Shown here in pieces: positions 1-64,000 of a stretch of DNA of 64,000 nt. The notes beneath the pieces were generated by a model that saw only the letters and a list, made by a program, of their open reading frames with translations, was not told where the DNA came from and did no database searches. The position numbers were made by a program, and so were the translations under genes. Within the stretch, counting starts at the first letter, position 1; each line of letters begins with the position of its first letter. This stretch comes from Candidatus Dormiibacterota bacterium (lineage in GTDB: Bacteria > Chloroflexota > Dormibacteria > CF-121), in contig DASZZN010000018.1 in assembly GCA_035544955.1 (NCBI GenBank), positions 1 to 64,000 of the forward strand, in the 5' to 3' direction.

Positions 1-2
1 CG

Positions 3-65
3 GATGCGCTGGCGATGGTCAGGTTGGTCGAGACTTTGGAAGGCCTGGCCCGAGTCGCTTCATGA
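3..65 (+). CDS. 3' end of an unidentified CDS (partial)
   Basis: An open frame enters from the left edge and reads DALAMVRLVETLEGLARVAS before TGA at 63-65. The composition fits a C-terminal helix of a larger enzyme, but twenty residues are too few to name a family. It is convergent with the reductase gene that ends at 97, and a strong inverted repeat covers its stop codon. It could also be a chance open frame. Confidence 0.3.
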   Translation, partial: DALAMVRLVETLEGLARVAS

Positions 66-81
66 TGCGGCCGACTCGGGC
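48..81. terminator. Inverted repeat between convergent genes, terminator-like
   Basis: GCCCGAGTCG at 48-57 (G-C pair at the base) faces CGACTCGGGC at 72-81 across a 14-base loop. It lies between a frame ending at 65 and the minus-strand stop at 97. No T-tract follows on either strand, so intrinsic termination is only plausible. Confidence 0.4.
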
Positions 82-96
82 TAACAAGCCCGATGG

Positions 97-645
<549 letters not shown>

Positions 646-950
646 TGCGCAAGAGTACCGCCGATGGGGTAGACGAGAAAGGTTAGCCCGCTTTGAGGGC
701 TAGGAGCCACTTCTCGAGGTCTTCGGCTTCCTGGGCGAGCTACCGCTGATGCACTGGCTGGTGGTCATGTGAGTGAACTCGCATCGGTGGAATGAGCGGT
801 TCGCCGCAGGCGCTCTTCGGAGGGCAACATGAAATCCGCTCGATCACGCCTGAGGGTCACCGTACGTCCTTCAATTGTCGGGAACTGTCCGGGCCCGCAG
901 TCATAAGCGACAGGAAGCTGACGGGCCGAAACTCACTGGGGGCGAGCTTC
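646..950. other. Gap of about 300 bases; possible decayed gene fragment
   Basis: No convincing complete gene is present. On the minus strand at 683-739 there is a short coding-like tail, LAQEAEDLEKWLLALKAG followed by TAA, which reads like the acidic C-terminal helix of a real protein. An in-frame TAG lies directly upstream of it, and a nearby ATG is in another frame, so at best it is the remnant of a small gene. The plus-strand frame at 792-1004 has no family signature and is rejected. Confidence 0.3.
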
Positions 951-2615
951 TTAGTCGCGACCGGCTTTAGCGTTCACGTCAGACTGCGCGCATGTTTGCA
1001 GTGATGGAGCGGGGACGTGGACCGCCTCGATAGTCCACCCGTAGGCAGCGACCCGCCCAACCATTTCGAACCAGGCCGGATGGTCCGCCGCGAAGGCGCG
1101 GTAGTCGCCGCGGTCGTCGGGCGTCACGAAGATGGAAGTATTGGTACTGGACAGCCAGCATTGGAGGAGCGTGCCTGCCGTCGCTGGATGATCGGCGTAG
1201 TGGTAGCCAGCCGGCAGGTAGTAGAACGGATCGTACAGCTGGCTAACGAAGTGCCGACCCTGGAGCCCACCGTAGTGCACGAGCGCATAGGTGACCTCGG
1301 GATGGTCGGGGGGTGGCAGGTTGAGCGCGCCGCTGCGATAACCAGGCTGACCGAAGATGCTGGCGATGTATCGTCCAGCGGCTACATCGGTCTTCCAGGC
1401 CGGGGCCGTGCTCGTGTACGCAGTCTCGATGGGGATCCAGGTCAGCTGCACGCCGACCATGAGGGCCCCGGCCGTCACCCAGGTGAGCTGCTGAATTCCC
1501 CTTCCCAGATAGCGAGGCACGATCACGAACAAGCCAATCGCGACGAGCATGGCGGCGAAGTCGTACGGGAAGGCGAGGATCCACATCATCCACCGCCAGG
1601 GGTACCACTCGGTAATAAACGCGGTCAGGCCGAACAAACCGAAGACCAGCGCACATGATCCGAATCCATAGAGCAAGAGCAGGTACGATCGCGGCCGGCG
1701 CCACAGCGTCGCCAGGAGGCCGACGGTCGCCATTGCCCAGAGGGCTACAAACCACGGCCTCGCCGCTTGCTGACTCGCGATCACCGGCTTCAGCCACACG
1801 CCGCCGGCATTGGCCAGGTAGTTCCAGTACAGCGGATAAATGGGATTACCGGTCCGGGCGTTGAGGAATGCCATTTGAGCGGCCATGACGGCCACGAACC
1901 CGAGCAGCAGCAGGAACCACCGGCGGAGGATTGCAGGCCGCAGAAACGATGCGAGCACAAGCCCGGATGACGACAGCCAGGCCTCGGGTCGGGCCGCGGT
2001 GGCAAGCCCCCAGGCGATCCCGGCCCCTAGCGAGCGTTTCGGCAGCAGCCAGATGCCGAGGAGTGACAGGCTGACCGCCATCGGCTCGAGCATCCCCGAC
2101 GCATCGTTGAAGACGCTCGTGGGCGCGAGAGCGGCGAAAGCCGACGCGGCGACGGCAACCGAGAGGTTCCAATAGCGCTGGCACAGATGGAAAATCAGCA
2201 CCACGCTGAGCGACCCGAAGACAAGGCTCTGGATCCTTGCGACCACGATGTCAGTCGAGCCGGTGACAAAGAAGAGGATCACGAGCACGATTGGGTGCAG
2301 GCTTCCCCAGAAATACTCCACACCCTTGAGGTCCCAGAAGCGCAGGCCGTGGCTCAATCCGATCTCTTTGGTGAGGTAGGCGATCTGCCAGTGTTGGTAC
2401 ACGTCGGTGTACAGCCCATCGCCAGCGTTTTCGGGATTCGAGACCGCAAAGAGGTAGATGAGACGTGGCGCCAGGGCAACGAACAGCACCCCGAGGGTCC
2501 ACCAGCTCCAGAGTGCGAGTGGAGCGTGAGCGGGCGAGGAGTCGCCACCCCGCTGAGGGTCTTCGCCGTCGGGGTCCTCGCGGACCCGGGCCAGGCTCAG
2601 GCGACCGTCTCCCAA
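951..2615 (-). CDS. Glycosyltransferase family 39-like integral membrane protein
   Basis: A 554-residue polytopic membrane protein resembling the ArnT/PMT (GT39/GT-C) superfamily, which moves sugars from lipid-linked donors to lipids or proteins outside the membrane. Seen: a charged N-terminal tail of about 35 residues, about ten hydrophobic segments, and an acidic first outer loop, GDGLYTDVYQHW near residue 65, the expected place for catalytic acidic residues of GT-C enzymes. LAPTSVFNDASGMLEP near residue 162 is another loop typical of the group. The C-terminal 130 residues are soluble. The only start giving the full N-terminus is TTG at 2615, so the exact start is uncertain. It stands alone, and the substrate cannot be read from the context. 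Confidence 0.7.
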   Translation of the reverse strand: MGDGRLSLARVREDPDGEDPQRGGDSSPAHAPLALWSWWTLGVLFVALAPRLIYLFAVSNPENAGDGLYTDVYQHWQIAYLTKEIGLSHGLRFWDLKGVEYFWGSLHPIVLVILFFVTGSTDIVVARIQSLVFGSLSVVLIFHLCQRYWNLSVAVAASAFAALAPTSVFNDASGMLEPMAVSLSLLGIWLLPKRSLGAGIAWGLATAARPEAWLSSSGLVLASFLRPAILRRWFLLLLGFVAVMAAQMAFLNARTGNPIYPLYWNYLANAGGVWLKPVIASQQAARPWFVALWAMATVGLLATLWRRPRSYLLLLYGFGSCALVFGLFGLTAFITEWYPWRWMMWILAFPYDFAAMLVAIGLFVIVPRYLGRGIQQLTWVTAGALMVGVQLTWIPIETAYTSTAPAWKTDVAAGRYIASIFGQPGYRSGALNLPPPDHPEVTYALVHYGGLQGRHFVSQLYDPFYYLPAGYHYADHPATAGTLLQCWLSSTNTSIFVTPDDRGDYRAFAADHPAWFEMVGRVAAYGWTIEAVHVPAPSLQTCAQSDVNAKAGRD

Positions 2616-2742
2616 TCGCCTGGGCGAGCCTGGACCTTTCTTCGCCGGGGGTTCACTAACTCGTTGACAACGTCGCGAGACGCAAACTTGCGCGTCTTAT
2701 TGCCGGGGCGCATGCGCAGGGGCCTAGGGCGCCCGAGAGCGC

Positions 2743-2748
2743 TACGAT
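2743..2748 (+). promoter_or_regulatory. -10-like TACGAT, leaderless promoter for the DUF4129-MoxR operon
   Basis: TACGAT begins 12 bases before the ATG at 2755 and no Shine-Dalgarno sequence lies between them, so transcription would start at or next to the start codon. No matching -35 box is visible. Confidence 0.4.
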
Positions 2749-2754
2749 CCGCCT

Positions 2755-3624
2755 ATGCAGCGGCGGGCGCCCGAGGCGAGGCTCATCCTGGTCGTTGGAC
2801 TCCTGCTCGGGCTGGTCGCGCTGGCCAGCCGCCCATCATCTCTCGGATCGACGGGCGGGCTCGCCGCGCCCGCCTGGATCAGCGTCGCATCGGACACGAT
2901 GGTGCAGACGCTCCTCATCCTTCTATTGGTGGCGGCCCTGACGGCGACCGCGATCAATCTCTGGGTGGCCTTTCCACTGCCGCGCGGACGGCCGCAGGCA
3001 CGGCCGCTCAGCGCCTCGATCGCGGGCTATTTGTATTTCGGCGCCGCCATCTGCGCGCTCATCCTCCTGCGTGAGCGATTGCGACTTTCACGGATCGTGC
3101 CACCTGCTTTCACCGCCGGGGGCCTCGGCCTCGGGAAGGTCAGCGCGCCGGGCAGCAGCCACGCGATCACGTGGTTGTCTTTCCTGGTTGCGCTCGCGAT
3201 CATCGTGGCGGCGGCTGGGTTGTTCTTGCGCTGGTTGCGATCGGGTGCCGCAGGGGATCGACTGGCTGGATCCGCGGAGGAGCCCCAAAGTCGCGTCGTC
3301 GCGGCGGTCGAAGAATCGCTCGCCAAGTTACGGGCGGAGACGGATCCGCGCCGCGCGGTCATCGCCGCTTATGCACGCCTCGAAGCGGAATTGAAAGCGG
3401 TCGGGCGGCCACGACAACCGTCCGAGGCCCCCCTCGAGTACATGGCGCGCATCCTGAGCACCTTCAGTGTCGGCTCGGCCTCGCTGCGACGCCTCACCGA
3501 TCTCTTCGAGTGGGCGAAGTTCAGCCAGCATCCCGTGGACCCGTCCATGAAGGAGGAGGCCATCGAGGCGCTGCAGCGAGTTCGCGCGGATCTATCCGAC
3601 GTGCCAGTTCGGATCGCGGGATGA
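2755..3624 (+). CDS. DUF4129 domain-containing membrane protein
   Basis: A 289-residue membrane protein and first gene of a five-gene operon. Seen: hydrophobic segments near residues 10-27, 45-68, 88-107 and 140-162, then a soluble C-terminal region (about 180-285) with the DUF4129 pattern: AVIAAYARLEAELKAVGRPRQ and EYMARILSTF. DUF4129 proteins are regularly found with MoxR ATPases and DUF58 proteins, where a role in assembling or regulating extracytoplasmic complexes has been proposed but not proven. Here the same neighbours follow. Its stop overlaps the next start by four bases (ATGA), implying translational coupling. TACGAT 12 bases upstream suggests a leaderless message. Confidence 0.8.
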   Translation: MQRRAPEARLILVVGLLLGLVALASRPSSLGSTGGLAAPAWISVASDTMVQTLLILLLVAALTATAINLWVAFPLPRGRPQARPLSASIAGYLYFGAAICALILLRERLRLSRIVPPAFTAGGLGLGKVSAPGSSHAITWLSFLVALAIIVAAAGLFLRWLRSGAAGDRLAGSAEEPQSRVVAAVEESLAKLRAETDPRRAVIAAYARLEAELKAVGRPRQPSEAPLEYMARILSTFSVGSASLRRLTDLFEWAKFSQHPVDPSMKEEAIEALQRVRADLSDVPVRIAG

Positions 3625-4058
3625 GCATCGCAATCATCACGCAGCTGGCCATCATGGCCGTCGGCATGACGGCTCTCGCCCTGCTCGTTCGCCGACTTGG
3701 CCGGCGGATCCGCCGCCGGAGCGGCTCTCCCTTCGAGGCAGCCCTGGCGCCGCGCAAGGAATCGAGGCCGGAGCTCGACGAGTTCGAGTCGATCCGGCGC
3801 ACCGTCGACGCAGCGCGATACGCGGCGCTCGACGTGCACTTCATGCTCCGGCCGCTGTTACATGAGCTGGCGGCATCGCGGCTGCGGGTGCGACGGGGGT
3901 TCGAGCTCGATGCCCAGCCGGAATTGGCATCCGGGGTGCTGGGATCTGAAGCATTTGCGTTCTTGCGGGAGGGACGTCCGGCGCGGGTGAACTATCGCCG
4001 GCCGGCGATGAGCCTGCGGGAGATCGAGCGCATTGTGAAGGTGCTGGAGTCGATCTGA
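3621..4058 (+). CDS. Small membrane-anchored protein of the MoxR/DUF58 operon
   Basis: A 145-residue protein that starts at the ATG of an ATGA overlap with the DUF4129 gene. Residues 3-23 form one hydrophobic segment, followed by a strongly basic stretch (RRLGRRIRRRSG) that should keep the rest in the cytoplasm. The remaining 100 residues are charged and probably helical, with no catalytic motif that I recognise. Similar small anchored proteins are common between DUF4129 and MoxR genes. The function is unknown; a scaffold or ATPase partner role is inferred from context only. The larger open frame that begins upstream at 3171 overlaps DUF4129 and is not the real N-terminus. Confidence 0.7.
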   Translation: MSIAIITQLAIMAVGMTALALLVRRLGRRIRRRSGSPFEAALAPRKESRPELDEFESIRRTVDAARYAALDVHFMLRPLLHELAASRLRVRRGFELDAQPELASGVLGSEAFAFLREGRPARVNYRRPAMSLREIERIVKVLESI

Positions 4059-5032
4059 ACATCCCTGAAGTCACGCTGGCGGCGGGGCGCATTCTCGATG
4101 AGGTCGAGCGGGCAGTGGTCGGCAAACGCGCGGTTCTCCAGCTGGTCATGATGGGCCTGCTGGCCGACGGCCACGTTCTTATCGAGGACTACCCGGGACT
4201 GGCGAAAACGCTGCTGGCGCGCTCCTTCGCTACGGCGATGGGACTCGATTTCAAGCGCATCCAATTCACCCCGGATCTGATGCCCTCCGATGTGACGGGA
4301 AGCTCGATCTACAACCAGCGCACCGGCGACTTTGAGTTTCGTCACGGTCCCGTCTTCGCCAACATCCTGCTGGCCGACGAAATCAACCGCGCCCCGGCCA
4401 AGACCCAGGCCGCGCTCCTCGAAGCGATGCAGGAACGCCAGGTCTCGAGCGATGGAATCACGCATCGCCTGGACCGACCGTTCCTCGTGCTCGCGACGCA
4501 GAACCCGATCGAGTACGAGGGCACCTATCCATTGCCCGAGGCCCAGCTCGACCGATTCCTGATGCGGATCGGCATCGGCTACCTGGGACGCGACGACGAA
4601 TGGCGCATGCTGCAGCAGCGGATCGACCGGCTGGCGGACGACGTCGCGCTGACGCAGGTCGTCGACGCTCCGGCGCTGATCGCGATGCAGCAGGCGGTGG
4701 AGCGAGTCCACGTCAGCGAACCGATCGGCTACTACGTGATCGATCTGATCGCCGCTACGCGGACCAATCCGAAAGTGCAGGTCGGGGCGAGCCCCCGCGG
4801 CAGCCTCGCCGTGATGAAGCTCGCCCGCAGCAGGGCCGTGCTCGAGGGACGCGACTTCGTCACGCCGGAGGACGTCAAGGCTGTTGCGATCCCGGCGCTT
4901 GCGCATCGATTGATCCTTCGACCTGAACTCTGGGTGCAGCGTGTCAGCAGCGACACCGTCGTCGCCGAATGCCTGAATACGGTGCCCACGCCGCCCGCGG
5001 CCTCGGAGGGAAGTCCACGAACATCCGGCTGA
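4055..5032 (+). CDS. MoxR-family AAA+ ATPase
   Basis: An AAA+ chaperone-like ATPase of the MoxR family. Seen: the family N-terminus ILDEVERAVVGKRAVLQLVM, a variant Walker A region EDYPGLAKTLLARSF, the region QFTPDLMPSDVTGS, Walker B LLADEINRAP, sensor motif LATQNPIEYEGTYPLPEAQLDR, and the lid with SPRGSLAVMKLARSRA. The first standard start, GTG at 4115, would cut off the conserved ILDEVERAV segment. A CTG at 4055 is in frame, overlaps the previous stop as CTGA and has GGAG five bases upstream; it would give 325 residues and is my preferred start. MoxR proteins usually work with DUF58 and von Willebrand-type partners, and the DUF58 gene is next. Confidence 0.88.
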   Translation: MNIPEVTLAAGRILDEVERAVVGKRAVLQLVMMGLLADGHVLIEDYPGLAKTLLARSFATAMGLDFKRIQFTPDLMPSDVTGSSIYNQRTGDFEFRHGPVFANILLADEINRAPAKTQAALLEAMQERQVSSDGITHRLDRPFLVLATQNPIEYEGTYPLPEAQLDRFLMRIGIGYLGRDDEWRMLQQRIDRLADDVALTQVVDAPALIAMQQAVERVHVSEPIGYYVIDLIAATRTNPKVQVGASPRGSLAVMKLARSRAVLEGRDFVTPEDVKAVAIPALAHRLILRPELWVQRVSSDTVVAECLNTVPTPPAASEGSPRTSG

Positions 5033-6282
5033 CCAGCGCTGCCTCTGCGCGCGTGGTCGCTTACGCGGGCCTCGCCGGGCTGGCCCTGCTGGGCGGGCTC
5101 GCGTTCGGCCGGCTGGAGCTCACCATCCTCGCGGTCCCGTTCCTGCTCGCGATCCTTGTCGGCGCGTTGATCACCCGCGAGCACCTCATTGAGGGGTCGA
5201 TGGTGGTCGACCGGCCGCGATTGCTGGAGGGCGAGGAGGCGGTCGTCGAGGTGAGGCTGCGATCGGCGCCAGGCTGTGGCCGGATAGAGGTGACCCTTGA
5301 CCTCGCGCCCGGTGTGGTGCTGACCGGCGGGCCGGTCCGGCGCGTCAGCCTGCCCTCCGGCGAGTCGGTCGCGCTGCGGTTCAGCGTCCGATGCGTTCGC
5401 TGGGGCCTCTACGACGTTGGTCATGCGCGGCTGCGCTGGCGCGATCCCTTGTGGCTGTACACGCAGGAGGGCTCGCTTGATCAGCCCCTGAGGATCCGCG
5501 TGTACCCACGCCCCGAGGTCCTGCGGGCCCTCGTCAGACCGACCGAGACCCAGGTCTACGCCGGCAACCAGCTGGCGCGGACCCGCGGCGATGGCATCGA
5601 GTTCGCCGAGATTCGTGCCTTTAGGCCGGGTGACCGGGTGCGGCACATCAACTGGCACGCGACCGGTCGGCGCGGCACGCTGCAGGTCAATGACCTCCAT
5701 CCGGAGCGCAACAGCGATGTCATCCTTTTCCTGGACACGTTCCGTACCCACGGCGATTCGATCGACCGCACACTGCGGGCCGCAATCGGAGTGGCGGACC
5801 TCTACCTCAAACACCGAGATCGAGTGGGTGTGATCGCCTTCGGTGGCACGCTGCGCTGGATCTGGCCGGGGATGGGGATTCGTCAGCGATATCTCCTGGT
5901 AGAGGCCATCCTCGACACGCGCATCGAGCTCAGCTACGCCTGGAAAACCATCGATGTCATCCCGCCGCAGACGTTGCCCGCAAAGGCGCTGGTGATCGCC
6001 TTTTCACCGCTTGTCGACGAACGGTTCACGGCGGCGCTCGATCAGCTCAGCGGACGCGGCTTTGACCTGGCGATCTGCGAGGTGGCCGTCACCGTGCCGG
6101 TCCCGAAGGACTCGGTCGGGCAGCTCGCGGCACGCATCCTGGCCCTGCGCCGGGATACGCTCCGGGCTCGCTACCACCAGGTGTCAGTGGCGACGTCGGT
6201 GTGGCCGGCCGGCGAGCCGCTCGAAACAGCTCTCGAGGAGGTGCGCCTATTCCGGCGTCACGCGCGACGACGACCCGCCTGA
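4969..6282 (+). CDS. DUF58 domain-containing protein
   Basis: A 437-residue DUF58 protein, the usual partner of MoxR ATPases. Seen: two N-terminal hydrophobic segments (about residues 28-66), a beta-rich middle, then the DUF58 core with GDGIEFAEIRAFRPGDRVRH followed by INWHATGRRG near residues 210-235. A von Willebrand A-like end follows, with DVILFLDTFRTHGDSIDRTL and RVGVIAFGGTLRWIWPG. The ATG at 4969 overlaps the MoxR gene by 64 bases. A CTG at 5029 (CTGA overlap with the MoxR stop) or the GTG at 5053 are alternatives that start just before the first membrane segment. The function of DUF58 is not established; cell envelope or complex maturation is an inference. Confidence 0.85.
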   Translation: MPEYGAHAARGLGGKSTNIRLTSAASARVVAYAGLAGLALLGGLAFGRLELTILAVPFLLAILVGALITREHLIEGSMVVDRPRLLEGEEAVVEVRLRSAPGCGRIEVTLDLAPGVVLTGGPVRRVSLPSGESVALRFSVRCVRWGLYDVGHARLRWRDPLWLYTQEGSLDQPLRIRVYPRPEVLRALVRPTETQVYAGNQLARTRGDGIEFAEIRAFRPGDRVRHINWHATGRRGTLQVNDLHPERNSDVILFLDTFRTHGDSIDRTLRAAIGVADLYLKHRDRVGVIAFGGTLRWIWPGMGIRQRYLLVEAILDTRIELSYAWKTIDVIPPQTLPAKALVIAFSPLVDERFTAALDQLSGRGFDLAICEVAVTVPVPKDSVGQLAARILALRRDTLRARYHQVSVATSVWPAGEPLETALEEVRLFRRHARRRPA

Positions 6283-6773
6283 TCACCGGCGCGGCGCTCG
6301 GCATCGAGGCCGTGCTCGGGGTGGTGCTCATCGAGCGAGCTCCCATCTTTCCCCGCGTGGTCGGGTTAGTGATTACACTGGCGCTGCTGACGCTGGTGGC
6401 CGGCATCGTGTTCCGTCGGTCAGTGCTGGTCGCCTGGTCGATCGTGCTGCTGGGGACGGCCTATGGTTTCTCGATCATCGGCGCGCGTGAGAGTGTCGAT
6501 GCAGTCGGCCTGCTGGTGGCGGCCGCATTCTTTCTGGCCGCGGAAGCCGGCTACCTTGCAGTGGAGGGGGACGTGTTCATCGGCCCTCCGGTACACCGCG
6601 CGCTCAGCTCGCTCGCGGTGGCGATGGGATCCGCCGTCATCGGCGTGATCCTGCTGGCTATCGGCGAGTCATTCCTCAACGCCGGGCCGCTGCTGGCGGC
6701 GGGCGGAGTCGCGGCCACCCTCGTTCTGCTGGGCGTCGTGATGACAGTGGCGGCGCGCCGGACTGCTCCGTGA
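6201..6773 (+). CDS. Integral membrane protein, last gene of the MoxR/DUF58 operon
   Basis: Up to 190 residues, with about six hydrophobic segments from residue 30 onward and no soluble domain. No catalytic or transport motif is recognised. It ends the operon that starts at 2755. The start is uncertain. GTG at 6201 gives a polar N-terminal tail read inside the DUF58 gene. The stretch homologous to a normal membrane protein begins near RLITGAALGIEAVLG, so a CTG at 6279, which again overlaps the previous stop as CTGA, or an ATT at 6249 five bases after AGGAGGTG would give a neater protein. Confidence 0.6.
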   Translation: MAGRRAARNSSRGGAPIPASRATTTRLITGAALGIEAVLGVVLIERAPIFPRVVGLVITLALLTLVAGIVFRRSVLVAWSIVLLGTAYGFSIIGARESVDAVGLLVAAAFFLAAEAGYLAVEGDVFIGPPVHRALSSLAVAMGSAVIGVILLAIGESFLNAGPLLAAGGVAATLVLLGVVMTVAARRTAP

Positions 6774-6839
6774 GCGATGACATCGGCGCCGACTATGAAG
6801 GGCAATGTGCGGTCACTGTCGCCTGACAGGTTAAGGCCG

Positions 6840-7616
6840 CTAGCGGATGGGGTCGCGGTTGTAGCTCACTCGCGCCCATAGGTATCCACCCAGCGCGATT
6901 GCGACGCACCAGGCGAGGGCGACGATGGCGTGATTGCCGATCGGCGTGCCCAGCAGCAGTCCCCGCAGGGTCTCGATCATGGAGGTGAAGGGTTGGTTCT
7001 CAGCGAACCAGCGGACGCCCACTGGCATAGTTTCCGGTCGGACGAAGGCGCTGCTGATGAAGGGGCCGACGAACTGCAGGAGGAGCGTAGAGCCGTTGGC
7101 CCCTTCCGGTGACTTGGCTACCATTCCCAGCGCGACCGCAAGCCAGGTCAGCGCGAGGGTCAGCAGCGCGATGAAGCCGAAGGCTGCGAGCCATTGGACC
7201 GGGCCGGCGGTGGGTCGAAATCCTGCGATCAGCGCGACGCCGATGACCAGTACCACGCCGATCAGCGTCCTGATCATGCTCCCCACGACACGCCCGGTGA
7301 GCACCGAGGCGCGAGAGATCGCCATGATGCGGAAGCGGGCCACGACGCCTTCGGTCATATCCATGTTGACGCCCACGGCGGTTGCAGCACACCCGCTACC
7401 GAGGGTCATCAGGAGAATCCCGGGGACGAGGTAGTTGACATAGGACGCATTGCCGCCCATGCCGGAGCTCATTGCACCGCCGAAGACAAAGACGAACAGA
7501 AGCAGCATCACAGTCGGTGTCACGATCCCACTGATCGTCATGACGGGGTAGCGCCGCAGGTGTCTGAAGTCGCGGCGAAGCATGGTGGCGGCATCACTCA
7601 GGGCGTAGGTGCTCAT
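6840..7616 (-). CDS. ABC-2 type (DrrB-like) transporter permease
   Basis: A 258-residue permease with six predicted membrane segments. Seen: an amphipathic N-terminus (LRRDFRHLRRYPVMTISGIV), the ABC-2 region YVNYLVPGILLMTL, and the loop VVARFRIMAISRASVLTGRV that follows the second membrane segment in DrrB/NodJ-like permeases. It should pair with the ATPase encoded just upstream; their reading frames overlap by four bases. DrrAB pairs export hydrophobic drugs or lipids, but the cargo here is unknown. It is the last gene of a four-gene minus-strand operon and ends 66 bases from the convergent membrane protein gene. Confidence 0.9.
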   Translation of the reverse strand: MSTYALSDAATMLRRDFRHLRRYPVMTISGIVTPTVMLLLFVFVFGGAMSSGMGGNASYVNYLVPGILLMTLGSGCAATAVGVNMDMTEGVVARFRIMAISRASVLTGRVVGSMIRTLIGVVLVIGVALIAGFRPTAGPVQWLAAFGFIALLTLALTWLAVALGMVAKSPEGANGSTLLLQFVGPFISSAFVRPETMPVGVRWFAENQPFTSMIETLRGLLLGTPIGNHAIVALAWCVAIALGGYLWARVSYNRDPIR

Positions 7617-8572
7617 GGGGCGGTGTCCTTCTCGGTAACGGGATGGCCGGTCAGCGCAAAGTAGACGTCGTCGAGATCTGGCGTGTGCACGATCAGGTTG
7701 GCGACCTCGATGTTTTTGTTGTCGACCCGCTCGAGCAGCGCTCGCAGCGACCGGACGCCGCCGTCGGTGGGGACCTCGAGTGTCAGCGCATCGTCATCGC
7801 GCGACACTTCACCGAGGATGCGGGCAGCCGCCGACAGCCCCACAGCGTCGGCGAATTCGAGCCGGATATATCCGCCGGGGATCATGCGCTTGAGCTCGTC
7901 TGCGGTGCCCTCGGCCACGAGTTTTCCTTTGTCGAGGACCCCGATCCGACTGGCGAGCTCGTCGGCCTCCTCCAGGTACTGCGTGGTGAGGAAGATGGTG
8001 ACCCCGCCCGCGGCAAGCTCTCGGATGATCTGCCACATGGTGCGCCGGCTGCGCGGGTCGAGGCCCGTGGTCGGCTCGTCGAGGAAGATGATGCGCGGGT
8101 CGCCGATCAGGGTCATCGCGAGGTCGAGCCGGCGCCGCATTCCGCCGGAGTAGGTCGACAGGATCTTCGGGCCCGCCTCCACCAAATCGAATCTGCGCAG
8201 CAGCTCGGAGGCGCGTTTACGGCCTTCGCGCTTGCCCAGGTGATGCAGGTCCGCCATCAGGATCAGGTTCTCCTCGCCGGTGAGGAGCTTGTCTACCGCC
8301 GAGAACTGGCCTGTGACGCCAATTGCGGCGCGGACCGCATCAGGATCGCGGGCCACATCGTGGCCGGCGATTCGCACTTCGCCACCGTCTGCGCTGATGT
8401 ACGTCGACAGGATCTGGACCGCGGTGGTCTTGCCGGCCCCGTTGGGTCCAAGGAGCGCGAAGATCGTGCCCTGTGGAATGTCCAGGTCGATGCCGTCGAG
8501 CACGACCTTCTCGCCGTACGACTTGCGCAGTCCAGTCGCCACAATCGCCGACGTGGAGGTGGCGACGGTCAT
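7613..8572 (-). CDS. ABC transporter ATP-binding protein, DrrA-like
   Basis: A 319-residue ATPase of the daunorubicin-resistance type. Seen: Walker A LLGPNGAGKTTAVQI near residues 38-52, signature STYSGGMRRRLDLAMTL, Walker B IIFLDEPTTGLDPRSR, the H-loop replaced by FLTTQYLEEADELA (Q at the usual histidine position, which is normal in this subfamily), and a C-terminal domain ending in LDDVYFALTGHPV, the DrrA-type tail. It powers the permease encoded next. It overlaps the DUF4097 gene upstream by four bases, so all genes of the unit are probably co-translated. Confidence 0.93.
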   Translation of the reverse strand: MTVATSTSAIVATGLRKSYGEKVVLDGIDLDIPQGTIFALLGPNGAGKTTAVQILSTYISADGGEVRIAGHDVARDPDAVRAAIGVTGQFSAVDKLLTGEENLILMADLHHLGKREGRKRASELLRRFDLVEAGPKILSTYSGGMRRRLDLAMTLIGDPRIIFLDEPTTGLDPRSRRTMWQIIRELAAGGVTIFLTTQYLEEADELASRIGVLDKGKLVAEGTADELKRMIPGGYIRLEFADAVGLSAAARILGEVSRDDDALTLEVPTDGGVRSLRALLERVDNKNIEVANLIVHTPDLDDVYFALTGHPVTEKDTAP

Positions 8573-9459
8573 CGTTGCGTCTCCACATATGTCTCGCGTC
8601 GAGAACGGCGGATCACGATGTCGCCGAAGGAGGTGCGCGCTCGCACCTCGACCGTCTGGTCAGACGGTTGCGGGCCCTCAGAGGCGGTCAGCGAGTTTCG
8701 CACGCTGCCAAACTGGGAGCGCACGTCGAGCAGCGCTGCCGTCCCCTCGCGGATCCCGACCTCGAGCTCACCGTAGGAGGTGCCCAGCTCGATCGAGCCG
8801 CGCACTACCTCGCCGATCCGGACAGCGCCGTTGGCCGTCTTGGCCGCGACGGCCCCGAGTGCCCGCTCGACTGTGATGTCGCCGTTGGCAGCATTGCATC
8901 GGAGGTCGCCGTTTACCTCGCCGAGCCAGGTGACGCCGTTGAGATTCTTGATTACCGCAGGACCGTCGATTTCGCGGATGCGCAGTGCGCCGGACCCGGT
9001 GACCTCTGCTCGGCCCCCCACGCGGTCGACCGTTATGCTCCCGGCACTGGTACTGACGTGGAGCGCACCTGTTTCCTCGAGCCGGATGTTTCCGACACCG
9101 GTCGTAAACCGGCATTCTCCGAGCCGGCCATCGCAGCGAAAGTCCACCACCGCTCCTTCACCCTCCAGGCGCGATCCCGCCGGCAGCTCGATCGCCACAT
9201 CGATGGACTCGGCGCCGCCGAATGGGGTGAACTGCTTCCACGACCTCGGCGCCTTGACCAGTAGCCTGCCGTCGGCGTACTCAACGCGAGTCTGCTCCGC
9301 GGCCTTCACGTCGGACTCTTTAGAGGAATCGTTGGGGCTGACCACTACGACGGTGTCGCGGCGGTCGCTCGCGGTGATCCGGAGGTCGCCCACGACCATG
9401 GCAATCGTCACGGAGATCGGCTCGAGCGTCTCGAAAATTGGCATGGCTAGCGCACCCAT
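8569..9459 (-). CDS. DUF4097 family beta-strand repeat protein
   Basis: A 296-residue protein of short repeated beta-strands typical of DUF4097 (putative adhesin-like beta-helix). Repeated turns of the form GxxxxxxxG/N are visible, for example GALHVSTSAGSITVDRVGG, NGVTWLGEVNGDLRCNAANG and TSYGELEVGIREGTAALLDV. No signal peptide or membrane anchor is present, so it is probably cytoplasmic despite the adhesin label. It lies between an RHH regulator gene and a DrrAB exporter, a combination I recall from actinobacteria. A sensory or scaffolding role for the exporter is a guess. It overlaps the regulator gene by 13 bases and the ATPase gene by four. Confidence 0.82.
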   Translation of the reverse strand: MGALAMPIFETLEPISVTIAMVVGDLRITASDRRDTVVVVSPNDSSKESDVKAAEQTRVEYADGRLLVKAPRSWKQFTPFGGAESIDVAIELPAGSRLEGEGAVVDFRCDGRLGECRFTTGVGNIRLEETGALHVSTSAGSITVDRVGGRAEVTGSGALRIREIDGPAVIKNLNGVTWLGEVNGDLRCNAANGDITVERALGAVAAKTANGAVRIGEVVRGSIELGTSYGELEVGIREGTAALLDVRSQFGSVRNSLTASEGPQPSDQTVEVRARTSFGDIVIRRSRRETYVETQR

Positions 9460-9971
9460 CCGCTGTAGCTCTGCCGCCCACGCGCAGCGATGCGTCGAGG
9501 GTGGCCCTCGCGATTGTCAGGGTCGAGCGCGGCGGCTACCGCCCGGACGAGCCAGGAATTGACGGAGAGCCCCTCCTTGTCAGCGGCCTCCTCGGCCCGG
9601 AGCTTGAGGGAATCAGGAAGGCGGAGGTTGATCCGCGAGGTCCCGCCCTCGTCGCCCTCAGTCCGGATTGGTGGAACGGGCGATCTGGGGTCTGTCGTGT
9701 CTTCAAACGCATCCTCGGCCGGTGGCAGGGTCACGACGAAACTGGGGTTCCGGCCATGCAAACGCACCTCGACCGAGCCCGGCGCAAGATCGCGAGTGAT
9801 CTCGTCCGTAGCCCCGGCCATCGCCTCCAACAGCATCAGTCGTGTGGCCGAATCGAGGGGGGCGATGAGCCGCTCGGCGAGGGCACGGGCGTCCTTGCCG
9901 CCGGCCTCAGCGGCTGCCAAAAGCTCGTGGCGAAGGGTCTCAACGTACGGGGTGAGTTCCATGTGAGCCAT
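9447..9971 (-). CDS. Ribbon-helix-helix (HicB/Arc-like) regulator of the DUF4097-DrrAB operon
   Basis: A protein of up to 174 residues. The N-terminal 100 residues are helical and acidic. A ribbon-helix-helix DNA-binding domain follows at about 112-150, with SRINLRLPDSLKLRAEEAAD and KEGLSVNSWLVRAVAAAL, the form found in HicB and Arc repressors. No HicA-type toxin gene is adjacent, so this is probably a transcription factor of its own operon and not an antitoxin. Two candidate starts exist, ATG at 9971 and ATG at 9962. The minus-strand promoter predicted here would begin transcription close to 9962, favouring MELTPYVETLR as the N-terminus. Confidence 0.75.
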   Translation of the reverse strand: MAHMELTPYVETLRHELLAAAEAGGKDARALAERLIAPLDSATRLMLLEAMAGATDEITRDLAPGSVEVRLHGRNPSFVVTLPPAEDAFEDTTDPRSPVPPIRTEGDEGGTSRINLRLPDSLKLRAEEAADKEGLSVNSWLVRAVAAALDPDNREGHPRRIAARGRQSYSGWVR

Positions 9972-10015
9972 GATGGCACCAAAGTGGCTCTATGTCAAGT
10001 GCCATGGTGGCTCCG
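9967..10015 (-). promoter_or_regulatory. Promoter and probable operator of the RHH-DUF4097-DrrAB operon
   Basis: On the minus strand TTGACA (complement of 9993-9998) is followed after 17 bases by CATCAT (complement of 9970-9975). ATGGCAC at 9973-9979 and GTGCCAT at 9999-10005 form an inverted repeat around these boxes. On the minus strand AGCCACCATGGCAC and AGCCACTTTGGTGC form an imperfect direct repeat. Repeated half-sites over a promoter fit an autoregulating RHH protein. Confidence 0.5.
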
Positions 10016-10040
10016 GGGGCTCGGCGGCTACGGTTGAAGC

Positions 10041-10046
10041 TATAGT
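10041..10046 (+). promoter_or_regulatory. -10 box TATAGT, leaderless promoter
   Basis: TATAGT (five of six consensus bases) lies 15 bases before the ATG at 10056 with no Shine-Dalgarno sequence between. It is within 40 bases of the divergent RHH promoter. Confidence 0.5.
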
Positions 10047-10055
10047 GGCGCGACG

Positions 10056-10487
10056 ATGAGCAGGGACGAGTTCCTCGGGCGCCTCACCGGTCGGTGGGAA
10101 GGGCGCGGCCTGGTGGGCGATACGGTCCTGCATCAGGCGGTCGAATCCCGCTGGGTACTCGGCGATCACTTCGTCGAGATGCGATTCCGGGAGCTTGACG
10201 GGAGGCCGTATGAAGCCGCCTATCTCGTTGGCCTGGACGATCGCAGCGCGAGGTACATTCTGATCCTGGCCGACTCGACCGGCGTGTACCCAAATCCCAG
10301 CGCCGTCGTCGGCATCGGGCAGAAAAACGGCGACGCTGTCATCTTCAGTTTCGGCGATCCGACGCCCTCCTTCATGAACCGGTTCGAGTGGCACGAAGCT
10401 GATGGAAGCTGGAGCCATGTCCTGACTTCGATCGAGCCGGACGGACGCGCGACGATCTTCGCAACCAAACACCTAACGCGGATCTGA
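10056..10487 (+). CDS. DUF1579 family protein
   Basis: A 143-residue cytoplasmic protein with the DUF1579 beta-barrel pattern. Seen: an opening LTGRWEGRGLVG, central FVEMRFRELDGRPYEAAYLVGLDD, and closing FMNRFEWHEADGSWSHVLTS, in which the alternating W/F residues and the G-x-W motif line a small barrel like lipocalin or THAP4/nitrobindin proteins. The function of the family is unknown; ligand or haem binding has been suggested for relatives. It is a single-gene unit, divergent from the RHH operon. Confidence 0.75.
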   Translation: MSRDEFLGRLTGRWEGRGLVGDTVLHQAVESRWVLGDHFVEMRFRELDGRPYEAAYLVGLDDRSARYILILADSTGVYPNPSAVVGIGQKNGDAVIFSFGDPTPSFMNRFEWHEADGSWSHVLTSIEPDGRATIFATKHLTRI

Positions 10488-10508
10488 CCGCGTCTTTGGG
10501 ACAGGGCC

Positions 10509-10558
10509 TTGACAACGTGCCCGGAGGGCCTGTATTCTACCAACTAGCTAATTAGCTA
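10509..10558 (+). promoter_or_regulatory. Promoter and palindromic operator of the ArsR-AHSA1 pair
   Basis: TTGACA at 10509-10514 and TATTCT at 10533-10538 are separated by 18 bases. Just downstream, 10545-10558 is a perfect 14-base palindrome (TAGCTAATTAGCTA) at the expected transcription start. AT-rich dyads of this kind are typical ArsR/SmtB operators, so autorepression is likely. Confidence 0.65.
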
Positions 10559-10571
10559 ATGAGAAAAATAG

Positions 10572-10937
10572 ATGGCAACAGATCAGCTGAGCGTCACGTT
10601 CGCAGCCCTCGCCGATCCCACCCGGCGAGCGATCCTGGCTCGTCTTTCCCAGGGAGAGGCTTCAGTCACGGAACTGGCCAAACCGTTCGACTTGAGTCTT
10701 CCCGGCATCTCGAAACATCTGAAAGTGCTGCAGCGGGCGGGGCTGGTCGCGCAGAGCCGAAAAGCCCAGTGGCGTCCGTGCCGGCTGGATGGCGCCCGCT
10801 TGAAGGAGGCGGCCAACTGGGTGGGGGAGTACCGGCGGTTTTGGGACGAGAGTTTCGAGCGACTCGACGAATACCTGGCGACCGTACAAAAGGAGGAAAC
10901 GAATGAGCGCGAAGGCAGAGACCATGGCAAAAGCTGA
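10572..10937 (+). CDS. ArsR/SmtB-family transcriptional regulator
   Basis: A 121-residue winged-helix regulator. Seen: the family opening FAALADPTRRAILARLSQGE, helix-turn-helix with SVTELAKPFDLSLPGISKHL, and wing QRAGLVAQSRKAQWRPCRLD. The metal-binding ELCVC box of ArsR/SmtB metal sensors is absent, so it probably responds to something other than a metal ion. ArsR genes of this type are commonly paired with an AHSA1/SRPBCC gene, as here. The next gene starts inside its last 35 bases. A 14-base palindrome over its promoter points to autoregulation. Confidence 0.9.
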   Translation: MATDQLSVTFAALADPTRRAILARLSQGEASVTELAKPFDLSLPGISKHLKVLQRAGLVAQSRKAQWRPCRLDGARLKEAANWVGEYRRFWDESFERLDEYLATVQKEETNEREGRDHGKS

Positions 10938-11409
10938 TTACGTGATCGAACCGGGAAAGCAGGAGATCATCATCACGCGTGTCTTCGATGCGCCGCGCGA
11001 GCTGGTGTTCAACGCGTACACGGACCCGAAGCTCCTTCCACAGTGGTTTGGCCCGAGGGAATACACGACGATCGTCGACAAGATGGAGGCGCGACCTGGC
11101 GGGTTATGGCGCTTCGTCCAGCGCAACCAGGACGGTGACGAGTTCGCGTTTCACGGCGTGCACCACGACATCGTCGCCCCAGAACGGATCGTGGCGACCT
11201 TCGAGTTCGAGGGCGTGCCTGGCCACGTACTGCTGCAAACGCTGACGCTCGAGCCGCTGGGGCAAAAGACCAGGCTCGTCGAGCAGCTGCTCTTCCAGTC
11301 CGTCGCCGATCGCGACGGCATGGTGGCGTCAGGGATGCAGCGTGGCTCGGACGATTCCATGGATCGCATGGCCGAAATCCTGGAGAACCTGAAGGCGAAG
11401 CGCGCCTGA
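10903..11409 (+). CDS. SRPBCC / AHSA1-family protein
   Basis: A 168-residue START-like (Bet v1 fold) protein of the Aha1 C-terminal type. Seen: IIITRVFDAPRELVFNAYTD at the start of the fold, the family motif LLPQWFGPREYT, the turn PGGLWRFVQRN, and the closing helix QRGSDDSMDRMAEILENLK. Such proteins have a hydrophobic cavity, and their ligands are mostly unknown. GGAGG eight bases before the ATG at 10903 supports the start. It is translationally linked to the ArsR gene, whose regulon it probably belongs to. Confidence 0.88.
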   Translation: MSAKAETMAKADYVIEPGKQEIIITRVFDAPRELVFNAYTDPKLLPQWFGPREYTTIVDKMEARPGGLWRFVQRNQDGDEFAFHGVHHDIVAPERIVATFEFEGVPGHVLLQTLTLEPLGQKTRLVEQLLFQSVADRDGMVASGMQRGSDDSMDRMAEILENLKAKRA

Positions 11410-11437
11410 CGCCTGCTTAGCCGATCGTCATGTGCAG

Positions 11438-11468
11438 CCGGGGCGAGGGGCCGTTCCTCTCACCCCGG
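11438..11468. terminator. Hairpin between convergent genes, terminator-like
   Basis: CCGGGG at 11438-11443 pairs with CCCCGG at 11463-11468, and GAGG at 11445-11448 with CCTC at 11456-11459. It sits in the 78-base gap between the AHSA1 and NagZ-like stop codons. No T-tract is present. Confidence 0.4.
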
Positions 11469-11487
11469 TGCCACGTTCGGCCTCAGC

Positions 11488-12681
11488 TCAGCAGGGGAGG
11501 AGACCCCAGGCTTGCTTCGCCCGGAGAATCCGAAGCGCCGCATCGTCGACGCGCTGGTGAAAATTCGGATCGGCGGCGGCTCGTGACCTGATTGCCAGCA
11601 CCATGGCGTGGGCGGGCGCCGAGGTCTTCGAGATGATCATGTCGCCCCCAGCCAAAAGAAAGTCGATTGCCCGGTTGCCAGGGGGGATACTCGCCACGGC
11701 CGCCGTATCGCCCAGGTCGTCGGAGATGATGACGCCCTGGAAGCCCAGCGTGCCACGCAGCATCTGACTCATAACCACCGCGGAGAAGGCGGCCAAATGA
11801 TTGGGATCGATCCGCGTGTATCGGGCCAACGCCACCATGACGAAGTCGGCATTCGCCGCGATGCCCTGGCTGAAGGATTGAAAGTAGGGATCGGACGTGG
11901 TGGTCGTCGTATCGGTCGCCGTCGTGAAGTCGGTATTGCCGGTGACACGGCCGAGGCCGGGGAAGTGTTTGAGGCTGACCGCGACACCGGACTGGCGCAT
12001 CCCGGTGAGGAAGGCGGCGCCGTGGCTCCCCGCGGTCGCCGGATCATGGCCGTACTCACGCTGGAGCGCACCGATCGGCTGGTTCTGCGCGTCCGTCCCG
12101 GGCGGGACCACGTCCATCACCGGCGCGAAGTTGAAGTTGATTCCGGCTGCGCGGAGTTCCTGCGCCCAGCCAGCGGCGCGGCTCTGTAACAGGCCTGGTG
12201 CCCAGCTCCCTTGCACGACGGCGGTTGGAATCTGGGAAAAACCGGGGCCCTGCATCGCCTGGATCAGGCCGCCTTCCTGATTGGCGGCGATGAAGAAACG
12301 GACATTGGCCGTCGCCCCGCTGGACACCTGTGCCTGGACCGCCGCCGTGACAGCTGCGATGCCGGCGACCCCTGCGTGGCTCGTTTCGACAAACCAGACC
12401 GCGCCGATGTGATCCGTCTGGATCAAGTTGATCTCGGTGGGCCCGAGGCGGTCGGCCGCGAGACCGAGCTCGAAGAGCTGACCGATCCGCTGATCGAACG
12501 TCAGCGTCGCGAGGACCCGGTCAGCGCAAGCAAGCTGCGGGGTGGGCGTCGGCGTTGGAGTGGGGGTGGGGCTGATGGACGGACTGGCCGACGGCTGTGG
12601 CAAGCGAGCCGCCGATGGCCCACAGGCAGAAACAGCCACAAGGATCAGTAAGACAAGCGCCCCGAGGCGCCCGCGATGCAT
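11488..12681 (-). CDS. Glycoside hydrolase family 3 lipoprotein, NagZ-like
   Basis: A 397-residue lipoprotein when started at the ATG at 12681. Seen: a signal peptide ending in the lipobox VSAC (Cys near residue 20), a Pro/Ser/Thr linker with a run of TP repeats, then a GH3 barrel with ANQEGGLIQAMQGPGF, NFAPVMDVVPPG and KHFPGLGRVTGNTDFTT. The probable nucleophile is the first or second Asp of GVIISDDLGD. NagZ enzymes carry a D-S-H triad in the loop after KHFPG; here the loop has D-F-T, so the usual histidine acid/base is missing. It is probably an envelope beta-N-acetylglucosaminidase or a phosphorylase-like relative acting outside the cell. An upstream frame extending to 12747 adds only polar residues before the signal peptide. 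Confidence 0.82.
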   Translation of the reverse strand: MHRGRLGALVLLILVAVSACGPSAARLPQPSASPSISPTPTPTPTPTPQLACADRVLATLTFDQRIGQLFELGLAADRLGPTEINLIQTDHIGAVWFVETSHAGVAGIAAVTAAVQAQVSSGATANVRFFIAANQEGGLIQAMQGPGFSQIPTAVVQGSWAPGLLQSRAAGWAQELRAAGINFNFAPVMDVVPPGTDAQNQPIGALQREYGHDPATAGSHGAAFLTGMRQSGVAVSLKHFPGLGRVTGNTDFTTATDTTTTTSDPYFQSFSQGIAANADFVMVALARYTRIDPNHLAAFSAVVMSQMLRGTLGFQGVIISDDLGDTAAVASIPPGNRAIDFLLAGGDMIISKTSAPAHAMVLAIRSRAAADPNFHQRVDDAALRILRAKQAWGLLPC

Positions 12682-12797
12682 CGTCCAATCAAACGCAAAA
12701 GCCTTTGATTGCGTTATGGCCGATCCGCGGCCCCGGATGAGGGACACGCCCCCTTTGCCGGGTGCAGTCCGTTCAAGTTCCCGCCTGAAATCGATTT

Positions 12798-12822
12798 CCC
12801 TCCCCCGCGTCGCGGGGGAGGG
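12798..12822. repeat. Perfect GC-rich palindrome
   Basis: CCCTCCCCCGCG and its exact complement CGCGGGGGAGGG flank a single T at 12810. It lies in the divergent region between the NagZ-like and MarR genes, upstream of both, so it is not a terminator for either. A related but shorter dyad (CTCCCCC-AGA-GGGGGAG) occurs at 23369-23385. Confidence 0.5.
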
Positions 12823-12854
12823 CCCGGGCTAGCTTGCGCCTCCCAATAGGGAAT

Positions 12855-12901
12855 TTGACAAACCGTTCGTGAAAGGCTACATAGTGAAGTGGTTCACTAT
12901 G
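12855..12901 (+). promoter_or_regulatory. Promoter and 22-base operator of the MarR-MFS operon
   Basis: TTGACA at 12855-12860 is followed after 17 bases by TACATA at 12878-12883. A perfect dyad, CATAGTGAA (12880-12888), four bases, TTCACTATG (12893-12901), overlaps the -10 box and ends on the ATG at 12899. Bound repressor would block both promoter opening and translation initiation. Confidence 0.7.
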
Positions 12902-13483
12902 CAGTTCTCCGACATCAAGGGCGACTGCCGGTTTAACGGCTCTCTCGCGACAGATGGGGCGGGACGCCTCTACGACAGTCGCTTCCGTCAGGCCTTGCGC
13001 GCGGCGCGCCAGCCGCTCTCCGAAAAGGAGATGCGCACCGTTGAGGCCATGACGGCGCTGCGTATCACCGCCCGGCTGACGCACGGGCTCATGGATCGCT
13101 GGGCCGAGAAGCATGGCTTGAGTGAGGGCCGGCTCAACGTCCTGTGGACGCTCAAGTCCACACCAGAGCGCCAGCTGCCCCTCGGGGAGCTGGCCGATCA
13201 GCTGGAGGTCACCCCGCGTAACGTCACCGGCCTGATCGATCATCTCGAGCGCGACGGCCTGGTGGAGCGCATCGACGATCCAACCGACCGCCGGTTGACC
13301 TACGCCCGACTGACGGTGGCGGGCGCGAAGCGACTGGAGGGCATGCGCGAGCAGGGATTGGAATGGCAGGTCAAGATCGCGGCCGGCCTCTCCACGGACG
13401 AGTTGGAGCTGCTACGGCACGCGTGCTTACGGCTGATCGAGAACATGACCGGCGCGACGGCGGGAGAGAGGAGGAGCGCATGA
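12899..13483 (+). CDS. MarR-family transcriptional regulator
   Basis: A 194-residue regulator with an N-terminal extension of about 50 residues before the MarR core. Seen: ITARLTHGLMDRWAEKHGLS, then the winged helix LGELADQLEVTPRNVTGLID and HLERDGLVERIDDPTDRR with the usual DxRxxx wing, and a C-terminal dimer helix. Several starts are possible (12869, 12899 or ATG 13031). The ATG at 12899 is preferred because it sits nine to ten bases after the predicted transcription start. It is followed by the drug exporter with an ATGA overlap, the classic arrangement of a repressor controlling its pump. Confidence 0.88.
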   Translation: MQFSDIKGDCRFNGSLATDGAGRLYDSRFRQALRAARQPLSEKEMRTVEAMTALRITARLTHGLMDRWAEKHGLSEGRLNVLWTLKSTPERQLPLGELADQLEVTPRNVTGLIDHLERDGLVERIDDPTDRRLTYARLTVAGAKRLEGMREQGLEWQVKIAAGLSTDELELLRHACLRLIENMTGATAGERRSA

Positions 13484-15138
13484 GCACCGACATCCGACGG
13501 CCCGAGAGCAACGCGGCCGATAGCAGCGGTCACCTCACAGCGGGGTTGACGCGATGGGGAACGATCGGGGTCGTCGCCGGCACCATGCTGGCGCTCTTGC
13601 TCGCCGCGCTCGACCAAACGATCGTCGGAACCGCGATGCCACGGATCGTGGCCGAGCTGAACGGCCTCAACTATTACTCCTGGGTCATCACCGCCTATCT
13701 GGTGGCGTCGACGATCATGGTGCCGATCGCGGGCAAGCTCGGGGATCTCTTCGGTCGCAAGCCGTTCCTTCTTGCCGGCATGATCGGCTTCGTGGCCGCC
13801 TCGGCGCTGTGTGGCCAGTCGCACGGCATGCTCGAGCTGGTCACCTTCCGGACCATCCAGGGGATCTTCGGCGGCATGCTCTTCGCCACCGTCTTTGCGG
13901 TGATCGGCGATCTGTTCCCGCCAACCCAGCGGGCCCGCCTCGGGGGCCTCTTCGGCGCCGTGTTCGGTCTCTCCTCCATCGTCGGACCAACCGCCGGCGG
14001 CTACATCACCGACAGCTGGGGCTGGCGCTGGGTCTTCTACGTCAACCTGCCGGTCGGGATCATTGCCGTCCTGCTCGTGATCGCGACGATGCCGTATGTG
14101 CGCTCGTCCGCGTCCATTCGCGACATCGATTTCCCGGGCGCGGCCGCGCTGGTCGCGGGACTGGTTCCCCTGATGGTGGCGCTTTCGATCACGAGGGATC
14201 ACGGCTGGACCTCACCGGAGGTCCTTGGCCTGCTCGCGGTTGCCGCCATCCTCCTCGCCGTCTTCTTCCTGATCGAGACGCGGACGGACCATCCGATCGT
14301 GCCCTTCTCGCTTTTCAAAAACTCGACCTTCAGCGTCTCCATGATCGTCGGCTTCCTGACGGGCTTCGGCATGTTCGGCACCATCGTCTTCGTGCCACTC
14401 ATCTACCAGGGCGTCCTCGGCGTCAGCGCCACCAACTCCGGCCAGCTACTCACCCCGATGATGCTCGGTCTGATCGTGGCGAGCATCCTGGTGGGCCAGG
14501 CCATGGTGCGCATCCGCTACTACCGATTCCTCGGGACGGCCGGCATCGTCGTCATGCTGGTCGGCATGTGGCTGCTCTCGCAGGTGACGGTCACGACCTC
14601 GCGCCTCGAAGTCGTCCGCGACATCGTGCTCGTGGGCGCCGGGTTGGGCACGACCTTTCCGCTCTACCTCACGGCGGTGCAGACCGCCCTACCGCGGAGT
14701 TTCCTCGGCGTTGCCTCGAGCCAGATCCAGTTCTGGCGGCAGATCGGCGGGACGATCGGCACCGCGGTGCTCGGCTCCGTCCTGGCCCAGCGCCTTCCAG
14801 GTCATATCCAGGAGCAGGTGGCCAGCCTCCACCTACCATCCCAGATCGCGTCGCGGTTCCTCAGCGGCGGTGGAAGCAACCCCCAGACCCTGTTCGATCC
14901 GACACAGATCGCGGCCCGCCGGGCGCAGGCAAGCGCGCTGGGAACGCAGGGCGCCACGATCTTCGACCAGGTGCTGCATGCGATCCGCGCCGGCCTGGCC
15001 ACGACGCTGCACGAGGTCTTCCTCTACGGCGCCGCGGTCTTGATCCTGGCGCTGATCGCGTCAGTCTTCCTCAATGACGTGCCGCTGCGCGGACGGCAGG
15101 CGGCTCCCGAGGAAGGCGCCCCGGTGGCAGCCGCCTAG
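13480..15138 (+). CDS. DHA2-family MFS multidrug exporter (EmrB/QacA type, 14 TM)
   Basis: A 552-residue major-facilitator protein. Seen: motif D1 near LLLAALDQTIVGTAMPRI, motif A GKLGDLFGRKPFLLAG, and motif C-like LSSIVGPTAGGYITDSWGWR followed by VFYVNLPVGI, which together mark the DHA2 drug:H+ antiporters. The length and number of hydrophobic segments fit 14 membrane helices. An extra soluble loop of about 60 residues with LPSQIASRFLSGGG precedes the last helix. GAGGAG precedes the ATG at 13480, which overlaps the MarR stop. Expression is probably released when a toxic compound binds the MarR protein. Confidence 0.93.
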   Translation: MSTDIRRPESNAADSSGHLTAGLTRWGTIGVVAGTMLALLLAALDQTIVGTAMPRIVAELNGLNYYSWVITAYLVASTIMVPIAGKLGDLFGRKPFLLAGMIGFVAASALCGQSHGMLELVTFRTIQGIFGGMLFATVFAVIGDLFPPTQRARLGGLFGAVFGLSSIVGPTAGGYITDSWGWRWVFYVNLPVGIIAVLLVIATMPYVRSSASIRDIDFPGAAALVAGLVPLMVALSITRDHGWTSPEVLGLLAVAAILLAVFFLIETRTDHPIVPFSLFKNSTFSVSMIVGFLTGFGMFGTIVFVPLIYQGVLGVSATNSGQLLTPMMLGLIVASILVGQAMVRIRYYRFLGTAGIVVMLVGMWLLSQVTVTTSRLEVVRDIVLVGAGLGTTFPLYLTAVQTALPRSFLGVASSQIQFWRQIGGTIGTAVLGSVLAQRLPGHIQEQVASLHLPSQIASRFLSGGGSNPQTLFDPTQIAARRAQASALGTQGATIFDQVLHAIRAGLATTLHEVFLYGAAVLILALIASVFLNDVPLRGRQAAPEEGAPVAAA

Positions 15139-17744
15139 GCCAGACCGTTCGCTTCGCCGGCTTCGATCGCCGCGGGAGGAAGAGGGCCCCGGCCCGACTC
15201 GCGGAACCAGCGGGTCAGCTCGGTCGCGGGCATCGGAGGGCACAGGTAGTACCCCTGAGCAAGGTCACAGCCGAGCGTCACCAGCTGGTCCATGGTTTCG
15301 CTGTTCTCGACCCCTTCCGCAACCACCCGAAGGCCCATATTGTGACCGAGCTCGATCACCGAACGCACGATCGACACGCTCATCCTGTCGGCGATCATCC
15401 CGATGATGAACGACTTGTCGACCTTGATCTCGTTGACCGGCAAGCGTTTCAAGCGAGCCAGCGACGAGTAGCCGGTGCCGAAATCGTCGATGGAGAGGCC
15501 CACGCCGAGCATGCTCAGTTGGGTGATGGCCTCGTGGATCGAGGAGGGGGCCATGATGCCGCTCTCCGTGATCTCCAGCGTCAAGCGGTTGGGGTCAACC
15601 CCCCAGTTCTCGAGCAGACCGGACGTCAGCTCCGGAAATTCAGGATCACGGAGGTTCCACGCCGACAGGTTCACCGCCAGCTCGACGTCCAGTCCGCTGT
15701 CGGTCCAGCTCCGCAACTGGGAGAGGCCCTGATTGAGGACCCACTGGGCGAGCGGTTGAACCAATTCGGTCTCTTCCGCCGCGGGAATGAACTGATCCGG
15801 CGGAATCAGCCCCTGTGTGGGGTGCTGCCAGCGGACCAGCGCTTCGACCCCCGTCGTGCGGCCGCTCTTGAGTGCGACCGTTGGCTGGTAATGAAGCACA
15901 AGCTCGTCATGCCCAATCGCGTGACGCAGCTCGCCGATGAGCGCCAGGTGGGCCGCCGTGTGCTCGTCGAGTCGGGGAGCGTACACCGCGTACCCGCGCT
16001 TGGTCCGTTTGGCCACGTACATCGCGACATCGGCGTGGCGCATCAGCGTGTCGGCCTCCTCGCCGTGCTCAGGACACTGGGCAATGCCGATGCTCGCCCC
16101 CACGTCGATGTTGCGGCCGTCGACCACGAACGGGTGCTCCAGCGCTCGCAGAATCTTCTTTGCCGTGTGTGACCCGCCCTGGAGGTCGGTCCCACCGGCA
16201 GGGAGCACCGCGAACTCGTCACCGCCGAGGCGCGCAACCGTGTCAGACTGCCGAAGCGTCGCTGCCAGGCGCAACGCCACCTGTTGCAGGAGTAAATCAC
16301 CGACCTGGTGGCCGAGGGTGTCGTTGACCTCTTTGAACCGGTCCATATCCATGATGAGCAGCACCAGTGGTTCTCGTTCCCGATGTCCGACAACGATCGC
16401 CTGACGCAGCCGGTCGTTGAACAGCATTCGGTTCGGCAATCCAGTCAGCGGATCGTGAAGCGACTGATATTCCAACGCGTCCTTCTGCGCCCGCTGCGCG
16501 GAGATGTCGTGCAGGATCCCCACAAAACGGCGCTCGCCACCGAGGAGCATCTCGCTGGCGCGAAACTCCATGGGGAAGATCGACCCGTCCTTGCGCTGTC
16601 CCCACAGTTCGCGCGACCCGGAGACCGAGGGCTGGCTTTTCCCGGGCCGCAGATAGTTGCTGAGGTGGCTGACAAAATCGCGGCGGTACGGTTCTGCAAT
16701 GAGCATCTTTGCGTCTTGCCCGCGAACCTCGGCGAGCGTGTAGCCGAAGAGCCGTTGAGCTGCCCGATTGAAGAATTCGACGACCCCGCTCTCGTCGGTA
16801 CTGATGATGCCGTCGGCGACGTTGTCCAGGACGCCCCGGACGTGCTCGGCCGCCGCTTGCAGAGCTCGCTCGGCTCGCTTTCGCTCGATGAATCGGCCGA
16901 GCTGGTCTCCGACGTCTTCTACCATGGCAAGCAGGTCCTCGTCGGGCTTGGCGATTACGGCGCTGTAGAAGTTCATCACCCCGGTGACTTCGCCGCCAAT
17001 CAGGATGGGGAAGCCCAAGGCCCCCTCGAGGCCGGCGTCCGCGGCCGTTGCCGGCGGGCCGAAGTTTGGATCGCTGGCGATGTCGGCGATCCATACGACC
17101 TCGCCTCGCGCGGCCACCTGGCCCGGTACGTCGATTCCTGGGAAGTGCGTCGTTACGGAGTTGGTCTCCTTGGGGCCGCCTTCTGCCGACGCGGCATGCC
17201 AGAAATCTCGCAAGCGGAGGACATTGTCGCCATCCCGGATCCAGAGCTGACCGACCTGCCAGCCAAGCTCCTCGCAGAGCCGCCGCAGAATTCCGCGCGA
17301 GGCCGCTTCCAGGGTGGGGGCTTCGACCAACATGCGCGTCACCGCGACGGGAATGGCTCGCAGCCGCTCGATCTTCTGGGCCGTGATGTCGTCAATCCCT
17401 AGAACGTAGTAAAGGGGCCGTCCGTTGGGTTCCCTCATCAGCGAGACGCTGACAAGCGACCATCCGGCGTGGCCGTCGGCGTGGAGATAGCGCTGCTCGG
17501 CCTGAAATCTCGCGATCTCCCCGGCCAGCAATTGCTGGGTCCCCGCCATCAGCGCCTCAATATCGAGAGGATGGGTTACCTCCTGGACGGTGATGACCGA
17601 GAGCTGGTCCGGTGCGTATCCGAGGAGCTGACATAGCGCTCCGTTCACATCCAGAAAACGCCCGTCCAGGCCCACCAACGCCATGCCGATCGGTGCGTTT
17701 TGGAACGCGTTGCGGAAGCGTTGCTGCGGTTCGCGCAGTGCCAT
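15135..17744 (-). CDS. PAS-GAF-PAS-GGDEF-EAL cyclic-di-GMP signalling protein
   Basis: An 869-residue multidomain protein without membrane segments. Domains in order: PAS (about 8-125), GAF (about 130-290), PAS (about 300-420), GGDEF (about 425-590) and EAL (about 600-850). The diguanylate cyclase site is intact (RLGGDEFAVL), as are the phosphodiesterase motifs GVEALVRWQHP, ITESG, DDFGTGYSSLARL, KVDKSFI, VVAEGVE and AQGYYLCPP. Both activities are therefore possible, with the sensory domains deciding which dominates. The LuxR regulator gene upstream is on the same strand, 133 bases away. Its TAG and that of the convergent MFS gene share the palindrome CTAG. Confidence 0.93.
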   Translation of the reverse strand: MALREPQQRFRNAFQNAPIGMALVGLDGRFLDVNGALCQLLGYAPDQLSVITVQEVTHPLDIEALMAGTQQLLAGEIARFQAEQRYLHADGHAGWSLVSVSLMREPNGRPLYYVLGIDDITAQKIERLRAIPVAVTRMLVEAPTLEAASRGILRRLCEELGWQVGQLWIRDGDNVLRLRDFWHAASAEGGPKETNSVTTHFPGIDVPGQVAARGEVVWIADIASDPNFGPPATAADAGLEGALGFPILIGGEVTGVMNFYSAVIAKPDEDLLAMVEDVGDQLGRFIERKRAERALQAAAEHVRGVLDNVADGIISTDESGVVEFFNRAAQRLFGYTLAEVRGQDAKMLIAEPYRRDFVSHLSNYLRPGKSQPSVSGSRELWGQRKDGSIFPMEFRASEMLLGGERRFVGILHDISAQRAQKDALEYQSLHDPLTGLPNRMLFNDRLRQAIVVGHREREPLVLLIMDMDRFKEVNDTLGHQVGDLLLQQVALRLAATLRQSDTVARLGGDEFAVLPAGGTDLQGGSHTAKKILRALEHPFVVDGRNIDVGASIGIAQCPEHGEEADTLMRHADVAMYVAKRTKRGYAVYAPRLDEHTAAHLALIGELRHAIGHDELVLHYQPTVALKSGRTTGVEALVRWQHPTQGLIPPDQFIPAAEETELVQPLAQWVLNQGLSQLRSWTDSGLDVELAVNLSAWNLRDPEFPELTSGLLENWGVDPNRLTLEITESGIMAPSSIHEAITQLSMLGVGLSIDDFGTGYSSLARLKRLPVNEIKVDKSFIIGMIADRMSVSIVRSVIELGHNMGLRVVAEGVENSETMDQLVTLGCDLAQGYYLCPPMPATELTRWFRESGRGPLPPAAIEAGEANGLA

Positions 17745-17877
17745 CTGCAGGTGTCGTCGACCGGTGAGTCGGCTGATGCGTTGCGCCAGGTTCGACTAAG
17801 GATGCGGCCCGCGAGCGGCGGTTGTCATCATCCGTTCAGATGAATTTTTGCAGGAATTGTTGCGGCCGGGGCCGCCG

Positions 17878-18663
17878 TCAGCTCAACCCGGGCATGCCCG
17901 CTGACGCGGCCGGGCCCAACCGGCGCCTCACGATCCAGGCCGCGACCTGTGCCCGCGATCGGAAGCCGAGCTTGGACAGGATGTGGGCGACATGCGAGGA
18001 CACCGTGGCTGGGCTGAGCTTCAAATGGTCGGCGATTGCCGCATTGGTGCAGCCCATCGCCAGGAGATCAGCCACCTGGTATTCCCGGTCACTCAGCGTC
18101 TTAAGACCGCTCGGCCCCATCGCCTGCGGAGCAAGACCGAAAATGCGCAGGACGCCGGATGCCTCTTCGCGGCGACGGTTTTCCGCCTGCCGGTGTACTT
18201 TCGACGGCCCGCTCCGTCCGGGCCTGGGTGCGCTCACATCCATGATGACGTTGAGCAGATGGGTCACGCCGCTGGGGCCGCTCAACGGATAGATCTCCCA
18301 GTCCCACCGTCCGGCGCGCTTGCCATGCTCGGTCGCGCCCAATTCTTTGAACTGAAAACCCTTGAGGTGCTTCGGTTGGGCCGTCGCACAAACGTCCCGC
18401 ATCAGCTGGATGACGCCAGCCTCCTCGGCGCTCGGAAAGAGATCGGCAAGCCGTTTGCCGGCCACCGGCAGCTTGTCGGGTGCGAGCCAGTGTTCCCACA
18501 CGCTGTTGGCGTAGAGGACGTGGAACGCGCCGCCACAATCACTGACGTGGAAGCCGATCGGCAGCGAGTCCAGCAGCCGGCCCAGGGTGGCAAGTGCGTC
18601 CGACTCAGGCGACGCTCGAAGCACGGATGCGAGCGCTTGCAGCGTCGATTCCGACTTCTTCAC
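17878..18663 (-). CDS. PAS-LuxR family transcriptional regulator
   Basis: A 261-residue regulator. Residues 25-145 form a PAS-like sensor with LPIGFHVSDCGGAFHVLYAN and WDWEIYPLSGPSGVTHLLNV. Residues 195-255 form a LuxR/GerE helix-turn-helix with LKTLSDREYQVADLLAMGCT, AAIADHLKLSPATVSSHVAH and ILSKLGFRSRAQVAAWIV. There is no receiver domain, so it probably responds directly to a ligand or redox state. It starts with GTG at 18663. Its likely target could be the GGDEF-EAL gene downstream, but no operator is visible. Confidence 0.88.
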   Translation of the reverse strand: MKKSESTLQALASVLRASPESDALATLGRLLDSLPIGFHVSDCGGAFHVLYANSVWEHWLAPDKLPVAGKRLADLFPSAEEAGVIQLMRDVCATAQPKHLKGFQFKELGATEHGKRAGRWDWEIYPLSGPSGVTHLLNVIMDVSAPRPGRSGPSKVHRQAENRRREEASGVLRIFGLAPQAMGPSGLKTLSDREYQVADLLAMGCTNAAIADHLKLSPATVSSHVAHILSKLGFRSRAQVAAWIVRRRLGPAASAGMPGLS

Positions 18664-18755
18664 CTGGACCTGGACCTTGGCTATGACTCTTTACAGGGTT
18701 TCGCTCAAGTTGCAGGTTGGCACGCGCCCACCGGTGCCGTCATCGGCTTTAGTGC

Positions 18756-19295
18756 CTAATTCTTTATTCGGTACAGGACGTGAGGGCGGACCGGATGACC
18801 CGCCGGCACGTTGGGGTGCTCGAAGTCGCCGCTGAGATCGCGGCGCATGCCAAGGCGCTCCATGACCCGCCGGGACCGCACGTTGATGGCGGATGTGAAC
18901 GAGACGATTTCGTGAAGGCCGACGGTGTTGAAGCCGTAATCGAGGGCGGCCCGCGCCGCTTCGGTCGCGTAACCGTGCCCCCACTGATCAGCCGCGAGCC
19001 GCCAGCCGACCTCGACGGCGGGCGTGAAGTGGGCAGGAAACGTGGCCGGCCAGAGGCCGACGTATCCGATGAATCGTCCGGTGTCTTTCCGCTCTACGGC
19101 CCAGAGGCTGTATCCGAGCTGCGTCCACCGCTCGCGGATGAGTGCCACGAATCGGCGGGTTCGCTCCTCCGAGTAGGTCTCCGGGAAGAACTCCATGACC
19201 ACGGGGTCGGCATTCATGGCGACGAATGGATCCAGGTCTGCGTCCCGCCAGTCCCGGAGCAGGAGCCGGTCGGTCACGATCAGCGGGCACGACAC
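18756..19295 (-). CDS. GNAT N-acetyltransferase (RimJ/RimL-like)
   Basis: A 179-residue acetyltransferase. Seen: the opening LIVTDRLLLRDWRDADLDPF typical of RimJ/RimL and GNAT_3 proteins, the acetyl-CoA strand-turn region VGWRLAADQWGHGYATEAAR, then LDYGFNTVGLHEIVSFTSAI and NVRSRRVMERLGM. The longer frame that begins at 19511 overlaps the permease gene and its extra N-terminus has no family likeness. GTG at 19295, 17 bases after the permease stop, gives a normal-sized protein. Placed after a DrrAB exporter, it could modify the same compound, but substrates of these enzymes range from proteins to antibiotics. Confidence 0.87.
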   Translation of the reverse strand: MSCPLIVTDRLLLRDWRDADLDPFVAMNADPVVMEFFPETYSEERTRRFVALIRERWTQLGYSLWAVERKDTGRFIGYVGLWPATFPAHFTPAVEVGWRLAADQWGHGYATEAARAALDYGFNTVGLHEIVSFTSAINVRSRRVMERLGMRRDLSGDFEHPNVPAGHPVRPHVLYRIKN

Positions 19296-19312
19296 GTCTG
19301 GGTTCGGCGCGG

Positions 19313-20161
19313 CTAGCGCGCCGTCGTGCGCCGGTAGCGGACGACCGAAAGCGGGACGAAGACGATCAGGATCCCGACGATCCAGGCGACCGACTGAATC
19401 AAGGCCCAACGGATATCGCCGGTGGTCAGCGCTGGATTCACGTGGAAGAGGCCCCGGAGCGCGTCGGCCAGAACAGAAATTGGATTGTGGCGCGCGAAGG
19501 TTTGCAACCAACCTGGCATCGTCGCCACCGGTACGAACGCGCTGGAGGCGAAGGTCAGGGGAAAGAGCCAGATGAACCCGCCCGATTGCGCCGCCTCGAC
19601 ACTGCGGACCAGCAGGCCGATAAACGCCGAGATCCAGGAGAAGGCAAAGCTGACCCCCAGCAGGAGCAGGATTCCGAGCAGGAACTCGAACGGCGTCCCG
19701 CCCGGGCGGAAGCCCACCAGGAATCCGACGGTCAGCATGATGATCACGGTAAAGAGGTTTCGGGCGAGATCGGCGATGGTGCGGCCGGTCAGGACTGCGG
19801 ACGAGGACATCGGGAGCGAGCGGAAACGGTCGATGATGCCGCGCTGCATATCCTGGGCGAGCCCGATGGCGGTTGTGACCCCGCCGAACGCCACCGTCTG
19901 CACGAAGATCCCCGGCATAAGGAAGTTGACGTATTGCCCTCCGGGGACCTGGATCGCGCCACCGAAGACGTAGCGAAACAACAGGACGAACATGATCGGC
20001 TGGATGGCAACGAACATGATCAGTTCAGGCACGCGCACCGTTTCCAGGACGCTCCGCTTGGCGAGCACGAGCGCGTCCAGGAACGCCCACACGATGCGCG
20101 GCCGTCCCGCGATGGGCTGGTAGCGCGTTCCTGCCATCGATATCGCGCGGGCGGTGGCCAT
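19313..20161 (-). CDS. ABC-2 type (DrrB-like) transporter permease
   Basis: A 282-residue permease with six predicted membrane segments. Seen: VRVPELIMFVAIQPIMFVLL for the first helix, VNFLMPGIFVQTVAFGGVTT for the second and third, and the cytoplasmic loop DMQRGIIDRFRSLPMSSSAV, the ABC-2 signature region. It shares one base with the ATPase stop, so the two are co-translated. It resembles the permease at 6840 in architecture, but the two sequences differ clearly, so they are paralogues of some age and not a recent duplication. Confidence 0.9.
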   Translation of the reverse strand: MATARAISMAGTRYQPIAGRPRIVWAFLDALVLAKRSVLETVRVPELIMFVAIQPIMFVLLFRYVFGGAIQVPGGQYVNFLMPGIFVQTVAFGGVTTAIGLAQDMQRGIIDRFRSLPMSSSAVLTGRTIADLARNLFTVIIMLTVGFLVGFRPGGTPFEFLLGILLLLGVSFAFSWISAFIGLLVRSVEAAQSGGFIWLFPLTFASSAFVPVATMPGWLQTFARHNPISVLADALRGLFHVNPALTTGDIRWALIQSVAWIVGILIVFVPLSVVRYRRTTAR

Positions 20162-21156
20162 CAGCGTGGCCTCCGTTGCCAGCGGCCGGCGGGCGCCGCC
20201 ACTTTTTCCTCTTCCGCCTGGTGACCGGTGAGGGTGAGGAAGACATCGTCGAGACTGGGCCGGTGCAGTTGCAGGTCGACGATGTCGATTCCGGCGCCAT
20301 CGAAGTCACGCACCAGCGTTGCCAGCTGGCTCGTCCCGTTTTTGGACGGCGCCGAGATCCGCCGCTGAGCCGGATCCACGGTGACATCGCTGGAGAAGTA
20401 ACGGCGGGCGACCTCGGCGGCGCGGTCGAGGTCGGCGTCCCTCGCGACCGCGATCTCGATGCGGTTCCCGCCAACCCGGTCCTTCAGCTCATCCGAAGTG
20501 CCTTCCGCAATCACCCGCCCGGCATCGACGACCGCAATCCGGTTCGCCAGCTCGTCCGCCTCCTCGAGGTACTGCGTCGTGAGCAGGATGGTTGAGCCCT
20601 CACTGACGAGCGAGCTGATCATTCCCCACACCTGCCGGCGGCTCCGCGGATCGAGCCCGGTGGTGGGCTCGTCGAGGAACAGGACCGGTGGCAGCAGGAC
20701 GAGCGACGCCGCCAGGTCGAGGCGCCGGCGCATGCCACCCGAGTAGGTCTTCGCGATTCGGCTGGCGGCGTCGATCAGGTCGAACTGCATCAGGAGCTCC
20801 TCCGCGCGGCGTTTTGCGTCTCGCGCGGCGAGGTGATACAGCTGGCCGATCATCTCGAGGTTTTCCAGGCCGGTCAGGTATTCGTCGATCGCCACGTTTT
20901 GACCCGCCAGGCCAATCTGTGACCTGATGCGGTCCGCATCCCGGACCACATCGAAGCCGGCAACGGTTGCGTGCCCGGCGTCCGGCTGGAGGAGCGTCGT
21001 GAAGATGCGTACCGCCGTGGTCTTGCCCGCTCCATTCGGTCCCAGCAGGGCCAGGAGGCTCCCTTCCGCGACGTCGAGATCGAGGCCATCCAATGCTCGA
21101 ACGCGACCGTAGTGTTTCACCAGACCCTCGGCGTGCACGGCATGATCAGCGGCCAT
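20161..21156 (-). CDS. ABC transporter ATP-binding protein, DrrA-like
   Basis: A 331-residue ATPase. Seen: Walker A LLGPNGAGKTTAVRIFTT, signature TYSGGMRRRLDLAASLVLLP, Walker B VLFLDEPTTGLDPRSR, LTTQYLEEADELANRIAVVD, and the DrrA-type C-terminus LDDVFLTLTGHQAEE. It is the first gene of a three-gene minus-strand unit (ATPase, permease, acetyltransferase). TAACCT at 21165-21170 lies 14 bases before the ATG at 21156, without a Shine-Dalgarno sequence, so the message is probably leaderless. The cargo is unknown; drug or lipid export is usual for the family. Confidence 0.93.
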   Translation of the reverse strand: MAADHAVHAEGLVKHYGRVRALDGLDLDVAEGSLLALLGPNGAGKTTAVRIFTTLLQPDAGHATVAGFDVVRDADRIRSQIGLAGQNVAIDEYLTGLENLEMIGQLYHLAARDAKRRAEELLMQFDLIDAASRIAKTYSGGMRRRLDLAASLVLLPPVLFLDEPTTGLDPRSRRQVWGMISSLVSEGSTILLTTQYLEEADELANRIAVVDAGRVIAEGTSDELKDRVGGNRIEIAVARDADLDRAAEVARRYFSSDVTVDPAQRRISAPSKNGTSQLATLVRDFDGAGIDIVDLQLHRPSLDDVFLTLTGHQAEEEKVAAPAGRWQRRPR

Positions 21157-21215
21157 TCCGAGAAAGGTTACCTGTCCAGGACCATCAAGGTTCGATCCAA
21201 ACGAGGGTTTGCCTC

Positions 21216-22115
21216 ATGGGCGAGAATGGCTACGAACCAGCGATGGATGAAGAGCTAAAGCCGCAGCCCGCGAGCGCGCCCGAGCAGCCGGCGCAGCTTG
21301 CGGCGAGCGCGGTGGAGGAGCGCGCTCGACATGCGAGCGCCACGGGTCGCATGCCGACGCTCTACATCGGGCACGGCGCGCCACCGCTCGTCGATGATCC
21401 GCTCTGGGTCGCCCAACTCGCCGCCTGGGCGAAGGCCTTACCCCGCCCGAGCGCAGTGCTGATGGTCTCGGCCCATTGGGAGAATGCGCCGCTGACCATC
21501 GGCGCGACCCGCACCGGCACGCCGCTGATCTACGACTTCGGCGGCTTTCCCGAGCGCTATTACCGGACGCAGTATCGGTCGCCAGGCGCGCCCGAGCTCG
21601 CCGCCGACATCCGGCGCCTGCTCTCCGATCAGCCGGTGGCCGAGCAGCCCGACCATGGACTCGACCACGGCGCCTATGTGCCGCTCACGGTGATGTATCC
21701 CGACGCCGATGTGCCCGTGCTGCAGGTCTCGATGCCCAGCCTCGACCCCGAACGGCTTTTCCAGATCGGTCGGCGGCTTCGCACGCTCCGCGACCAGGGG
21801 GTACTCGTCATCGGCAGCGGGTTCCTGACGCATGGCCTGCCCTTCCTGCGCGACTTCCGGCTCGATGCACCACCGCCGACATGGTCGACCGAGTTCGACG
21901 CCTGGGCGCACGAGGCGCTCGATCACGGGGACGTCGACGAGCTCTCCGACTTCATGCACCGCGCACCGGCGGTCAGGTACGCTCATCCTCGGACCGAGCA
22001 CCTGGCGCCGCTGTTCGTGACGCTCGGTGCCGGCGACAGCAACGGAGAGCCGCTGCCGAGCATCATCGACGGCTACTGGATGGGGCTCTCCAAGCGCTCG
22101 ATCCAGATCCCCTAG
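21216..22115 (+). CDS. Class III extradiol dioxygenase, 4,5-DOPA dioxygenase (LigB/YgiD) family
   Basis: A 299-residue member of the LigB superfamily with a single active-site metal. The ligand and catalytic histidines are in place: MPTLYIGHGAPPL (near residue 53), VSAHWENAPL, QPDHGLDHGAYVPL and FLTHGLPFLRDF. These enzymes open catechol-type rings with O2. GAGGG about eight bases before the ATG at 21216 supports this start. The first 45 residues are Ala/Glu-rich and could be absent if the ATG at 21351 is used. The pirin gene follows nine bases after its stop, so the two probably act together. Confidence 0.9.
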   Translation: MGENGYEPAMDEELKPQPASAPEQPAQLAASAVEERARHASATGRMPTLYIGHGAPPLVDDPLWVAQLAAWAKALPRPSAVLMVSAHWENAPLTIGATRTGTPLIYDFGGFPERYYRTQYRSPGAPELAADIRRLLSDQPVAEQPDHGLDHGAYVPLTVMYPDADVPVLQVSMPSLDPERLFQIGRRLRTLRDQGVLVIGSGFLTHGLPFLRDFRLDAPPPTWSTEFDAWAHEALDHGDVDELSDFMHRAPAVRYAHPRTEHLAPLFVTLGAGDSNGEPLPSIIDGYWMGLSKRSIQIP

Positions 22116-22124
22116 TCGAACGCG

Positions 22125-22853
22125 ATGCTGGAGGTCCGCCGCGACCACGAGATCCACAAGGAAGAGGGCGGCTGGTTTGTTGCCCGCTGGCACTTTTCCT
22201 TCGATCGCTATCGCGATCCGCGACAGATGGGCGTCGGGTCGCTGCGCGTGTTCAACCACGATCGCCTCGCTCCCGGTGCGGTCTGGCCGATGCACCCGCA
22301 CGCCGACGTCGAAGGCATTACCTACGTGTGGAAAGGCACCTTCCGCCATGCCGACAGCCTCGGCAACGATGGCATCCTCCATTCCGGTGATGTGCAGTTG
22401 ATGACGCTCGGCTCCGGCGCGGAGCATTCTGAACAGAACGGTTCAAAAACCGAGCCGATGGAGTTCTTGCAGCTGTGGATTCTTCCGGACACCTCTGGCC
22501 TTCCGCCGGGTCTCCAGCAACGACAGTTCACCAAAGAGGACCGGACCGATCGCCTGTTGAAGGTCATCGGACCGGCGGCCAGTGAACCGGTCAGGGTTCA
22601 TCAGGACGCCGCCGTGTACGTCGGCCGTCTCTCAGCCGGCACGGTGGTCGCTCACGACTTTCGGCCCGCACGGGGCGGCTATCTCTACCTGATCGAGGGC
22701 CGCGCGACGGTCGGCGCCGAGGAGCTGGCCACCGGTGACGCGACAAAGATCCGGGACGAGGCGGCGCTGCGCATCGAGGCGAAGGATCTCTCGGAGCTGA
22801 TTCTGGTCGACGTTCCGCTGCACTTCACACCCGTCGGCGTCTGGGCGCGCTGA
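22125..22853 (+). CDS. Pirin family protein (quercetinase-like cupin)
   Basis: A 242-residue bicupin. The N-terminal cupin has the pirin metal ligands in HPHADVEGITYVWKG (two His) and SGAEHSEQN (His and Glu), and the C-terminal cupin lacks ligands, as is usual. Pirins bind Fe(II); some open flavonol rings and others regulate enzymes by protein contact. Its place immediately after an extradiol dioxygenase suggests that both handle aromatic compounds, though no substrate can be deduced. Confidence 0.88.
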   Translation: MLEVRRDHEIHKEEGGWFVARWHFSFDRYRDPRQMGVGSLRVFNHDRLAPGAVWPMHPHADVEGITYVWKGTFRHADSLGNDGILHSGDVQLMTLGSGAEHSEQNGSKTEPMEFLQLWILPDTSGLPPGLQQRQFTKEDRTDRLLKVIGPAASEPVRVHQDAAVYVGRLSAGTVVAHDFRPARGGYLYLIEGRATVGAEELATGDATKIRDEAALRIEAKDLSELILVDVPLHFTPVGVWAR

Positions 22854-22877
22854 CGCGAGGGCGCGGCGTGACGTAAC

Positions 22878-22907
22878 CTGACACGGTAACCTTATGGTTA
22901 CCGTAAT
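22878..22907 (+). promoter_or_regulatory. Promoter with perfect 9-4-9 palindromic operator
   Basis: CTGACA at 22878-22883 and CGTAAT at 22902-22907 are spaced by 18 bases. The spacer is almost entirely a perfect dyad: ACGGTAACC (22883-22891), TTAT, GGTTACCGT (22896-22904). A repressor here would cover both boxes. No regulator gene is adjacent, so the factor is unknown. Confidence 0.6.
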
Positions 22908-22932
22908 TTCAGGGGGCAGAAGGGAGGACGTG

Positions 22933-23352
22933 ATGGCGAACGTGAAGGTCAGGGGATCAGGGACACGCAAATCACCGTGGGTTCTGAAGACACCGCCGGG
23001 GACGTCGGAATTCGAGGCCTACCGGGATGAGACGCTCGATCCGCCGGCCCTCGTCGTCCAGGTGGGGAAGACGGAGGTTCGGTATCAGTTGCGCGGGCTG
23101 GACGACCTCCACAAGATGCTGAAGCAACACGGTGATTGGATGCCGCTTGGCAGTGCGGACGAGCAGAAACCGGCCGCCGAGGGAACCGTCGAGGCGTGGG
23201 CCCGTTCGCCGAAGAATCCGGTGGGCGGCTGGTACGGACTGAAGAAAGGGTTGCGCGGCCGCTTCGGGATGTACGTCCCGCCCGTCGTGGAGGCGATGGG
23301 CCTCGCCGAGGTAGAGCACCTGCCGAAGAACAACCGGATGCGAGCGCGCTGA
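22933..23352 (+). CDS. Conserved protein of unknown function
   Basis: A 139-residue soluble protein starting at the ATG at 22933, four bases after GGAGGACG. It opens with ANVKVRGSGTRKSPWVLKTP and ends with LKKGLRGRFGMYVPPVVEAM and EHLPKNNRMRAR, segments I recall as strongly conserved in a small actinobacterial and Chloroflexi family. DDLHKMLKQHGDWMPLGSAD looks like a helical core. No enzyme motif, membrane segment or metal site is visible. It is a single-gene unit with a strong palindromic operator over its promoter, which suggests tight, possibly stress-dependent, control. Confidence 0.75.
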   Translation: MANVKVRGSGTRKSPWVLKTPPGTSEFEAYRDETLDPPALVVQVGKTEVRYQLRGLDDLHKMLKQHGDWMPLGSADEQKPAAEGTVEAWARSPKNPVGGWYGLKKGLRGRFGMYVPPVVEAMGLAEVEHLPKNNRMRAR

Positions 23353-23368
23353 CAACCCCCACGCTGCC

Positions 23369-23385
23369 CTCCCCCAGAGGGGGAG
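23369..23385. repeat. Short GC-rich dyad
   Basis: CTCCCCC and GGGGGAG pair across AGA. It may end the message of the gene that stops at 23352, but there is no T-tract. It resembles the core of the palindrome at 12798-12822. Confidence 0.35.
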
Positions 23386-23413
23386 AACCAGAAGGACGGC
23401 GTAGATTAGGCGC

Positions 23414-24106
23414 ATGCCCTCCCAGGTCTTCTCGGTGCCCGAGGTGAAGCGGTTGCTGGAGCAGGGCGCGCAGCTGGTAGACGTGCTCGGCGACGACGAG
23501 TTCGCCAACGACCATCTACCCGGCGCGATCAATATCCCGTTGAAGCGGCTCGATGAAAAAACAGCGGCCGGACTCGATCGCGAGCGGCCAGTGCTCGTCT
23601 ACTGCAACGACTTCGGTTGAGACCTCTCGCCGAGGGCCGCGTGGCGGCTCGAGACGCTTGGCTTCAAGAACGTGATCGACTATGTCCCCGGCAAGCTGGC
23701 GTGGTACGAGGAAAACCAGCCGCGCGAGGGCAAGGCCGTCGAGGAGACCTGGATCGGTGACGTCGCGGATCCGGAGGTGCCGACCTGCGGTCTCAAGGAT
23801 CGCGTCGGCGATGTGCGCGGTCGGACCGGGGATTGGGCCACCTGCGTCGTGCTCGGCCCGGCGCGGGTGGTCCTCGGGTTGCTGCGCAAGGCAGAGCTCG
23901 ACGGGGACCCCAGCGCGACCGCGGAGCGGGTGATGCGGCCGGGGCCGAAGACCTTCCGACCGAACGTGACGCTCGAGGAGCTGCTCAAGTCGATGCGCGA
24001 GCACGACATCCAGACCAACAGCCTGGTCACCACTGGCGAGGGCCGGCTGCTGGGCGTGATCTCACGCGCCGACGCCGAGGCGACCCTCGCCCACGAGCAG
24101 GCTTAG
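23414..24106 (+). CDS. Rhodanese-CBS protein with in-frame TGA; candidate selenoprotein
   Basis: One frame runs from the ATG at 23414 to TAG at 24104 and is broken only by TGA at 23618 (codon 69). Before it lies the first part of a rhodanese domain (QLVDVLGDDEFANDHLPGAI, then PVLVYCNDFG). After it the domain continues without shift (DLSPRAAWRLETLGF, VIDYVPGKLAWY), then two CBS-like halves (TCVVLGPARVVLGLL and VTLEELLKSMREHDIQTN, GRLLGVISRADA). The TGA falls in the active-site loop, five residues after Cys64. From memory, homologues carry Cys there (pattern VYCxDxxCDLSPRAA). A hairpin lies 10-31 bases downstream. Selenocysteine insertion would give 230 residues. A nonsense mutation or sequence error is the alternative; other genes here use TGA as a normal stop. 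Confidence 0.7.
23631..23651 (+). promoter_or_regulatory. SECIS-like hairpin downstream of the in-frame TGA
   Basis: CGAG (23631-23634) pairs with CTCG (23648-23651) and CCGC (23637-23640) with GCGG (23644-23647), leaving a GG bulge and the loop GTG (23641-23643). The loop begins 20 bases after the TGA and its first base is G. Bacterial SECIS elements typically have the loop about 16-37 bases after UGA with a G in its first two positions, so the geometry fits. Confidence 0.5.
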
Positions 24107-24759
24107 GATTTCCGCCGGAAGTCGCAGCTGCGCCGCAACGGGCAGGCATCACAGCGCGGCGCTCGAGACTGGCAGATCATCGCCCCGAGATCCATCAACG
24201 CCTGGTTAATGAGGTAGCCCTTCCCTTTCGGAATCACCGCGGCGGCCAGCGACCAGAGCAGCTCGGTCCGGGCGCGCGGCGTGGTCGCGATCCCAAAGTA
24301 CCGTCGCAGCAGCCGGGCGACGTTGGTGTCGAGCACGGCCGCATCCCGCCGGTGGGCGAAACTCATGACCGCCCCGGCGGTGTAGCGCCCGATTCCGGGG
24401 AGGCTGCGCAACTCGTCGAGGGTTTCGGGAAACCCGCCACCTGGGCGGTCGGCGACGCGCAACGCCGCGCCATGGAGCCAGCGTCCCCGGATCTTGTACC
24501 CGAGTGGGTCGGTGATGGCCTTCACCTCGGCGAGTGGCGCGCTGGCCATCGCCGCCACCGTCGGATATTGCGCCAGGAGGCGTTCGTAGACCGGAACCAC
24601 CCGGGAGATCTGGGTCTGCTGCGACAGCACCTCCGAGACCAGGATGGCATAGGGATCTCGGGTCTTTCGCCACGGCAGGTCGCGGCCGTGCGTCCCGTAC
24701 CAGGCGAGCACCCGGCGCTGCAGCGAGCGGCGGCGGCCCCGGGCGATCAGTGACGCCAC
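24103..24759 (-). CDS. MutY-like A/G-specific adenine glycosylase, short form
   Basis: A 218-residue HhH-GPD DNA glycosylase. Seen: ILVSEVLSQQTQISRVVPVY (the catalytic Glu is in SEV), helix-hairpin-helix ELRSLPGIGRYTAGAVMSFA, the catalytic Asp in AAVLDTNVARLLRRYFG, and the iron-sulphur ligands C-x6-C-x2-C-x5-C in ICQSRAPRCDACPLRRSC. MutY proteins are usually near 350 residues with a NUDIX-like C-terminal domain that reads 8-oxoguanine; that domain is absent here. The protein could still remove adenine, or it may prefer other mismatches like the thermophilic MIG/TDG relatives. Its stop overlaps the rhodanese gene stop in TTAG. Confidence 0.87.
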   Translation of the reverse strand: MASLIARGRRRSLQRRVLAWYGTHGRDLPWRKTRDPYAILVSEVLSQQTQISRVVPVYERLLAQYPTVAAMASAPLAEVKAITDPLGYKIRGRWLHGAALRVADRPGGGFPETLDELRSLPGIGRYTAGAVMSFAHRRDAAVLDTNVARLLRRYFGIATTPRARTELLWSLAAAVIPKGKGYLINQALMDLGAMICQSRAPRCDACPLRRSCDFRRKS

Positions 24760-24812
24760 GGGTTGCGCCCCCCTAGCAAGCTCGGCCGGGCCGACCGGTT
24801 ATACGCATCGCC

Positions 24813-25739
24813 GTGCGAAAGCGGGGGCGCGTTCTGGTCGCACTCGGGGCCGCGTGGGCGCTTGCCCTCGCCATCCAGCTCTCCGCGCTGGCCCGCGCCG
24901 GGGGCGGCGGCGGCGGCGGCGGCGGTGGGGGTGGCGGTCACAGCGGCGGGGGCGGCGGCCACAGCAGCGGCGGGGGCGGGGGCTTTTTCTTCGTCGGCGG
25001 TGGCAGCTCGGGCAGCTCGAGCGGTGGGTCGCCGCTGCTCTTCTTCATCATCCTGGCACTGATCGGCGCCTTCCTCATCTACCGCGGGTTGTCGAGCCGG
25101 AAGTCGGCGAGCACCGTAACCGACGACGGTGACGACACGGCACCGCCCGTGGATTCCGCGGCCGTTGCAGTCGGCATCACGGGGCTGCAGGCGCGCGATC
25201 CGAACTTCAACCCGCAGGTCTTCATCGACCGGGCCCAGACCACCTTCTTTGTGCTGCAGAACGCCTGGATGGCCCGCAATCTGGAGCCGGCCCGCATCTA
25301 TCTCTCCGACGCGATTTATCACCGCTGGAAGCTGCAGGTCGAGCAGTTTGTGACCCTTCACAAGCGCGACGTGCTCGAAGACCTGGCCGTCAATGGCTGC
25401 GCCATCGCCAAGGTCGCGAGCGACGCGAACTTTGACAGTGTCACCGTCCGGTTCGACGCCATCGCCAAAGATTACGAAGTCGATGACGCCGGCAAGATGC
25501 TCAGTGGGGATAAAACGATAAAACCGTTTACCGAGTTCTGGACGTTCATCCGCAGCCAGGCGGCGAGGACGCGGGTCGGGGAGACCGCCGAAATCACGCA
25601 GTGTCCGAACTGCGGCGCGCCGGTCTCCATCAACGAGTCCGGCATCTGCGCCTACTGCAAGGCCACGGTGACCACGGGTCAGTTCGGCTGGGTGCTGAAT
25701 AACATCACCCAGGCGTCGGAGTGGTCCGCGGCGGCCTGA
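24813..25739 (+). CDS. Tim44-like domain protein with Gly-rich linker and zinc ribbon
   Basis: A 308-residue protein starting with GTG at 24813. Seen: a signal-like helix (VLVALGAAWALALAIQLSAL), a Gly/Ser/His-rich stretch of about 45 residues including a run of 13 glycines, a membrane helix LLFFIILALIGAFLIYRGL, then a Tim44-like domain (about 115-245) with NPQVFIDRAQTTFFVLQNAW and ARIYLSDAIYHRWKLQVEQF. The C-terminus has a zinc ribbon, CPNCGAPVSINESGICAYCK (CxxC-x13-CxxC). Tim44-like domains bind lipids or preproteins; the bacterial role is not settled. The glycine run (24900-24990) is a slippage-prone GGC/GGT repeat. Confidence 0.83.
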   Translation: MRKRGRVLVALGAAWALALAIQLSALARAGGGGGGGGGGGGGHSGGGGGHSSGGGGGFFFVGGGSSGSSSGGSPLLFFIILALIGAFLIYRGLSSRKSASTVTDDGDDTAPPVDSAAVAVGITGLQARDPNFNPQVFIDRAQTTFFVLQNAWMARNLEPARIYLSDAIYHRWKLQVEQFVTLHKRDVLEDLAVNGCAIAKVASDANFDSVTVRFDAIAKDYEVDDAGKMLSGDKTIKPFTEFWTFIRSQAARTRVGETAEITQCPNCGAPVSINESGICAYCKATVTTGQFGWVLNNITQASEWSAAA

Positions 25740-26253
25740 GCGTGTAGTCGAGGGCCGACCGGGCGAGGGCGGCCGCGGCCACCTCCAGCTCGCCGGCAGC
25801 CACGACATGGTTGACCAGCCCTTGAGCGACGGCCTCCCTCGCGGACATCAGCCGGCCGGTCAGGATCAGCTCCAGCCCGAGCTTGCGCGGGAGGCTTCGA
25901 CCGATCGCCGGCATGATCGTCATCGGCATGATGCCGAGCCGCACCCCGGGCAGACCGAAGCGCGCGGCCTCCACGGCGACGGCGAGCTGGCAGGCCGCGA
26001 CCAACCCGAAGCCCGCGCCCAGGGCGTCCCCGTTGACCGCGGCGACCAGCGGTTTCGAATAGGTGTCGATCAGGACTAACAGGGTGCCGAGCTCGCGCCG
26101 CTCAAGGGCCTGCTCGAGTGGTCGACGCCCGCTGATGAACCCCTTCAGGTCGGCGCCCGCGCTGAACGTCTCACCGGTTCCAACCAGGGTTACGGCATGG
26201 ACGTCAGTGTGGTCGCGCGCCCGCGCCAGGGCGAGATGCAGGGCCCGCACCAT
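25705..26253 (-). CDS. Enoyl-CoA hydratase/isomerase family protein; start unclear
   Basis: A crotonase-fold protein, 182 residues from the ATG at 26253. Seen: oxyanion-hole segments GETFSAGADLKGFIS and AVNGDALGAGFGLVAACQL, and PGVRLGIMPMTIMPAIGRSL. The same frame continues upstream to about 26340 with LVESRTAGVLTLRLNRPEAR, clearly the first beta strands of a crotonase, but without ATG, GTG or TTG. The real protein therefore probably starts near the aldehyde dehydrogenase stop (26343) with an unusual start, or a base has been lost. The catalytic glutamates of classical hydratases are not evident (MPMTIM replaces the usual GLxPGxGGTQ), so it may act on a different acyl-CoA reaction. Confidence 0.75.
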   Translation of the reverse strand: MVRALHLALARARDHTDVHAVTLVGTGETFSAGADLKGFISGRRPLEQALERRELGTLLVLIDTYSKPLVAAVNGDALGAGFGLVAACQLAVAVEAARFGLPGVRLGIMPMTIMPAIGRSLPRKLGLELILTGRLMSAREAVAQGLVNHVVAAGELEVAAAALARSALDYTLRPPRTTPTPG

Positions 26254-26342
26254 CGACGGACTGAGCGCGTTGCGCGCCTCCGGCCGGTTCAGCCGGAGGG
26301 TCAGGACACCCGCGGTCCGGCTCTCGACGAGCTCGTTCGCCG

Positions 26343-27788
26343 CTAGACGCCACCCATGACGACGCTTTTCTCTTCGGTGTAGAAGTCGAGCACCTCGATG
26401 CCGTGTTCCTTGCCGAAGCCGCTGTGTTTGGTGCCGCCAAAGGGCAGCTCGTCATATGCCACCAGGTTGACCTGGTTGATCCAGGCATAGCCGACGTCCA
26501 GCCGATCGATCGTCTGCTGCGCCTTCTTGATGTCACGCGTGAATACGGAAGAGCCCAAGCCAAACTCCGAGTCGTTGGCGCGCTCGATCGCCTCGTCGAG
26601 ACTCTTGACGCGAGCAATCGGCAGCAGCGGCCCAAATGTCTCCTCCCGCCACACCCGGGCGTCCGGTGGAACATCGGTTATGACGGTCGGCTCGAAGAAG
26701 AAGCCCCGGTCGTATGGCGCGCCCCGCAAGCGGTTGCCACCGGCGAGCAAGCGTGCGCCACGGTCGAGGGCATCTTTCAGCTGGGCTTCGATCGTCTCGC
26801 GACCGCCCGCTGTGTGCATCGGCCCCATCTGGGATGACGCATCTGTCCCAGGCAGAACCTTGAGTCGCTTGGCCCGCGCGGTGACCCTCTCGATTACCTG
26901 GTCAAAGACCGCTTCGTGGACGAAGACCCGCTTCACCGCCAGGCACGCCTGGCCGGCGTTGAAAAACCGTCCGATGGCGATCGCCTTGCTCGCCTGCTCG
27001 ATGTCGGCGTCATCGCAGACGATGGCCGGGTCGCTGCCGCCGAGCTCCAGGGTGACGTGCTTCAAGTCGGAGGCCGCCTCCGCCATCACCTGTTTGCCGG
27101 TCTGGGTTTCCCCGGTGAATCCGATCTTGCGCACCTTCGGATTCTTGATCATCTCCTGGCCGACCACCGCTCCCGGACCGACGACGACGTTCAGCACGCC
27201 GGGGGGGAGGCCGCCCTCATTCATCAATTCGACCAGCCGGATGGTCGACAGTGGCGTGGTACTGGCCGGCTTGGCGACCACGGTGTTGCCGACCGCCAGC
27301 GCCGGGGCAATCTTGTTCGCGAGCAGCGTGAGCGGGAAGTTCCAGGGAATGATGGCGCCGACGACCCCAATCGGTCGGCGCACCACCAGGCCGAAAGCCC
27401 CTGGCACCGATAGCTGGACGTGCTTGCCCCGGATGGCGCCTGAGGCGGCCAGCATCGCATAGAACTCGATGCCCTCGACGAATCGCTCGGCCTCGATCTT
27501 CGAGTCGCGCAGCGGCTTGCCCTGCTCGCGCGTCAACAGCGAGGCGACCTCGTCGAGGTGCTGCCGGGCCAGCGCCGCGCCTTCCATCAGGATCTGCGTG
27601 CGCTTCTGCGGCAGCGTCTCGGCCCAACCGCGGAACGCCGCGTGGGCGGCGTCGATCGCCTGCCGGGTTTCCTCGACGCCGGCCTGTGGGACCGTGTCGA
27701 CCAGCTCGCCGGTCGCGGGGTCGTGGATCTCCACGGTCGCGCCGGAGCGTGCCGACACCGGCTTGCCGTCAATCACCATCGTGCTCAT
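26343..27788 (-). CDS. NAD(P)-dependent aldehyde dehydrogenase
   Basis: A 481-residue ALDH. Seen: IPWNFPLTLLANKIAPALA (Asn150), VAKPAS (Lys173), GFTGETQTGKQVM, catalytic Glu248 in LELGGSDPAI and Cys282 in FFNAGQACLAVK, and the C-terminal YDELPFGGTKHSGFGKEHGI. Overall it resembles succinate-semialdehyde, lactaldehyde or betaine aldehyde dehydrogenases, and the exact substrate cannot be chosen. AGGAGG lies upstream of the ATG at 27788. A crotonase gene follows on the same strand, and another crotonase gene is divergent from it, so a fatty or branched-chain acid degradation setting is likely. Confidence 0.9.
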   Translation of the reverse strand: MSTMVIDGKPVSARSGATVEIHDPATGELVDTVPQAGVEETRQAIDAAHAAFRGWAETLPQKRTQILMEGAALARQHLDEVASLLTREQGKPLRDSKIEAERFVEGIEFYAMLAASGAIRGKHVQLSVPGAFGLVVRRPIGVVGAIIPWNFPLTLLANKIAPALAVGNTVVAKPASTTPLSTIRLVELMNEGGLPPGVLNVVVGPGAVVGQEMIKNPKVRKIGFTGETQTGKQVMAEAASDLKHVTLELGGSDPAIVCDDADIEQASKAIAIGRFFNAGQACLAVKRVFVHEAVFDQVIERVTARAKRLKVLPGTDASSQMGPMHTAGGRETIEAQLKDALDRGARLLAGGNRLRGAPYDRGFFFEPTVITDVPPDARVWREETFGPLLPIARVKSLDEAIERANDSEFGLGSSVFTRDIKKAQQTIDRLDVGYAWINQVNLVAYDELPFGGTKHSGFGKEHGIEVLDFYTEEKSVVMGGV

Positions 27789-27852
27789 ATCCTTGCCATT
27801 CCTCCTGCTAGCGCGGGCGAACTAGACTTCAGGGTACACAAAGGAGGGATCG

Positions 27853-28653
27853 ATGGAGCAAGCGACCACCTCGGCCAGGGTTGTGTCGGTCAGCAAGGAA
27901 CAGGGCGGCGTGGCGCTCATTCACCTCAATCGCCCACCGGCGAATTCGTATGATCGGCAGTTCATCGACGACCTGAATGCCGCCATCGATGAGATCCGCT
28001 TCGATGCAGCGATCGGCGCGGCGGTGCTGATGTCGGACCTGCCCAAGTTCTTCAGCGCCGGCGCCGACATCGGGATGTTCCGCAGCGTCACCTCGAAGGT
28101 ACGGGCGATGACGATCCTGCACATGCACGAAGTCCTGCTCAAGATGGAGCACACGCCAAAGGTGTTCATCGCCGCCATCGGCGGTCATTGCCTGGGCGGA
28201 GGCCTGGAGATCGCGCTCGCCGCCGATTTCCGCTTTGCGGCCGAGGGGGAATACCGGCTCGGCGTCCCGGAAGTCACGCTCGGCCTGCTGCCGGGTAACG
28301 GCGGGACGCAGCGCCTGCCTCGTCTGATCGGCCGGCAGAAGGCGATGGAATTGCTCCTGACCGGCAAGCCGCTGGATCCTGCGTCGGCGGCCGGTCTCGG
28401 GATCGTCGATCGACTCGTCGCGCCGGACCGGCTGCTGCCGGAAGCGATCGCTTTTGCCACGACCCTGGCGGGTGGTCCGACCGTGGCCATCGGCGAGATC
28501 AAGCTGGTTGCGAAGCAGGGGCTCGAGATGTCGCTCGAGAGCGCACTCGCGCTGGAGCGAGGCGGCATCTTCCGTCTCTTCGAGACGGCGGACGCCAAAG
28601 AGGGGCTCACCGCCTTCGCCGAGAAGCGCAAACCCACCTGGAAGGGCGAATAG
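27853..28653 (+). CDS. Enoyl-CoA hydratase/isomerase
   Basis: A 266-residue crotonase. Seen: VALIHLNRPPANSYDRQFID, oxyanion-hole segments FFSAGADIGMFR and IGGHCLGGGLEIALAADFRF, the hydratase motif EVTLGLLPGNGGTQRLPRLI with the expected Glu, and SAAGLGIVDRLVAPDRLLPE. It probably hydrates short enoyl-CoA thioesters in beta-oxidation. AAAGGAGGG precedes the ATG. It is divergent from the aldehyde dehydrogenase across 64 bases, so the two units may share control. Confidence 0.92.
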   Translation: MEQATTSARVVSVSKEQGGVALIHLNRPPANSYDRQFIDDLNAAIDEIRFDAAIGAAVLMSDLPKFFSAGADIGMFRSVTSKVRAMTILHMHEVLLKMEHTPKVFIAAIGGHCLGGGLEIALAADFRFAAEGEYRLGVPEVTLGLLPGNGGTQRLPRLIGRQKAMELLLTGKPLDPASAAGLGIVDRLVAPDRLLPEAIAFATTLAGGPTVAIGEIKLVAKQGLEMSLESALALERGGIFRLFETADAKEGLTAFAEKRKPTWKGE

Positions 28654-28758
28654 CCTCGGTTCAGCCCCCGGCGCGGAGACCTACCTTCTATATGCGTCCA
28701 GCCCGGCCGCGACCGGCTGCCTGTCACATTCGTGCGGGCGGTGGTGCTTCCTTGGTAG

Positions 28759-29322
28759 ATGCTCCAGATGGAGGCGTGGCGCCCGACCGTAACCCGGGCG
28801 TCGTTGGGCGCGATTAACCAGCGCGTGCCGGATCCGTTCGAACGGCTATTCCTGCAGGAGTATCCGAAGGTCGTGGCCATCGCCTATCGGGTTCTCGCCG
28901 ATCGGCCGGCGGCGGAGGATGTCGCCCAGGAGGTCTTCCTCAAGTTCCATCGGAGTCACTCCCCCGACTCCGAGCGCGCCTCCGGGTGGCTCCATGCCGC
29001 CGCCGTCCATTCGGCGCTGAACGTGATTCGTGGGGAGCGGCGACGGGCGCTGCGCGAGACCGCCCACGCGCTCGACCCGGCGCGGCCGACGATCGCCAGC
29101 CCCGAGCGGTTGGTCGAGGAAGCGGAGCAACGGCGCGAGGTGCGGCGTGCGCTCAGCCGGTTGCCGCAGCGGACGGCAGCCGTCTTGATGCTCCGGCACA
29201 GCGGGCTGAGCTACGCCGAGGTGGCGATGGCGCTCGGCATGAAGGTAGGCAATGTGGGGACGCTGCTGCGCCGGGCGGAAGAGGCCCTGCGCAAGGAGGT
29301 CAAACGTGCGACACCTGAGTGA
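28759..29322 (+). CDS. ECF-type RNA polymerase sigma factor
   Basis: A 187-residue sigma-70 family protein. Region 2 is seen in FERLFLQEYPKVVAIAYRVL and ADRPAAEDVAQEVFLKFHRS, region 4 in ALSRLPQRTAAVLMLRHSGL, SYAEVAMALGMKVGNVGTLL and RRAEEALRKEV. No extra C-terminal domain is present. The next gene, overlapping its last 17 bases, has a zinc-binding anti-sigma motif, so it should be held inactive until an envelope signal arrives. The ABC exporter genes that follow are likely targets of its regulon. Confidence 0.92.
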   Translation: MLQMEAWRPTVTRASLGAINQRVPDPFERLFLQEYPKVVAIAYRVLADRPAAEDVAQEVFLKFHRSHSPDSERASGWLHAAAVHSALNVIRGERRRALRETAHALDPARPTIASPERLVEEAEQRREVRRALSRLPQRTAAVLMLRHSGLSYAEVAMALGMKVGNVGTLLRRAEEALRKEVKRATPE

Positions 29323-30418
29323 TGGATCGCTGCGACGGATCTATGACGAGCCGCTGGCGCTGACGGCGGCGGATCAAGCGCACTTCGACGAGTGCGCGGA
29401 GTGCAAACCGCGCTTCCACGTGATCGCGAATGATGCGCGGGCTACGACGGGACTGCTGCAGGTGCCGGCCTTCGAGCCGCAGGCTCCTGCCGCCCTTGCC
29501 ATGGTGCGGACGCGCATCAAGCGAGAGGAGACGGCCAGGCCGCCGCGCTGGTACGAGCGCTGGCTGAGTCGGACCTCGGCTCGCTGGCGACCGATGGCCA
29601 CACCGGCGATCGCCGTGCTGCTGGCGGCCGCACTGCTCACGGGCCTCGGGGTATCCGGAATCGCGCAGAGCCTGGTCCGGATCTTCGAGCCGCAGCAGCT
29701 CAAGGCGGTGACGGTCTCGCCTTCCGACTTCGCCCAAACCACTGCCCTGCTCGACTACGGACAGGTGAAATGGTTGCCGGACGCGCCGAGGTTGCAGCAG
29801 CTCACCGATGCGGCGACGGCCCAAACCCAGTCCGGACTTCCGGTTCTGATGCCGGCCTCTCTTCCGAACGGGGTTTCCGGCCCGGTCAGCTACGGGGCCG
29901 TCTCCCGCGCGACCGGGTCACTGACCTTCGACGCCGAGCGGCTACGCGCGTCCGCCGCAACCAAGGGCGTGAAGGTCAACCCCATGCCGTCGAGTATTAA
30001 CGGCAGCACGCTCGTGGTCAACGCCGGTCCGGCGCTGGTCGAGGTGTGGGGCCTGTCTGGCGGGACGGGAATCGCCAGCGTACCGACGCTCGTGATCGCG
30101 CAGACCCGAGTCCCAACGGTCGACTCGAATGGCGCGACCACCGCGCAACTCGAGGATTACCTGCTCTCGCAGCCCGGGGTGCCGCCAGAGCTCGCGGCAC
30201 AGGTCAGGGCGATCAAGGATCCGAGCACGACGCTTCCGATCCCAATCCCGAAGGGCCTGGCGACGACGGAGTCCGTGCAGGTCAATGGAATGCCCGCAAC
30301 GCTGATCAAAGCCGTGCTGGGGGCGGGCGTGGTCTGGGTGAAGAATGGCGTAATCTACGCCGTCGGAGGTCAGTTGACCCCCGACCAGGTGCTCGCCATT
30401 GCAACGTCCCTCCACTGA
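29306..30418 (+). CDS. Anti-sigma factor with zinc-binding domain, one TM and a large outer domain
   Basis: A 370-residue protein starting at GTG 29306, with AAGGAGGT five bases upstream. Residues 26-33 give the H-x3-C-x2-C zinc anti-sigma motif (HFDECAEC). One membrane helix, ATPAIAVLLAAALLTGLGVS, lies near residues 99-118. The remaining 250 residues should lie outside the cell and contain beta-rich, Ser/Thr-rich segments such as LMPASLPNGVSGPVSYGAVS and TSGLPVL-type turns, resembling DUF4367-like sensor regions. It should bind the sigma factor encoded just before it. Its end overlaps the ABC ATPase start by 20 bases, tying signal sensing and export in one transcript. Confidence 0.82.
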   Translation: MRHLSDGSLRRIYDEPLALTAADQAHFDECAECKPRFHVIANDARATTGLLQVPAFEPQAPAALAMVRTRIKREETARPPRWYERWLSRTSARWRPMATPAIAVLLAAALLTGLGVSGIAQSLVRIFEPQQLKAVTVSPSDFAQTTALLDYGQVKWLPDAPRLQQLTDAATAQTQSGLPVLMPASLPNGVSGPVSYGAVSRATGSLTFDAERLRASAATKGVKVNPMPSSINGSTLVVNAGPALVEVWGLSGGTGIASVPTLVIAQTRVPTVDSNGATTAQLEDYLLSQPGVPPELAAQVRAIKDPSTTLPIPIPKGLATTESVQVNGMPATLIKAVLGAGVVWVKNGVIYAVGGQLTPDQVLAIATSLH

Positions 30419-31364
30419 TCCCATCGATCTGAATCCGACGGAGGCGGCCGATGCCGCCTCCCTTGCCGTTCATACGCAGGACCTGGCGAAGCGCTACGGC
30501 AAGACGGTCGCGCTGAGCGGGCTGACGATGAGCGTGCGGCGCGCGGAGGTCTTCGGATTCCTGGGACCGAACGGTGCCGGAAAGACGACCGCCGTGAAGC
30601 TGCTGGTCGGCCTGGCGCTCCCCACCGCGGGCCAGGGATGGGTCCTGGGCGCGCCGATCGGCGACCTGCAAACTCGGCGACGTCTCGGCTACCTGCCGGA
30701 GCTGTTCCGCTACCAGGGCTGGATGAAAGCGCGAGAGGTGCTGGGTCTGCACTGCGAGCTCTCCGACATGGCGCGCTCCGACTGGAAAGCCGAGATCGAC
30801 AGCGCGCTCGAGCTGGTCGGTCTTTCGGATAGGGCGGACGATAAGGTCGAGGGCTTCTCGAAGGGCATGCAGCAACGGCTGGGCCTGGGTGTCGCCTTGC
30901 TCGGTCGCCCCGAGCTGGTATTGCTCGACGAGCCCACCTCGGCGCTCGATCCGGTCGGGCGCCACGACGTCCGGGAGATCATCCGCACGTTGAAGGCGCG
31001 CGGCACCGCCGTCTTTCTCAACTCGCACCTGCTCAGCGAGGTCGAGCAGATCTGCGACCGGCTGGCCGTGGTGGACCACGGCCGGGTGATCGCGACCGGA
31101 ACGATGGCGCAGATCCTGGGACAGGACGGGGCCGTTCGAGTCCGCGTGACGGGGCTAGCGGCAGCCGGTCGTTCCGGGCTTGGCGCGTTCGGGAACCTCG
31201 AGGACGAGGGCGAATGGCTGACCTTCCGTGGCCTTTCCCCGGATCGGGTACCCGATCTCGTCAGTGAGATGGTCCGCCTGGGCGGCCGCGTCTATGCCGT
31301 CGAGCCGCGACACGAGACGCTCGAGGACCGCTTCCTCCAGCTCCTGAAGGAGCAGGACCAATGA
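30399..31364 (+). CDS. ABC transporter ATP-binding protein
   Basis: A 321-residue ATPase for an ABC-2 exporter. Seen: Walker A FLGPNGAGKTTAVKLLVGLA near residue 54, signature VEGFSKGMQQRLGLGVALLG, Walker B LVLLDEPTSALDPVGR, and the H-loop His in VFLNSHLLSEVEQICDR. The C-terminal 90 residues are a small regulatory domain (RVRVTGLAAAGRSGLGAFGN). Its reading frame begins inside the anti-sigma gene and overlaps the permease start by four bases. The cargo is unknown; membership in a sigma/anti-sigma operon suggests envelope stress or antimicrobial defence. Confidence 0.92.
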   Translation: MQRPSTDPIDLNPTEAADAASLAVHTQDLAKRYGKTVALSGLTMSVRRAEVFGFLGPNGAGKTTAVKLLVGLALPTAGQGWVLGAPIGDLQTRRRLGYLPELFRYQGWMKAREVLGLHCELSDMARSDWKAEIDSALELVGLSDRADDKVEGFSKGMQQRLGLGVALLGRPELVLLDEPTSALDPVGRHDVREIIRTLKARGTAVFLNSHLLSEVEQICDRLAVVDHGRVIATGTMAQILGQDGAVRVRVTGLAAAGRSGLGAFGNLEDEGEWLTFRGLSPDRVPDLVSEMVRLGGRVYAVEPRHETLEDRFLQLLKEQDQ

Positions 31365-32209
31365 GACAGGTTCTGACGATCGCCCGGCTCACGATCCTGG
31401 AGGCATCACGCCGCAAGCTGCTGCTCGCCCTTGGTGCGCTGACGGTCGTCGTGATCGTGCTCACCAGCTGGGGCTTCAGCCGGCTGCCGACGATGAAAGA
31501 CGTGACGCCCGCGCAGGTTCGGCTGGCGTCGTCGCAGCTGACAATCCTGGTCGCCTTCATGTTCAGCGGCGTGCTCGCGCTCGGGTCGACCCTGGTGGCG
31601 GCGCCGAGCATTGCCAGCGATATCGAGTCGGGGATCGCGCTCGCCATCCTGCCGCGGCCCATTCGACGCAGCCAGCTCCTCATGGGCAAATGGCTCGGGC
31701 TCGCGCTGCTTGTCACGCTCTACGCCGCGGGGAGCGGGCTGCTCGAACTGCTCGGGATCTGGCTCGCAACGGGTTATACGCCACCGAACCCGATCGCGGC
31801 ACTGACCTTCGTCGCCGCAGAAGGCATCGTGTTGATGACGCTCGCCCTCTTGCTCAGCACGCGCCTGGCGCCCATGACGGGTGGAGTGATCGCGCTGGTG
31901 TTCTTCTTCGTTGCCTGGATCGGCGGCATCGCGCTGGCGATCGGCCAGGGATTCGGCAACGACACCATCATCAACATCGGCGTCGGCAGCCGGCTGCTGA
32001 TCCCGACCGACGGGCTCTGGCACGGGGCGATCTTCTACCTGGAGCCGTCAGAAGTCCTGGCCGCGGGCCGGGCGGTGGGGCGCGCGCGAGCGGCAAATCC
32101 GTTCTTCGCCGACCAGCCGCCGCCGGTGATCTATGTCGCCTGGGTCGTCGCCTGGCTCGGCGGCCTGCTAGCCCTCGCGAACCTGAGCTTCGCGAAGCGA
32201 GACCTCTAG
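31361..32209 (+). CDS. ABC-2 type transporter permease
   Basis: A 282-residue permease with about six membrane segments. Seen: the opening TIARLTILEASRRKLLLALG and the segment ASDIESGIALAILPRPIRRS, which matches the loop of NosY-like ABC-2 permeases (DIESGxxxxxLxRPxxR). This subgroup has a larger outer loop between helices 5 and 6, seen at GVGSRLLIPTDGLWHGAIFY. It starts at the ATGA overlap with the ATPase and ends the sigma-factor operon. Confidence 0.9.
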   Translation: MRQVLTIARLTILEASRRKLLLALGALTVVVIVLTSWGFSRLPTMKDVTPAQVRLASSQLTILVAFMFSGVLALGSTLVAAPSIASDIESGIALAILPRPIRRSQLLMGKWLGLALLVTLYAAGSGLLELLGIWLATGYTPPNPIAALTFVAAEGIVLMTLALLLSTRLAPMTGGVIALVFFFVAWIGGIALAIGQGFGNDTIINIGVGSRLLIPTDGLWHGAIFYLEPSEVLAAGRAVGRARAANPFFADQPPPVIYVAWVVAWLGGLLALANLSFAKRDL

Positions 32210-32294
32210 GCAGCGTTCGGCGCGTCTCTGTGGCGCCGGTAGTTGCCGGAGGGTTTCCGTCCAGCGGGCCCATCCCTGGTGGGCACATGGGCCA

Positions 32295-32323
32295 TTGACT
32301 TAGGCAGTCGCCGAACGTACATT
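32295..32323 (+). promoter_or_regulatory. Sigma-70-like promoter for the pyrimidine cluster
   Basis: TTGACT at 32295-32300 and TACATT at 32318-32323 are spaced by 17 bases and lie 46 bases before the NCS1 start codon, which has its own AGGAGG site. Confidence 0.55.
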
Positions 32324-32368
32324 TAGCTCGCCAAAATCGGCGATCCGCAACTCACTAGGAGGGGAAAC

Positions 32369-33970
32369 ATGGGAGTCGCGACCTTAACGCCTCCGGCGCA
32401 GCGAATAGGGGAGGAGCTCGTCTATCCCGACGGCCGGCACGAGCTGGCCGACGATTCGTCGATCCGTGACAGCCCGCTTTACAACAAGGACCTGGCGCCG
32501 GTCAAGATCAAAGACCGGAGCTGGAGCACGTACAACTACCTGGCCTTATGGGTCGGCATGGCTCACAACATTCCAACCTACGGTCTTGCTGCCGGCCTCG
32601 TGCTCCTGGGGATGTCCTGGTACCAGGCGATCCTGACCATCGCCCTCGGGAACATCATCGTGCTCATGCCAATGCTGCTGAACAGCCACGCGGGCACGAA
32701 GTATGGGATTCCGTACCCGGTCTTTGCCCGGGCCTCATTTGGAGTTTTCGGCGCGAACGTCGCCGCATTGCTCCGGGCCTTCGTTGCCTGTGGATGGTTT
32801 GGGATTCAGACCTGGATCGGTGGCGAGGCGCTCTTCATCGTCATGGGCAAGCTCCTCGGGATTTTCAGCTCCGACCTCGGAACCTCCTGGCTCAAGGCGG
32901 GTCTGTTCTTCGGGTCACCCTGGACACAGTGGCTGAGTTTTGCCCTCTTCTGGGCGCTCAACATCTTCATCATCGTGCGAGGCCTGAATACGATCCGGCG
33001 GTTCGAAAACTGGGCGGCTCCCTTCGTTATCGTCGTCGCCCTTGGATTGCTCGTCTGGATGACCTCCAAGGCCGGCGGATTTGGGCCGCTCGTTTCCCAG
33101 CCGGGCAAACTGGGCTGGGGTGCCGACTTCTGGAAGCTCTTCTTTCCGGCGCTGATGGGTCAGATCGCCTTCTGGTCGACGCTTTCGCTGAACATGCCAG
33201 ACTTCACGCGGTTTGCGAAGAGCCAGCGGGCCCAGACCATCGGCCAGGCGCTGGGACTTCCGACGACGATGACGTTCTTTCCTTTGCTCGCCGTGCTGAT
33301 CACGTCCGGGACGGTTGCGGTCTACGGTACCGCCATCTGGAACCCGGTCGAGCTGGTCGGCAAGTTCGACAACGCGCTGGTCGTCGTTCTGGCCCTGTTC
33401 ACGCTGGCCGTAGCCACCCTCTCGGTCAATGTCGCCGCCAACGTCGTGAGCCCGTCCTATGACTTCTCGAACACCTTCCCGAAGTGGATCAGCTTCCGAA
33501 CCGGCGGCCTGATCACCGGCATCCTCGGGGTCGCGATCGCCCCCTGGAGGCTGTACTCGGACGCGCACGTCTACATCTTCACCTGGCTCAACTTCTATGG
33601 CGGCGCTCTCGGCGCGATCGCGGGCGTGCTGATCGCCGACTACTGGTTCATGCGCAACACCAACCTGAAGCTGGGCGACCTCTACCGCACCAACGGCGAG
33701 TATCGGTACAGTGCCGGGTTCAACTGGCGAGGCTTGATCAGCCTGCTGGTTGGTGGCGTCCTAGCCGTGGGTGGCGCCTATACCGCACCAGGCACACAAG
33801 GCCCATTCCCGGCAAAGGGCGTGATCCCGTTCCTCTACCAGCCCGTCACCTTCTATGACTTCGGCTGGGTGGTCGGCCTGGTGGCGGCGTTCATCTGCTA
33901 CCTGGCGCTCTCGGCGCTCTTCCCGGCGGCTGCCGCGCGGCGGCGCCCGCAGGCTGCTCCGGCGACCTGA
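32369..33970 (+). CDS. NCS1-family nucleobase/hydantoin:cation symporter
   Basis: A 533-residue membrane protein with about 12 helices. Seen: NKDLAPVKIKDRSWSTYNYL, which is the NCS1 entry motif, then LWVGMAHNIPTYGLAAGLVL, NSHAGTKYGIPYPVFARASF and FGIQTWIGGEALF, matching the substrate-site helices of Mhp1 and related uracil, allantoin or hydantoin permeases (the W and N residues of helices 3, 6 and 8 are present, for example NMPDFTRFAKSQ). AGGAGGGG precedes the ATG. It should import the pyrimidine or hydantoin degraded by the enzymes downstream. Confidence 0.92.
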   Translation: MGVATLTPPAQRIGEELVYPDGRHELADDSSIRDSPLYNKDLAPVKIKDRSWSTYNYLALWVGMAHNIPTYGLAAGLVLLGMSWYQAILTIALGNIIVLMPMLLNSHAGTKYGIPYPVFARASFGVFGANVAALLRAFVACGWFGIQTWIGGEALFIVMGKLLGIFSSDLGTSWLKAGLFFGSPWTQWLSFALFWALNIFIIVRGLNTIRRFENWAAPFVIVVALGLLVWMTSKAGGFGPLVSQPGKLGWGADFWKLFFPALMGQIAFWSTLSLNMPDFTRFAKSQRAQTIGQALGLPTTMTFFPLLAVLITSGTVAVYGTAIWNPVELVGKFDNALVVVLALFTLAVATLSVNVAANVVSPSYDFSNTFPKWISFRTGGLITGILGVAIAPWRLYSDAHVYIFTWLNFYGGALGAIAGVLIADYWFMRNTNLKLGDLYRTNGEYRYSAGFNWRGLISLLVGGVLAVGGAYTAPGTQGPFPAKGVIPFLYQPVTFYDFGWVVGLVAAFICYLALSALFPAAAARRRPQAAPAT

Positions 33971-33987
33971 ACTCGATATCGATCGCG

Positions 33988-34025
33988 CTGGAGCCCCTTC
34001 CTCGCGGCGGGGGCTCCAGCCTTTT
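33988..34025 (+). terminator. Intrinsic terminator or attenuator after the permease gene
   Basis: CTGGAGCCCC (33988-33997) pairs with GGGGCTCCAG (34010-34019) across a 12-base loop, followed by CCTTTT. The next gene's ribosome site GGAAGGA (34026-34032) begins directly after the T-run, so read-through must supply the enzyme genes unless another promoter exists. Confidence 0.75.
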
Positions 34026-34032
34026 GGAAGGA

Positions 34033-35031
34033 ATGGCACGAATCAGCTTCGGCGTCTGCTTTGCTCCAGATCCGCCCCCCAGCCGGTGGGTGGATCTGAC
34101 CAAGCTTGCCGAGGCACACGGTTTCGAGTACGCGTGGCTCTTCGACTCCCACGTGCTCTGGCAGGAGGTCTATCCGATCTTCACGCTGATGGCGGCCAAC
34201 ACGCGGACCATCAAGATCGGTCCTTGCGTCACCAACCCGGGGACGCGCGATCCAACCGTGACGGCCAGCGCGCTGGCCACCCTGAACGAGATCTCCGGCG
34301 GCCGAATGGTGATGGGCATCGGTCGCGGCGACAGCGCCCGCCGCGTCCTCGGCCAGAAGCCGGTTTCGGTCGAGCGCATGGAGGCGGACTGCCGCCTGAT
34401 CCGCGAGCTGGCGGCCGGCCGTGAAGTCGCCTACGACGGCGTCAAGGTCCGGCTGAAGTGGGCCGAGCACGAGCTGCCCATCTGGGTCGCGGGCTATGGG
34501 CCAAAGGCGCTTCGGGCCGCCGGGCGGGTGGCCGACGGGGTCATCATCCAGCTGGCCGATCCGGCCATCATCAAGTGGTGCCTGCAGTTCGTGCGGGAAG
34601 GCGCCCAGGAGGCCGGCCGGTCCTTCGACGACATCCAGATCCAGGCCGCCGCCCCGGCCTTCATCTCTGATGACATCGAGGCAGCGCGTGAGCAAGTGCG
34701 CTGGTTCCCGGCGCTGGTCTCCAACCACGTCGTCGACCTGTTGAAGCGGTACGACGCGCAAGACCTTCCGAAGGCGCTCACCGACTACATCAAGGCCCGC
34801 GACCACTACGACTACTCGGAGCACGCGCAGCGGGGCGCGGCGCACGCCGACTTCGTTCCCGACGACGTGATCGACCGCTTCTGTGTCATCGGCACCGTGG
34901 AGCAGAGCCGGAAACGGATCGAGGAGCTGATCGACGCCGGCGTCGACCAGTTCAACCTCTACCTTATGGTGGAGAAACCCGAGGCGGTCATCCAGAAATA
35001 CGGCGAGGCTATTATTCCGGCGTTCAGCTAG
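34033..35031 (+). CDS. LLM-class flavin (or F420)-dependent oxidoreductase
   Basis: A 332-residue TIM-barrel protein of the bacterial luciferase-like superfamily, nearest in style to methylene-tetrahydromethanopterin reductase-like proteins. Seen: ISFGVCFAPDPPPSRWVDLT, AHGFEYAWLFDSH, IKIGPCVTNPGTRDPTVTAS, LNEISGGRMVMGIGRGDSAR (phosphate/cofactor loop), LPIWVAGYGPKALRAAGRVA and the terminal GVDQFNLYLM. Superfamily members include F420-dependent reductases and the uracil monooxygenase RutA. It is the only redox enzyme in the cluster that could act on the pyrimidine ring, which makes it a candidate for uracil/thymine reduction. GGAAGGA precedes the ATG at 34033. It ends 17 bases before the amidase. 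Confidence 0.88.
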   Translation: MARISFGVCFAPDPPPSRWVDLTKLAEAHGFEYAWLFDSHVLWQEVYPIFTLMAANTRTIKIGPCVTNPGTRDPTVTASALATLNEISGGRMVMGIGRGDSARRVLGQKPVSVERMEADCRLIRELAAGREVAYDGVKVRLKWAEHELPIWVAGYGPKALRAAGRVADGVIIQLADPAIIKWCLQFVREGAQEAGRSFDDIQIQAAAPAFISDDIEAAREQVRWFPALVSNHVVDLLKRYDAQDLPKALTDYIKARDHYDYSEHAQRGAAHADFVPDDVIDRFCVIGTVEQSRKRIEELIDAGVDQFNLYLMVEKPEAVIQKYGEAIIPAFS

Positions 35032-35048
35032 GAGGAGGCGACACAGAC

Positions 35049-35894
35049 ATGGCAAAGGTGCGGGCGGCGCTTATCCAGGCGCACGCGAACATGCCCAAAG
35101 AGGAAGCGATCGTAACGCACGAGGCCCTGATCGCCGAGGCGGCGGCCAAAGGCGCGCAGATAACGTGCCTCCAGGAGATCTTCTTCGGCCCCTACTTCTG
35201 CGCCGAGCAGGACGTCAAGTGGTACGACACCGCCGAGCGGGACGATGGGCCGACGGTCAAACGGATGCAGGCGCTGGCGAAGAAGCACAAGATGGCGCTC
35301 GTGGTGCCTTTCTACGAGGAGGCCCAGACCGGCGTCTACTACAACACGGCGGTCCTGATCGAGAACGACGGCACGATGCTGGGAAAGTACCGCAAGACGC
35401 ACATCCCTCACGTCGGTCCCTGTTTCTGGGAAAAGTTCTATTTCAAGCCCGGCAACCTCGGCTACCCGGTGTGGGACACCTCGGTCGGCCGGGTCGGCAT
35501 CTTGATCTGCTACGACCGGCACTTTCCGGAGCCCGCCCGCGCGCTGGGGCTCAAGGGCGCCGAGCTCGTCTTCAATCCCTCGGCCACGGTCAAATCGCTG
35601 TCGCGCTATCTCTGGGAGCTCGAGCAGCCAGCCCACGCCGTCGCCAACGGTTACTGGATCGGCGCCATCAACCGGGTCGGGGTGGAGAAGCCGCTCAACG
35701 ACGCGCAGTTCTACGGCTCGAGCTACTTCTGCGATCCGCGCGGCCGCATCATCGGGAAGGCGTCGGAGACCGAGGATGAGGTGCTGGTGTGCGACCTCGA
35801 CCTCGACATGAATCGGGAAGTGCGCAACACCTGGCAGTTCCTCCGCGACCGCCGGCCCGAGAGTTACGAAGACCTCGTCAGGGAGCTGCCATGA
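35049..35894 (+). CDS. Carbon-nitrogen hydrolase, beta-ureidopropionase / N-carbamoyl amino acid amidase type
   Basis: A 281-residue nitrilase-superfamily enzyme. The catalytic triad is seen as Glu43 in TCLQEIFFGPYF, Lys116 in LGKYRKTHIPHVGP and Cys154 in VGILICYDRHFPEPAR. FNPSATVKSLSRYLWELEQP is close to the substrate-binding region of beta-ureidopropionases. It should hydrolyse N-carbamoyl-beta-alanine (or the 2-methyl form from thymine) to the beta-amino acid, CO2 and ammonia. It overlaps the dihydropyrimidinase gene by four bases (ATGA), so ring opening and decarbamoylation are produced together. Confidence 0.92.
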   Translation: MAKVRAALIQAHANMPKEEAIVTHEALIAEAAAKGAQITCLQEIFFGPYFCAEQDVKWYDTAERDDGPTVKRMQALAKKHKMALVVPFYEEAQTGVYYNTAVLIENDGTMLGKYRKTHIPHVGPCFWEKFYFKPGNLGYPVWDTSVGRVGILICYDRHFPEPARALGLKGAELVFNPSATVKSLSRYLWELEQPAHAVANGYWIGAINRVGVEKPLNDAQFYGSSYFCDPRGRIIGKASETEDEVLVCDLDLDMNREVRNTWQFLRDRRPESYEDLVRELP

Positions 35895-37309
35895 GGACGC
35901 TGATCAAGAACGGCACCGTGGTGACGGCGAGCGATACCAACAAGACCGACGTCTTGATCGACGGCGAGAAGATCGCCGCGATCGGGAGCGGGCTGGCGGC
36001 CAGTGCCGACCAGGTGATCGACGCCGAAAACCGCTACGTGATGCCGGGCGCGATCGATGTCCACACGCACATGGAGTTGCCGTTCGGCGGTACCTTCGCG
36101 TCCGATGATTTCGCGACCGGAACCGCGGCGGCCGCCTGGGGCGGCACGACGACCATCGTCGACTTCGCGGTGCAGAGCTTTGGCCAGACGCTGCGCCAGG
36201 GGCTCGACCAGTGGCACAAGAAGGCCGAAGGGAAAGCGTACATCGATTACGGCTTTCACATGATCGTGCGTGAGATCAACGACTCGATCCTCAAAGAGAT
36301 GGACGCGCTGGTCAACGAGGGCATCCCGTCCTTCAAGCTCTTCATGGCCTACCCCGGAGTCTTCATGCTCGACGACGCGTCGATCTTCCGGGCGATGAGC
36401 CGCACGGCGGCAAACGGGGGCCTGATCATGATGCACGCCGAGAACGGCGGCGCGATCGACGTGCTCGTGCAGCGCTACCTGGCGGAAGGCAAGGGCGATC
36501 CCATCAATCACGGGCTGACCCGCCCGGCCAGCATGGAGGGGGAGGCCACTGGACGCGCGATCGCGCTCGCCCGGCTGGCGGAGGTCGCCGTCTACATCGT
36601 GCACCTCAGCTCCAAAGAAGCGCTCGACGCCGTGCGCGAGGCGCGCGACGACGGTGCCCCCACGTTTGCCGAGACCTGCCCGCAGTACCTGTACCTGAGC
36701 CTGGACGACCTGGGCCGCCCCGGCTTCGAAGGTGCGAAGTACGTCTGCTCACCGCCGTTGCGACCGGCCTCGCATCACGATGAGCTCTGGAAGGGCCTCC
36801 TGCAGGACGACCTGCAGCTGGTCGCGACCGACCACTGTCCATTCCATTTCAAAGGGCAGAAGGAGATGGGACGTGGCGACTTCTCCAAGATCCCCAACGG
36901 CTTGCCGGGTGTCGAAGATCGCTTTTCGCTGATCTTCCACGGTGGCGTGAACTCCGGGCGGATCACGCTCAACCGCTTCGTCGAGCTGGTGGCGACCGCG
37001 CCCGCCAAGATGTTCGGTCTCTTCCCGCGCAAAGGGACGATCGCCCCCGGGAGCGACGCCGACATCGTGATCTTCAATCCGAGGGTGGAACGGACGCTCT
37101 CGGCGAAGACCCATCACATGAACGTGGACTACAGTTGCTACGAAGGAATGACGGTCAAGGGCCTGCCGGAGGTCGTGATGCAGCGCGGGAACATCCTGGT
37201 GCGCGACGGAAAATTCCAGGGCGTCAAGGGTGCCGGCCAGTTCCTTCGACGTTCGGCATTCCATGGGGCGCCGGCCACTGAGCAAAGCCCGGTGGGAGCC
37301 AGATCATGA
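35891..37309 (+). CDS. hydA: Dihydropyrimidinase / D-hydantoinase
   Basis: A 472-residue cyclic amidohydrolase. Metal ligands are visible: H58 and H60 in IDVHTHMELPFGG, the carboxylated Lys in IPSFKLFMAYPG, His in LIMMHAENGG and VYIVHLSSKEAL, and Asp in LVATDHCPFHFKGQK. Length and motifs match the D-hydantoinase/dihydropyrimidinase subgroup and not dihydroorotase or allantoinase (PGVEDRFSLIFHGGVNSGRI is typical). It opens dihydrouracil or dihydrothymine to the N-carbamoyl-beta-amino acid. It starts at the ATG overlapping the amidase stop; an upstream in-frame extension from 35789 lies inside the amidase gene and is rejected. Confidence 0.94.
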   Translation: MRTLIKNGTVVTASDTNKTDVLIDGEKIAAIGSGLAASADQVIDAENRYVMPGAIDVHTHMELPFGGTFASDDFATGTAAAAWGGTTTIVDFAVQSFGQTLRQGLDQWHKKAEGKAYIDYGFHMIVREINDSILKEMDALVNEGIPSFKLFMAYPGVFMLDDASIFRAMSRTAANGGLIMMHAENGGAIDVLVQRYLAEGKGDPINHGLTRPASMEGEATGRAIALARLAEVAVYIVHLSSKEALDAVREARDDGAPTFAETCPQYLYLSLDDLGRPGFEGAKYVCSPPLRPASHHDELWKGLLQDDLQLVATDHCPFHFKGQKEMGRGDFSKIPNGLPGVEDRFSLIFHGGVNSGRITLNRFVELVATAPAKMFGLFPRKGTIAPGSDADIVIFNPRVERTLSAKTHHMNVDYSCYEGMTVKGLPEVVMQRGNILVRDGKFQGVKGAGQFLRRSAFHGAPATEQSPVGARS

Positions 37310-38754
37310 TCGCCACCAAGAACGTCCGGAGCTTTATCGGCGGCAAGTTCCGCGATTCACGATCCGAAAAGACCGATCCGATTCCAAACCCCGCGACTGG
37401 CGAGACGATCGCCAGTCTTCCGCATTCGACCCGCGAGGAGATCAACGAGGCCGTCGCCGCGGCGAAGAAGGCGTTCCCCGCCTGGAGCGAAACCCCGGTG
37501 CCCGAGCGGGCCCAGGTACTGTTCCGCTTCAAGGCGCTCTTCGACAAGCACATCGACGAGCTCTCGGCGATCGTCACGCAGGAGAACGGCAAGACGCTCG
37601 ACGAGTCGAAAGGCGAGGTCAAGCGGGCGATCGAGGTCATCGACTTCGCCTGCGGCGCTCCCACGCTGATGATGGGCCAGAACCTCGATCAGATCGCCAA
37701 AGGCATCGACGAGGAGTTGACGCGTTTTCCGGTCGGCGTCGTCGCCGGGATCACGCCCTTCAACTTCCCCAACATGGTGCCGATGTGGATGATCCCGGTT
37801 GCCATCGTGACGGGGAACACCTTCGTCCTCAAGCCGTCGCAGCTCACTCCGCTCTCGGCGATGCGGATCGCCGAGCTGCTCGAGGAGGCCGGCCTGCCGG
37901 AGGGCGTCTTCAATGTCGTACACGGGGCGAACGACGCGGTCAACCAGCTGCTGACCCACCCGGATGTCTCGGCGATCTCGTTCGTCGGCTCGGCGACCGT
38001 TGCCGCCTACATTTACGCCACGGCCGCGGCCAATGGGAAGCGGGTGCAGGCGCTCGGCGGCGCTAAGAACCACATCCTGGTGATGGACGATGCCGACCTC
38101 GAACTCTCGGCGCCACACGTCATCTCTTCGGCCTTCGGGAACGCCGGCCAGCGTTGCCTCGCGGGGAGTGTCGCGGTTGGCGTCGGCAAGATCGGCGACG
38201 CCCTGGTACGCGAGCTGGCCACTGACGCGGCGAAACTGAAAGTGGGCCCGGGCACCGATCCCAAAACCACGCTCGGGCCGGTGATCCGAGGTGAGCGCAA
38301 GAAGAAGCTGATCGAGTACATCGACGGCGCCCAGTCCGAGGGAGCGCAGCTCGTCTCCGATGGACGCCAGGTGGATCAGAAGGAGGGCTTCTTCCTGGGG
38401 CCGACGATTTTCGACAAGGTCACGCCGAACATGAAGATCTGGAAAGAGGAGCTCTTCGGGCCGGTGCTTGCGGTGATGCGCGCCAGCGACATCGACGAGG
38501 CGTTGAAGCTGCTCAACGCCAGCACTTTCGGCAACATGGCGTCGATCTTTACCGGTTCGGGCAAGTACGCTCGCGAGTTCAAGCGCCGGGCGCAGGCCGG
38601 GATGCTGGGCGTGAACATCGGCGTCGCGGCGCCGATGGCCTTCTTCCCCTTCACCGGCTGGAAGAATTCGTTCTTCGGCGATCTGCACGCCACCGGCCAG
38701 GACAGCATCCGCTTCTATACCCGGCACAAGGTGATCACGACCCGGTGGCTTTAG
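37306..38754 (+). CDS. mmsA: CoA-acylating methylmalonate-semialdehyde dehydrogenase
   Basis: A 482-residue ALDH of the MmsA type. Seen: VRSFIGGKFRDSRSEKTDPI, the substrate region GITPFNFPNMVPMWMIPVAI that is diagnostic for MmsA, VGSATVAAYIYATAAANGKR, GGAKNHILVMDDADLE (MmsA lacks the catalytic Glu of ordinary ALDHs, consistent with CoA-dependent deacylation) and Cys284 in NAGQRCLAGS. It converts malonate semialdehyde or methylmalonate semialdehyde with CoA and NAD+ to acetyl-CoA or propionyl-CoA. This completes the pathway for both uracil and thymine carbon. It overlaps the gene before it by four bases and the next by ten. Confidence 0.94.
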   Translation: MIATKNVRSFIGGKFRDSRSEKTDPIPNPATGETIASLPHSTREEINEAVAAAKKAFPAWSETPVPERAQVLFRFKALFDKHIDELSAIVTQENGKTLDESKGEVKRAIEVIDFACGAPTLMMGQNLDQIAKGIDEELTRFPVGVVAGITPFNFPNMVPMWMIPVAIVTGNTFVLKPSQLTPLSAMRIAELLEEAGLPEGVFNVVHGANDAVNQLLTHPDVSAISFVGSATVAAYIYATAAANGKRVQALGGAKNHILVMDDADLELSAPHVISSAFGNAGQRCLAGSVAVGVGKIGDALVRELATDAAKLKVGPGTDPKTTLGPVIRGERKKKLIEYIDGAQSEGAQLVSDGRQVDQKEGFFLGPTIFDKVTPNMKIWKEELFGPVLAVMRASDIDEALKLLNASTFGNMASIFTGSGKYAREFKRRAQAGMLGVNIGVAAPMAFFPFTGWKNSFFGDLHATGQDSIRFYTRHKVITTRWL

Positions 38755-40085
38755 AGACGAGTGCCCGGCCGCACGTCTTGAGCGGCGAGGAGATCGTCGC
38801 CCTCTGCCGGCAGTACACGCTCTACGACTGGATGGCGCAATCGGCCGCCGACCCGATTCCCGTCGACCACGCCAAGGGCGTCTACTTCTTCACCCCCGAG
38901 GGGAAGCGGTTCATCGATTTCAACAGCCAGTTGATGAGCGTAAACGCCGGTCACGGCGACCCACGAATCATCGAGGCCATCAAGCGGCAGGCGGAGAAGC
39001 TCGCCTATGCGAACCCGTTCATGGCCCACGAGCCGCGTGCCTTGCTCGGAAAGAAGCTCGCGGAGTTGCTCCCGGGGGACATGAACACGGTGTTCTTCAC
39101 CCTCGGCGGGGCCGATGCCAATGAAAACGCGGTAAAACTGGCCCGGGCTGTCACCGGCCGCTACAAGGTGATCTCGCGCTATCGCTCGTACCATGGCGGA
39201 ACCGGGGTGTCAATGGCCATGACCGGCGACCCCCGTCGCTGGGCCAACGACCAGGGAACGTCCGGCGTGGTCCGGGTGCTCGACCCACATCACGGGCCGC
39301 AACGGGAGGTCGACTCGGCGGAGACGGCCCTGCAATACCTGGAAGAGACGATCGAGCTCGAAGGACCGCATACGATCGCCGCGTTCTTCCTGGAGACCGT
39401 CGTCGGCACCAACGGCGTCTTGATTCCGCCCGACGGCTATCTGCAGGGCGTACGCGAGTTGTGTGACCGCTATGGCATTCTGATGGTCTGCGACGAGATC
39501 ATGTCCGGGTTCGGACGGACCGGGGAGTGGTTCGCCGTCAACCACTGGAAGGTCGTTCCCGACATGATCACCATGGCCAAAGGCCTGACATCGAGCTACG
39601 TACCGCTCGGCGCCGTCGGCATGCGTCCACGGATCGTGCAGCATTTCGAGAAAAACGTGTTCTACGGCGGCCTCACCTACAACAGCCATCCACTGGCCTG
39701 CGCCGCCGCATTGGGCACGATCCAGGCCTACGAGGAAGACGACATGATCGGGAACGCGCGCAGGATGGGCGAAGTCATGAAGCGCCACCACGACGCCCTC
39801 AAGAAAAAGCACCCCTGCGTCGGGCTGACACGGTCGATCGGCCTGTTCGGCATCCTGGAGCTGGTCAAAGACCGCAAAACGATGGAACCGCTCGCTCCCT
39901 TCAACGGCACGTCGGAGCCGATGAAGGCGATCGGCAAATACTTCCGCGAACACGGCCTCTACACCTTCGTTCGCTGGCACACGATCATGACGAACCCACC
40001 GCTGTGCATCAGCGAGGAAGAGCTGGGGGAGGGATTCGCGATCATCGATAAGGCGCTCGACATCGCGGACCAGGCCGTCGCCTAA
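38745..40085 (+). CDS. Class III aminotransferase, beta-alanine:pyruvate type
   Basis: A 446-residue PLP enzyme of fold type I. Seen: GVYFFTPEGKRFIDFNSQLM, the phosphate-binding FFTLGGADANENAVKLARAV, YRSYHGGTGVSMAMTGDP, the Asp that bonds the PLP ring in ILMVCDEIMSGFGRTGEW (Asp250), and the PLP lysine in ITMAKGLTSSYVPLGAV (Lys279). It should transaminate beta-alanine and beta-aminoisobutyrate to the semialdehydes used by MmsA. The GTG start at 38745 lies inside the mmsA gene by ten bases. Its family also includes other omega-amino acid transaminases, so the assignment rests on the gene neighbourhood. Confidence 0.9.
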   Translation: MALETSARPHVLSGEEIVALCRQYTLYDWMAQSAADPIPVDHAKGVYFFTPEGKRFIDFNSQLMSVNAGHGDPRIIEAIKRQAEKLAYANPFMAHEPRALLGKKLAELLPGDMNTVFFTLGGADANENAVKLARAVTGRYKVISRYRSYHGGTGVSMAMTGDPRRWANDQGTSGVVRVLDPHHGPQREVDSAETALQYLEETIELEGPHTIAAFFLETVVGTNGVLIPPDGYLQGVRELCDRYGILMVCDEIMSGFGRTGEWFAVNHWKVVPDMITMAKGLTSSYVPLGAVGMRPRIVQHFEKNVFYGGLTYNSHPLACAAALGTIQAYEEDDMIGNARRMGEVMKRHHDALKKKHPCVGLTRSIGLFGILELVKDRKTMEPLAPFNGTSEPMKAIGKYFREHGLYTFVRWHTIMTNPPLCISEEELGEGFAIIDKALDIADQAVA

Positions 40086-40106
40086 TTTCCACGCTTTCGA
40101 CGCTCG

Positions 40107-40766
40107 ATGACGATCGTCCGCGACGACCCGTCGATCCCCGACGAAGGCTTTGCCGAACTCTATGCCCAGCTGCCGGACGCGACCGACCTGTGGCCCTGGC
40201 TGGAGCTCGCACAAGCGGCCGCGCCGCCCGTCCTCTACCTTGGCATCGGCACCGGACGGCTGGCGGTCCCGTTGCACGCGGCCGGGATTGAGCTCGTCGG
40301 CGTCGATAGCCATCCGGGTATGCTCGCGCGGTTACGACCGCGCCTCCCCGGCACGGAGCTCATCCAATCACGGATCGAAGACCTCGACCTGGGTCAGCAG
40401 TTCGATCTCGTCGTCGTCCCTTCGAACATCTTGTGTTTCGTCGACCGGCTGCGCGCTGCCGGCAAGCACGTGGTCGCCGATGGGTCACTTGCCTTCGAGT
40501 TGACCAATCCCTACTGGTTGCGGTCCGGCGCGAGCCCGTGCGTGCGAGTCCAGTCGCTGGACGGCAACGGGGCGCGCTTCGAGGTCGATTACGCGCTTCC
40601 CGACGGCCGCACCATCACGCAGCAGGCCGAGATTCCGCTGATCTGGCCCGAGGAGGTCGAGAACTGGCTCGCGACCGTGGCCGGGTTGAAACTACGCCAG
40701 ATGTTCGCACGACCGGATGCCGAGATCGTCGACTCACCGAGCTTTTACGTGGTGGCCGGCAGGTGA
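40107..40766 (+). CDS. Class I SAM-dependent methyltransferase-like protein
   Basis: A 219-residue Rossmann-fold protein. Motif I is PPVLYLGIGTGRLAVPLHAA, the acidic end of strand 2 is ELVGVDSHPGM, and the next strand has LIQSRIEDLDLGQQFDLVVV. The C-terminal half forms the beta-strand cap of small-molecule methyltransferases. The substrate is not apparent. It stands between the pyrimidine cluster and the kdp genes, 21 bases after the transaminase and seven before kdpE, so it may be co-transcribed with either. Confidence 0.82.
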   Translation: MTIVRDDPSIPDEGFAELYAQLPDATDLWPWLELAQAAAPPVLYLGIGTGRLAVPLHAAGIELVGVDSHPGMLARLRPRLPGTELIQSRIEDLDLGQQFDLVVVPSNILCFVDRLRAAGKHVVADGSLAFELTNPYWLRSGASPCVRVQSLDGNGARFEVDYALPDGRTITQQAEIPLIWPEEVENWLATVAGLKLRQMFARPDAEIVDSPSFYVVAGR

Positions 40767-40773
40767 TCCGGGC

Positions 40774-41466
40774 GTGACGTCCCGGATCCTGGTGGTGGAG
40801 GATGACCGCGCGCTGCGCGGCGTGCTGGTCTCCGCGCTGCAATCGGGTGGGTACGAGGTGGAGTTCGCCGCCGATGGCTCGGCCGGCGTTCAGGCGCTCA
40901 AGGCGAAAGCCTTCGACGTCGTGCTGCTCGACATCGGGTTGCCCTTTGTGGATGGCTGGCATGTCCTCTCCACGCTCGAAGGCCGCCGCGTCCCCTCGGT
41001 GATCGTGATCAGCGCGCGCGGCGACCAGGCTGACAAGGTCCGCGCCCTCGACATGGGAGCGGACGACTACCTGGCCAAGCCCTTCGGCTCCGAGGAACTG
41101 CTCGCCCGCATCCGCGCCGTCCTTCGGCGAGGGCAGCCGCCCGCCCAGGTGCCTCTCGTGGTGCGGTGGGGCGACGTTTCGGTGGATCTCAGCCGCCATT
41201 CCGTCTTGAAGGACGGCCAGGAAGTGCGGCTATCGCCGACCGAGTACCTGCTGGTTGCCGAGCTGGCCCGCCACGCCCACGATGTCATGGACTATCGCAC
41301 CCTGCTCCACCAGGTGTGGGGGCCCGCCTACGGCGACGAGCGCCACTACCTGCGCGTCTTCATCCAGCGGTTGCGGCTCAAGCTCGAGCACGACCCCGCG
41401 CACCCCGAGGTGATCCAAACGGCGCCCGGCCGCGGCTATCGTTTCGGTCCGGCCCGCGAACGATAA
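40774..41466 (+). CDS. kdpE: Response regulator KdpE
   Basis: A 230-residue OmpR-type response regulator. Receiver: ILVVEDDRALRGVLVSALQS (acidic pocket), the phosphorylated Asp in VVLLDIGLPFVDGWHVLSTL, and Lys in DDYLAKPFGSEELLARIRAV. DNA-binding domain: LSPTEYLLVAELARHAHDV, then LLHQVWGPAYGDERHYLRVF and QRLRLKLEHDPAHPEVIQTA, the form typical of KdpE. The start is GTG at 40774. It lies upstream of kdpFABC on the same strand, so it can control the operon directly. Its cognate kinase is the separate DUF4118 kinase gene at 48489-49643. Confidence 0.9.
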   Translation: MTSRILVVEDDRALRGVLVSALQSGGYEVEFAADGSAGVQALKAKAFDVVLLDIGLPFVDGWHVLSTLEGRRVPSVIVISARGDQADKVRALDMGADDYLAKPFGSEELLARIRAVLRRGQPPAQVPLVVRWGDVSVDLSRHSVLKDGQEVRLSPTEYLLVAELARHAHDVMDYRTLLHQVWGPAYGDERHYLRVFIQRLRLKLEHDPAHPEVIQTAPGRGYRFGPARER

Positions 41467-41635
41467 ACGACCGGCGCCAGGTGCCGGAACCCCCACTCGC
41501 TGGAGCTCGTACAAGGCGTCGCTGATCGTCGGTCGCGAGCGGGAATGCTCATGCGACCGCCGTATCCCCGTAAGCGTCAACGGCCTATAAACGTCTGAAG
41601 CCCGCGGTGTGCTTGTTTATGCGCCGTTGATTCCG

Positions 41636-41651
41636 CCGAGCGTAGGCTCGG
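41636..41651 (+). promoter_or_regulatory. Hairpin immediately before the kdp miniprotein gene
   Basis: CCGAGC (41636-41641) and GCTCGG (41646-41651) pair across GTAG and are followed by TTT and the GTG at 41655. It could act as an attenuator or mask initiation. The 188-base gap upstream also holds TATAAA at 41586-41591, the best -10-like box before kdpF, but no good -35 box. Confidence 0.4.
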
Positions 41652-41654
41652 TTT

Positions 41655-41744
41655 GTGCCACTCGATATTTGGATGATCGGCCTGCTCGTGCTGCTTACCG
41701 TCGGAAGCTTTGCGTACGTGTTCGGACTGAAGAGGCTGCCCTGA
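41655..41744 (+). CDS. 29-residue single-TM miniprotein upstream of kdpF
   Basis: GTG at 41655 opens a 29-codon frame: MPLDIWMIGLLVLLTVGSFA then YVFGLKRLP. It is one hydrophobic helix with a short basic C-terminus, the same size class as KdpF but different in sequence. Its TGA overlaps the kdpF ATG by one base (TGATG), a classic coupling arrangement. It could be a second KdpF-like subunit that stabilises the Kdp complex, or a leader peptide controlling kdpF. TAGGCT lies 12 bases before the start. Confidence 0.6.
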   Translation: MPLDIWMIGLLVLLTVGSFAYVFGLKRLP

Positions 41745-41830
41745 TGGCGGGTTACATCGTGTCCGGCGTCGTGGCATTGGCCGTCAGCGTCTACCTCTTC
41801 ATTGCCCTACTGTTTCCGGAGCGCTTCTGA
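41744..41830 (+). CDS. kdpF: Potassium-transporting ATPase subunit KdpF
   Basis: A 28-residue single-helix protein, AGYIVSGVVALAVSVYLFIA followed by LLFPERF, matching the length and the YLxxALLxPExF signature of KdpF. KdpF is a lipid-like stabilising subunit of the KdpFABC complex in the cytoplasmic membrane. It begins within the stop of the miniprotein gene and ends three bases before kdpA. Confidence 0.88.
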   Translation: MAGYIVSGVVALAVSVYLFIALLFPERF

Positions 41831-41833
41831 GCC

Positions 41834-43570
41834 ATGGTGCTCGAGCTGATCGGGGTCGCCATTACGTTCGCCGCCGTCGCCATCGGCGCCTGGTTCCTCG
41901 GCACCTTCATGGTCACGGTGTTCACCGGGGGACGGACGTTCCTTCATCCTGTCATTCGGCCGGTGGAAGTCGGCTTTTACCGCCTCGGCGGCATCAAGGA
42001 GGACCACGAGCAAGGCTGGATCCTCTACACCGTCGCGATGCTCGCGGTTCAGGTCGTCAGCTTCATCCTCACCTATCTCATCCTTCGTCTCCAGGACCAC
42101 CTGCCGCTCAACCCGATGGGCTTCAGCGGCGTCGCCCCCGACCTCGCCTGGAACACCACCGTGAGCTTCGTGACCAACACCAACTGGCAGAACTACACCG
42201 GCGAGCAGACGATGTCGTATCTGTCGCAGATGCTCGGGCTGGTGATTCACAACTTCCTCTCGGCGGCGACCGGCATTGCGCTGGCCGTCGCCTTGATCCG
42301 TGGCATGTCCGCCCGCAAGCTGAAGACGCTCGGCAATTTCTACGTCGACGCCACCCGGGCCATCCTCTACATCCTGATCCCGATTTCGGTGATCGCCGCG
42401 TTCATTCTCATCTCGCAGGGCGTGATCCAGAGCCTGGACGCATACCCAACGGCGCATACCGTCCAGGGCTCGACCCAGACGATCGCCGTCGGCCCCTTCG
42501 GCTCGCAGGAGGCGATCAAGGACCTGGGTAACAACGGTGGTGGACCCTTCAACGCCAACTCGGCGCATCCCTTCGAAAACCCCAACGGCTTCACCAACCA
42601 GTTCGAGATCTTCCTCGAGCTGTTGATCCCCTTTGGGCTGGTGGTGACCTTCGGCAAGATGGTCGGCAACATCAAACAGGGCCTCGCGATCGGCGGGGCC
42701 ATGGTGGCGATCTTCGTGGTGGCGACCGGCATCGCGATCGGCGCCGAACAGGTCGGCAACCCGGCGTTGACCGCGGTCGGGGCCGACCAGTCCCGAACGG
42801 CCACGCAACCCGGCGGCAACATGGAGGGTAAGTCGGTCCGCTTCGGCCCGGTGTACTCCGCGAACTTCGCCGCCTCGACGACCGGGACGAGCACCGGATC
42901 GGTCGACTCGAGCCACGACAGCTTCACGCCTATCGGTGGGATGGTGGCGCTCGTCCTGATCCAGATCGGGGAAGTCGCGCCCGGCGGGATCGGCGCCGGC
43001 CTCTACTTCATGCTGGTCTTCGCCATCCTGGCGGTCTTCATCGCCGGCCTGATGGTCGGGCGAACGCCGGAATACCTCGGCAAGAAGATCGAATCGAAGG
43101 AGGTGCGGCTGGCGTCGCTGGCCGTCCTGATCGACGTGCTCGTCATCCTGGGATTCACGGCGATCGCGGTGCTCGCGCCGGCGGCAACCGCGAACGGAGG
43201 GGGACCGCTCAATCCGGGCGCGCACGGCTTCAGCGAGATCCTCTACTCCTTCTCCTCGCAGGTCGGCAACAACGGCAGTGCCTTTGCCGGCCTTAGCGGC
43301 AATACGGTGTTTTGGAACACCCTGGGCGGAACAGCGATGTGGCTGGGGCGCTTCTTCGAAGTCATCCCGATCCTGGCCCTCGCGGGCGCGCTCGCCGGCA
43401 AGAAAGTCGTCCCGGCCGGGGCCGGCACCCTGGCGACCGACCGGCCGCTCTTCTCGGGTCTGCTCGTCGGCGTCGTGCTGATCGTCGGGGCGCTGACGTT
43501 CTTCCCCGCGCTGTCCCTGGGGCCGCTGCTGGAGCATTTCCAGTTGGCCGCCAATCACCTGGCTCGCTGA
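41834..43570 (+). CDS. kdpA: Potassium-transporting ATPase subunit KdpA
   Basis: A 578-residue channel-like subunit with four repeated membrane-pore-membrane units. Selectivity-filter regions are visible as [60 protein letters not shown] and [20 protein letters not shown]. The length matches the family. It binds K+ from outside with high affinity and passes it to KdpB. The gene starts at ATG 41834 and kdpB follows one base after its stop. Confidence 0.96.
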
Positions 43571-43571
43571 C

Positions 43572-45629
43572 ATGGAAGAGAAGAACCGTTCCGAAAGCTA
43601 CCGACGCCGGCGACGGTCGAGCCTGCTCGACCGCGAGATCATGGTGCCCGCCCTGATCGAGAGCCTCACCAAGCTCGATCCGCGCTGGCAGGCCCGCAAC
43701 CCCGTCATGTTCGTCGTCGAGGTCGGCTCGGTCATCACCACCATCATCTTCATCGCCGGGCTGTTGCGCGGCGCCTCCGACTCGCTGTTCGTCGGCCAGA
43801 TCACGCTCTGGCTGTGGTTCACGTTGATCTTCGCCAACTTCGCCGAGGCGCTCGCGGAGGGCCGCGGCAAAGCGCAGGCGGCCACGCTGCGGCGCGCTCG
43901 CACCGACACCATCGCGCGCCGCCTGGTCGGCGGCAAGGAGGAGCGCGTGCCATCCTCCCAGCTCCGCAAGGGCGATGCCGTCGTGATCGAGGCCGGCGAC
44001 CTGATCCCGAGCGACGGCACAATCATCGAGGGCATTGCCTCGGTCGACGAGTCCGCGATCACCGGAGAGTCGGCCCCGGTCATCCGAGAGGCAGGCGGCG
44101 ATCGCAGCGCCGTCACCGGTGGGACGAAAGTCCTGTCCGACCGGATCGTCGTCGAAGTCACGGCCAACCCTGGAGAGACCTTCCTCGACCGCATGATCCA
44201 CCTGGTCGAAAGCGCGTCCCGGCGAAAGACCCCCAACGAGATCGCCCTCAACATCCTGCTGGCCGCGCTGACGATCATCTTCATGATCGCGGTGGTGACG
44301 CTCCAACCCTTCGCGATCCACGCAGGCACGTCCGTCACCATCGCGGTCCTGATCGCGCTGCTCGTATGCCTGATCCCGACCACGATTGGCGCCTTGCTGT
44401 CGGCGATCGGCATCGCGGGCATCGACCGTCTGCTCCAGCGGAATGTGATCGCACTCTCCGGCCGCGCCGTCGAGGCGGCGGGCGACGTCGACACGCTGCT
44501 CCTCGACAAGACCGGCACGATCACCTACGGCAACCGGCAGGCGACCGAGTTCGTTCCGGCGCCGGGGATCACGATGGATCGCCTCGTACGGGCCGCGGAG
44601 CTGGCGAGCCTCTCGGACGAGACGCCGGAAGGCCGCTCGATCGTCAGCCTGGCCCGCCGCTTCGGTGCCGATGGAAAGCAAACCCCCGACATGACCTTCA
44701 TCGCGTTCTCGGCGAACACGCGTATGAGCGGCGTCGACTTTGACGGCCGTAGCATCCGCAAGGGTGCCGTCGACGCGATCTCCACCTGGTGCGGCTGCCC
44801 GACGCCCAAGCAGCTCCCCGAGGCCGTCCAGGAGCGGGTCGACACCATCGCCCGCTCGGGTGGGACGCCGCTGATGGTCGCCGAAAACAACATGGTGATG
44901 GGCACGATCCACCTCAAGGACATCGTCAAGCCGGGGATCGCGGAACGCTTTGCCGAGCTTCGCAAGATGGGGCTGCGCACCGTCATGGTGACGGGTGACA
45001 ACCGCCTGACGGCAGCCACGATCGCGAAAGAAGCGGGGGTCGACGACTTCCTTGCCGAGGCGATTCCCGAGCGCAAGCTGGAGCTGATCCGCAAGGAGCA
45101 GGCTGGCGGTCGCATGGTCGCGATGACCGGCGACGGCACCAACGACGCGCCCGCGCTGGCCCAGGCCGACGTGGCCGTGGCGATGCAGTCCGGCACACAG
45201 GCCGCCAAGGAAGCGGGCAACCTGATCGACCTCGATAGCGATCCCACCAAGCTGATCGAGATCGTCGAGGCCGGAAAACAGATGCTGATCACCCGCGGCG
45301 CGCTCACCACCTTCAGCATTGCCAATGACGTGGCCAAGTACTTCGCCATCATCCCCGCCATGTTCTTCGTCGCCCTGCCGGAGCTCGGCGCCCTGAATGT
45401 CATGCGTTTGACGAACCCGAGCAGCGCGGTGCTGTCGGCCGTCATCTTCAACGCGCTGATCATTGTGGCGTTGATTCCACTCGCCCTTCGCGGCGTGCGC
45501 TACCGGCCGATCGGCGCCGCGGCGTTGCTGCGACGGAACCTCCTGCTCTGGGGCGTCGGCGGCATCATCGCCCCCTTCGTCGGCATCAAGTTGATCGACA
45601 TCATCATCACCACGGTGCATCTCGCATGA
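43572..45629 (+). CDS. kdpB: Potassium-transporting P-type ATPase subunit KdpB
   Basis: A 685-residue P-type ATPase. Seen: the actuator motif [18 protein letters not shown], phosphorylation site [20 protein letters not shown], hinge [20 protein letters not shown], and the Kdp-specific VDALRNVKx-less form [20 protein letters not shown] in helix 4. It couples ATP hydrolysis to K+ uptake through KdpA. It overlaps kdpC by four bases (ATGA). Length and motifs are normal, with no sign of inactivation. Confidence 0.96.
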
Positions 45630-46258
45630 CCGGTTCCGAATCGATCGTTCGCTCGCTCCCGTCCGAGCTGCTGCGGGCGGCTCGCCTCACGCTGGTGGTC
45701 GCGGTCGTCACCGGATTGATCTATCCGTTCGTCATCACGGGCGTCGCCCAGCTCGTCTTTCACGACCAGGCCAACGGCAGCCTGATCGTCAAGAACGGCC
45801 AGCTGGTCGGCTCGAAATTGATCGGGCAGAACTTCACCGACCCGAAATACTTCTTTGGCCGGCCGTCGGCCACCGCCAACATCAGCGATGCGACCAAGTC
45901 GGACCCATACAACACGCAGAACTCGGCCGGCAGCAACCTGGCCCCATCGAACAAGGTGCTCATCGATCGGGTCAGCAAGGCCGTCGGCCAGATCCGCAAG
46001 GAGAATGATCTCCCCACCGGCTCCCTGGTCCCGGTCGACCTCGTCACCACCGATTTCAGCGGCTTCGACCCTGACATCACCGAGGCCGGCGCGCTCACCC
46101 AGGTCAACCACGTCGCGACTGCACGCAACCTTGACGCGGCAAAGGTGCGCGCGCTGGTCGAAAAGTACGTACAGGGTCGTTCGTTCGGGGTCTTCGGCGA
46201 GCCGCACGTCAACGTGCTCGCACTCAACATGGCCCTCGACAACGGCGAAGCCGGTTAA
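45626..46258 (+). CDS. kdpC: Potassium-transporting ATPase subunit KdpC
   Basis: A 210-residue protein with one N-terminal membrane helix ([20 protein letters not shown]) and a soluble domain on the outer face. Seen: [40 protein letters not shown], and the conserved [20 protein letters not shown]. KdpC stabilises the pump and may assist ATP binding. It is the last pump gene; the KdpD-like sensor gene starts 21 bases later. Confidence 0.95.
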
Positions 46259-46279
46259 ATCACGACCTAACATGGCTCT

Positions 46280-48508
46280 ATGGAGGAGCCGCCGGTTGAC
46301 GTTGCTCCGAACGCGGCGACGCTTGTGCCCGCAGCGCGGACGCGCGGCCGTCTCAAGGTCTACCTGGGCGCGACGCCCGGGGCCGGCAAAACGTTCGCCA
46401 TGCTCAAGGAGGGCCGGGAGCGAAGGCAGCGTGGCGAGGATGTCGTCATCGCCTACGTCGAGACCTATGGTCGTGTCCGCACCGAGGAGCTTCTCGCCGG
46501 TTTCGAGCTGATCCCGCGCAAAAAGATCGCCTATCGCGGAACCGTGCTCGAGGAGATGGACCTCGACGCGGTGCTCCTGCGGCGTCCAAAGATCGCCCTG
46601 GTCGATGAGCTCGCCCATAGCAATGCGCCCGGCTCCGCCAACGAGAAGCGGTGGCAGGATGTGGAGCAGCTGCGTGACGCCGGCATCGACGTCATCTCCA
46701 CGCTGAACGTCCAGCACGTCGAAAGCGTCAACGACGTGGTCGAGAAGATCACCGGAATCGTGCAGCGGGAGACATTGCCCGACCGCGTACTCGATCTGGC
46801 AGACGAGATCCAGTTCATCGACATTTCGCCCGAGGCGCTCCGTAAACGGATGCGGCACGGCAACATCTACAAGCCGGACAAGGTGGAAACGGCGCTAGCG
46901 AACTTTTTCAGGCCGGGCAACCTCGCCGCGCTGAGGGAGATCGCCTTGCGGCTGGTCGCCCAGTCGATGGCCACCTCGCGAGGCGTCCTGGCGCCGGACG
47001 AGGACGTGCTGGTGGCCATCGCCGGTTCCGCCGGCTCCGAGCCTCTGATCCGGCGCGCGGTCCGTGTGGCACGCCGCCTCGGCGGGCTCTGCATGGTTGT
47101 AACGGTGGGCTCGGCAGGGCGCGTCAACATGGAACGCTATCAGCGCCTCGCGGCCCAGCTCGGTTGTTCCTTCGTCTCGCTGGGTGGACCGGACGTCGCG
47201 AAGGGGATCATCGAGGCCGCCCAGCTAGCCAACGTCCGTCACCTCTTCATGGGTCAGTCCCGCCGGCGCGGCTTCTGGTATCGGTGGGGCAAGACCCTGG
47301 CCGATCAGATTATCGATTCGCTCCCCGACATCGACCTGCACGTGATCGCACCTGAGCACGAGGCGCCGCCACCCGACGCCGAGCAGCAGCGCACCTCGCT
47401 CCAGGCCCTGCTTCGGGCGGAGCAACGCGTCGGCCGCCGGGGTGCGGACGTCCGAGTCTATCTCGCTTATGCGGATGGCTCCGGCACGACCACGGCCATG
47501 CTCGACGAGGCACGCCGGCGCCGCTCGCGGGGCACCGACGTCGTCGTCGCCGCCATCAACCCCCGCGTCGCGGCGGCGGACCTGGCCAGCCTCGAAATGC
47601 TTGGCGGACCGGACGCCCCCGCTGCGCACGACCGCCTCGACGTCGAGGCGCTGCTGAGCCGCAATCCTGAGGTGGCGGTCATCGATGAGCTCAACGGCCT
47701 CGATACGGAAGGACGCCTTCGGGCCGAGTCGCTGTCCAGGCTGGTCGAAGCCGGCATCACGGTGCTGGGCACGCTCCACTTGCTCGACCTGGCCAGCGTG
47801 CGCGAGAGCTACGCGCCGCTCCTCAAGGAACGCGCTCCAGGGTCGGCGCTCGCGGACGACGTCTTGACGAGAATCGACGAGCTGGAGATCGTTGACGTCA
47901 CGCCGGCCGTCTTGCTCGAACGCCTTCGCCGCGGTGAAATCATGAGCCCGGCGGAGGCGGCGCGCGCGCTGCAGGCCGAGTTCCGCCCACAGATCCTGTC
48001 GGCGCTGCGCGAGATGGCGTTCCGTCTGATCGCCGACCACACCGACCGGCGTCTCGTCGCGTACATGCACGAGCGGAAGATCGAAGCGCCGTGGGAGGCG
48101 CGCCCGCGCCTGGTCGCCTGCGTCCCACCTCGTCCGGGGATGGACGCGCGCATCCGGCGGATGGCGACCTTTGCCGCACGCGTGGCTGCGCAACTCACCG
48201 TGGTCAGCGTTCGTCCGCCGAACCTTTCGGAGGAGGAGCGTCGCTGGCTCGGCGAGTACGCGGCCCTCGTCCATCGCGAGGGCGGTGAGTTCGTGAGTCT
48301 CTACGGACGAAATGTGGCGGCGACGCTCGCGGACTACTTGCGCAAGACGCTGAACACCGAGGTCGTCCTTGGACGCCGCACTCGCCGCTGGCGGCCGTGG
48401 GATACGACCTCTGCCCTGATCCGGCAGCTCGAGGATGTCGACGTGCATATCCTCCGGCGGGAGGAACCTCCTCCCGCGGCAAAACCGGCTACGGCTCCGG
48501 GAGCGTAA
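46280..48508 (+). CDS. Tandem KdpD-USP sensor protein without kinase domain
   Basis: A 742-residue soluble protein made of two KdpD-plus-universal-stress units and nothing else. Unit 1: KdpD domain (about 23-230) with intact Walker A LGATPGAGKTFAML, VDELAHSNAPGSANEKRW, TLNVQHVESVNDVV, then USP (about 240-362). Unit 2: about 388-600, where Walker A is degenerate (AYADGSGTTTAML, Lys lost) but IDELNGLDTEGRL and TLHLLDLASV still align, then USP (about 606-730). Ordinary KdpD continues with DUF4118, GAF and a histidine kinase; here these are absent and the DUF4118-kinase part is encoded convergently at 48489-49643. TAACAT 12 bases upstream and no Shine-Dalgarno sequence suggest its own leaderless promoter. 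Confidence 0.9.
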   Translation: MEEPPVDVAPNAATLVPAARTRGRLKVYLGATPGAGKTFAMLKEGRERRQRGEDVVIAYVETYGRVRTEELLAGFELIPRKKIAYRGTVLEEMDLDAVLLRRPKIALVDELAHSNAPGSANEKRWQDVEQLRDAGIDVISTLNVQHVESVNDVVEKITGIVQRETLPDRVLDLADEIQFIDISPEALRKRMRHGNIYKPDKVETALANFFRPGNLAALREIALRLVAQSMATSRGVLAPDEDVLVAIAGSAGSEPLIRRAVRVARRLGGLCMVVTVGSAGRVNMERYQRLAAQLGCSFVSLGGPDVAKGIIEAAQLANVRHLFMGQSRRRGFWYRWGKTLADQIIDSLPDIDLHVIAPEHEAPPPDAEQQRTSLQALLRAEQRVGRRGADVRVYLAYADGSGTTTAMLDEARRRRSRGTDVVVAAINPRVAAADLASLEMLGGPDAPAAHDRLDVEALLSRNPEVAVIDELNGLDTEGRLRAESLSRLVEAGITVLGTLHLLDLASVRESYAPLLKERAPGSALADDVLTRIDELEIVDVTPAVLLERLRRGEIMSPAEAARALQAEFRPQILSALREMAFRLIADHTDRRLVAYMHERKIEAPWEARPRLVACVPPRPGMDARIRRMATFAARVAAQLTVVSVRPPNLSEEERRWLGEYAALVHREGGEFVSLYGRNVAATLADYLRKTLNTEVVLGRRTRRWRPWDTTSALIRQLEDVDVHILRREEPPPAAKPATAPGA

Positions 48509-49643
48509 AGCGGAACGTTGTCTCGCCCGGCTGGCCGTCTTCGAGCGCGATGTTGCCGGCATGGGCCTCCACCAGCCCGCGAGTGATCGCCAACCCCAGC
48601 CCGGTGCCGTCGCCGGTGCTGGACGGACCTTTCACGAAACGGTTGAACAGCCGTTCGCGCATCGCGGCCGGCACGCCGGGACCGCGATCGATCACCCGGA
48701 TCGTGATTTGACCGGGGGCTTCCTGGGCGACCTGGACCGCGATCGGCGTGCCGGCCGGCGCGAAACGATTCGCATTATCGAGCAGGTTGTCGAAAATTTG
48801 TCCAAGGCTGTCCCAGTCCGCGAGCACGCTGACGCCGGCCTGCTTTGGGTCCCATTCCACCGTCCGATCGGGTGCCGCTCGTTTGAGCCGCTCCGCTGCC
48901 GCGGCCACCGCATCACCGACCTGGACTGGCTCCAGCGTCAGGTGTAGGGCGCCGCTTTCGATCCGCGCGAGGCTGAGCATGTCGGCCAGCAGCCGGTTCA
49001 ATCGCCGGGCTTCCGCAGCGATCCCCTCGATGCGATAGCGGACCGAGGTGTTCATCTCCTGGGTCCGCAGCATGTTCGTACTGTCGGTCAGGATGGTGCC
49101 GATCGGGGTCCGCAGCTCGTGCGATATGGTGGCGAGCAAGTCACGGAGCTCCTGCTCCGCCTGCTGCAGGAGCTGAACCTGCTGCTCCGTGCGCGCCAGG
49201 CGAACGGCGGCCTGGGCAGCGGCCGCCTGGTCCCGGTTGAGGCGAACGAGCTCCGCGTTCGCGTTGCGCAGCTCCGAGGCAAGTGCCTGGGCCCGGATCT
49301 GCGCCTGCCGCCGCCGCCCGGCGAGGAAGCCGACCACGCCGGCGGTGCCGAAGAAGATGGCGAGGTTAACGAGATCCTGCTCATCGGCGATCGTCAGAGT
49401 CCGCACCGGGGGAACGAAGAAATAGTCGACCAGCAGGAAGCTGACCGCCGCCGCCAGCAGGGCCGGCCAGAGCCCGCGAAGGACAGCGATCACGGCGACC
49501 ACCGCCATGTAGATGAAGACGTATTCCCGCTGCGACGAGGTTGTCCGGAGCTGGAGCAGGACCGCGGTCAGTGCCACGGGGGCGACGACGGCGGCCAGCG
49601 CGACGGCGATCTCTTCCAGCTGGTCCCGCGTGAGCACGACCAC
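48489..49643 (-). CDS. DUF4118 sensor histidine kinase (KdpD C-terminal half)
   Basis: A 384-residue membrane kinase. Residues 12-108 form the four-helix DUF4118 domain of KdpD (YMAVVAVIAVLRGLWPALLA, VDYFFVPPVRTLTIADEQD). A coiled linker follows (115-165), then HisKA with His175 in LLATISHELRTPIGTI. The ATPase has N box FDNLLDNANRFAPAG, G1 DRGPGVPAAM and G2 TGDGTGLGLAITRGLVEAH. No KdpD sensor or USP domain is attached. GTG at 49643 is chosen because the frame upstream lies inside the LOG gene on the other strand. Its last 20 bases overlap the tandem KdpD-USP gene. It is the likely partner of KdpE. Confidence 0.88.
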   Translation of the reverse strand: MVVLTRDQLEEIAVALAAVVAPVALTAVLLQLRTTSSQREYVFIYMAVVAVIAVLRGLWPALLAAAVSFLLVDYFFVPPVRTLTIADEQDLVNLAIFFGTAGVVGFLAGRRRQAQIRAQALASELRNANAELVRLNRDQAAAAQAAVRLARTEQQVQLLQQAEQELRDLLATISHELRTPIGTILTDSTNMLRTQEMNTSVRYRIEGIAAEARRLNRLLADMLSLARIESGALHLTLEPVQVGDAVAAAAERLKRAAPDRTVEWDPKQAGVSVLADWDSLGQIFDNLLDNANRFAPAGTPIAVQVAQEAPGQITIRVIDRGPGVPAAMRERLFNRFVKGPSSTGDGTGLGLAITRGLVEAHAGNIALEDGQPGETTFRFTLPEP

Positions 49644-49667
49644 AGTGTGGCGCAAGTGGCCAGCGGT

Positions 49668-49673
49668 TACAGT
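49668..49673 (+). promoter_or_regulatory. -10-like TACAGT, leaderless promoter for the LOG-PLD operon
   Basis: TACAGT begins 15 bases before the ATG at 49683, in the 39-base gap between divergent genes, and no Shine-Dalgarno sequence is present. Confidence 0.4.
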
Positions 49674-49682
49674 TAGCGGGCT

Positions 49683-50465
49683 ATGGGGGAGGAATCCGGA
49701 GAGCGGCGAACCGGAGGGATCGTCCGGCGTGGCGTGCAGCGGGAGAACGAGGACCGCAAGCTGCTGGAGCGGCCCGAGGGCGCTCCGGAATTCCTCGAAA
49801 GTGACCCCTGGCGGGTGCTGCGGATCCAGGCCGAATTCGTTGCGGGCTTCGATGCGCTGGCCACGCTCGGTCCAGCCGTCACCTTCTTCGGTTCGGCGCG
49901 CGTCCGCCCGCCCGACCCGATGTATGATGCCGCCCGCGCACTGGCGGCTGAGCTCGCCCGCCGGGGCTTTGCCGTCATCACTGGAGGCGGCCCGGGCACC
50001 ATGGAAGCCGCCAACAAGGGCGCTCGTGAAGGTGGCGGGCTGTCGGTTGGCCTGAACATCGAGCTGCCCTTCGAGCAGGGCCTCAACGAGTACGTCAACC
50101 TGGGGATCGAATTTCACTACTTCTTCGTGCGCAAGACGATGTTCGTCAAGTACGCGGAGGCCTTCGTCATCTTCCCGGGCGGCTTCGGCACGATGGATGA
50201 GCTGTTCGAGGCATTGACCTTGATTCAAACCGGAAAGATCGTGCACTTCCCGGTGATCATGTTCGGCTCCGACTACTGGGCCGGGCTGCAGCAGTGGATC
50301 CGCGATCGCGTCCTGGCAGAAGGCAAGATCTCGCGCGAGGATCTGGACCTCATGGTCGTCACCGACGACATCCAGCACGCCGCCGACATCGTGCAGCAGT
50401 TCTACCAGCGGAAGGTGCTCGAGGCCCAGCCACGAGCCGAACCGAAGAAGAGCGACGCTCAGTGA
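49683..50465 (+). CDS. LOG family protein (TIGR00730 type)
   Basis: A 260-residue Rossmann-like protein of the lysine-decarboxylase-like LOG family. The family motifs are intact: VITGGGPGTMEAANKGAREG and FVIFPGGFGTMDELFEALTL (PGGxGTxxE). LOG enzymes release nucleobase from nucleoside 5'-monophosphates; in plants and mycobacteria they activate cytokinins. The first 45 residues are a charged extension. It overlaps the phospholipase D-like gene by four bases (GTGA). Confidence 0.9.
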   Translation: MGEESGERRTGGIVRRGVQRENEDRKLLERPEGAPEFLESDPWRVLRIQAEFVAGFDALATLGPAVTFFGSARVRPPDPMYDAARALAAELARRGFAVITGGGPGTMEAANKGAREGGGLSVGLNIELPFEQGLNEYVNLGIEFHYFFVRKTMFVKYAEAFVIFPGGFGTMDELFEALTLIQTGKIVHFPVIMFGSDYWAGLQQWIRDRVLAEGKISREDLDLMVVTDDIQHAADIVQQFYQRKVLEAQPRAEPKKSDAQ

Positions 50466-51544
50466 CGGCCTCGATCGAGGTGACGTTTCTCCAGGACGGC
50501 GCACAGCCGGCCGACAAAGTCGCAGGAGAACTCGCCGACTTCATCGGCGCCGCGCAGCGCAGTCTCGACATCGCCATCTACGACCTGAACGTGACGGGTG
50601 GCCCGGCGGACCAGGTGCGCACCGCTATCAAGGCCGCCGCCGGCCGCAACGTGGCGGTCCGGCTGCTCTATAACGTCGATTTCCCCAACCCGATCCCGGT
50701 GCCGCCGCCCTCGCAGTCCGACACGGCCTTCATCGCCAGCCTCGGTGTGCCGACAAAGCCTGTCTCAGGGGTTCCCGACCTGATGCACCACAAATACATC
50801 GTGCGCGATGGCGCGACCGATGCGGCAACGGTCTGGACCGGCTCGATGAACTGGACGAACGATTCCTGGACGCGAGAGGAGAACGTGATCCTCAAGATCC
50901 CGTCCGCGGCATTGGCGGCCGAGTACGCGAAGAACTTCGGCGAGCTCTGGGAAACGGTTCGGGTCGAAGGAAGCGGGAAGTACGATCTCGCCGGCGTCCC
51001 CGTTACCTACCAGGACAGTCCCGTCAAGGCACACGTCTTCTTTGCGCCAGGCCGCGGACGCCAGATGGCACACGTGATCGCCGACCGAATTGCACATGCT
51101 CGGCGCCGCATCCGCGTTTGCTCGCCGGTCATCACCGCCGGGGTGGTGCTGGGGACGCTGGGCGACCTAACGCACACCGCGCATCCCGAGTTCAAGGGCG
51201 TCTACGACCGCACGCAGATGGCCGAAGTGCTCGGCCAGTGGCGCGTCGACCCGCACGCGGGCTGGAAGGGGCCGGCCTTCCAGGCGGTGAGCACCGCGCT
51301 GCCGTTCGCATCTAAGGTCACCACGCCCTACACGCCGACCAGCGTCCATGACTTCATGCACGCCAAGATCACCGTGGTCGACAACACGGTCTTCACCGGC
51401 AGCTACAACCTGTCGCACGCCGGCGAGGACAACGCGGAAAATCTACTGGCGCTCGATAGCGCGCCACTGGCGGACCGCTTCGTCGAATTCGTGGACGCGG
51501 TCTTTGCGCGTTACGCGCAGACCCCGGCCGCTGCGCCACAATAG
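50462..51544 (+). CDS. Phospholipase D-like domain protein
   Basis: A 360-residue protein with two HKD half-sites: LMHHKYIVRDG with WTGSMNWTNDSW, and DFMHAKITVVDNTVFTGSYN with NLSHAGEDNAEN. Both H-x-K-x4-D motifs are complete, so a phosphatidyl transfer or nuclease-type phosphodiesterase reaction is possible. No signal peptide is seen, which argues for a cytoplasmic substrate. The start is GTG at 50462 overlapping the LOG stop. A minus-strand frame over the same region has no family features. Confidence 0.87.
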   Translation: MTASIEVTFLQDGAQPADKVAGELADFIGAAQRSLDIAIYDLNVTGGPADQVRTAIKAAAGRNVAVRLLYNVDFPNPIPVPPPSQSDTAFIASLGVPTKPVSGVPDLMHHKYIVRDGATDAATVWTGSMNWTNDSWTREENVILKIPSAALAAEYAKNFGELWETVRVEGSGKYDLAGVPVTYQDSPVKAHVFFAPGRGRQMAHVIADRIAHARRRIRVCSPVITAGVVLGTLGDLTHTAHPEFKGVYDRTQMAEVLGQWRVDPHAGWKGPAFQAVSTALPFASKVTTPYTPTSVHDFMHAKITVVDNTVFTGSYNLSHAGEDNAENLLALDSAPLADRFVEFVDAVFARYAQTPAAAPQ

Positions 51545-51549
51545 GGGTC

Positions 51550-52266
51550 ATGCGGCGGCGTCATCGCGCAGCCCTGGCCGTCGGGTCGCTGCTGTCGTTG
51601 GCCGCCCTCCTGGCACCGCTCAGCCAGCTTCCCCAAGAGCGCCTCAGCCTCCACATGCTCGAGGAAATGCTCGTGCTGGCTGTGGTCATCCCGCTGCTCG
51701 CCTACGGGGTCAGCCCGCTTCTGGCGGGGCGGGCCGCGTCCCGGATCCACCCGGTCGCCGGCATCGTGGCCCTCAACGTGGTGCTCTTCGGATCACAGCT
51801 ACCCGCCGTCGTCGACCTCGCCAGCAAAGATCCGGGCTTTCGCGAGGCGATGCAGGCGGGCTTCATGATGGGGGCCTTCCTTTTTTGGTGGCCCGTCGTG
51901 CGGCGCGACGGGCTGAGCCCGATGGCCAAAATCGGATATCTGATGGTGGCCGGCGTGCCGCCAACGATCCCTGGCATCACGCTGGCGCTCTCCCACCACC
52001 TCTTCTATCAGGCCTATCGTTCGATCGATGACCAGCAGCTAGCCGGCCTGCTGTTGTTTGGCACCGCGAAGTTTGCGCTGGTCGCCGGGACCTTCGTCGT
52101 CCTCTGGCGGATCCTCACGCCACAGCCCGAGCCACCGGATCGCGACGACCGGCCATCGCCTGCCGGCGATCTTCCGCCCTCGGCACCGGCCTGGTTGTGG
52201 CGGCTCGAGGAAGAACTGCCGGCGGAGGCAGGCCGTCCGCGCCGCCCGGTTCCCGCCGGGCGCTAA
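51550..52266 (+). CDS. CtaG-like (caa3-type) cytochrome oxidase assembly membrane protein
   Basis: A 238-residue protein with about six membrane segments, starting six bases after the phospholipase D-like stop. Seen: RLSLHMLEEMLVLAVVIPLL, which resembles the conserved histidine-containing helix of caa3_CtaG proteins, and LALSHHLFYQAYRSIDDQQ with LAGLLLFGTAKFALVAGTFV in the second half. Members help insert copper or assemble cytochrome oxidase, though many lack direct evidence. The C-terminal 45 residues are a polar Pro-rich tail. No oxidase genes lie nearby. Confidence 0.75.
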   Translation: MRRRHRAALAVGSLLSLAALLAPLSQLPQERLSLHMLEEMLVLAVVIPLLAYGVSPLLAGRAASRIHPVAGIVALNVVLFGSQLPAVVDLASKDPGFREAMQAGFMMGAFLFWWPVVRRDGLSPMAKIGYLMVAGVPPTIPGITLALSHHLFYQAYRSIDDQQLAGLLLFGTAKFALVAGTFVVLWRILTPQPEPPDRDDRPSPAGDLPPSAPAWLWRLEEELPAEAGRPRRPVPAGR

Positions 52267-52350
52267 CGCGCGGTCCTCAATCTAATTCTCACGCAACCGT
52301 TACAACGGCCTCAGCGGTAGTTCCGGTAGTCGCTCGTTGTACGCGACGCC

Positions 52351-52656
52351 ATGATTCAGCCGTCCGCCCCCGTCCCAAATCCTTATGCTTCCGCTCCCAC
52401 GCCGGTGGGTAGTGGGAAAGCGATCTGGTCGCTGTGCCTTGGACTGTTTGGCTTGCTGGCCTGGCTTCTGCCGATCATCGGCTTGCCGACGACCATCACC
52501 GGTTTGGTGCTCGGCATCAAGAGCGTCAACGGGCCGCGGAAGGGCATGGCCACCGCAGGGATCGTCCTCTGCATCATCGGCCTGGTGCTCTCCACCGGCA
52601 ACGCGGCCCTCGGTGCCTACCTGGGCGCCACCGGCCAGCTGCATTATTTTCAGTAA
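52351..52656 (+). CDS. DUF4190 small membrane protein
   Basis: A 101-residue protein: a Pro-rich N-terminal tail of about 20 residues, then two hydrophobic segments, IWSLCLGLFGLLAWLLPIIG and MATAGIVLCIIGLVLSTGNA, joined by LVLGIKSVNGPRKG. This is the DUF4190 pattern (two helices and a G-x-K/R loop). The function is unknown. It ends four bases before the convergent SCO1664-family gene. Confidence 0.78.
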   Translation: MIQPSAPVPNPYASAPTPVGSGKAIWSLCLGLFGLLAWLLPIIGLPTTITGLVLGIKSVNGPRKGMATAGIVLCIIGLVLSTGNAALGAYLGATGQLHYFQ

Positions 52657-52660
52657 GGCA

Positions 52661-53401
52661 TCAGATCAGCGGCCAGGGGTAGGCCCAGCGCGAGGTGGGC
52701 TCGGGGTACCGTCCCTCCTCGGCGAAGCGGCGCGCGCGCTGGGTCAGCGCACGCATCTCCGCGGGCGAGATCAGTTGCTCGAGGGTGCGAACCCAGCCGT
52801 CGCCGGCGGCTAGCTCACCCGCGAGCTTGCGGGCATCATGACGGAGGTTTTCGGCCACCTCTTCGCCCGCGAATTCCCAGATTACGGTCCGCAGCTTGGG
52901 GAGCGCATGAAAGGTGAGGCCGTTATCGACGCCCCAGATGTGGCCGTCGCCTTCGAGCAGGCAGTGGCCGCTTTTCCGATCCGCGTTGTTGACGATCACG
53001 TCGAAGGCAGCGAGCCTGCGGAAATCGCTGGATCGCGCCGGCATGAGTGAGAAATAATGCTCGCGCAGGTCGGCGACGATGAACTGTTGGAGGGAGCCGG
53101 GGCCGAGGGGACCGTCGTCACGATAGACCGTAAAGGGTACGACCTGCCAGTTGAGCGCGGCGCTGACCAGGTAGGCGGCTACCTCGCGCTTCCCGAGCGT
53201 TCCGTCCGGGAAATCGTCAAGCGGCGTCTCGCCCGGTGCCGGCTTGTAGATCGCGAGCGTTTCGGCGCCCGCCTCCCCCCGAACGTGTGCCAGGTAAGTG
53301 TAATTGGAGCAGTCCGGCATCAGCGCCCGCGCCCTGATCTGGCCCTCGCGCAGCAAGCGCTGCTGCGCCTCGCCATCCGGCAACCGCGCGGCGCGCGCCA
53401 T
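52661..53401 (-). CDS. SCO1664-family protein (PI3/4-kinase-like fold)
   Basis: A 246-residue protein. Seen: EGQIRARALMPDCSNYTYLA, LAIYKPAPGETPLDDFPDGT, AFDVIVNNADRKSGHCLL with the kinase-like N-x3-D, and VDNGLTFHALPKLRTVIWEF with the metal-site D-N-G. These match the SCO1664 family, related to phosphatidylinositol kinase-like folds, usually found with DUF3090 as here. The start at ATG 53401 follows the DUF3090 stop by two bases; an earlier frame start inside that gene is rejected. The substrate is unknown. Confidence 0.85.
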   Translation of the reverse strand: MARAARLPDGEAQQRLLREGQIRARALMPDCSNYTYLAHVRGEAGAETLAIYKPAPGETPLDDFPDGTLGKREVAAYLVSAALNWQVVPFTVYRDDGPLGPGSLQQFIVADLREHYFSLMPARSSDFRRLAAFDVIVNNADRKSGHCLLEGDGHIWGVDNGLTFHALPKLRTVIWEFAGEEVAENLRHDARKLAGELAAGDGWVRTLEQLISPAEMRALTQRARRFAEEGRYPEPTSRWAYPWPLI

Positions 53402-53403
53402 GA

Positions 53404-53898
53404 TCAATGATGTCCGTTGAGCCGCGGACAAATGCCGCCGTCGTGGTCGATGGGGCCACCGCACATGGGGCAGGGCGGGCGGCCGGCGCTGATGATGACG
53501 GCGGCATGGGCGGCAAGGGCCTGCATCTGGGCGAGGCTCGCCTGGAAATGACCGGTGGCCGGCTCATCCCCTTCATCCACCAGCTCGACCAGCGAGACTT
53601 CGAACGCCTTCTCGTCCTGGCTGTAAGTGAGCGTCATAAAGCCGACTCGCCACCGGGGAGTGACCGGCTGCTCGAGCGCCATGTCGGGCAGACGGCCGGC
53701 GGGCGGCACTGGCACGCGCGAGAAGACTTCCTGCAGCCGCTCGGTGAGCGCGCGCAACTGGTCCTTCTCGAGCGCCAGGCTCACCAGTTGGGCACCGGCG
53801 CGAAGCTGGAGGTAGAACTCGCGCTTGCCGGGCTCACCGACCGCCCCGGCCGTCACGCGCGCGACCTCTTGGTAGTCAAAGCTTTCCGACGCCATCAC
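53404..53898 (-). CDS. DUF3090 family protein
   Basis: A 164-residue protein with the DUF3090 core, EPGKREFYLQLRAGAQLVSL and LEKDQLRALTERLQEVF, then the helix FQASLAQMQALAAHAAVIIS. The C-terminus is a small zinc-binding site, RPPCPMCGGPIDHDGGICPR with NGHH. DUF3090 and SCO1664 genes form a conserved pair in actinobacteria and Chloroflexi, often with a phosphoglycerate mutase-like gene that is not present here. The biochemical role is unknown. GTG at 53898 or ATG at 53895 starts it. Confidence 0.87.
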   Translation of the reverse strand: MMASESFDYQEVARVTAGAVGEPGKREFYLQLRAGAQLVSLALEKDQLRALTERLQEVFSRVPVPPAGRLPDMALEQPVTPRWRVGFMTLTYSQDEKAFEVSLVELVDEGDEPATGHFQASLAQMQALAAHAAVIISAGRPPCPMCGGPIDHDGGICPRLNGHH

Positions 53899-53902
53899 GT
53901 TT

Positions 53903-53908
53903 TATTCT
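53903..53908 (+). promoter_or_regulatory. -10-like TATTCT, leaderless promoter
   Basis: TATTCT begins 15 bases before the GTG at 53918 in a 19-base divergent gap. The gap is so short that the promoter of the divergent DUF3090 gene must lie within or beyond the neighbouring coding sequence. Confidence 0.4.
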
Positions 53909-53917
53909 CGCAGTGGG

Positions 53918-54445
53918 GTGCCCTTGAGGTTGTTCGGGCGATCGCGAATCCGCCTGCCAGATCTCGTCACGGTCTTGGTCGCGCACCAGCCTGGCGGCAC
54001 GCTTGAGGCCGAATTCATCGGCGAAGGCAGCCTGCCGCCGGACTCGCGTGGCTATGCAGACATGGATACACTCGTGGGCGCCGTCGAGCGCGCCGTTCTC
54101 GACCTCTACCGGTCCTCTCCCACGGAAACGCCGGTGCCGATGGGATTCCAGTACGCCTGGTATCCATGGGGCGAGGATAAGAAAGCTCTGAAGATGCCGG
54201 ACGGGCCGAGGGAATTCCTCGTATTCGAGATTCGGCAGTCGACCGGCGGCTACGAAGTGTGGCTGCCCACGGAACCAACGATCTCGACGGCGAGTCCGCG
54301 CCTCGCCGATCTGCCGTCATTGATCGCCGACAAGACCGTTGAGCTGTGGCCGACATTGGTCGGGCGAGCGATCCCGGGGATGCTTCATTGGAACCGGGAA
54401 CTGACCGCCGTTGGTTTCCGCGATCTTCCGATCCCCGGGACTTGA
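53918..54445 (+). CDS. Protein of unknown function
   Basis: A 175-residue soluble protein that I do not recognise. It opens with a basic LRLFGRSRIRLPDLVTVLVA and contains FQYAWYPWGEDKKALKM, EFLVFEIRQSTGGYEVWLPT and a closing MLHWNRELTAVGF, a mix of beta strands and short helices with many aromatic residues. There are no cysteines, membrane segments or catalytic motifs. It is divergent from the DUF3090 pair, separated by 19 bases, so shared control is possible. Confidence 0.6.
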   Translation: MPLRLFGRSRIRLPDLVTVLVAHQPGGTLEAEFIGEGSLPPDSRGYADMDTLVGAVERAVLDLYRSSPTETPVPMGFQYAWYPWGEDKKALKMPDGPREFLVFEIRQSTGGYEVWLPTEPTISTASPRLADLPSLIADKTVELWPTLVGRAIPGMLHWNRELTAVGFRDLPIPGT

Positions 54446-54478
54446 TAGGTAGCCCCTGAGCCCAGTTGGCAAGAAAAT

Positions 54479-54503
54479 GCGGGCCGCTGGGGAAGCGGCC
54501 CGC
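54479..54503 (-). terminator. Strong hairpin, possible minus-strand terminator
   Basis: GCGGGCCGCT (54479-54488) pairs with AGCGGCCCGC (54494-54503) across GGGGA. Read on the minus strand it is followed by ATTTTCTT, terminator-like, although no minus-strand gene ends nearby. On the plus strand only a short AT stretch follows. Confidence 0.45.
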
Positions 54504-54522
54504 TAAAGAGGGGGAGGGAGCG

Positions 54523-54591
54523 ATGTTGCACCGATATCTGTACCCAATCCGTGGGCGGCATAACGCCAGCAGGCATCGGGTGAAGACCTGA
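54523..54591 (+). CDS. Possible 22-residue peptide with a strong ribosome site
   Basis: GGAGGGAG ends two bases before ATG at 54523, which opens MLHRYLYPIRGRHNASRHRV then KT. It is very basic (seven Arg/Lys, four His), has no membrane helix, and lies between the hairpin at 54479 and the sensor kinase start at 54662. It might be a leader peptide or a small regulator. Chance cannot be excluded. Confidence 0.3.
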   Translation: MLHRYLYPIRGRHNASRHRVKT

Positions 54592-54661
54592 ATGCGCCAG
54601 GGCATCAACTGATCGCAAATCCCGGCCGGAAACGGCCTCGAGCCGGTGCCTAAAATGAGCT

Positions 54662-55684
54662 GTGAGACCCTCGTTGGACCCACGGTGGTGGCACCGAAAC
54701 CTCACCACCTTCCAGAAGGTCGTGGTGGCGAACAGCGTGATCATCGCCGCCGGTGCCGTGAGTGGTCCGCTGATCACCCTGAATTTCTCGGGACGCTCGC
54801 GGCTGCCCTTCCTGCTGGGTCTGCTCGCGATCGGCCTCGCCGCGATCCTGGTGGCCAATTTCCTGATCCTGCGACTGGCGTTCAAGCCGATTCGGGAGTT
54901 GGAGTCCACCATGAGTGCCGTGCAGCCGGGGCTCGAGGAGCCGCGCGTCCACGCCAACTTCTCCGACCCCGACCTGCGGCGGATCGCGAACGTCTTCAAC
55001 TCCATGCTCGATCGCCTCGAGCACGAACGCCACCTCAGCGCGCAACGCGTCCTGCAAGCACAGGAGCGAGAGCGGCAGCGGGTTGCGCGCGAGCTGCACG
55101 ACCAGACCGGCCAGGCCTTGACCCACGAGATCATCAGTCTCGACCTGTTGCTGGAACGCACCGGCGACGCCAAGGCCCGCCAGCAGCTCGAAGCCGTTAA
55201 GCGGACCCTGGAGGAAACGCTGGAGGAAGTGCACCGCATGTCCCAGGACCTGCGACCGTCGGTGCTGGACGATCTCGGCTTGGTGCCGGCGTTGCGCACC
55301 CTGGCGAAGCAGCCCTCCGGCTCGGAGGTTTCACTTCATGTCGATGGGCTGCGCGACCGCCTGCCGCCGCCCATCGAGACGGCGCTCTACCGGATTGCGC
55401 AGGAAGCCCTGACCAACGCGAACAAGTACGCGAAGGCGTCGCACGTCAACATCGACCTGGGTTCCTTCGACGGCCACATTCGGCTCCGCGTCCGCGACGA
55501 CGGCGTCGGTTTCGATCCGCAAAGCATCCCCGAGCGAGAAGAGCCCGGTCGCGCGGGGCTGGGCATCTTCGGAATGCGGGAACGCGCCACGCTGCTGCGC
55601 GGCACGTTGGAAATCCACTCGGCGCCGCAGAAGGGCACGGAGGTCGTCGCCCAACTACCACTGGAGAATCGCCATGCAGGTTGA
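54662..55684 (+). CDS. NarL-type sensor histidine kinase
   Basis: A 340-residue kinase starting with GTG at 54662. Two membrane helices (about 20-38 and 47-68) leave almost no outer domain. A HAMP-like linker follows (RLAFKPIRELESTMSAVQPG, to about 120), then HisKA_3 with the phosphorylated His in ERQRVARELHDQTGQALTHE and QDLRPSVLDDLGLVPALRTL, and a HATPase with IAQEALTNANKYAKASHVNI and RDDGVGFDPQSI, then GRAGLGIFGMRERATLLRG. It should respond to a membrane or intramembrane signal. Its stop overlaps the response regulator gene by 11 bases. Confidence 0.93.
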   Translation: MRPSLDPRWWHRNLTTFQKVVVANSVIIAAGAVSGPLITLNFSGRSRLPFLLGLLAIGLAAILVANFLILRLAFKPIRELESTMSAVQPGLEEPRVHANFSDPDLRRIANVFNSMLDRLEHERHLSAQRVLQAQERERQRVARELHDQTGQALTHEIISLDLLLERTGDAKARQQLEAVKRTLEETLEEVHRMSQDLRPSVLDDLGLVPALRTLAKQPSGSEVSLHVDGLRDRLPPPIETALYRIAQEALTNANKYAKASHVNIDLGSFDGHIRLRVRDDGVGFDPQSIPEREEPGRAGLGIFGMRERATLLRGTLEIHSAPQKGTEVVAQLPLENRHAG

Positions 55685-56336
55685 ACGCCGGCCGATCCGC
55701 GTGATGCTCGTCGAGGACCACAACCTGGTTCGCGCCGGGATCCGCGCCGTGATCGACGGTCAGAGTGACATTCAGGTGATCGCGGAGGCCACCGAGGGGC
55801 GCGAGGCGATCCGGCTGGCGCGGGCCAACTGCCCCGACGTGGCAGTTGTCGATGTGGCCATGCCGGGCATGTCGGGGATCGAGGTGACGCGTGACATTCG
55901 GCGCCTCTGCCCGCAGACGCAGGTACTGATCCTGACCGCGCACGATAACGAGGAATATTTTTTTCAGACGCTCAAGGCAGGTGCGGTGGGTTACGTGCTC
56001 AAAAAGGCTGCCGCCTCAGATCTGATCGCCGCCATCGAGGCGGCCAGCAAGGGGGAGCCGTATCTCTATCCATCGGTGGCACGGCTGCTCGTTTCCGATT
56101 ATCTGCAGCGCGCGCCGGACCGGGAGACTTTCGAGCCGCTCAGCGATCGCGAGCGCGAAGTGCTACGGCTGGTGGCGGAAGGCAAGACGAACCGGCAGAT
56201 CGCGGACGGTCTCTTCCTCAGCATCAAAACGGTGCAGACGCATCGCGATCACATCATGAAAAAGCTGCACATGCACGACCGCACCGAGCTGGTCAAGTAC
56301 GCCATCCGAAAGGGCCTGATCGAGGCCGATAGCTAG
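55674..56336 (+). CDS. NarL/LuxR-type response regulator
   Basis: A 220-residue response regulator. Receiver: RVMLVEDHNLVRAGIRAVID, phosphorylation Asp in VAVVDVAMPGMSGIEV, Lys in VGYVLKKAAASDLIAA. DNA-binding GerE domain: LSDREREVLRLVAEGKTNRQ, ADGLFLSIKTVQTHRDHIMK, KLHMHDRTELVKYAIRKG. It is the partner of the kinase encoded just before. The RND pump gene is convergent and shares its stop in CTAG, so the pump is not in the same operon, although it could be a target. Confidence 0.94.
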   Translation: MQVERRPIRVMLVEDHNLVRAGIRAVIDGQSDIQVIAEATEGREAIRLARANCPDVAVVDVAMPGMSGIEVTRDIRRLCPQTQVLILTAHDNEEYFFQTLKAGAVGYVLKKAAASDLIAAIEAASKGEPYLYPSVARLLVSDYLQRAPDRETFEPLSDREREVLRLVAEGKTNRQIADGLFLSIKTVQTHRDHIMKKLHMHDRTELVKYAIRKGLIEADS

Positions 56337-59300
56337 GCGATTCGGCCGCTGGGCGGCTCGACATCGAGGTCACGGATGGCGGCGATCGCTCCGACGCGCC
56401 CGCGCCGAGCAATCAGGCTGTACACCACCGGCACGACGACCAGGGTGAAGACGGTGGAGGTGATCAGGCCGCCAACGACCACGACGGCCAGCGACTGAGA
56501 AATCAGTCCACCACCGCCGCTGGTGCTCAGGCCGACGGCCACCGGGAGCAAGGCGACCACCGTGGCGACCGCGGTCATCAGGATCGGCCGCAGGCGGGTG
56601 GCCCCCGCAAGCAGCAAGGCGTCGTGCGTCGGCTGTGTTTCTCGGGCGCGCTCGGCGAAGTCGATCAAGAGGATGGCGTTGCTGACAACGATGCCGAAGA
56701 CCATCAGCACCCCGAGCAGCGCGGGTAAGCCGAGCGCGCTGCGCGTGACGAGGAGGGCCGCGATGCCCCCGATCAGGGCCAGCGGCATGCTCACCAGAAT
56801 CACGAACGGCGTGACGACCGACCTGAAGAAGATGACCAGGATGATGAAGACGATGGCGACGGCGATGCCTATCGCCTCGAACATCGACTGGAACGACTGG
56901 TTGATCTCTTCGCTCGTCCCTCCGGTGTCGAGCTTGACCCCGGCCGGAAGCGGCACCAGCTGAACCAATGCCGTCGCCCGCTGCGAGATGCCGCTCGTGT
57001 CGGTGCCGTTGATGACGGCGCTGACCGCGACCAGCCGCGTCCCATCACGCCGGTTGATCGAGTCCGGCGCCGTCTGGTTCGTGATGGTGGCGACATCCTT
57101 AAGGGCCGTTCCTGGTCCGACCGGCAGGCCGCCCAGACGATCGATGGTCACCGCCGCGGGATCCATCCGGAGGCTCACCGGCGGCCCGTTCCCGCCGAGG
57201 TTGCCTAGCGGCACGGCCGACAGAGCCTGTGAGACGAGCTGCGCGACCAGTCGCGGGCTGAGCCCGTGGGCCGACGCCTTCGCCGGATCGACGTCGACGG
57301 TGAGCTGTGGCTTGACCGCCGACAGGTCAGACTGGATGTTGCTCACCTCGGAGTCCTGCTGCAACTTGGCCAGGATCAGGTCGGACGCCTGGCGGAGGGC
57401 CTGGTCGTCCTGCCCGCTCGCTCGTGCCTCGAAGCGGTTCGAGCTCGGGCCGAACGACGCGATCGCCAGTTGCGCGTTGCCAATCCCATAAAGCGTGTCG
57501 AGCGTCTGCTGCAGTCGGTTGACGACTGCGCCCGACTGGCGCTTATCCTTGGTCAGCAGCAGCAGCCGCGCGTGGTTCGTCGAGAAGCCGGCGGAATAGC
57601 CGCCGTAGTCGCTACTGGCGACGGTGACCTGCACGAGCTTCACACCGGGGTCGGCCATGGCCGCCTGCTCGAACGACTTCATCTGTTCGACAGTCTGCTC
57701 GCTGGTCGTTCCAGGCGGCAGAGCAACCGTGCCCTGCAGCTGGTCGGTGCTGCCGAAGTCGAAAAAGTTCTTGGCCACGAGCGGCGAGGCGACCACGCCA
57801 ACGGCCAGTGCAAAGAGCAGGGTCGCGGCGACCACCACGACGGTCTTCGTCAACCGGGAGGAGAGCGCCCACCCCAGCAGTGGCTCGTAGACCCGGTGGG
57901 ACCAGTCCCGCCGGCCTGGCGCGAGCGCCGCCCGCCGCTGCAGCAAGAAGCTCACCAGCACCGGGATCAGCGTCAGAGCGACGAGCAGGGAGGCCAGCAG
58001 AGAGATCGTGACCGTAATCGAGAAGGGCAAGAAGAATTTGCTGATGATTCCGCCGACGAGGGCGATGGGAAGGAAGACGGCGACGGTGGTCAGCGTGCTC
58101 GAGATGACCGCCTTGGAGACCTCGCTCGCGCCGTTCAACGCCGCCAATCGAGGCGGCTCGCCCTTCTGCAGATGGCGATAGCTGTTCTCGAGAACGACGA
58201 TGGCATCGTCGATGATCCGTCCGACGGCAATCGTCAGGCCCGCCAGCGTCAGGATATTGAGCGAGAAGCCGCCCACAGCCGTCCCGAGCAGCGCCACCAG
58301 AACGCTGGTCGGCAGTGAAACAGCCGTCACAAGCGTCGCCCGGATGCTGCGCAGGAAGAAGAAGATGGCGAGGATCGCGAAAAGCGCGCCCAGCAATCCC
58401 TCGAGCAGGAGATCGTTGAGGGATGCGCGGATCCCGGTCGCGGTGTCCTCGATCAGCGACAGCCGGTCGCTCGGGTCGAGGTGCAGGGCTGCCACCCGCG
58501 AATGGACGTCGTTCGACAGACTGATCGCATTCCCGTTCGGGTCGCGAATCACCTGGATGCTGAGGGAGGGCAGTCCATCCGTCCGCGTAATGCCATTCAC
58601 CGGCGCCGGCCCCTCCTGCACGGAGGCGACCGCTCCCAGTGTCACGATCGACGGGGAGGCGGATCTGGCGCTCGGCGCAGCCGTGCCCACGGGGAGCGCT
58701 CGAAGATCGGCCGCGGTGTGCACCGTACTAACAACCTCGACAGGCAGCACGCGGCTGCCGCCCAGCGACTCGCCCGCCGGCACGTCGACCTGCGCGGCCT
58801 CCAAGGCCTGGGCCACCTGGAACGGTGCGAGTCCGTTGGCGGCGAGCTTCACCTGGTCGAGCGTGATGGCGATCGCGTTCTGCTCGCCTCCCACCACCTT
58901 CACCTGTGCGGCGCCCTGCGCCCCCTGAAGGGCGGGCGCAATCACTGTTTGTGCCTCGTGCGTCGCTCGGCTCAGGTTGCCATCGGCCGCTGCCAGCGAG
59001 TAGATGATGCTGGGAGCCGCGCTAAAGGAGAACGTTTGCACCAGCGGCTTGCCCACTCCGGCCGGGAGCTGCACCTGGCTCAGCCGCTGATTGACCGCAT
59101 CGAGGTCGTCCTTGGTGTTCGAATCCACGTTGAACTGCACTACGACCTCGGAGAAACCCTGGCTCGACGATGCGAAGACGTGCTGCGCCTGCGGCAACCC
59201 GTTCAGCGCACCGGAGAGCGGAACACTGATATCTCGGTCGATCACCGCCGGATTTGCACCCGGGTCGCTGGTCACGATGAAGACGCTGGGGAAATCGACC

Positions 59301-59419
59301 GAGGGGAGGAGCTCCTGGTTGAGCCGGAAAATGCTGAAGATCCCGGCTCCCATGAAGAGGACCGCGAAGAGGATGACAACCGGCCGGTTGCCCAGGCACC
59401 AGGCGATGATGCGTCTCAA
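56333..59419 (-). CDS. RND-family efflux transporter permease (AcrB/HAE1 type)
   Basis: A 1028-residue RND pump with 12 predicted helices and two large outer loops. Seen: the N-terminal helix NRPVVILFAVLFMGAGIFSI, the proton-relay Asp pair in TIAVGRIIDDAIVVLENSYR, the second-half VMVFGIVVSNAILLIDFAER and LRPILMTAVATVVALLPVAV. It starts with TTG (preceded by GAGGAG). No membrane-fusion protein gene is adjacent, and the organism may lack an outer membrane, so it could work alone or with partners elsewhere. Substrates cannot be inferred. Confidence 0.93.
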   Translation of the reverse strand: MRRIIAWCLGNRPVVILFAVLFMGAGIFSIFRLNQELLPSVDFPSVFIVTSDPGANPAVIDRDISVPLSGALNGLPQAQHVFASSSQGFSEVVVQFNVDSNTKDDLDAVNQRLSQVQLPAGVGKPLVQTFSFSAAPSIIYSLAAADGNLSRATHEAQTVIAPALQGAQGAAQVKVVGGEQNAIAITLDQVKLAANGLAPFQVAQALEAAQVDVPAGESLGGSRVLPVEVVSTVHTAADLRALPVGTAAPSARSASPSIVTLGAVASVQEGPAPVNGITRTDGLPSLSIQVIRDPNGNAISLSNDVHSRVAALHLDPSDRLSLIEDTATGIRASLNDLLLEGLLGALFAILAIFFFLRSIRATLVTAVSLPTSVLVALLGTAVGGFSLNILTLAGLTIAVGRIIDDAIVVLENSYRHLQKGEPPRLAALNGASEVSKAVISSTLTTVAVFLPIALVGGIISKFFLPFSITVTISLLASLLVALTLIPVLVSFLLQRRAALAPGRRDWSHRVYEPLLGWALSSRLTKTVVVVAATLLFALAVGVVASPLVAKNFFDFGSTDQLQGTVALPPGTTSEQTVEQMKSFEQAAMADPGVKLVQVTVASSDYGGYSAGFSTNHARLLLLTKDKRQSGAVVNRLQQTLDTLYGIGNAQLAIASFGPSSNRFEARASGQDDQALRQASDLILAKLQQDSEVSNIQSDLSAVKPQLTVDVDPAKASAHGLSPRLVAQLVSQALSAVPLGNLGGNGPPVSLRMDPAAVTIDRLGGLPVGPGTALKDVATITNQTAPDSINRRDGTRLVAVSAVINGTDTSGISQRATALVQLVPLPAGVKLDTGGTSEEINQSFQSMFEAIGIAVAIVFIILVIFFRSVVTPFVILVSMPLALIGGIAALLVTRSALGLPALLGVLMVFGIVVSNAILLIDFAERARETQPTHDALLLAGATRLRPILMTAVATVVALLPVAVGLSTSGGGGLISQSLAVVVVGGLITSTVFTLVVVPVVYSLIARRGRVGAIAAIRDLDVEPPSGRIA

Positions 59420-59509
59420 GCGCTCCTCCTCTTCGGGACTACGGTCGAGCCACCAAGTCTAGATCAGCACGCCCCGCCGTTTCTTGTGGAGCGGTATACC
59501 TATTTTTCC

Positions 59510-60613
59510 TCAAACCTGGCGCTGCGTGAAATTCACCATCAGGTGCAGGTCGAGGAACCGGCCGATATCGTCGACTTCCATCTCGATGCCGGCACGGACG
59601 GTCGGACCAATCGGTCCGAAGGGTTCGACGGTGACCTGGCCGCCTCGAAGGCCGGACTTGCGCAGGCTCCAGGCCGCCACGGCCCGGCCGTTGACGACGA
59701 CCGCGGGGTGAAGCCATCCGCCACCGCGCTGCAGGCGACGCTGCAGGGGTCGGGGCACCGCGAGATCGCGTCGCCGATAGGCGAGCAGGTAAGTGTCGAA
59801 CGCCGGCAGCAGCCGGATGTCGGTCTTGTGCGGCCTTTCCTCAAGCTTCAAACGCTCTTTGAGCAGGAGGCCGGGCTGTCCCTGCAGCGTGACCTCGACA
59901 AGACTTGCGCTGGCTCCATTGACGGCGGATCGCGCGTCGTCGATGGGTAGGCCCGACCAGGTGCTCAGGTCCTCGACCGTCGCCGGCCCGCAGGCCGCGA
60001 CGTAGCGGCGCGCTAGCTCGGACAAGGCGGCCTCCCGGGAGGGCAACCGGTCCTGAGCGACCCAATCGTCGAGCAGCACATAGGTTGACTCGCCGTCGTC
60101 GCGATCGGGGCCGAGGCAAACGATGCCCTCAAGGGCGGCGAGCCCGATCAGATGGATCGGCGCCTGGGTCTTCGGATCGAGCGAGACCTGCCGGCTCCGT
60201 AGGTGAGCGGCCAGTTCGTATCGCGTGAGCGGGCCGGAACCCGTCAGGATCTTTCGGATCGCCGCGATACCCCTGCCTTTCAGGTCGTCGTCGAGGCCCA
60301 GCTGCGCGTGGCGGGTGCGGCGGGCTCGGGCAAAGATCGGACCCAGCAGGTGAAGCAGCCAGCGAACATCCTTCGCCGCGACGACGTGCAACGTGCCGCG
60401 CATCAGCCAGGTGCGGACGATCGAGCGGTCGCTGTCGAGGGCGCGCACCACCTTGCCCGCATCGAGCCCCGCGCTTCGAGCCCGCATGCCGAGCGTCGTC
60501 GCGCTCCAGTGCTGCGCCTGCAGGCCGACCACGTCGTGGAGGATCGTGGCCGGCGTCGCCCTTGTGGTTGCGCTATGAGTTAGCCGCTGAGCCGTAGCCC
60601 GCAGCCACAGCAC
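59510..60613 (-). CDS. Winged-helix DNA-binding protein, HTH_42 (AlkZ/YcaQ-like glycosylase family)
   Basis: A 367-residue protein of the HTH_42 family. It opens with WLRATAQRLTHSATTRATPA and then VVGLQAQHWSATTLGMRARS, where the Q-A-Q pattern matches the Q-x-Q/D catalytic motif reported for AlkZ/AlkX/YcaQ DNA glycosylases. SIVRTWLMRGTLHVVAAKDV is another family hallmark. The C-terminal part has AFDTYLLAYRRRDLAVP and a beta-barrel-like end (FGPIGPTVRAGIEM). These enzymes unhook crosslinks or remove bulky alkyl adducts. It starts with GTG at 60613. The RND pump gene follows on the same strand, 90 bases away. Confidence 0.82.
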   Translation of the reverse strand: MLWLRATAQRLTHSATTRATPATILHDVVGLQAQHWSATTLGMRARSAGLDAGKVVRALDSDRSIVRTWLMRGTLHVVAAKDVRWLLHLLGPIFARARRTRHAQLGLDDDLKGRGIAAIRKILTGSGPLTRYELAAHLRSRQVSLDPKTQAPIHLIGLAALEGIVCLGPDRDDGESTYVLLDDWVAQDRLPSREAALSELARRYVAACGPATVEDLSTWSGLPIDDARSAVNGASASLVEVTLQGQPGLLLKERLKLEERPHKTDIRLLPAFDTYLLAYRRRDLAVPRPLQRRLQRGGGWLHPAVVVNGRAVAAWSLRKSGLRGGQVTVEPFGPIGPTVRAGIEMEVDDIGRFLDLHLMVNFTQRQV

Positions 60614-60632
60614 GCGGCTGTCGGAGAGGACG

Positions 60633-62054
60633 TTAGCCGCCGGCGGGTCCTGCCTCGAGGCCGGGCTCCGTCATGCGCGAGGGATCCAGCAGGCGGTCCA
60701 GCTCCTCTGGTCCCAGCTTCGTTTGCTCGCGCGCCACCTGGCGAATCGTCTTGCCCGTCGCAAGCGCCTCTTTGGCGATCTTCGCCGCGGCGTCGTACCC
60801 GATCGCCGGCGCAAGCGCGGTTGCGAGCATCAGCCCTTGCTCGACCATCTGCGGACCCCGCTCGGTGGCCTTGATGCCTACGATGCATTGCCGGGCCAGG
60901 TTCTGGGCGGAGGCGGAGAGCAGGGCGATCGATTCGAGGAGTGAGAAGGCCGCTACCGGGATCATGAGGTTGAGCTCGAAGATGCTTCCTGACTGCGCCG
61001 CGACCTCGATCGTCTGATCGTTGCCCAAGACCTTTGCCACCACCATCGTCATCGACTCGATGATCACTGGATTGACCTTGCCCGGCATGATCGAGCTGCC
61101 TGGCTGCACTTCCGGCAGGGTGATCTCGCCCAGTCCGGCGCGCGGGCCCGAGGCGAACCACCGAATATCGTTGCCGATCTTCCAGAGGCTGACGGCGACG
61201 GTGCGAAGGGCACCCGCGGTCGACAACACCGCGTCCAACGTGGCCTGCGCCTGGAAATGGTTGTCGGTCTCTCGCACCAAGAAGCCGGTACGCCGGGTCA
61301 GATGCGACAGGACTCGCTGCGCGAACTCGGGGTGGGCATTGATGCCGGTGCCAACCGCGGTGCCGCCGAGCGGCATCTCGGCCAGCTCCTCCGCGGCGAG
61401 GCTGACCCGTTTGACCGATCGCTCGACCTGGCCGGTATAGCCACGAAACTCCTGGCCGAGGCGAATGGGAGTCGCGTCCTGAAGATGCGTCCGTCCGGTT
61501 TTGATCACCGGAGTGAACGCCTTGGCCTTCTGGTCGAGCGCATCCTTCAGGTAGGTGAGCGCCGGCACGAGCTCTTCGTGGATCGCGACCAGCGCCGCCA
61601 GGTGCATCGCCGAGGGGATGACGTCGTTACTCGACTGGCACTTGTTGACATGGTCGTTGGGGTGGACCGGCTGACGCGAGCCGAGCGGTTGACCGAGGAT
61701 CTCGTTCGCCCGGTTGGCGATCACTTCGTTGGCGTTGGTGTTCGTCGACGTTCCGGAGCCGGTCTGGAAGACGTCCACGACGAAGTCCTTGTCGAACTTG
61801 CCTTCCTCGACTTCCTCGGCAGCCCGTTGGATCGGGTTGGCGATACGAGTCTCGAGCAACCCCAGCTCGGCGTTGACAAGCGCGGCCGCGCCCTTGATCT
61901 GAGCCAGCGCGCGGATGAAGCGGCGCGGGAGCCGCAGGTTGCTGATCGGGAAGTTCTGCTGGGCGCGCTCCGTGCTCGCCCCGTAATAGGCACCGGAGGG
62001 GACCTTCACCTCGCCCATAGAGTCGCGTTCGATTCGAGTTCCCTCCTCAGCCAT
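60633..62054 (-). CDS. fumC: Class II fumarate hydratase
   Basis: A 473-residue enzyme of the fumarase/aspartase superfamily. Seen: FQTGSGTSTNTNANEVIANR, HPNDHVNKCQSSNDVIPSAM, KTGRTHLQDATPIRLGQEFR, the catalytic SS loop PGSSIMPGKVNPVIIESM, and PLGGTAVGTGINAHPEF. It interconverts fumarate and malate in the TCA cycle. Aspartate ammonia-lyase has nearly the same motifs and cannot be fully excluded. TAGGAT, 13 bases before the ATG at 62054, supports this start and a leaderless message; an earlier in-frame start at 62144 lies in the neighbouring promoter region. Confidence 0.88.
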   Translation of the reverse strand: MAEEGTRIERDSMGEVKVPSGAYYGASTERAQQNFPISNLRLPRRFIRALAQIKGAAALVNAELGLLETRIANPIQRAAEEVEEGKFDKDFVVDVFQTGSGTSTNTNANEVIANRANEILGQPLGSRQPVHPNDHVNKCQSSNDVIPSAMHLAALVAIHEELVPALTYLKDALDQKAKAFTPVIKTGRTHLQDATPIRLGQEFRGYTGQVERSVKRVSLAAEELAEMPLGGTAVGTGINAHPEFAQRVLSHLTRRTGFLVRETDNHFQAQATLDAVLSTAGALRTVAVSLWKIGNDIRWFASGPRAGLGEITLPEVQPGSSIMPGKVNPVIIESMTMVVAKVLGNDQTIEVAAQSGSIFELNLMIPVAAFSLLESIALLSASAQNLARQCIVGIKATERGPQMVEQGLMLATALAPAIGYDAAAKIAKEALATGKTIRQVAREQTKLGPEELDRLLDPSRMTEPGLEAGPAGG

Positions 62055-62130
62055 CGACGTCATCCTAGCAACCGTTTGCCCGCGATCCTTCGCCTCATCG
62101 GAGCCTGAGCAATCGCGTAATCTGTAGGCC

Positions 62131-62574
62131 GTGCAGCCCCGCATCGTCTCGATCCAGCTCTGTCCTGGTCACCGGGAACCGATGAAGCCGGTGGCCACTG
62201 CGAACGTGATCGAGGGCCAGGGGCTCGAGGGCGACAAGCACGCGGGCGGCGCTCCCGACCGCCAGGTGCTCCTCGCGGATAAGGAGGCGCTGGACGCGGT
62301 CAACGTTCAACCGGGCACGATCAAAGAGAACCTGACCGTCGAAGGGCTCAATGTCATGGAGCTTCCGCCGGGCAGCCGGCTGCACCTCGGGGCGAGCGCG
62401 GTGCTGGAGATCACAAAAATTTGCGAGCCCTGTTTCCGAATGGACGAGATTCGCGACGGCTTACGCCAGGAGCTCGTAGGCCGGCGGGGCATGGTTTCGC
62501 GCGTGGTCCGGGGCGGGTCGATCCACGTCGGCGATCCAATCACAGTCGAAGAAGCACAGCCGATCGCTTCCTAG
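62131..62574 (+). CDS. MOSC-domain protein
   Basis: A 147-residue protein with only a MOSC domain. Seen: VIEGQGLEGDKHAGGAPDRQ, VLLADKEALDAVNVQPGTIK, ENLTVEGLNV, and the conserved cysteine in KICEPCFRMDEIRDGLRQEL. MOSC proteins handle sulphur bound to molybdenum cofactor or detoxify N-hydroxylated compounds; the stand-alone form is less well understood. It starts with GTG at 62131, 13 bases after TAATCT, suggesting a leaderless message, and shares one base with the amidohydrolase gene. Confidence 0.88.
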   Translation: MQPRIVSIQLCPGHREPMKPVATANVIEGQGLEGDKHAGGAPDRQVLLADKEALDAVNVQPGTIKENLTVEGLNVMELPPGSRLHLGASAVLEITKICEPCFRMDEIRDGLRQELVGRRGMVSRVVRGGSIHVGDPITVEEAQPIAS

Positions 62575-63425
62575 TGATCCGCGCGGTCGACCTGCACGTT
62601 CATCTGCCGCTGAAGGAGTGGCTCGATGGCAGCATGGGCCCCTACCGTGAGGCGGCGGCACGCTACTTCCGGAGCGAGGTCCACGAGCGTAGCGTCGATG
62701 AGCTCGCTGTCGAGTATGCCCAGGAGGAAGTCTTCGGTATCCTGCTCGCCTGGGATGCAGAGACGGCCACCCACCGGCCGCCGCTTTCCAACGACCTCGT
62801 CAGCGGGATCGTCAAACGCCATCCCAAACGATTCGCCTTCTTCGCCTCGGTCGATCCCTGGAAGCCAAACGCCGTCGAGGAGCTGGTACGCGCCGTCAAA
62901 GAGCTGGGGGCGAAGGGTGCCAAGTTCCATCCCTCGATGCAGGACTTCTATCCGAGCGACGAGCGGCACTTCAAGCTCTGGGAGAAGGCTTCCGAGCTGA
63001 AGATTCCGTGCCTCTTTCACACCGGCACCAGCGGCATCGGCGCGGGCCAGCCGGGCGGCCAGGGCATCAAGCTCGACCCGGCCAGGCCGATCCACCTGGA
63101 CACGGTGGCGGCCCGATTCCCGGAGCTTCCCATCATCGCCGCCCATTTCGGCTGGCCCTGGCACCTGGAGCTGATCGCCATGGCGCTGCACAAGACCAAC
63201 GTCTACATCGAGCTCTCCGGCTGGTCGCCGCGCTACTACCCCGATGAGTTGGTGCGCGAGATCGGAGGCCGCTTGCAGGATCGGACCCTGTTCGGCAGCG
63301 ATTACCCCTTCATCAAGCCGGCGCGCGTCCTCGAAGAGCTGGACGCCCTCTCACTCAAGCCCGAGGCCAAGGTGAAGATCCTGCGCGAGAATGCCGCGCG
63401 CCTGCTAAAGCTGGAACTCCGCTAA
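62574..63425 (+). CDS. Amidohydrolase (amidohydro_2, ACMSD-like) family protein
   Basis: A 283-residue TIM-barrel metal enzyme. Seen: the metal pair in IRAVDLHVHLPLKEWLDG, FAFFASVDPWKPNAVEELVR, GAKGAKFHPSMQDFYPSDER, a ligand His in IPCLFHTGTSGIG, ELPIIAAHFGWPWHLELIAM and the terminal Asp of RTLFGSDYPFIKPARVLEEL. These fit amidohydrolase_2 decarboxylases and hydrolases. The start is GTG at 62574, overlapping the MOSC stop; an earlier frame start lies inside the MOSC gene. The substrate is unknown. Confidence 0.88.
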   Translation: MIRAVDLHVHLPLKEWLDGSMGPYREAAARYFRSEVHERSVDELAVEYAQEEVFGILLAWDAETATHRPPLSNDLVSGIVKRHPKRFAFFASVDPWKPNAVEELVRAVKELGAKGAKFHPSMQDFYPSDERHFKLWEKASELKIPCLFHTGTSGIGAGQPGGQGIKLDPARPIHLDTVAARFPELPIIAAHFGWPWHLELIAMALHKTNVYIELSGWSPRYYPDELVREIGGRLQDRTLFGSDYPFIKPARVLEELDALSLKPEAKVKILRENAARLLKLELR

Positions 63426-63475
63426 AACCCCGTTGTACTGGTACGGTGGACGCTCTTCCGCTCGCCTCCGACCCC

Positions 63476-64000
63476 ATGGGATTATTTGGGGTCCTGATCT
63501 TCATCGTCGTCATCCTGCTGGTTTTTGCCGTCTCCATCGCCACCACGTTGGGGCCGATCGCTCTGGTCATCGCCGCGATCGTCAAATCGTTCAGGAATTC
63601 GGCTCCAACCGGTTCGCCCGGGTTCGGGCCGCCGGGAACGAGCTTCACCGTGTCATCCGAGCGGCTGATCGCCGTGGACCCCGCGTCTCCAATGGCGCAG
63701 GCGTTCGGCGCGACGCTCCAGCAGGCCCTTGGCCAGCAGCTGGGGCAAAAACTGGGGCAAATGGTGGCGATGGCTGCGGCGCAGCATCCACTCGAGCTTC
63801 AACTGGCACCGATCGTCATGGCCGTTGAGGCGGCGCGGCGCCAGGGCAACGCGGCGCCGGTCCGGCCGTTCTTGACTGACCAGTTCGCCGCTCGATTTCC
63901 CTCCCAGGCAGGGCAGGGTGGCGTCCTTGGAGCCATCTCCCACATGGAACTCGCGAAAAAGGCCGGGGTGGCCACGGCAGACCATCTCCTCCTCCGGATC
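63476..64000 (+). CDS. Membrane-anchored protein, cut by the window end (partial)
   Basis: ATG at 63476 opens a frame that stays open for 175 codons to the last base. It begins GLFGVLIFIVVILLVFAVSI, continues with a second hydrophobic stretch IALVIAAIVKSFR, then a Pro/Gly-rich linker and a soluble part with LIAVDPASPMAQAFGATLQQ and a repeated QQLGQKLGQM. I do not recognise the family. No other gene overlaps this frame, which supports it being real. Confidence 0.6.
   Translation, partial: MGLFGVLIFIVVILLVFAVSIATTLGPIALVIAAIVKSFRNSAPTGSPGFGPPGTSFTVSSERLIAVDPASPMAQAFGATLQQALGQQLGQKLGQMVAMAAAQHPLELQLAPIVMAVEAARRQGNAAPVRPFLTDQFAARFPSQAGQGGVLGAISHMELAKKAGVATADHLLLRI

What the first reader, a model, noticed from the sequence alone, without database searches (positions are those of the whole stretch)
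23414..24106. Candidate selenoprotein: rhodanese-CBS gene with TGA in the active-site loop
A single frame of 231 codons is broken only by TGA at 23618. Domain homology runs straight through without frameshift, and the TGA lies at the rhodanese active-site loop, five residues after Cys64, where homologues, as I recall them, carry Cys (VYCxDxxCDLSP). A bulged 8-bp hairpin with a G-first loop begins 10 bases after the TGA, its loop 20 bases after it, within the usual bacterial SECIS range. A Cys64-Sec69 pair would make a redox-active or sulphur-transfer centre. I know of no described selenoprotein with this rhodanese-CBS architecture.
Basis: partly seen in the sequence, partly recalled or inferred. 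Interest (0 to 1): 0.8.

Follow-up and report, generated by a model that had tools for sequence, protein, structure and literature searches.

The report
Selenium-containing rhodanese-CBS protein family
A soil bacterium's gene that looks broken by a stop codon almost certainly reads that codon as selenocysteine, the 21st amino acid, in the active site of a sulfur-handling enzyme, and the same coding is kept in about 130 related genes from several bacterial phyla, so this is a widespread selenoprotein family that I could not find described.

Summary
Window 23414-24106 (+) is one frame of 230 residues interrupted only by TGA at 23618-23620 (codon 69). It encodes an N-terminal rhodanese domain and a C-terminal CBS pair. 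The genome carries selA-selB, a tRNA-Sec gene (anticodon TCA) and a selD that has its own Sec codon. All 32 close matches in 61 relatives, all 80 named-genome homologues fetched, and all 38 Chloroflexota and 49 Actinomycetota matches better than 1e-30 carry TGA (the sets overlap); every locus opened has it at this site. Two Chloroflexota members have a second TGA at the catalytic cysteine (UxxxxU). Shorter rhodaneses without CBS domains have Cys at exactly this position (CxxxxC). A 7-bp hairpin with a G-first loop starting 20 nt after the TGA is almost invariant: four codons are frozen as GCC/GCG/CGG/CTC in 79 of 79 genes. The region after the TGA is under purifying selection. No NCBIfam model (June 2026) reaches its cut-off, and the 2026 review lists five rhodanese selenoprotein forms, none with CBS domains. 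I judge it a genuine, apparently undescribed selenoprotein family. A CxxxxU rhodanese handling sulfane sulfur (or selenium) under nucleotide control is inferred, not shown.

The parts
23414..24106 (+). Selenoprotein gene, rhodanese + CBS pair, 230 aa (ATG to TAG) with one internal TGA
   Evidence: orthologues start and end at matching positions
23435..23710 (+). Rhodanese domain (residues 8-99)
   Evidence: PF00581 5e-14; matched in 59/59 members; top fold match BH2092 3nhv
23603..23605 (+). Cys64, catalytic cysteine of the rhodanese loop (TGC); TGA in L109 and L121
   Evidence: Invariant Cys or Sec in A2; double-TGA loci
23618..23620 (+). TGA, read as selenocysteine 69 (CxxxxU motif)
   Evidence: TGA in 80/80 named-genome loci and in all strong matches
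23634..23650 (+). Putative bacterial SECIS hairpin GGGCCGC-GTG-GCGGCTC; loop 23641-23643 starts 20 nt after the TGA
   Evidence: Codons +6, +7, +9, +10 invariant in 79/79; pairs kept in 61-62 of 63 protein-search loci
23744..24073 (+). Tandem CBS module (about residues 111-220); Pfam detects only the second repeat (171-220)
   Evidence: PF00571 1.6e-9, in 57/59 members; model matches CBS pairs of MgtE, AcuB and ST2348

Best explanation
The gene encodes a selenoprotein. SelB and tRNA-Sec decode UGA 69 as selenocysteine, directed by the hairpin 20 nt downstream. The product is a rhodanese whose active-site loop reads C64-x-x-x-x-U69, where canonical rhodaneses have CxxxxR (from general knowledge), joined to a CBS pair. 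SHOWN by sequence comparison: UGA conservation, Sec machinery, conserved hairpin, Cys/Sec correspondence, purifying selection on both sides. INFERRED: Cys64 picks up a sulfane sulfur (or selenium) atom as a persulfide, Sec69 attacks it or forms a Se-S bond with Cys64, and thioredoxin-type reductants regenerate the pair, so the enzyme reduces or hands on persulfide quickly; the CBS pair tunes this by binding adenine nucleotides. I put the Sec reading at about 0.97 and the thiol/selenol persulfide-reductase or transferase role at about 0.45.
For: Sec machinery in the same genome: selB, selA next to it, tRNA-Sec with anticodon TCA, selD whose own loop reads GAGUACK through an in-frame TGA. TGA at the site in all 32 strong matches in 61 relatives, 80/80 named-genome loci, and in all 38 Chloroflexota and 49 Actinomycetota matches better than 1e-30 (every locus opened has it at codon 69). 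SelA in 34/35 carriers across phyla and in 36/42 Actinomycetota carriers against 196/354 non-carriers, Fisher p = 1e-4 (the 42 tallied by hand). Hairpin: GCC, GCG, CGG, CTC fixed in 79/79 although family-wide use of these codons is 38-43%; the same in loci fetched by protein similarity alone. Cys at the aligned position in rhodanese-only homologues and in BH2092. dN/dS after the TGA 0.09-0.27. Two members with UxxxxU. Confident model, pLDDT 95.5.
Against: No peptide or selenium measurement. The hairpin's folding energy alone is not unusual. No full-length Cys orthologue was found; a divergent copy has Ser. Some carriers lack selA: 2 of 30 relatives, 1 of 35 named genomes, 6 of 42 Actinomycetota, mostly draft MAGs. 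No conserved operon points to a function, so the biochemical role rests on domain chemistry.
Confidence: 0.88

Rival explanations
1. The TGA is a true stop: the gene is a pseudogene, or makes a 68-residue truncated rhodanese, with the downstream ORF translated separately.
For: TGA is a stop in table 11; family members also end in TGA; a downstream ORF with internal starts exists.
Against: TGA at one site in over 100 genes of several phyla with no sense-codon orthologue apart from one divergent Ser copy, dN/dS 0.09-0.27 downstream, and rhodanese homology running through the TGA. A 68-residue product would lose the last third of the domain.
Confidence: 0.02
2. UGA is read by near-cognate suppression or as another residue (Trp, Cys), independent of selenium.
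For: Readthrough of UGA occurs in bacteria in general (own knowledge).
Against: The genome has the full Sec pathway; carriers are enriched for selA (p = 1e-4); the hairpin downstream is frozen at synonymous sites; the aligned residue in shorter homologues is Cys.
Confidence: 0.02
3. A selenoprotein whose task is selenium handling: the rhodanese carries selenium as a perselenide on Cys64/Sec69 for SelD.
For: A selenium-substituted rhodanese and a possible delivery role of protein perselenide were proposed (Ogasawara 2001, seen only as a reference in PMC5877670). The family occurs with selA.
Against: Many Sec-using genomes lack the gene (for example G016, G017, G023, G035), so it is dispensable for Sec synthesis; no sel genes recur next to it.
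Confidence: 0.15
4. A selenoprotein that works as a redox or nucleotide sensor: the CxxxxU loop is a regulatory switch and the CBS pair the main module.
For: CBS pairs are regulatory modules (family knowledge); model matches nucleotide-bound AcuB and MgtE CBS pairs; orphan single gene.
Against: The rhodanese active-site residues are the most conserved part (H34, C64, D66, U69, D70, R74 invariant), more than the CBS part.
Confidence: 0.25

Closest known systems
TsoB, rhodanese/DsbD fusion-like selenoprotein (NF045694)
   Same: Rhodanese domain with a UxxxxU motif (PMC13188914 table); two of our members also have UxxxxU, the rest CxxxxU, so the second Sec is probably at the same loop position
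   Different: TsoB is a DsbD-like fusion; ours is a 25-kDa protein with a CBS pair. Score 27.7 against a cut-off of 805. Position match inferred from the motif only
NF041203 rhodanese_LYCAU (rhodanese selenoprotein form 3, CxU)
   Same: Rhodanese selenoprotein
   Different: Sec at +2 from the Cys, not +5; score 15.9-27.4 against a cut-off of 115; no CBS
Rhodanese-like selenoproteins forms 1, 2 and 4 of the 2026 review (PMC13188914)
   Same: PF00581 with Sec
   Different: Forms 2 and 4 are UxxG, probably Sec in place of the catalytic Cys; form 1 is UxxS, which our UDLS/UDMS also fits; no CBS mentioned. Their sequences could not be compared here
BH2092 of Bacillus halodurans (PDB 3nhv, 3o3w) and short actinobacterial rhodaneses with CSNRAC loops
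   Same: Rhodanese fold, CxxxxC loop with Cys aligned to Sec69; best structural match
   Different: Single domain, no CBS, no Sec
Tandem CBS modules of AcuB, MgtE, ST2348
   Same: Fold of residues about 111-220
   Different: Not joined to a rhodanese or to Sec

Membership tests
Bacterial selenoproteins | In-frame UGA conserved across orthologues | tested here: met
Bacterial selenoproteins | SelA, SelB, tRNA-Sec and SelD in the same genome | tested here: met
Bacterial selenoproteins | Stem-loop just 3' of UGA, G in the first two loop bases, loop about 16-37 nt away | tested here: met
   Loop GNN starts 20 nt after UGA, conserved in 61-62 of 63 loci; range from own knowledge; energy of the single sequence not significant
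Bacterial selenoproteins | Cys in homologues at the Sec position | tested here: met
   Rhodanese-only homologues and BH2092
Bacterial selenoproteins | Selenium in the protein at that residue | not testable with these tools
   Needs 75Se labelling or mass spectrometry
Rhodanese superfamily (PF00581) | Profile match, fold, catalytic Cys in the loop | tested here: met
   59/59 members; fold match 3nhv; C64 invariant as Cys or Sec
Rhodanese superfamily (PF00581) | Sulfurtransferase activity | not testable with these tools
   Needs an assay
TsoB (NF045694) | Curated full-length profile with the DsbD-like part | tested here: not met
   27.7 bits against a cut-off of 805; only the rhodanese part matches
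rhodanese_LYCAU (NF041203) | Curated profile and CxU motif | tested here: not met
   15.9-27.4 bits against 115; our motif is CxxxxU
Rhodanese selenoprotein form 1 (UxxS, WP_010941598.1) | Sec position and architecture | tested here: inconclusive
CBS domain proteins (PF00571) | CBS profile match and CBS pair fold | tested here: met

The most novel reading that the evidence does not exclude
A previously undescribed, widely distributed selenoprotein family in which a nucleotide-sensing CBS pair controls a CxxxxU (sometimes UxxxxU) rhodanese that uses a selenol to reduce or hand on persulfides: a selenium-dependent, energy-regulated step of sulfane-sulfur metabolism in soil Chloroflexota, Actinomycetota and neighbours.
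Probability: 0.4. Interest if true: 0.75.

Novelty: new variant of a known kind. Interest (0 to 1): 0.6.

Why it matters
Standard annotation cuts this gene at codon 68 or starts it after the TGA, so a conserved enzyme is probably missing from many soil-bacterium genomes. It would add a selenoprotein family in lineages rarely discussed for selenium use, and it offers a natural comparison of CxxxxC, CxxxxU and UxxxxU loops on one fold, a direct test of what selenium brings to sulfur-transfer chemistry. The joined CBS pair suggests a link from cell energy state to sulfur or selenium handling. The near-frozen hairpin also gives a clean case for studying SECIS recognition by Chloroflexota SelB.

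Tried and rejected
Pseudogene or true stop: rejected by conservation and dN/dS. Hairpin judged by folding energy: not significant alone, so replaced by synonymous-site comparison. Rfam scan of the window: nothing at gathering thresholds. Gene neighbourhood: no conserved operon; the gene is an orphan beside varying genes. The only recurrent neighbours were lineage-specific, such as an MFS transporter about 1.7 kb upstream in 12-14 loci. Membership in TsoB or rhodanese_LYCAU: tested, cut-offs missed by far. Co-occurrence in the 61 nearest relatives is weak evidence, because most of them use Sec anyway (28/30 carriers against 24/31 non-carriers with selA), hence the Actinomycetota sample. Haft and Tolstoy 2025 (PMC12013261) is not held, so its families were checked through NCBIfam and the 2026 review; the deep-Sep paper does not mention rhodanese or CBS. 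No paper in the library holds rhodanese, CBS domain and selenocysteine together.

Full report
OBSERVATION. Window 23414-24106 (+) is a single frame, ATG to TAG, of 230 residues with one internal TGA at 23618-23620. Mechanical ORF calling splits it into a 68-aa piece and a downstream piece. Read through, it is Rhodanese (5e-14, residues 8-99) followed by CBS (1.6e-9, 171-220), and homology passes the TGA without a frame change.

SELENOCYSTEINE MACHINERY. The window's genome (3.67 Mb, 52 contigs, 95% complete) has SelB (C-terminal wing 57.9 bits; full length), SelA directly beside it (548.9 bits), a tRNA-Sec gene (59 bits, anticodon TCA) and SelD (394.6 bits). The SelD gene itself has an in-frame TGA giving WSHGAGUACKIG, so the genome has at least one other standard Sec codon.

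CONSERVATION OF THE TGA. In 61 relatives, all 32 matches better than 1e-50 contain TGA, at the same aligned codon in the 30 loci read. A scan of named genomes returned 188 relatives, of which the best 80 were kept; all 80 have TGA at this codon. By record title they are Chloroflexota (including Dehalococcoidia, Anaerolineae, Thermomicrobia), Dormibacterota, Actinomycetota (Rubrobacter, Thermoleophilia, Solirubrobacterales, Acidimicrobiales), a Rokubacterium and a 'Bacillota' MAG that groups with Chloroflexota. In 400 Chloroflexota genomes, all 38 matches better than 1e-30 contain TGA. In 396 genomes of the Actinomycetota sample, all 49 matches better than 1e-30 contain exactly one TGA. Every locus opened from these last two searches at that level has it at codon 69. 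The sets overlap; together I estimate roughly 130 distinct genes. Exceptions are informative: a divergent copy in G443 has Ser at the site (VYCDGGLSDLS), a G200 copy has TGA and a frameshift just after it, and a G495 copy lacks the active-site region.

SEC/CYS PAIR AND DOUBLE SEC. The nearest relatives without a TGA are short rhodanese-only proteins with loops such as VVYCSNRACQNSPQAA, whose second Cys aligns exactly with codon 69. The solved rhodanese BH2092 likewise reads YCWGPACNGA. Two Chloroflexota members, L109 and L121, have TGA also at the catalytic Cys (VYUHDSAUDMSP, VYUMDGLUDMSP), giving UxxxxU.

SECIS. The bases after the TGA are nearly frozen. Codons +6, +7, +9 and +10 are GCC, GCG, CGG and CTC in 79 of 79 genes although each codon makes up only 38-43% of its amino acid's codons in these genes; the Arg codon +5 always ends in A or G, and codon +8 ends in G whatever the residue. 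The 63 loci found by protein similarity alone, hence not selected by a DNA pattern, show the same. In the window the hairpin is GGGCCGC-GTG-GCGGCTC, 23634-23650; its loop starts 20 nt after the TGA with G. Related sequences are not independent, so I give no p-value. That this hairpin is the SelB-binding SECIS is inferred from position and constraint.

SELECTION AND CO-OCCURRENCE. Against six congeners, dN/dS is 0.05-0.14 before and 0.09-0.27 after the TGA (Nei-Gojobori), so both halves are maintained. SelA is present in 34/35 cross-phylum carriers. In the Actinomycetota sample it is present in 36/42 carriers and 196/354 others (Fisher p = 1e-4; counted by hand from the listings). In the 61 relatives, 28/30 carriers have SelA and SelB; the two exceptions are draft MAGs lacking both.

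WHAT IT DOES. AlphaFold2 on 59 family members gives a confident model (pLDDT 95.5, pTM 0.87). Its best solved matches are BH2092 for the rhodanese and CBS pairs of MgtE, AcuB and ST2348 for the C-terminal half. Invariant residues cluster in the rhodanese loop: H34, Y63, C64, D66, Sec69, D70, R74. In canonical rhodaneses the residue five after the catalytic Cys is usually Arg/Lys, which binds the substrate oxyanion (general knowledge); here it is Sec. I therefore infer a CxxxxU pair that takes sulfane sulfur (or selenium) on Cys64 and resolves it through Sec69, under control of a nucleotide-binding CBS pair. This is inference: there is no conserved operon and no assay.

COMPARISON WITH KNOWN SYSTEMS. 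Rhodanese selenoproteins are known. The 2026 review (PMC13188914) lists five forms (UxxS, UxxG, CxU/NF041203, UxxG, TsoB/NF045694 UxxxxU) and does not mention CBS. Our proteins score 16-28 bits against NF041203 and NF045694, whose cut-offs are 115 and 805. Earlier surveys list rhodanese-related families without CBS (PMC1088965, PMC2398784, PMC9312934).

VERDICT. A real selenoprotein family with a new domain architecture and a CxxxxU/UxxxxU loop; function inferred.

Noticed in passing
L109:4305-4982 and L121:3314-3970: Rhodanese-CBS genes with two in-frame TGA codons (UxxxxU), including the catalytic cysteine; the two fall near each other in the tree but not as sisters.
   Followed up: partly
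G000:C50:24617-25543 (locus L043): SelD of the same genome is itself a selenoprotein (WSHGAGUACKIG, in-frame TGA), which ordinary annotation would truncate.
   Followed up: partly
L171 (G443:C20:13574-14212): Divergent full-length copy with Ser in place of Sec, beside a TGA copy in the same genome: possible loss of Sec after duplication.
   Followed up: partly
L137 (G200:C2:214393-215053): TGA copy with a frameshift right after the Sec codon in a nearly closed genome: sequencing error or a decaying copy.
   Followed up: no
L151:1093-1392 (G411): A second, Cys-type rhodanese (VVYCSTVDCLSS, CxxxxC) lies just upstream of the Sec gene.
   Followed up: no
L034 (selC locus, G000:C29): The tRNA-Sec gene sits beside a thioredoxin (WCAPC) and an FmdB-like zinc-ribbon protein.
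   Followed up: no
G010:C42 and G010:C208; G615:C13, C122: Several genomes carry two or three copies of the gene; some may be mixed strains in MAGs.
   Followed up: no
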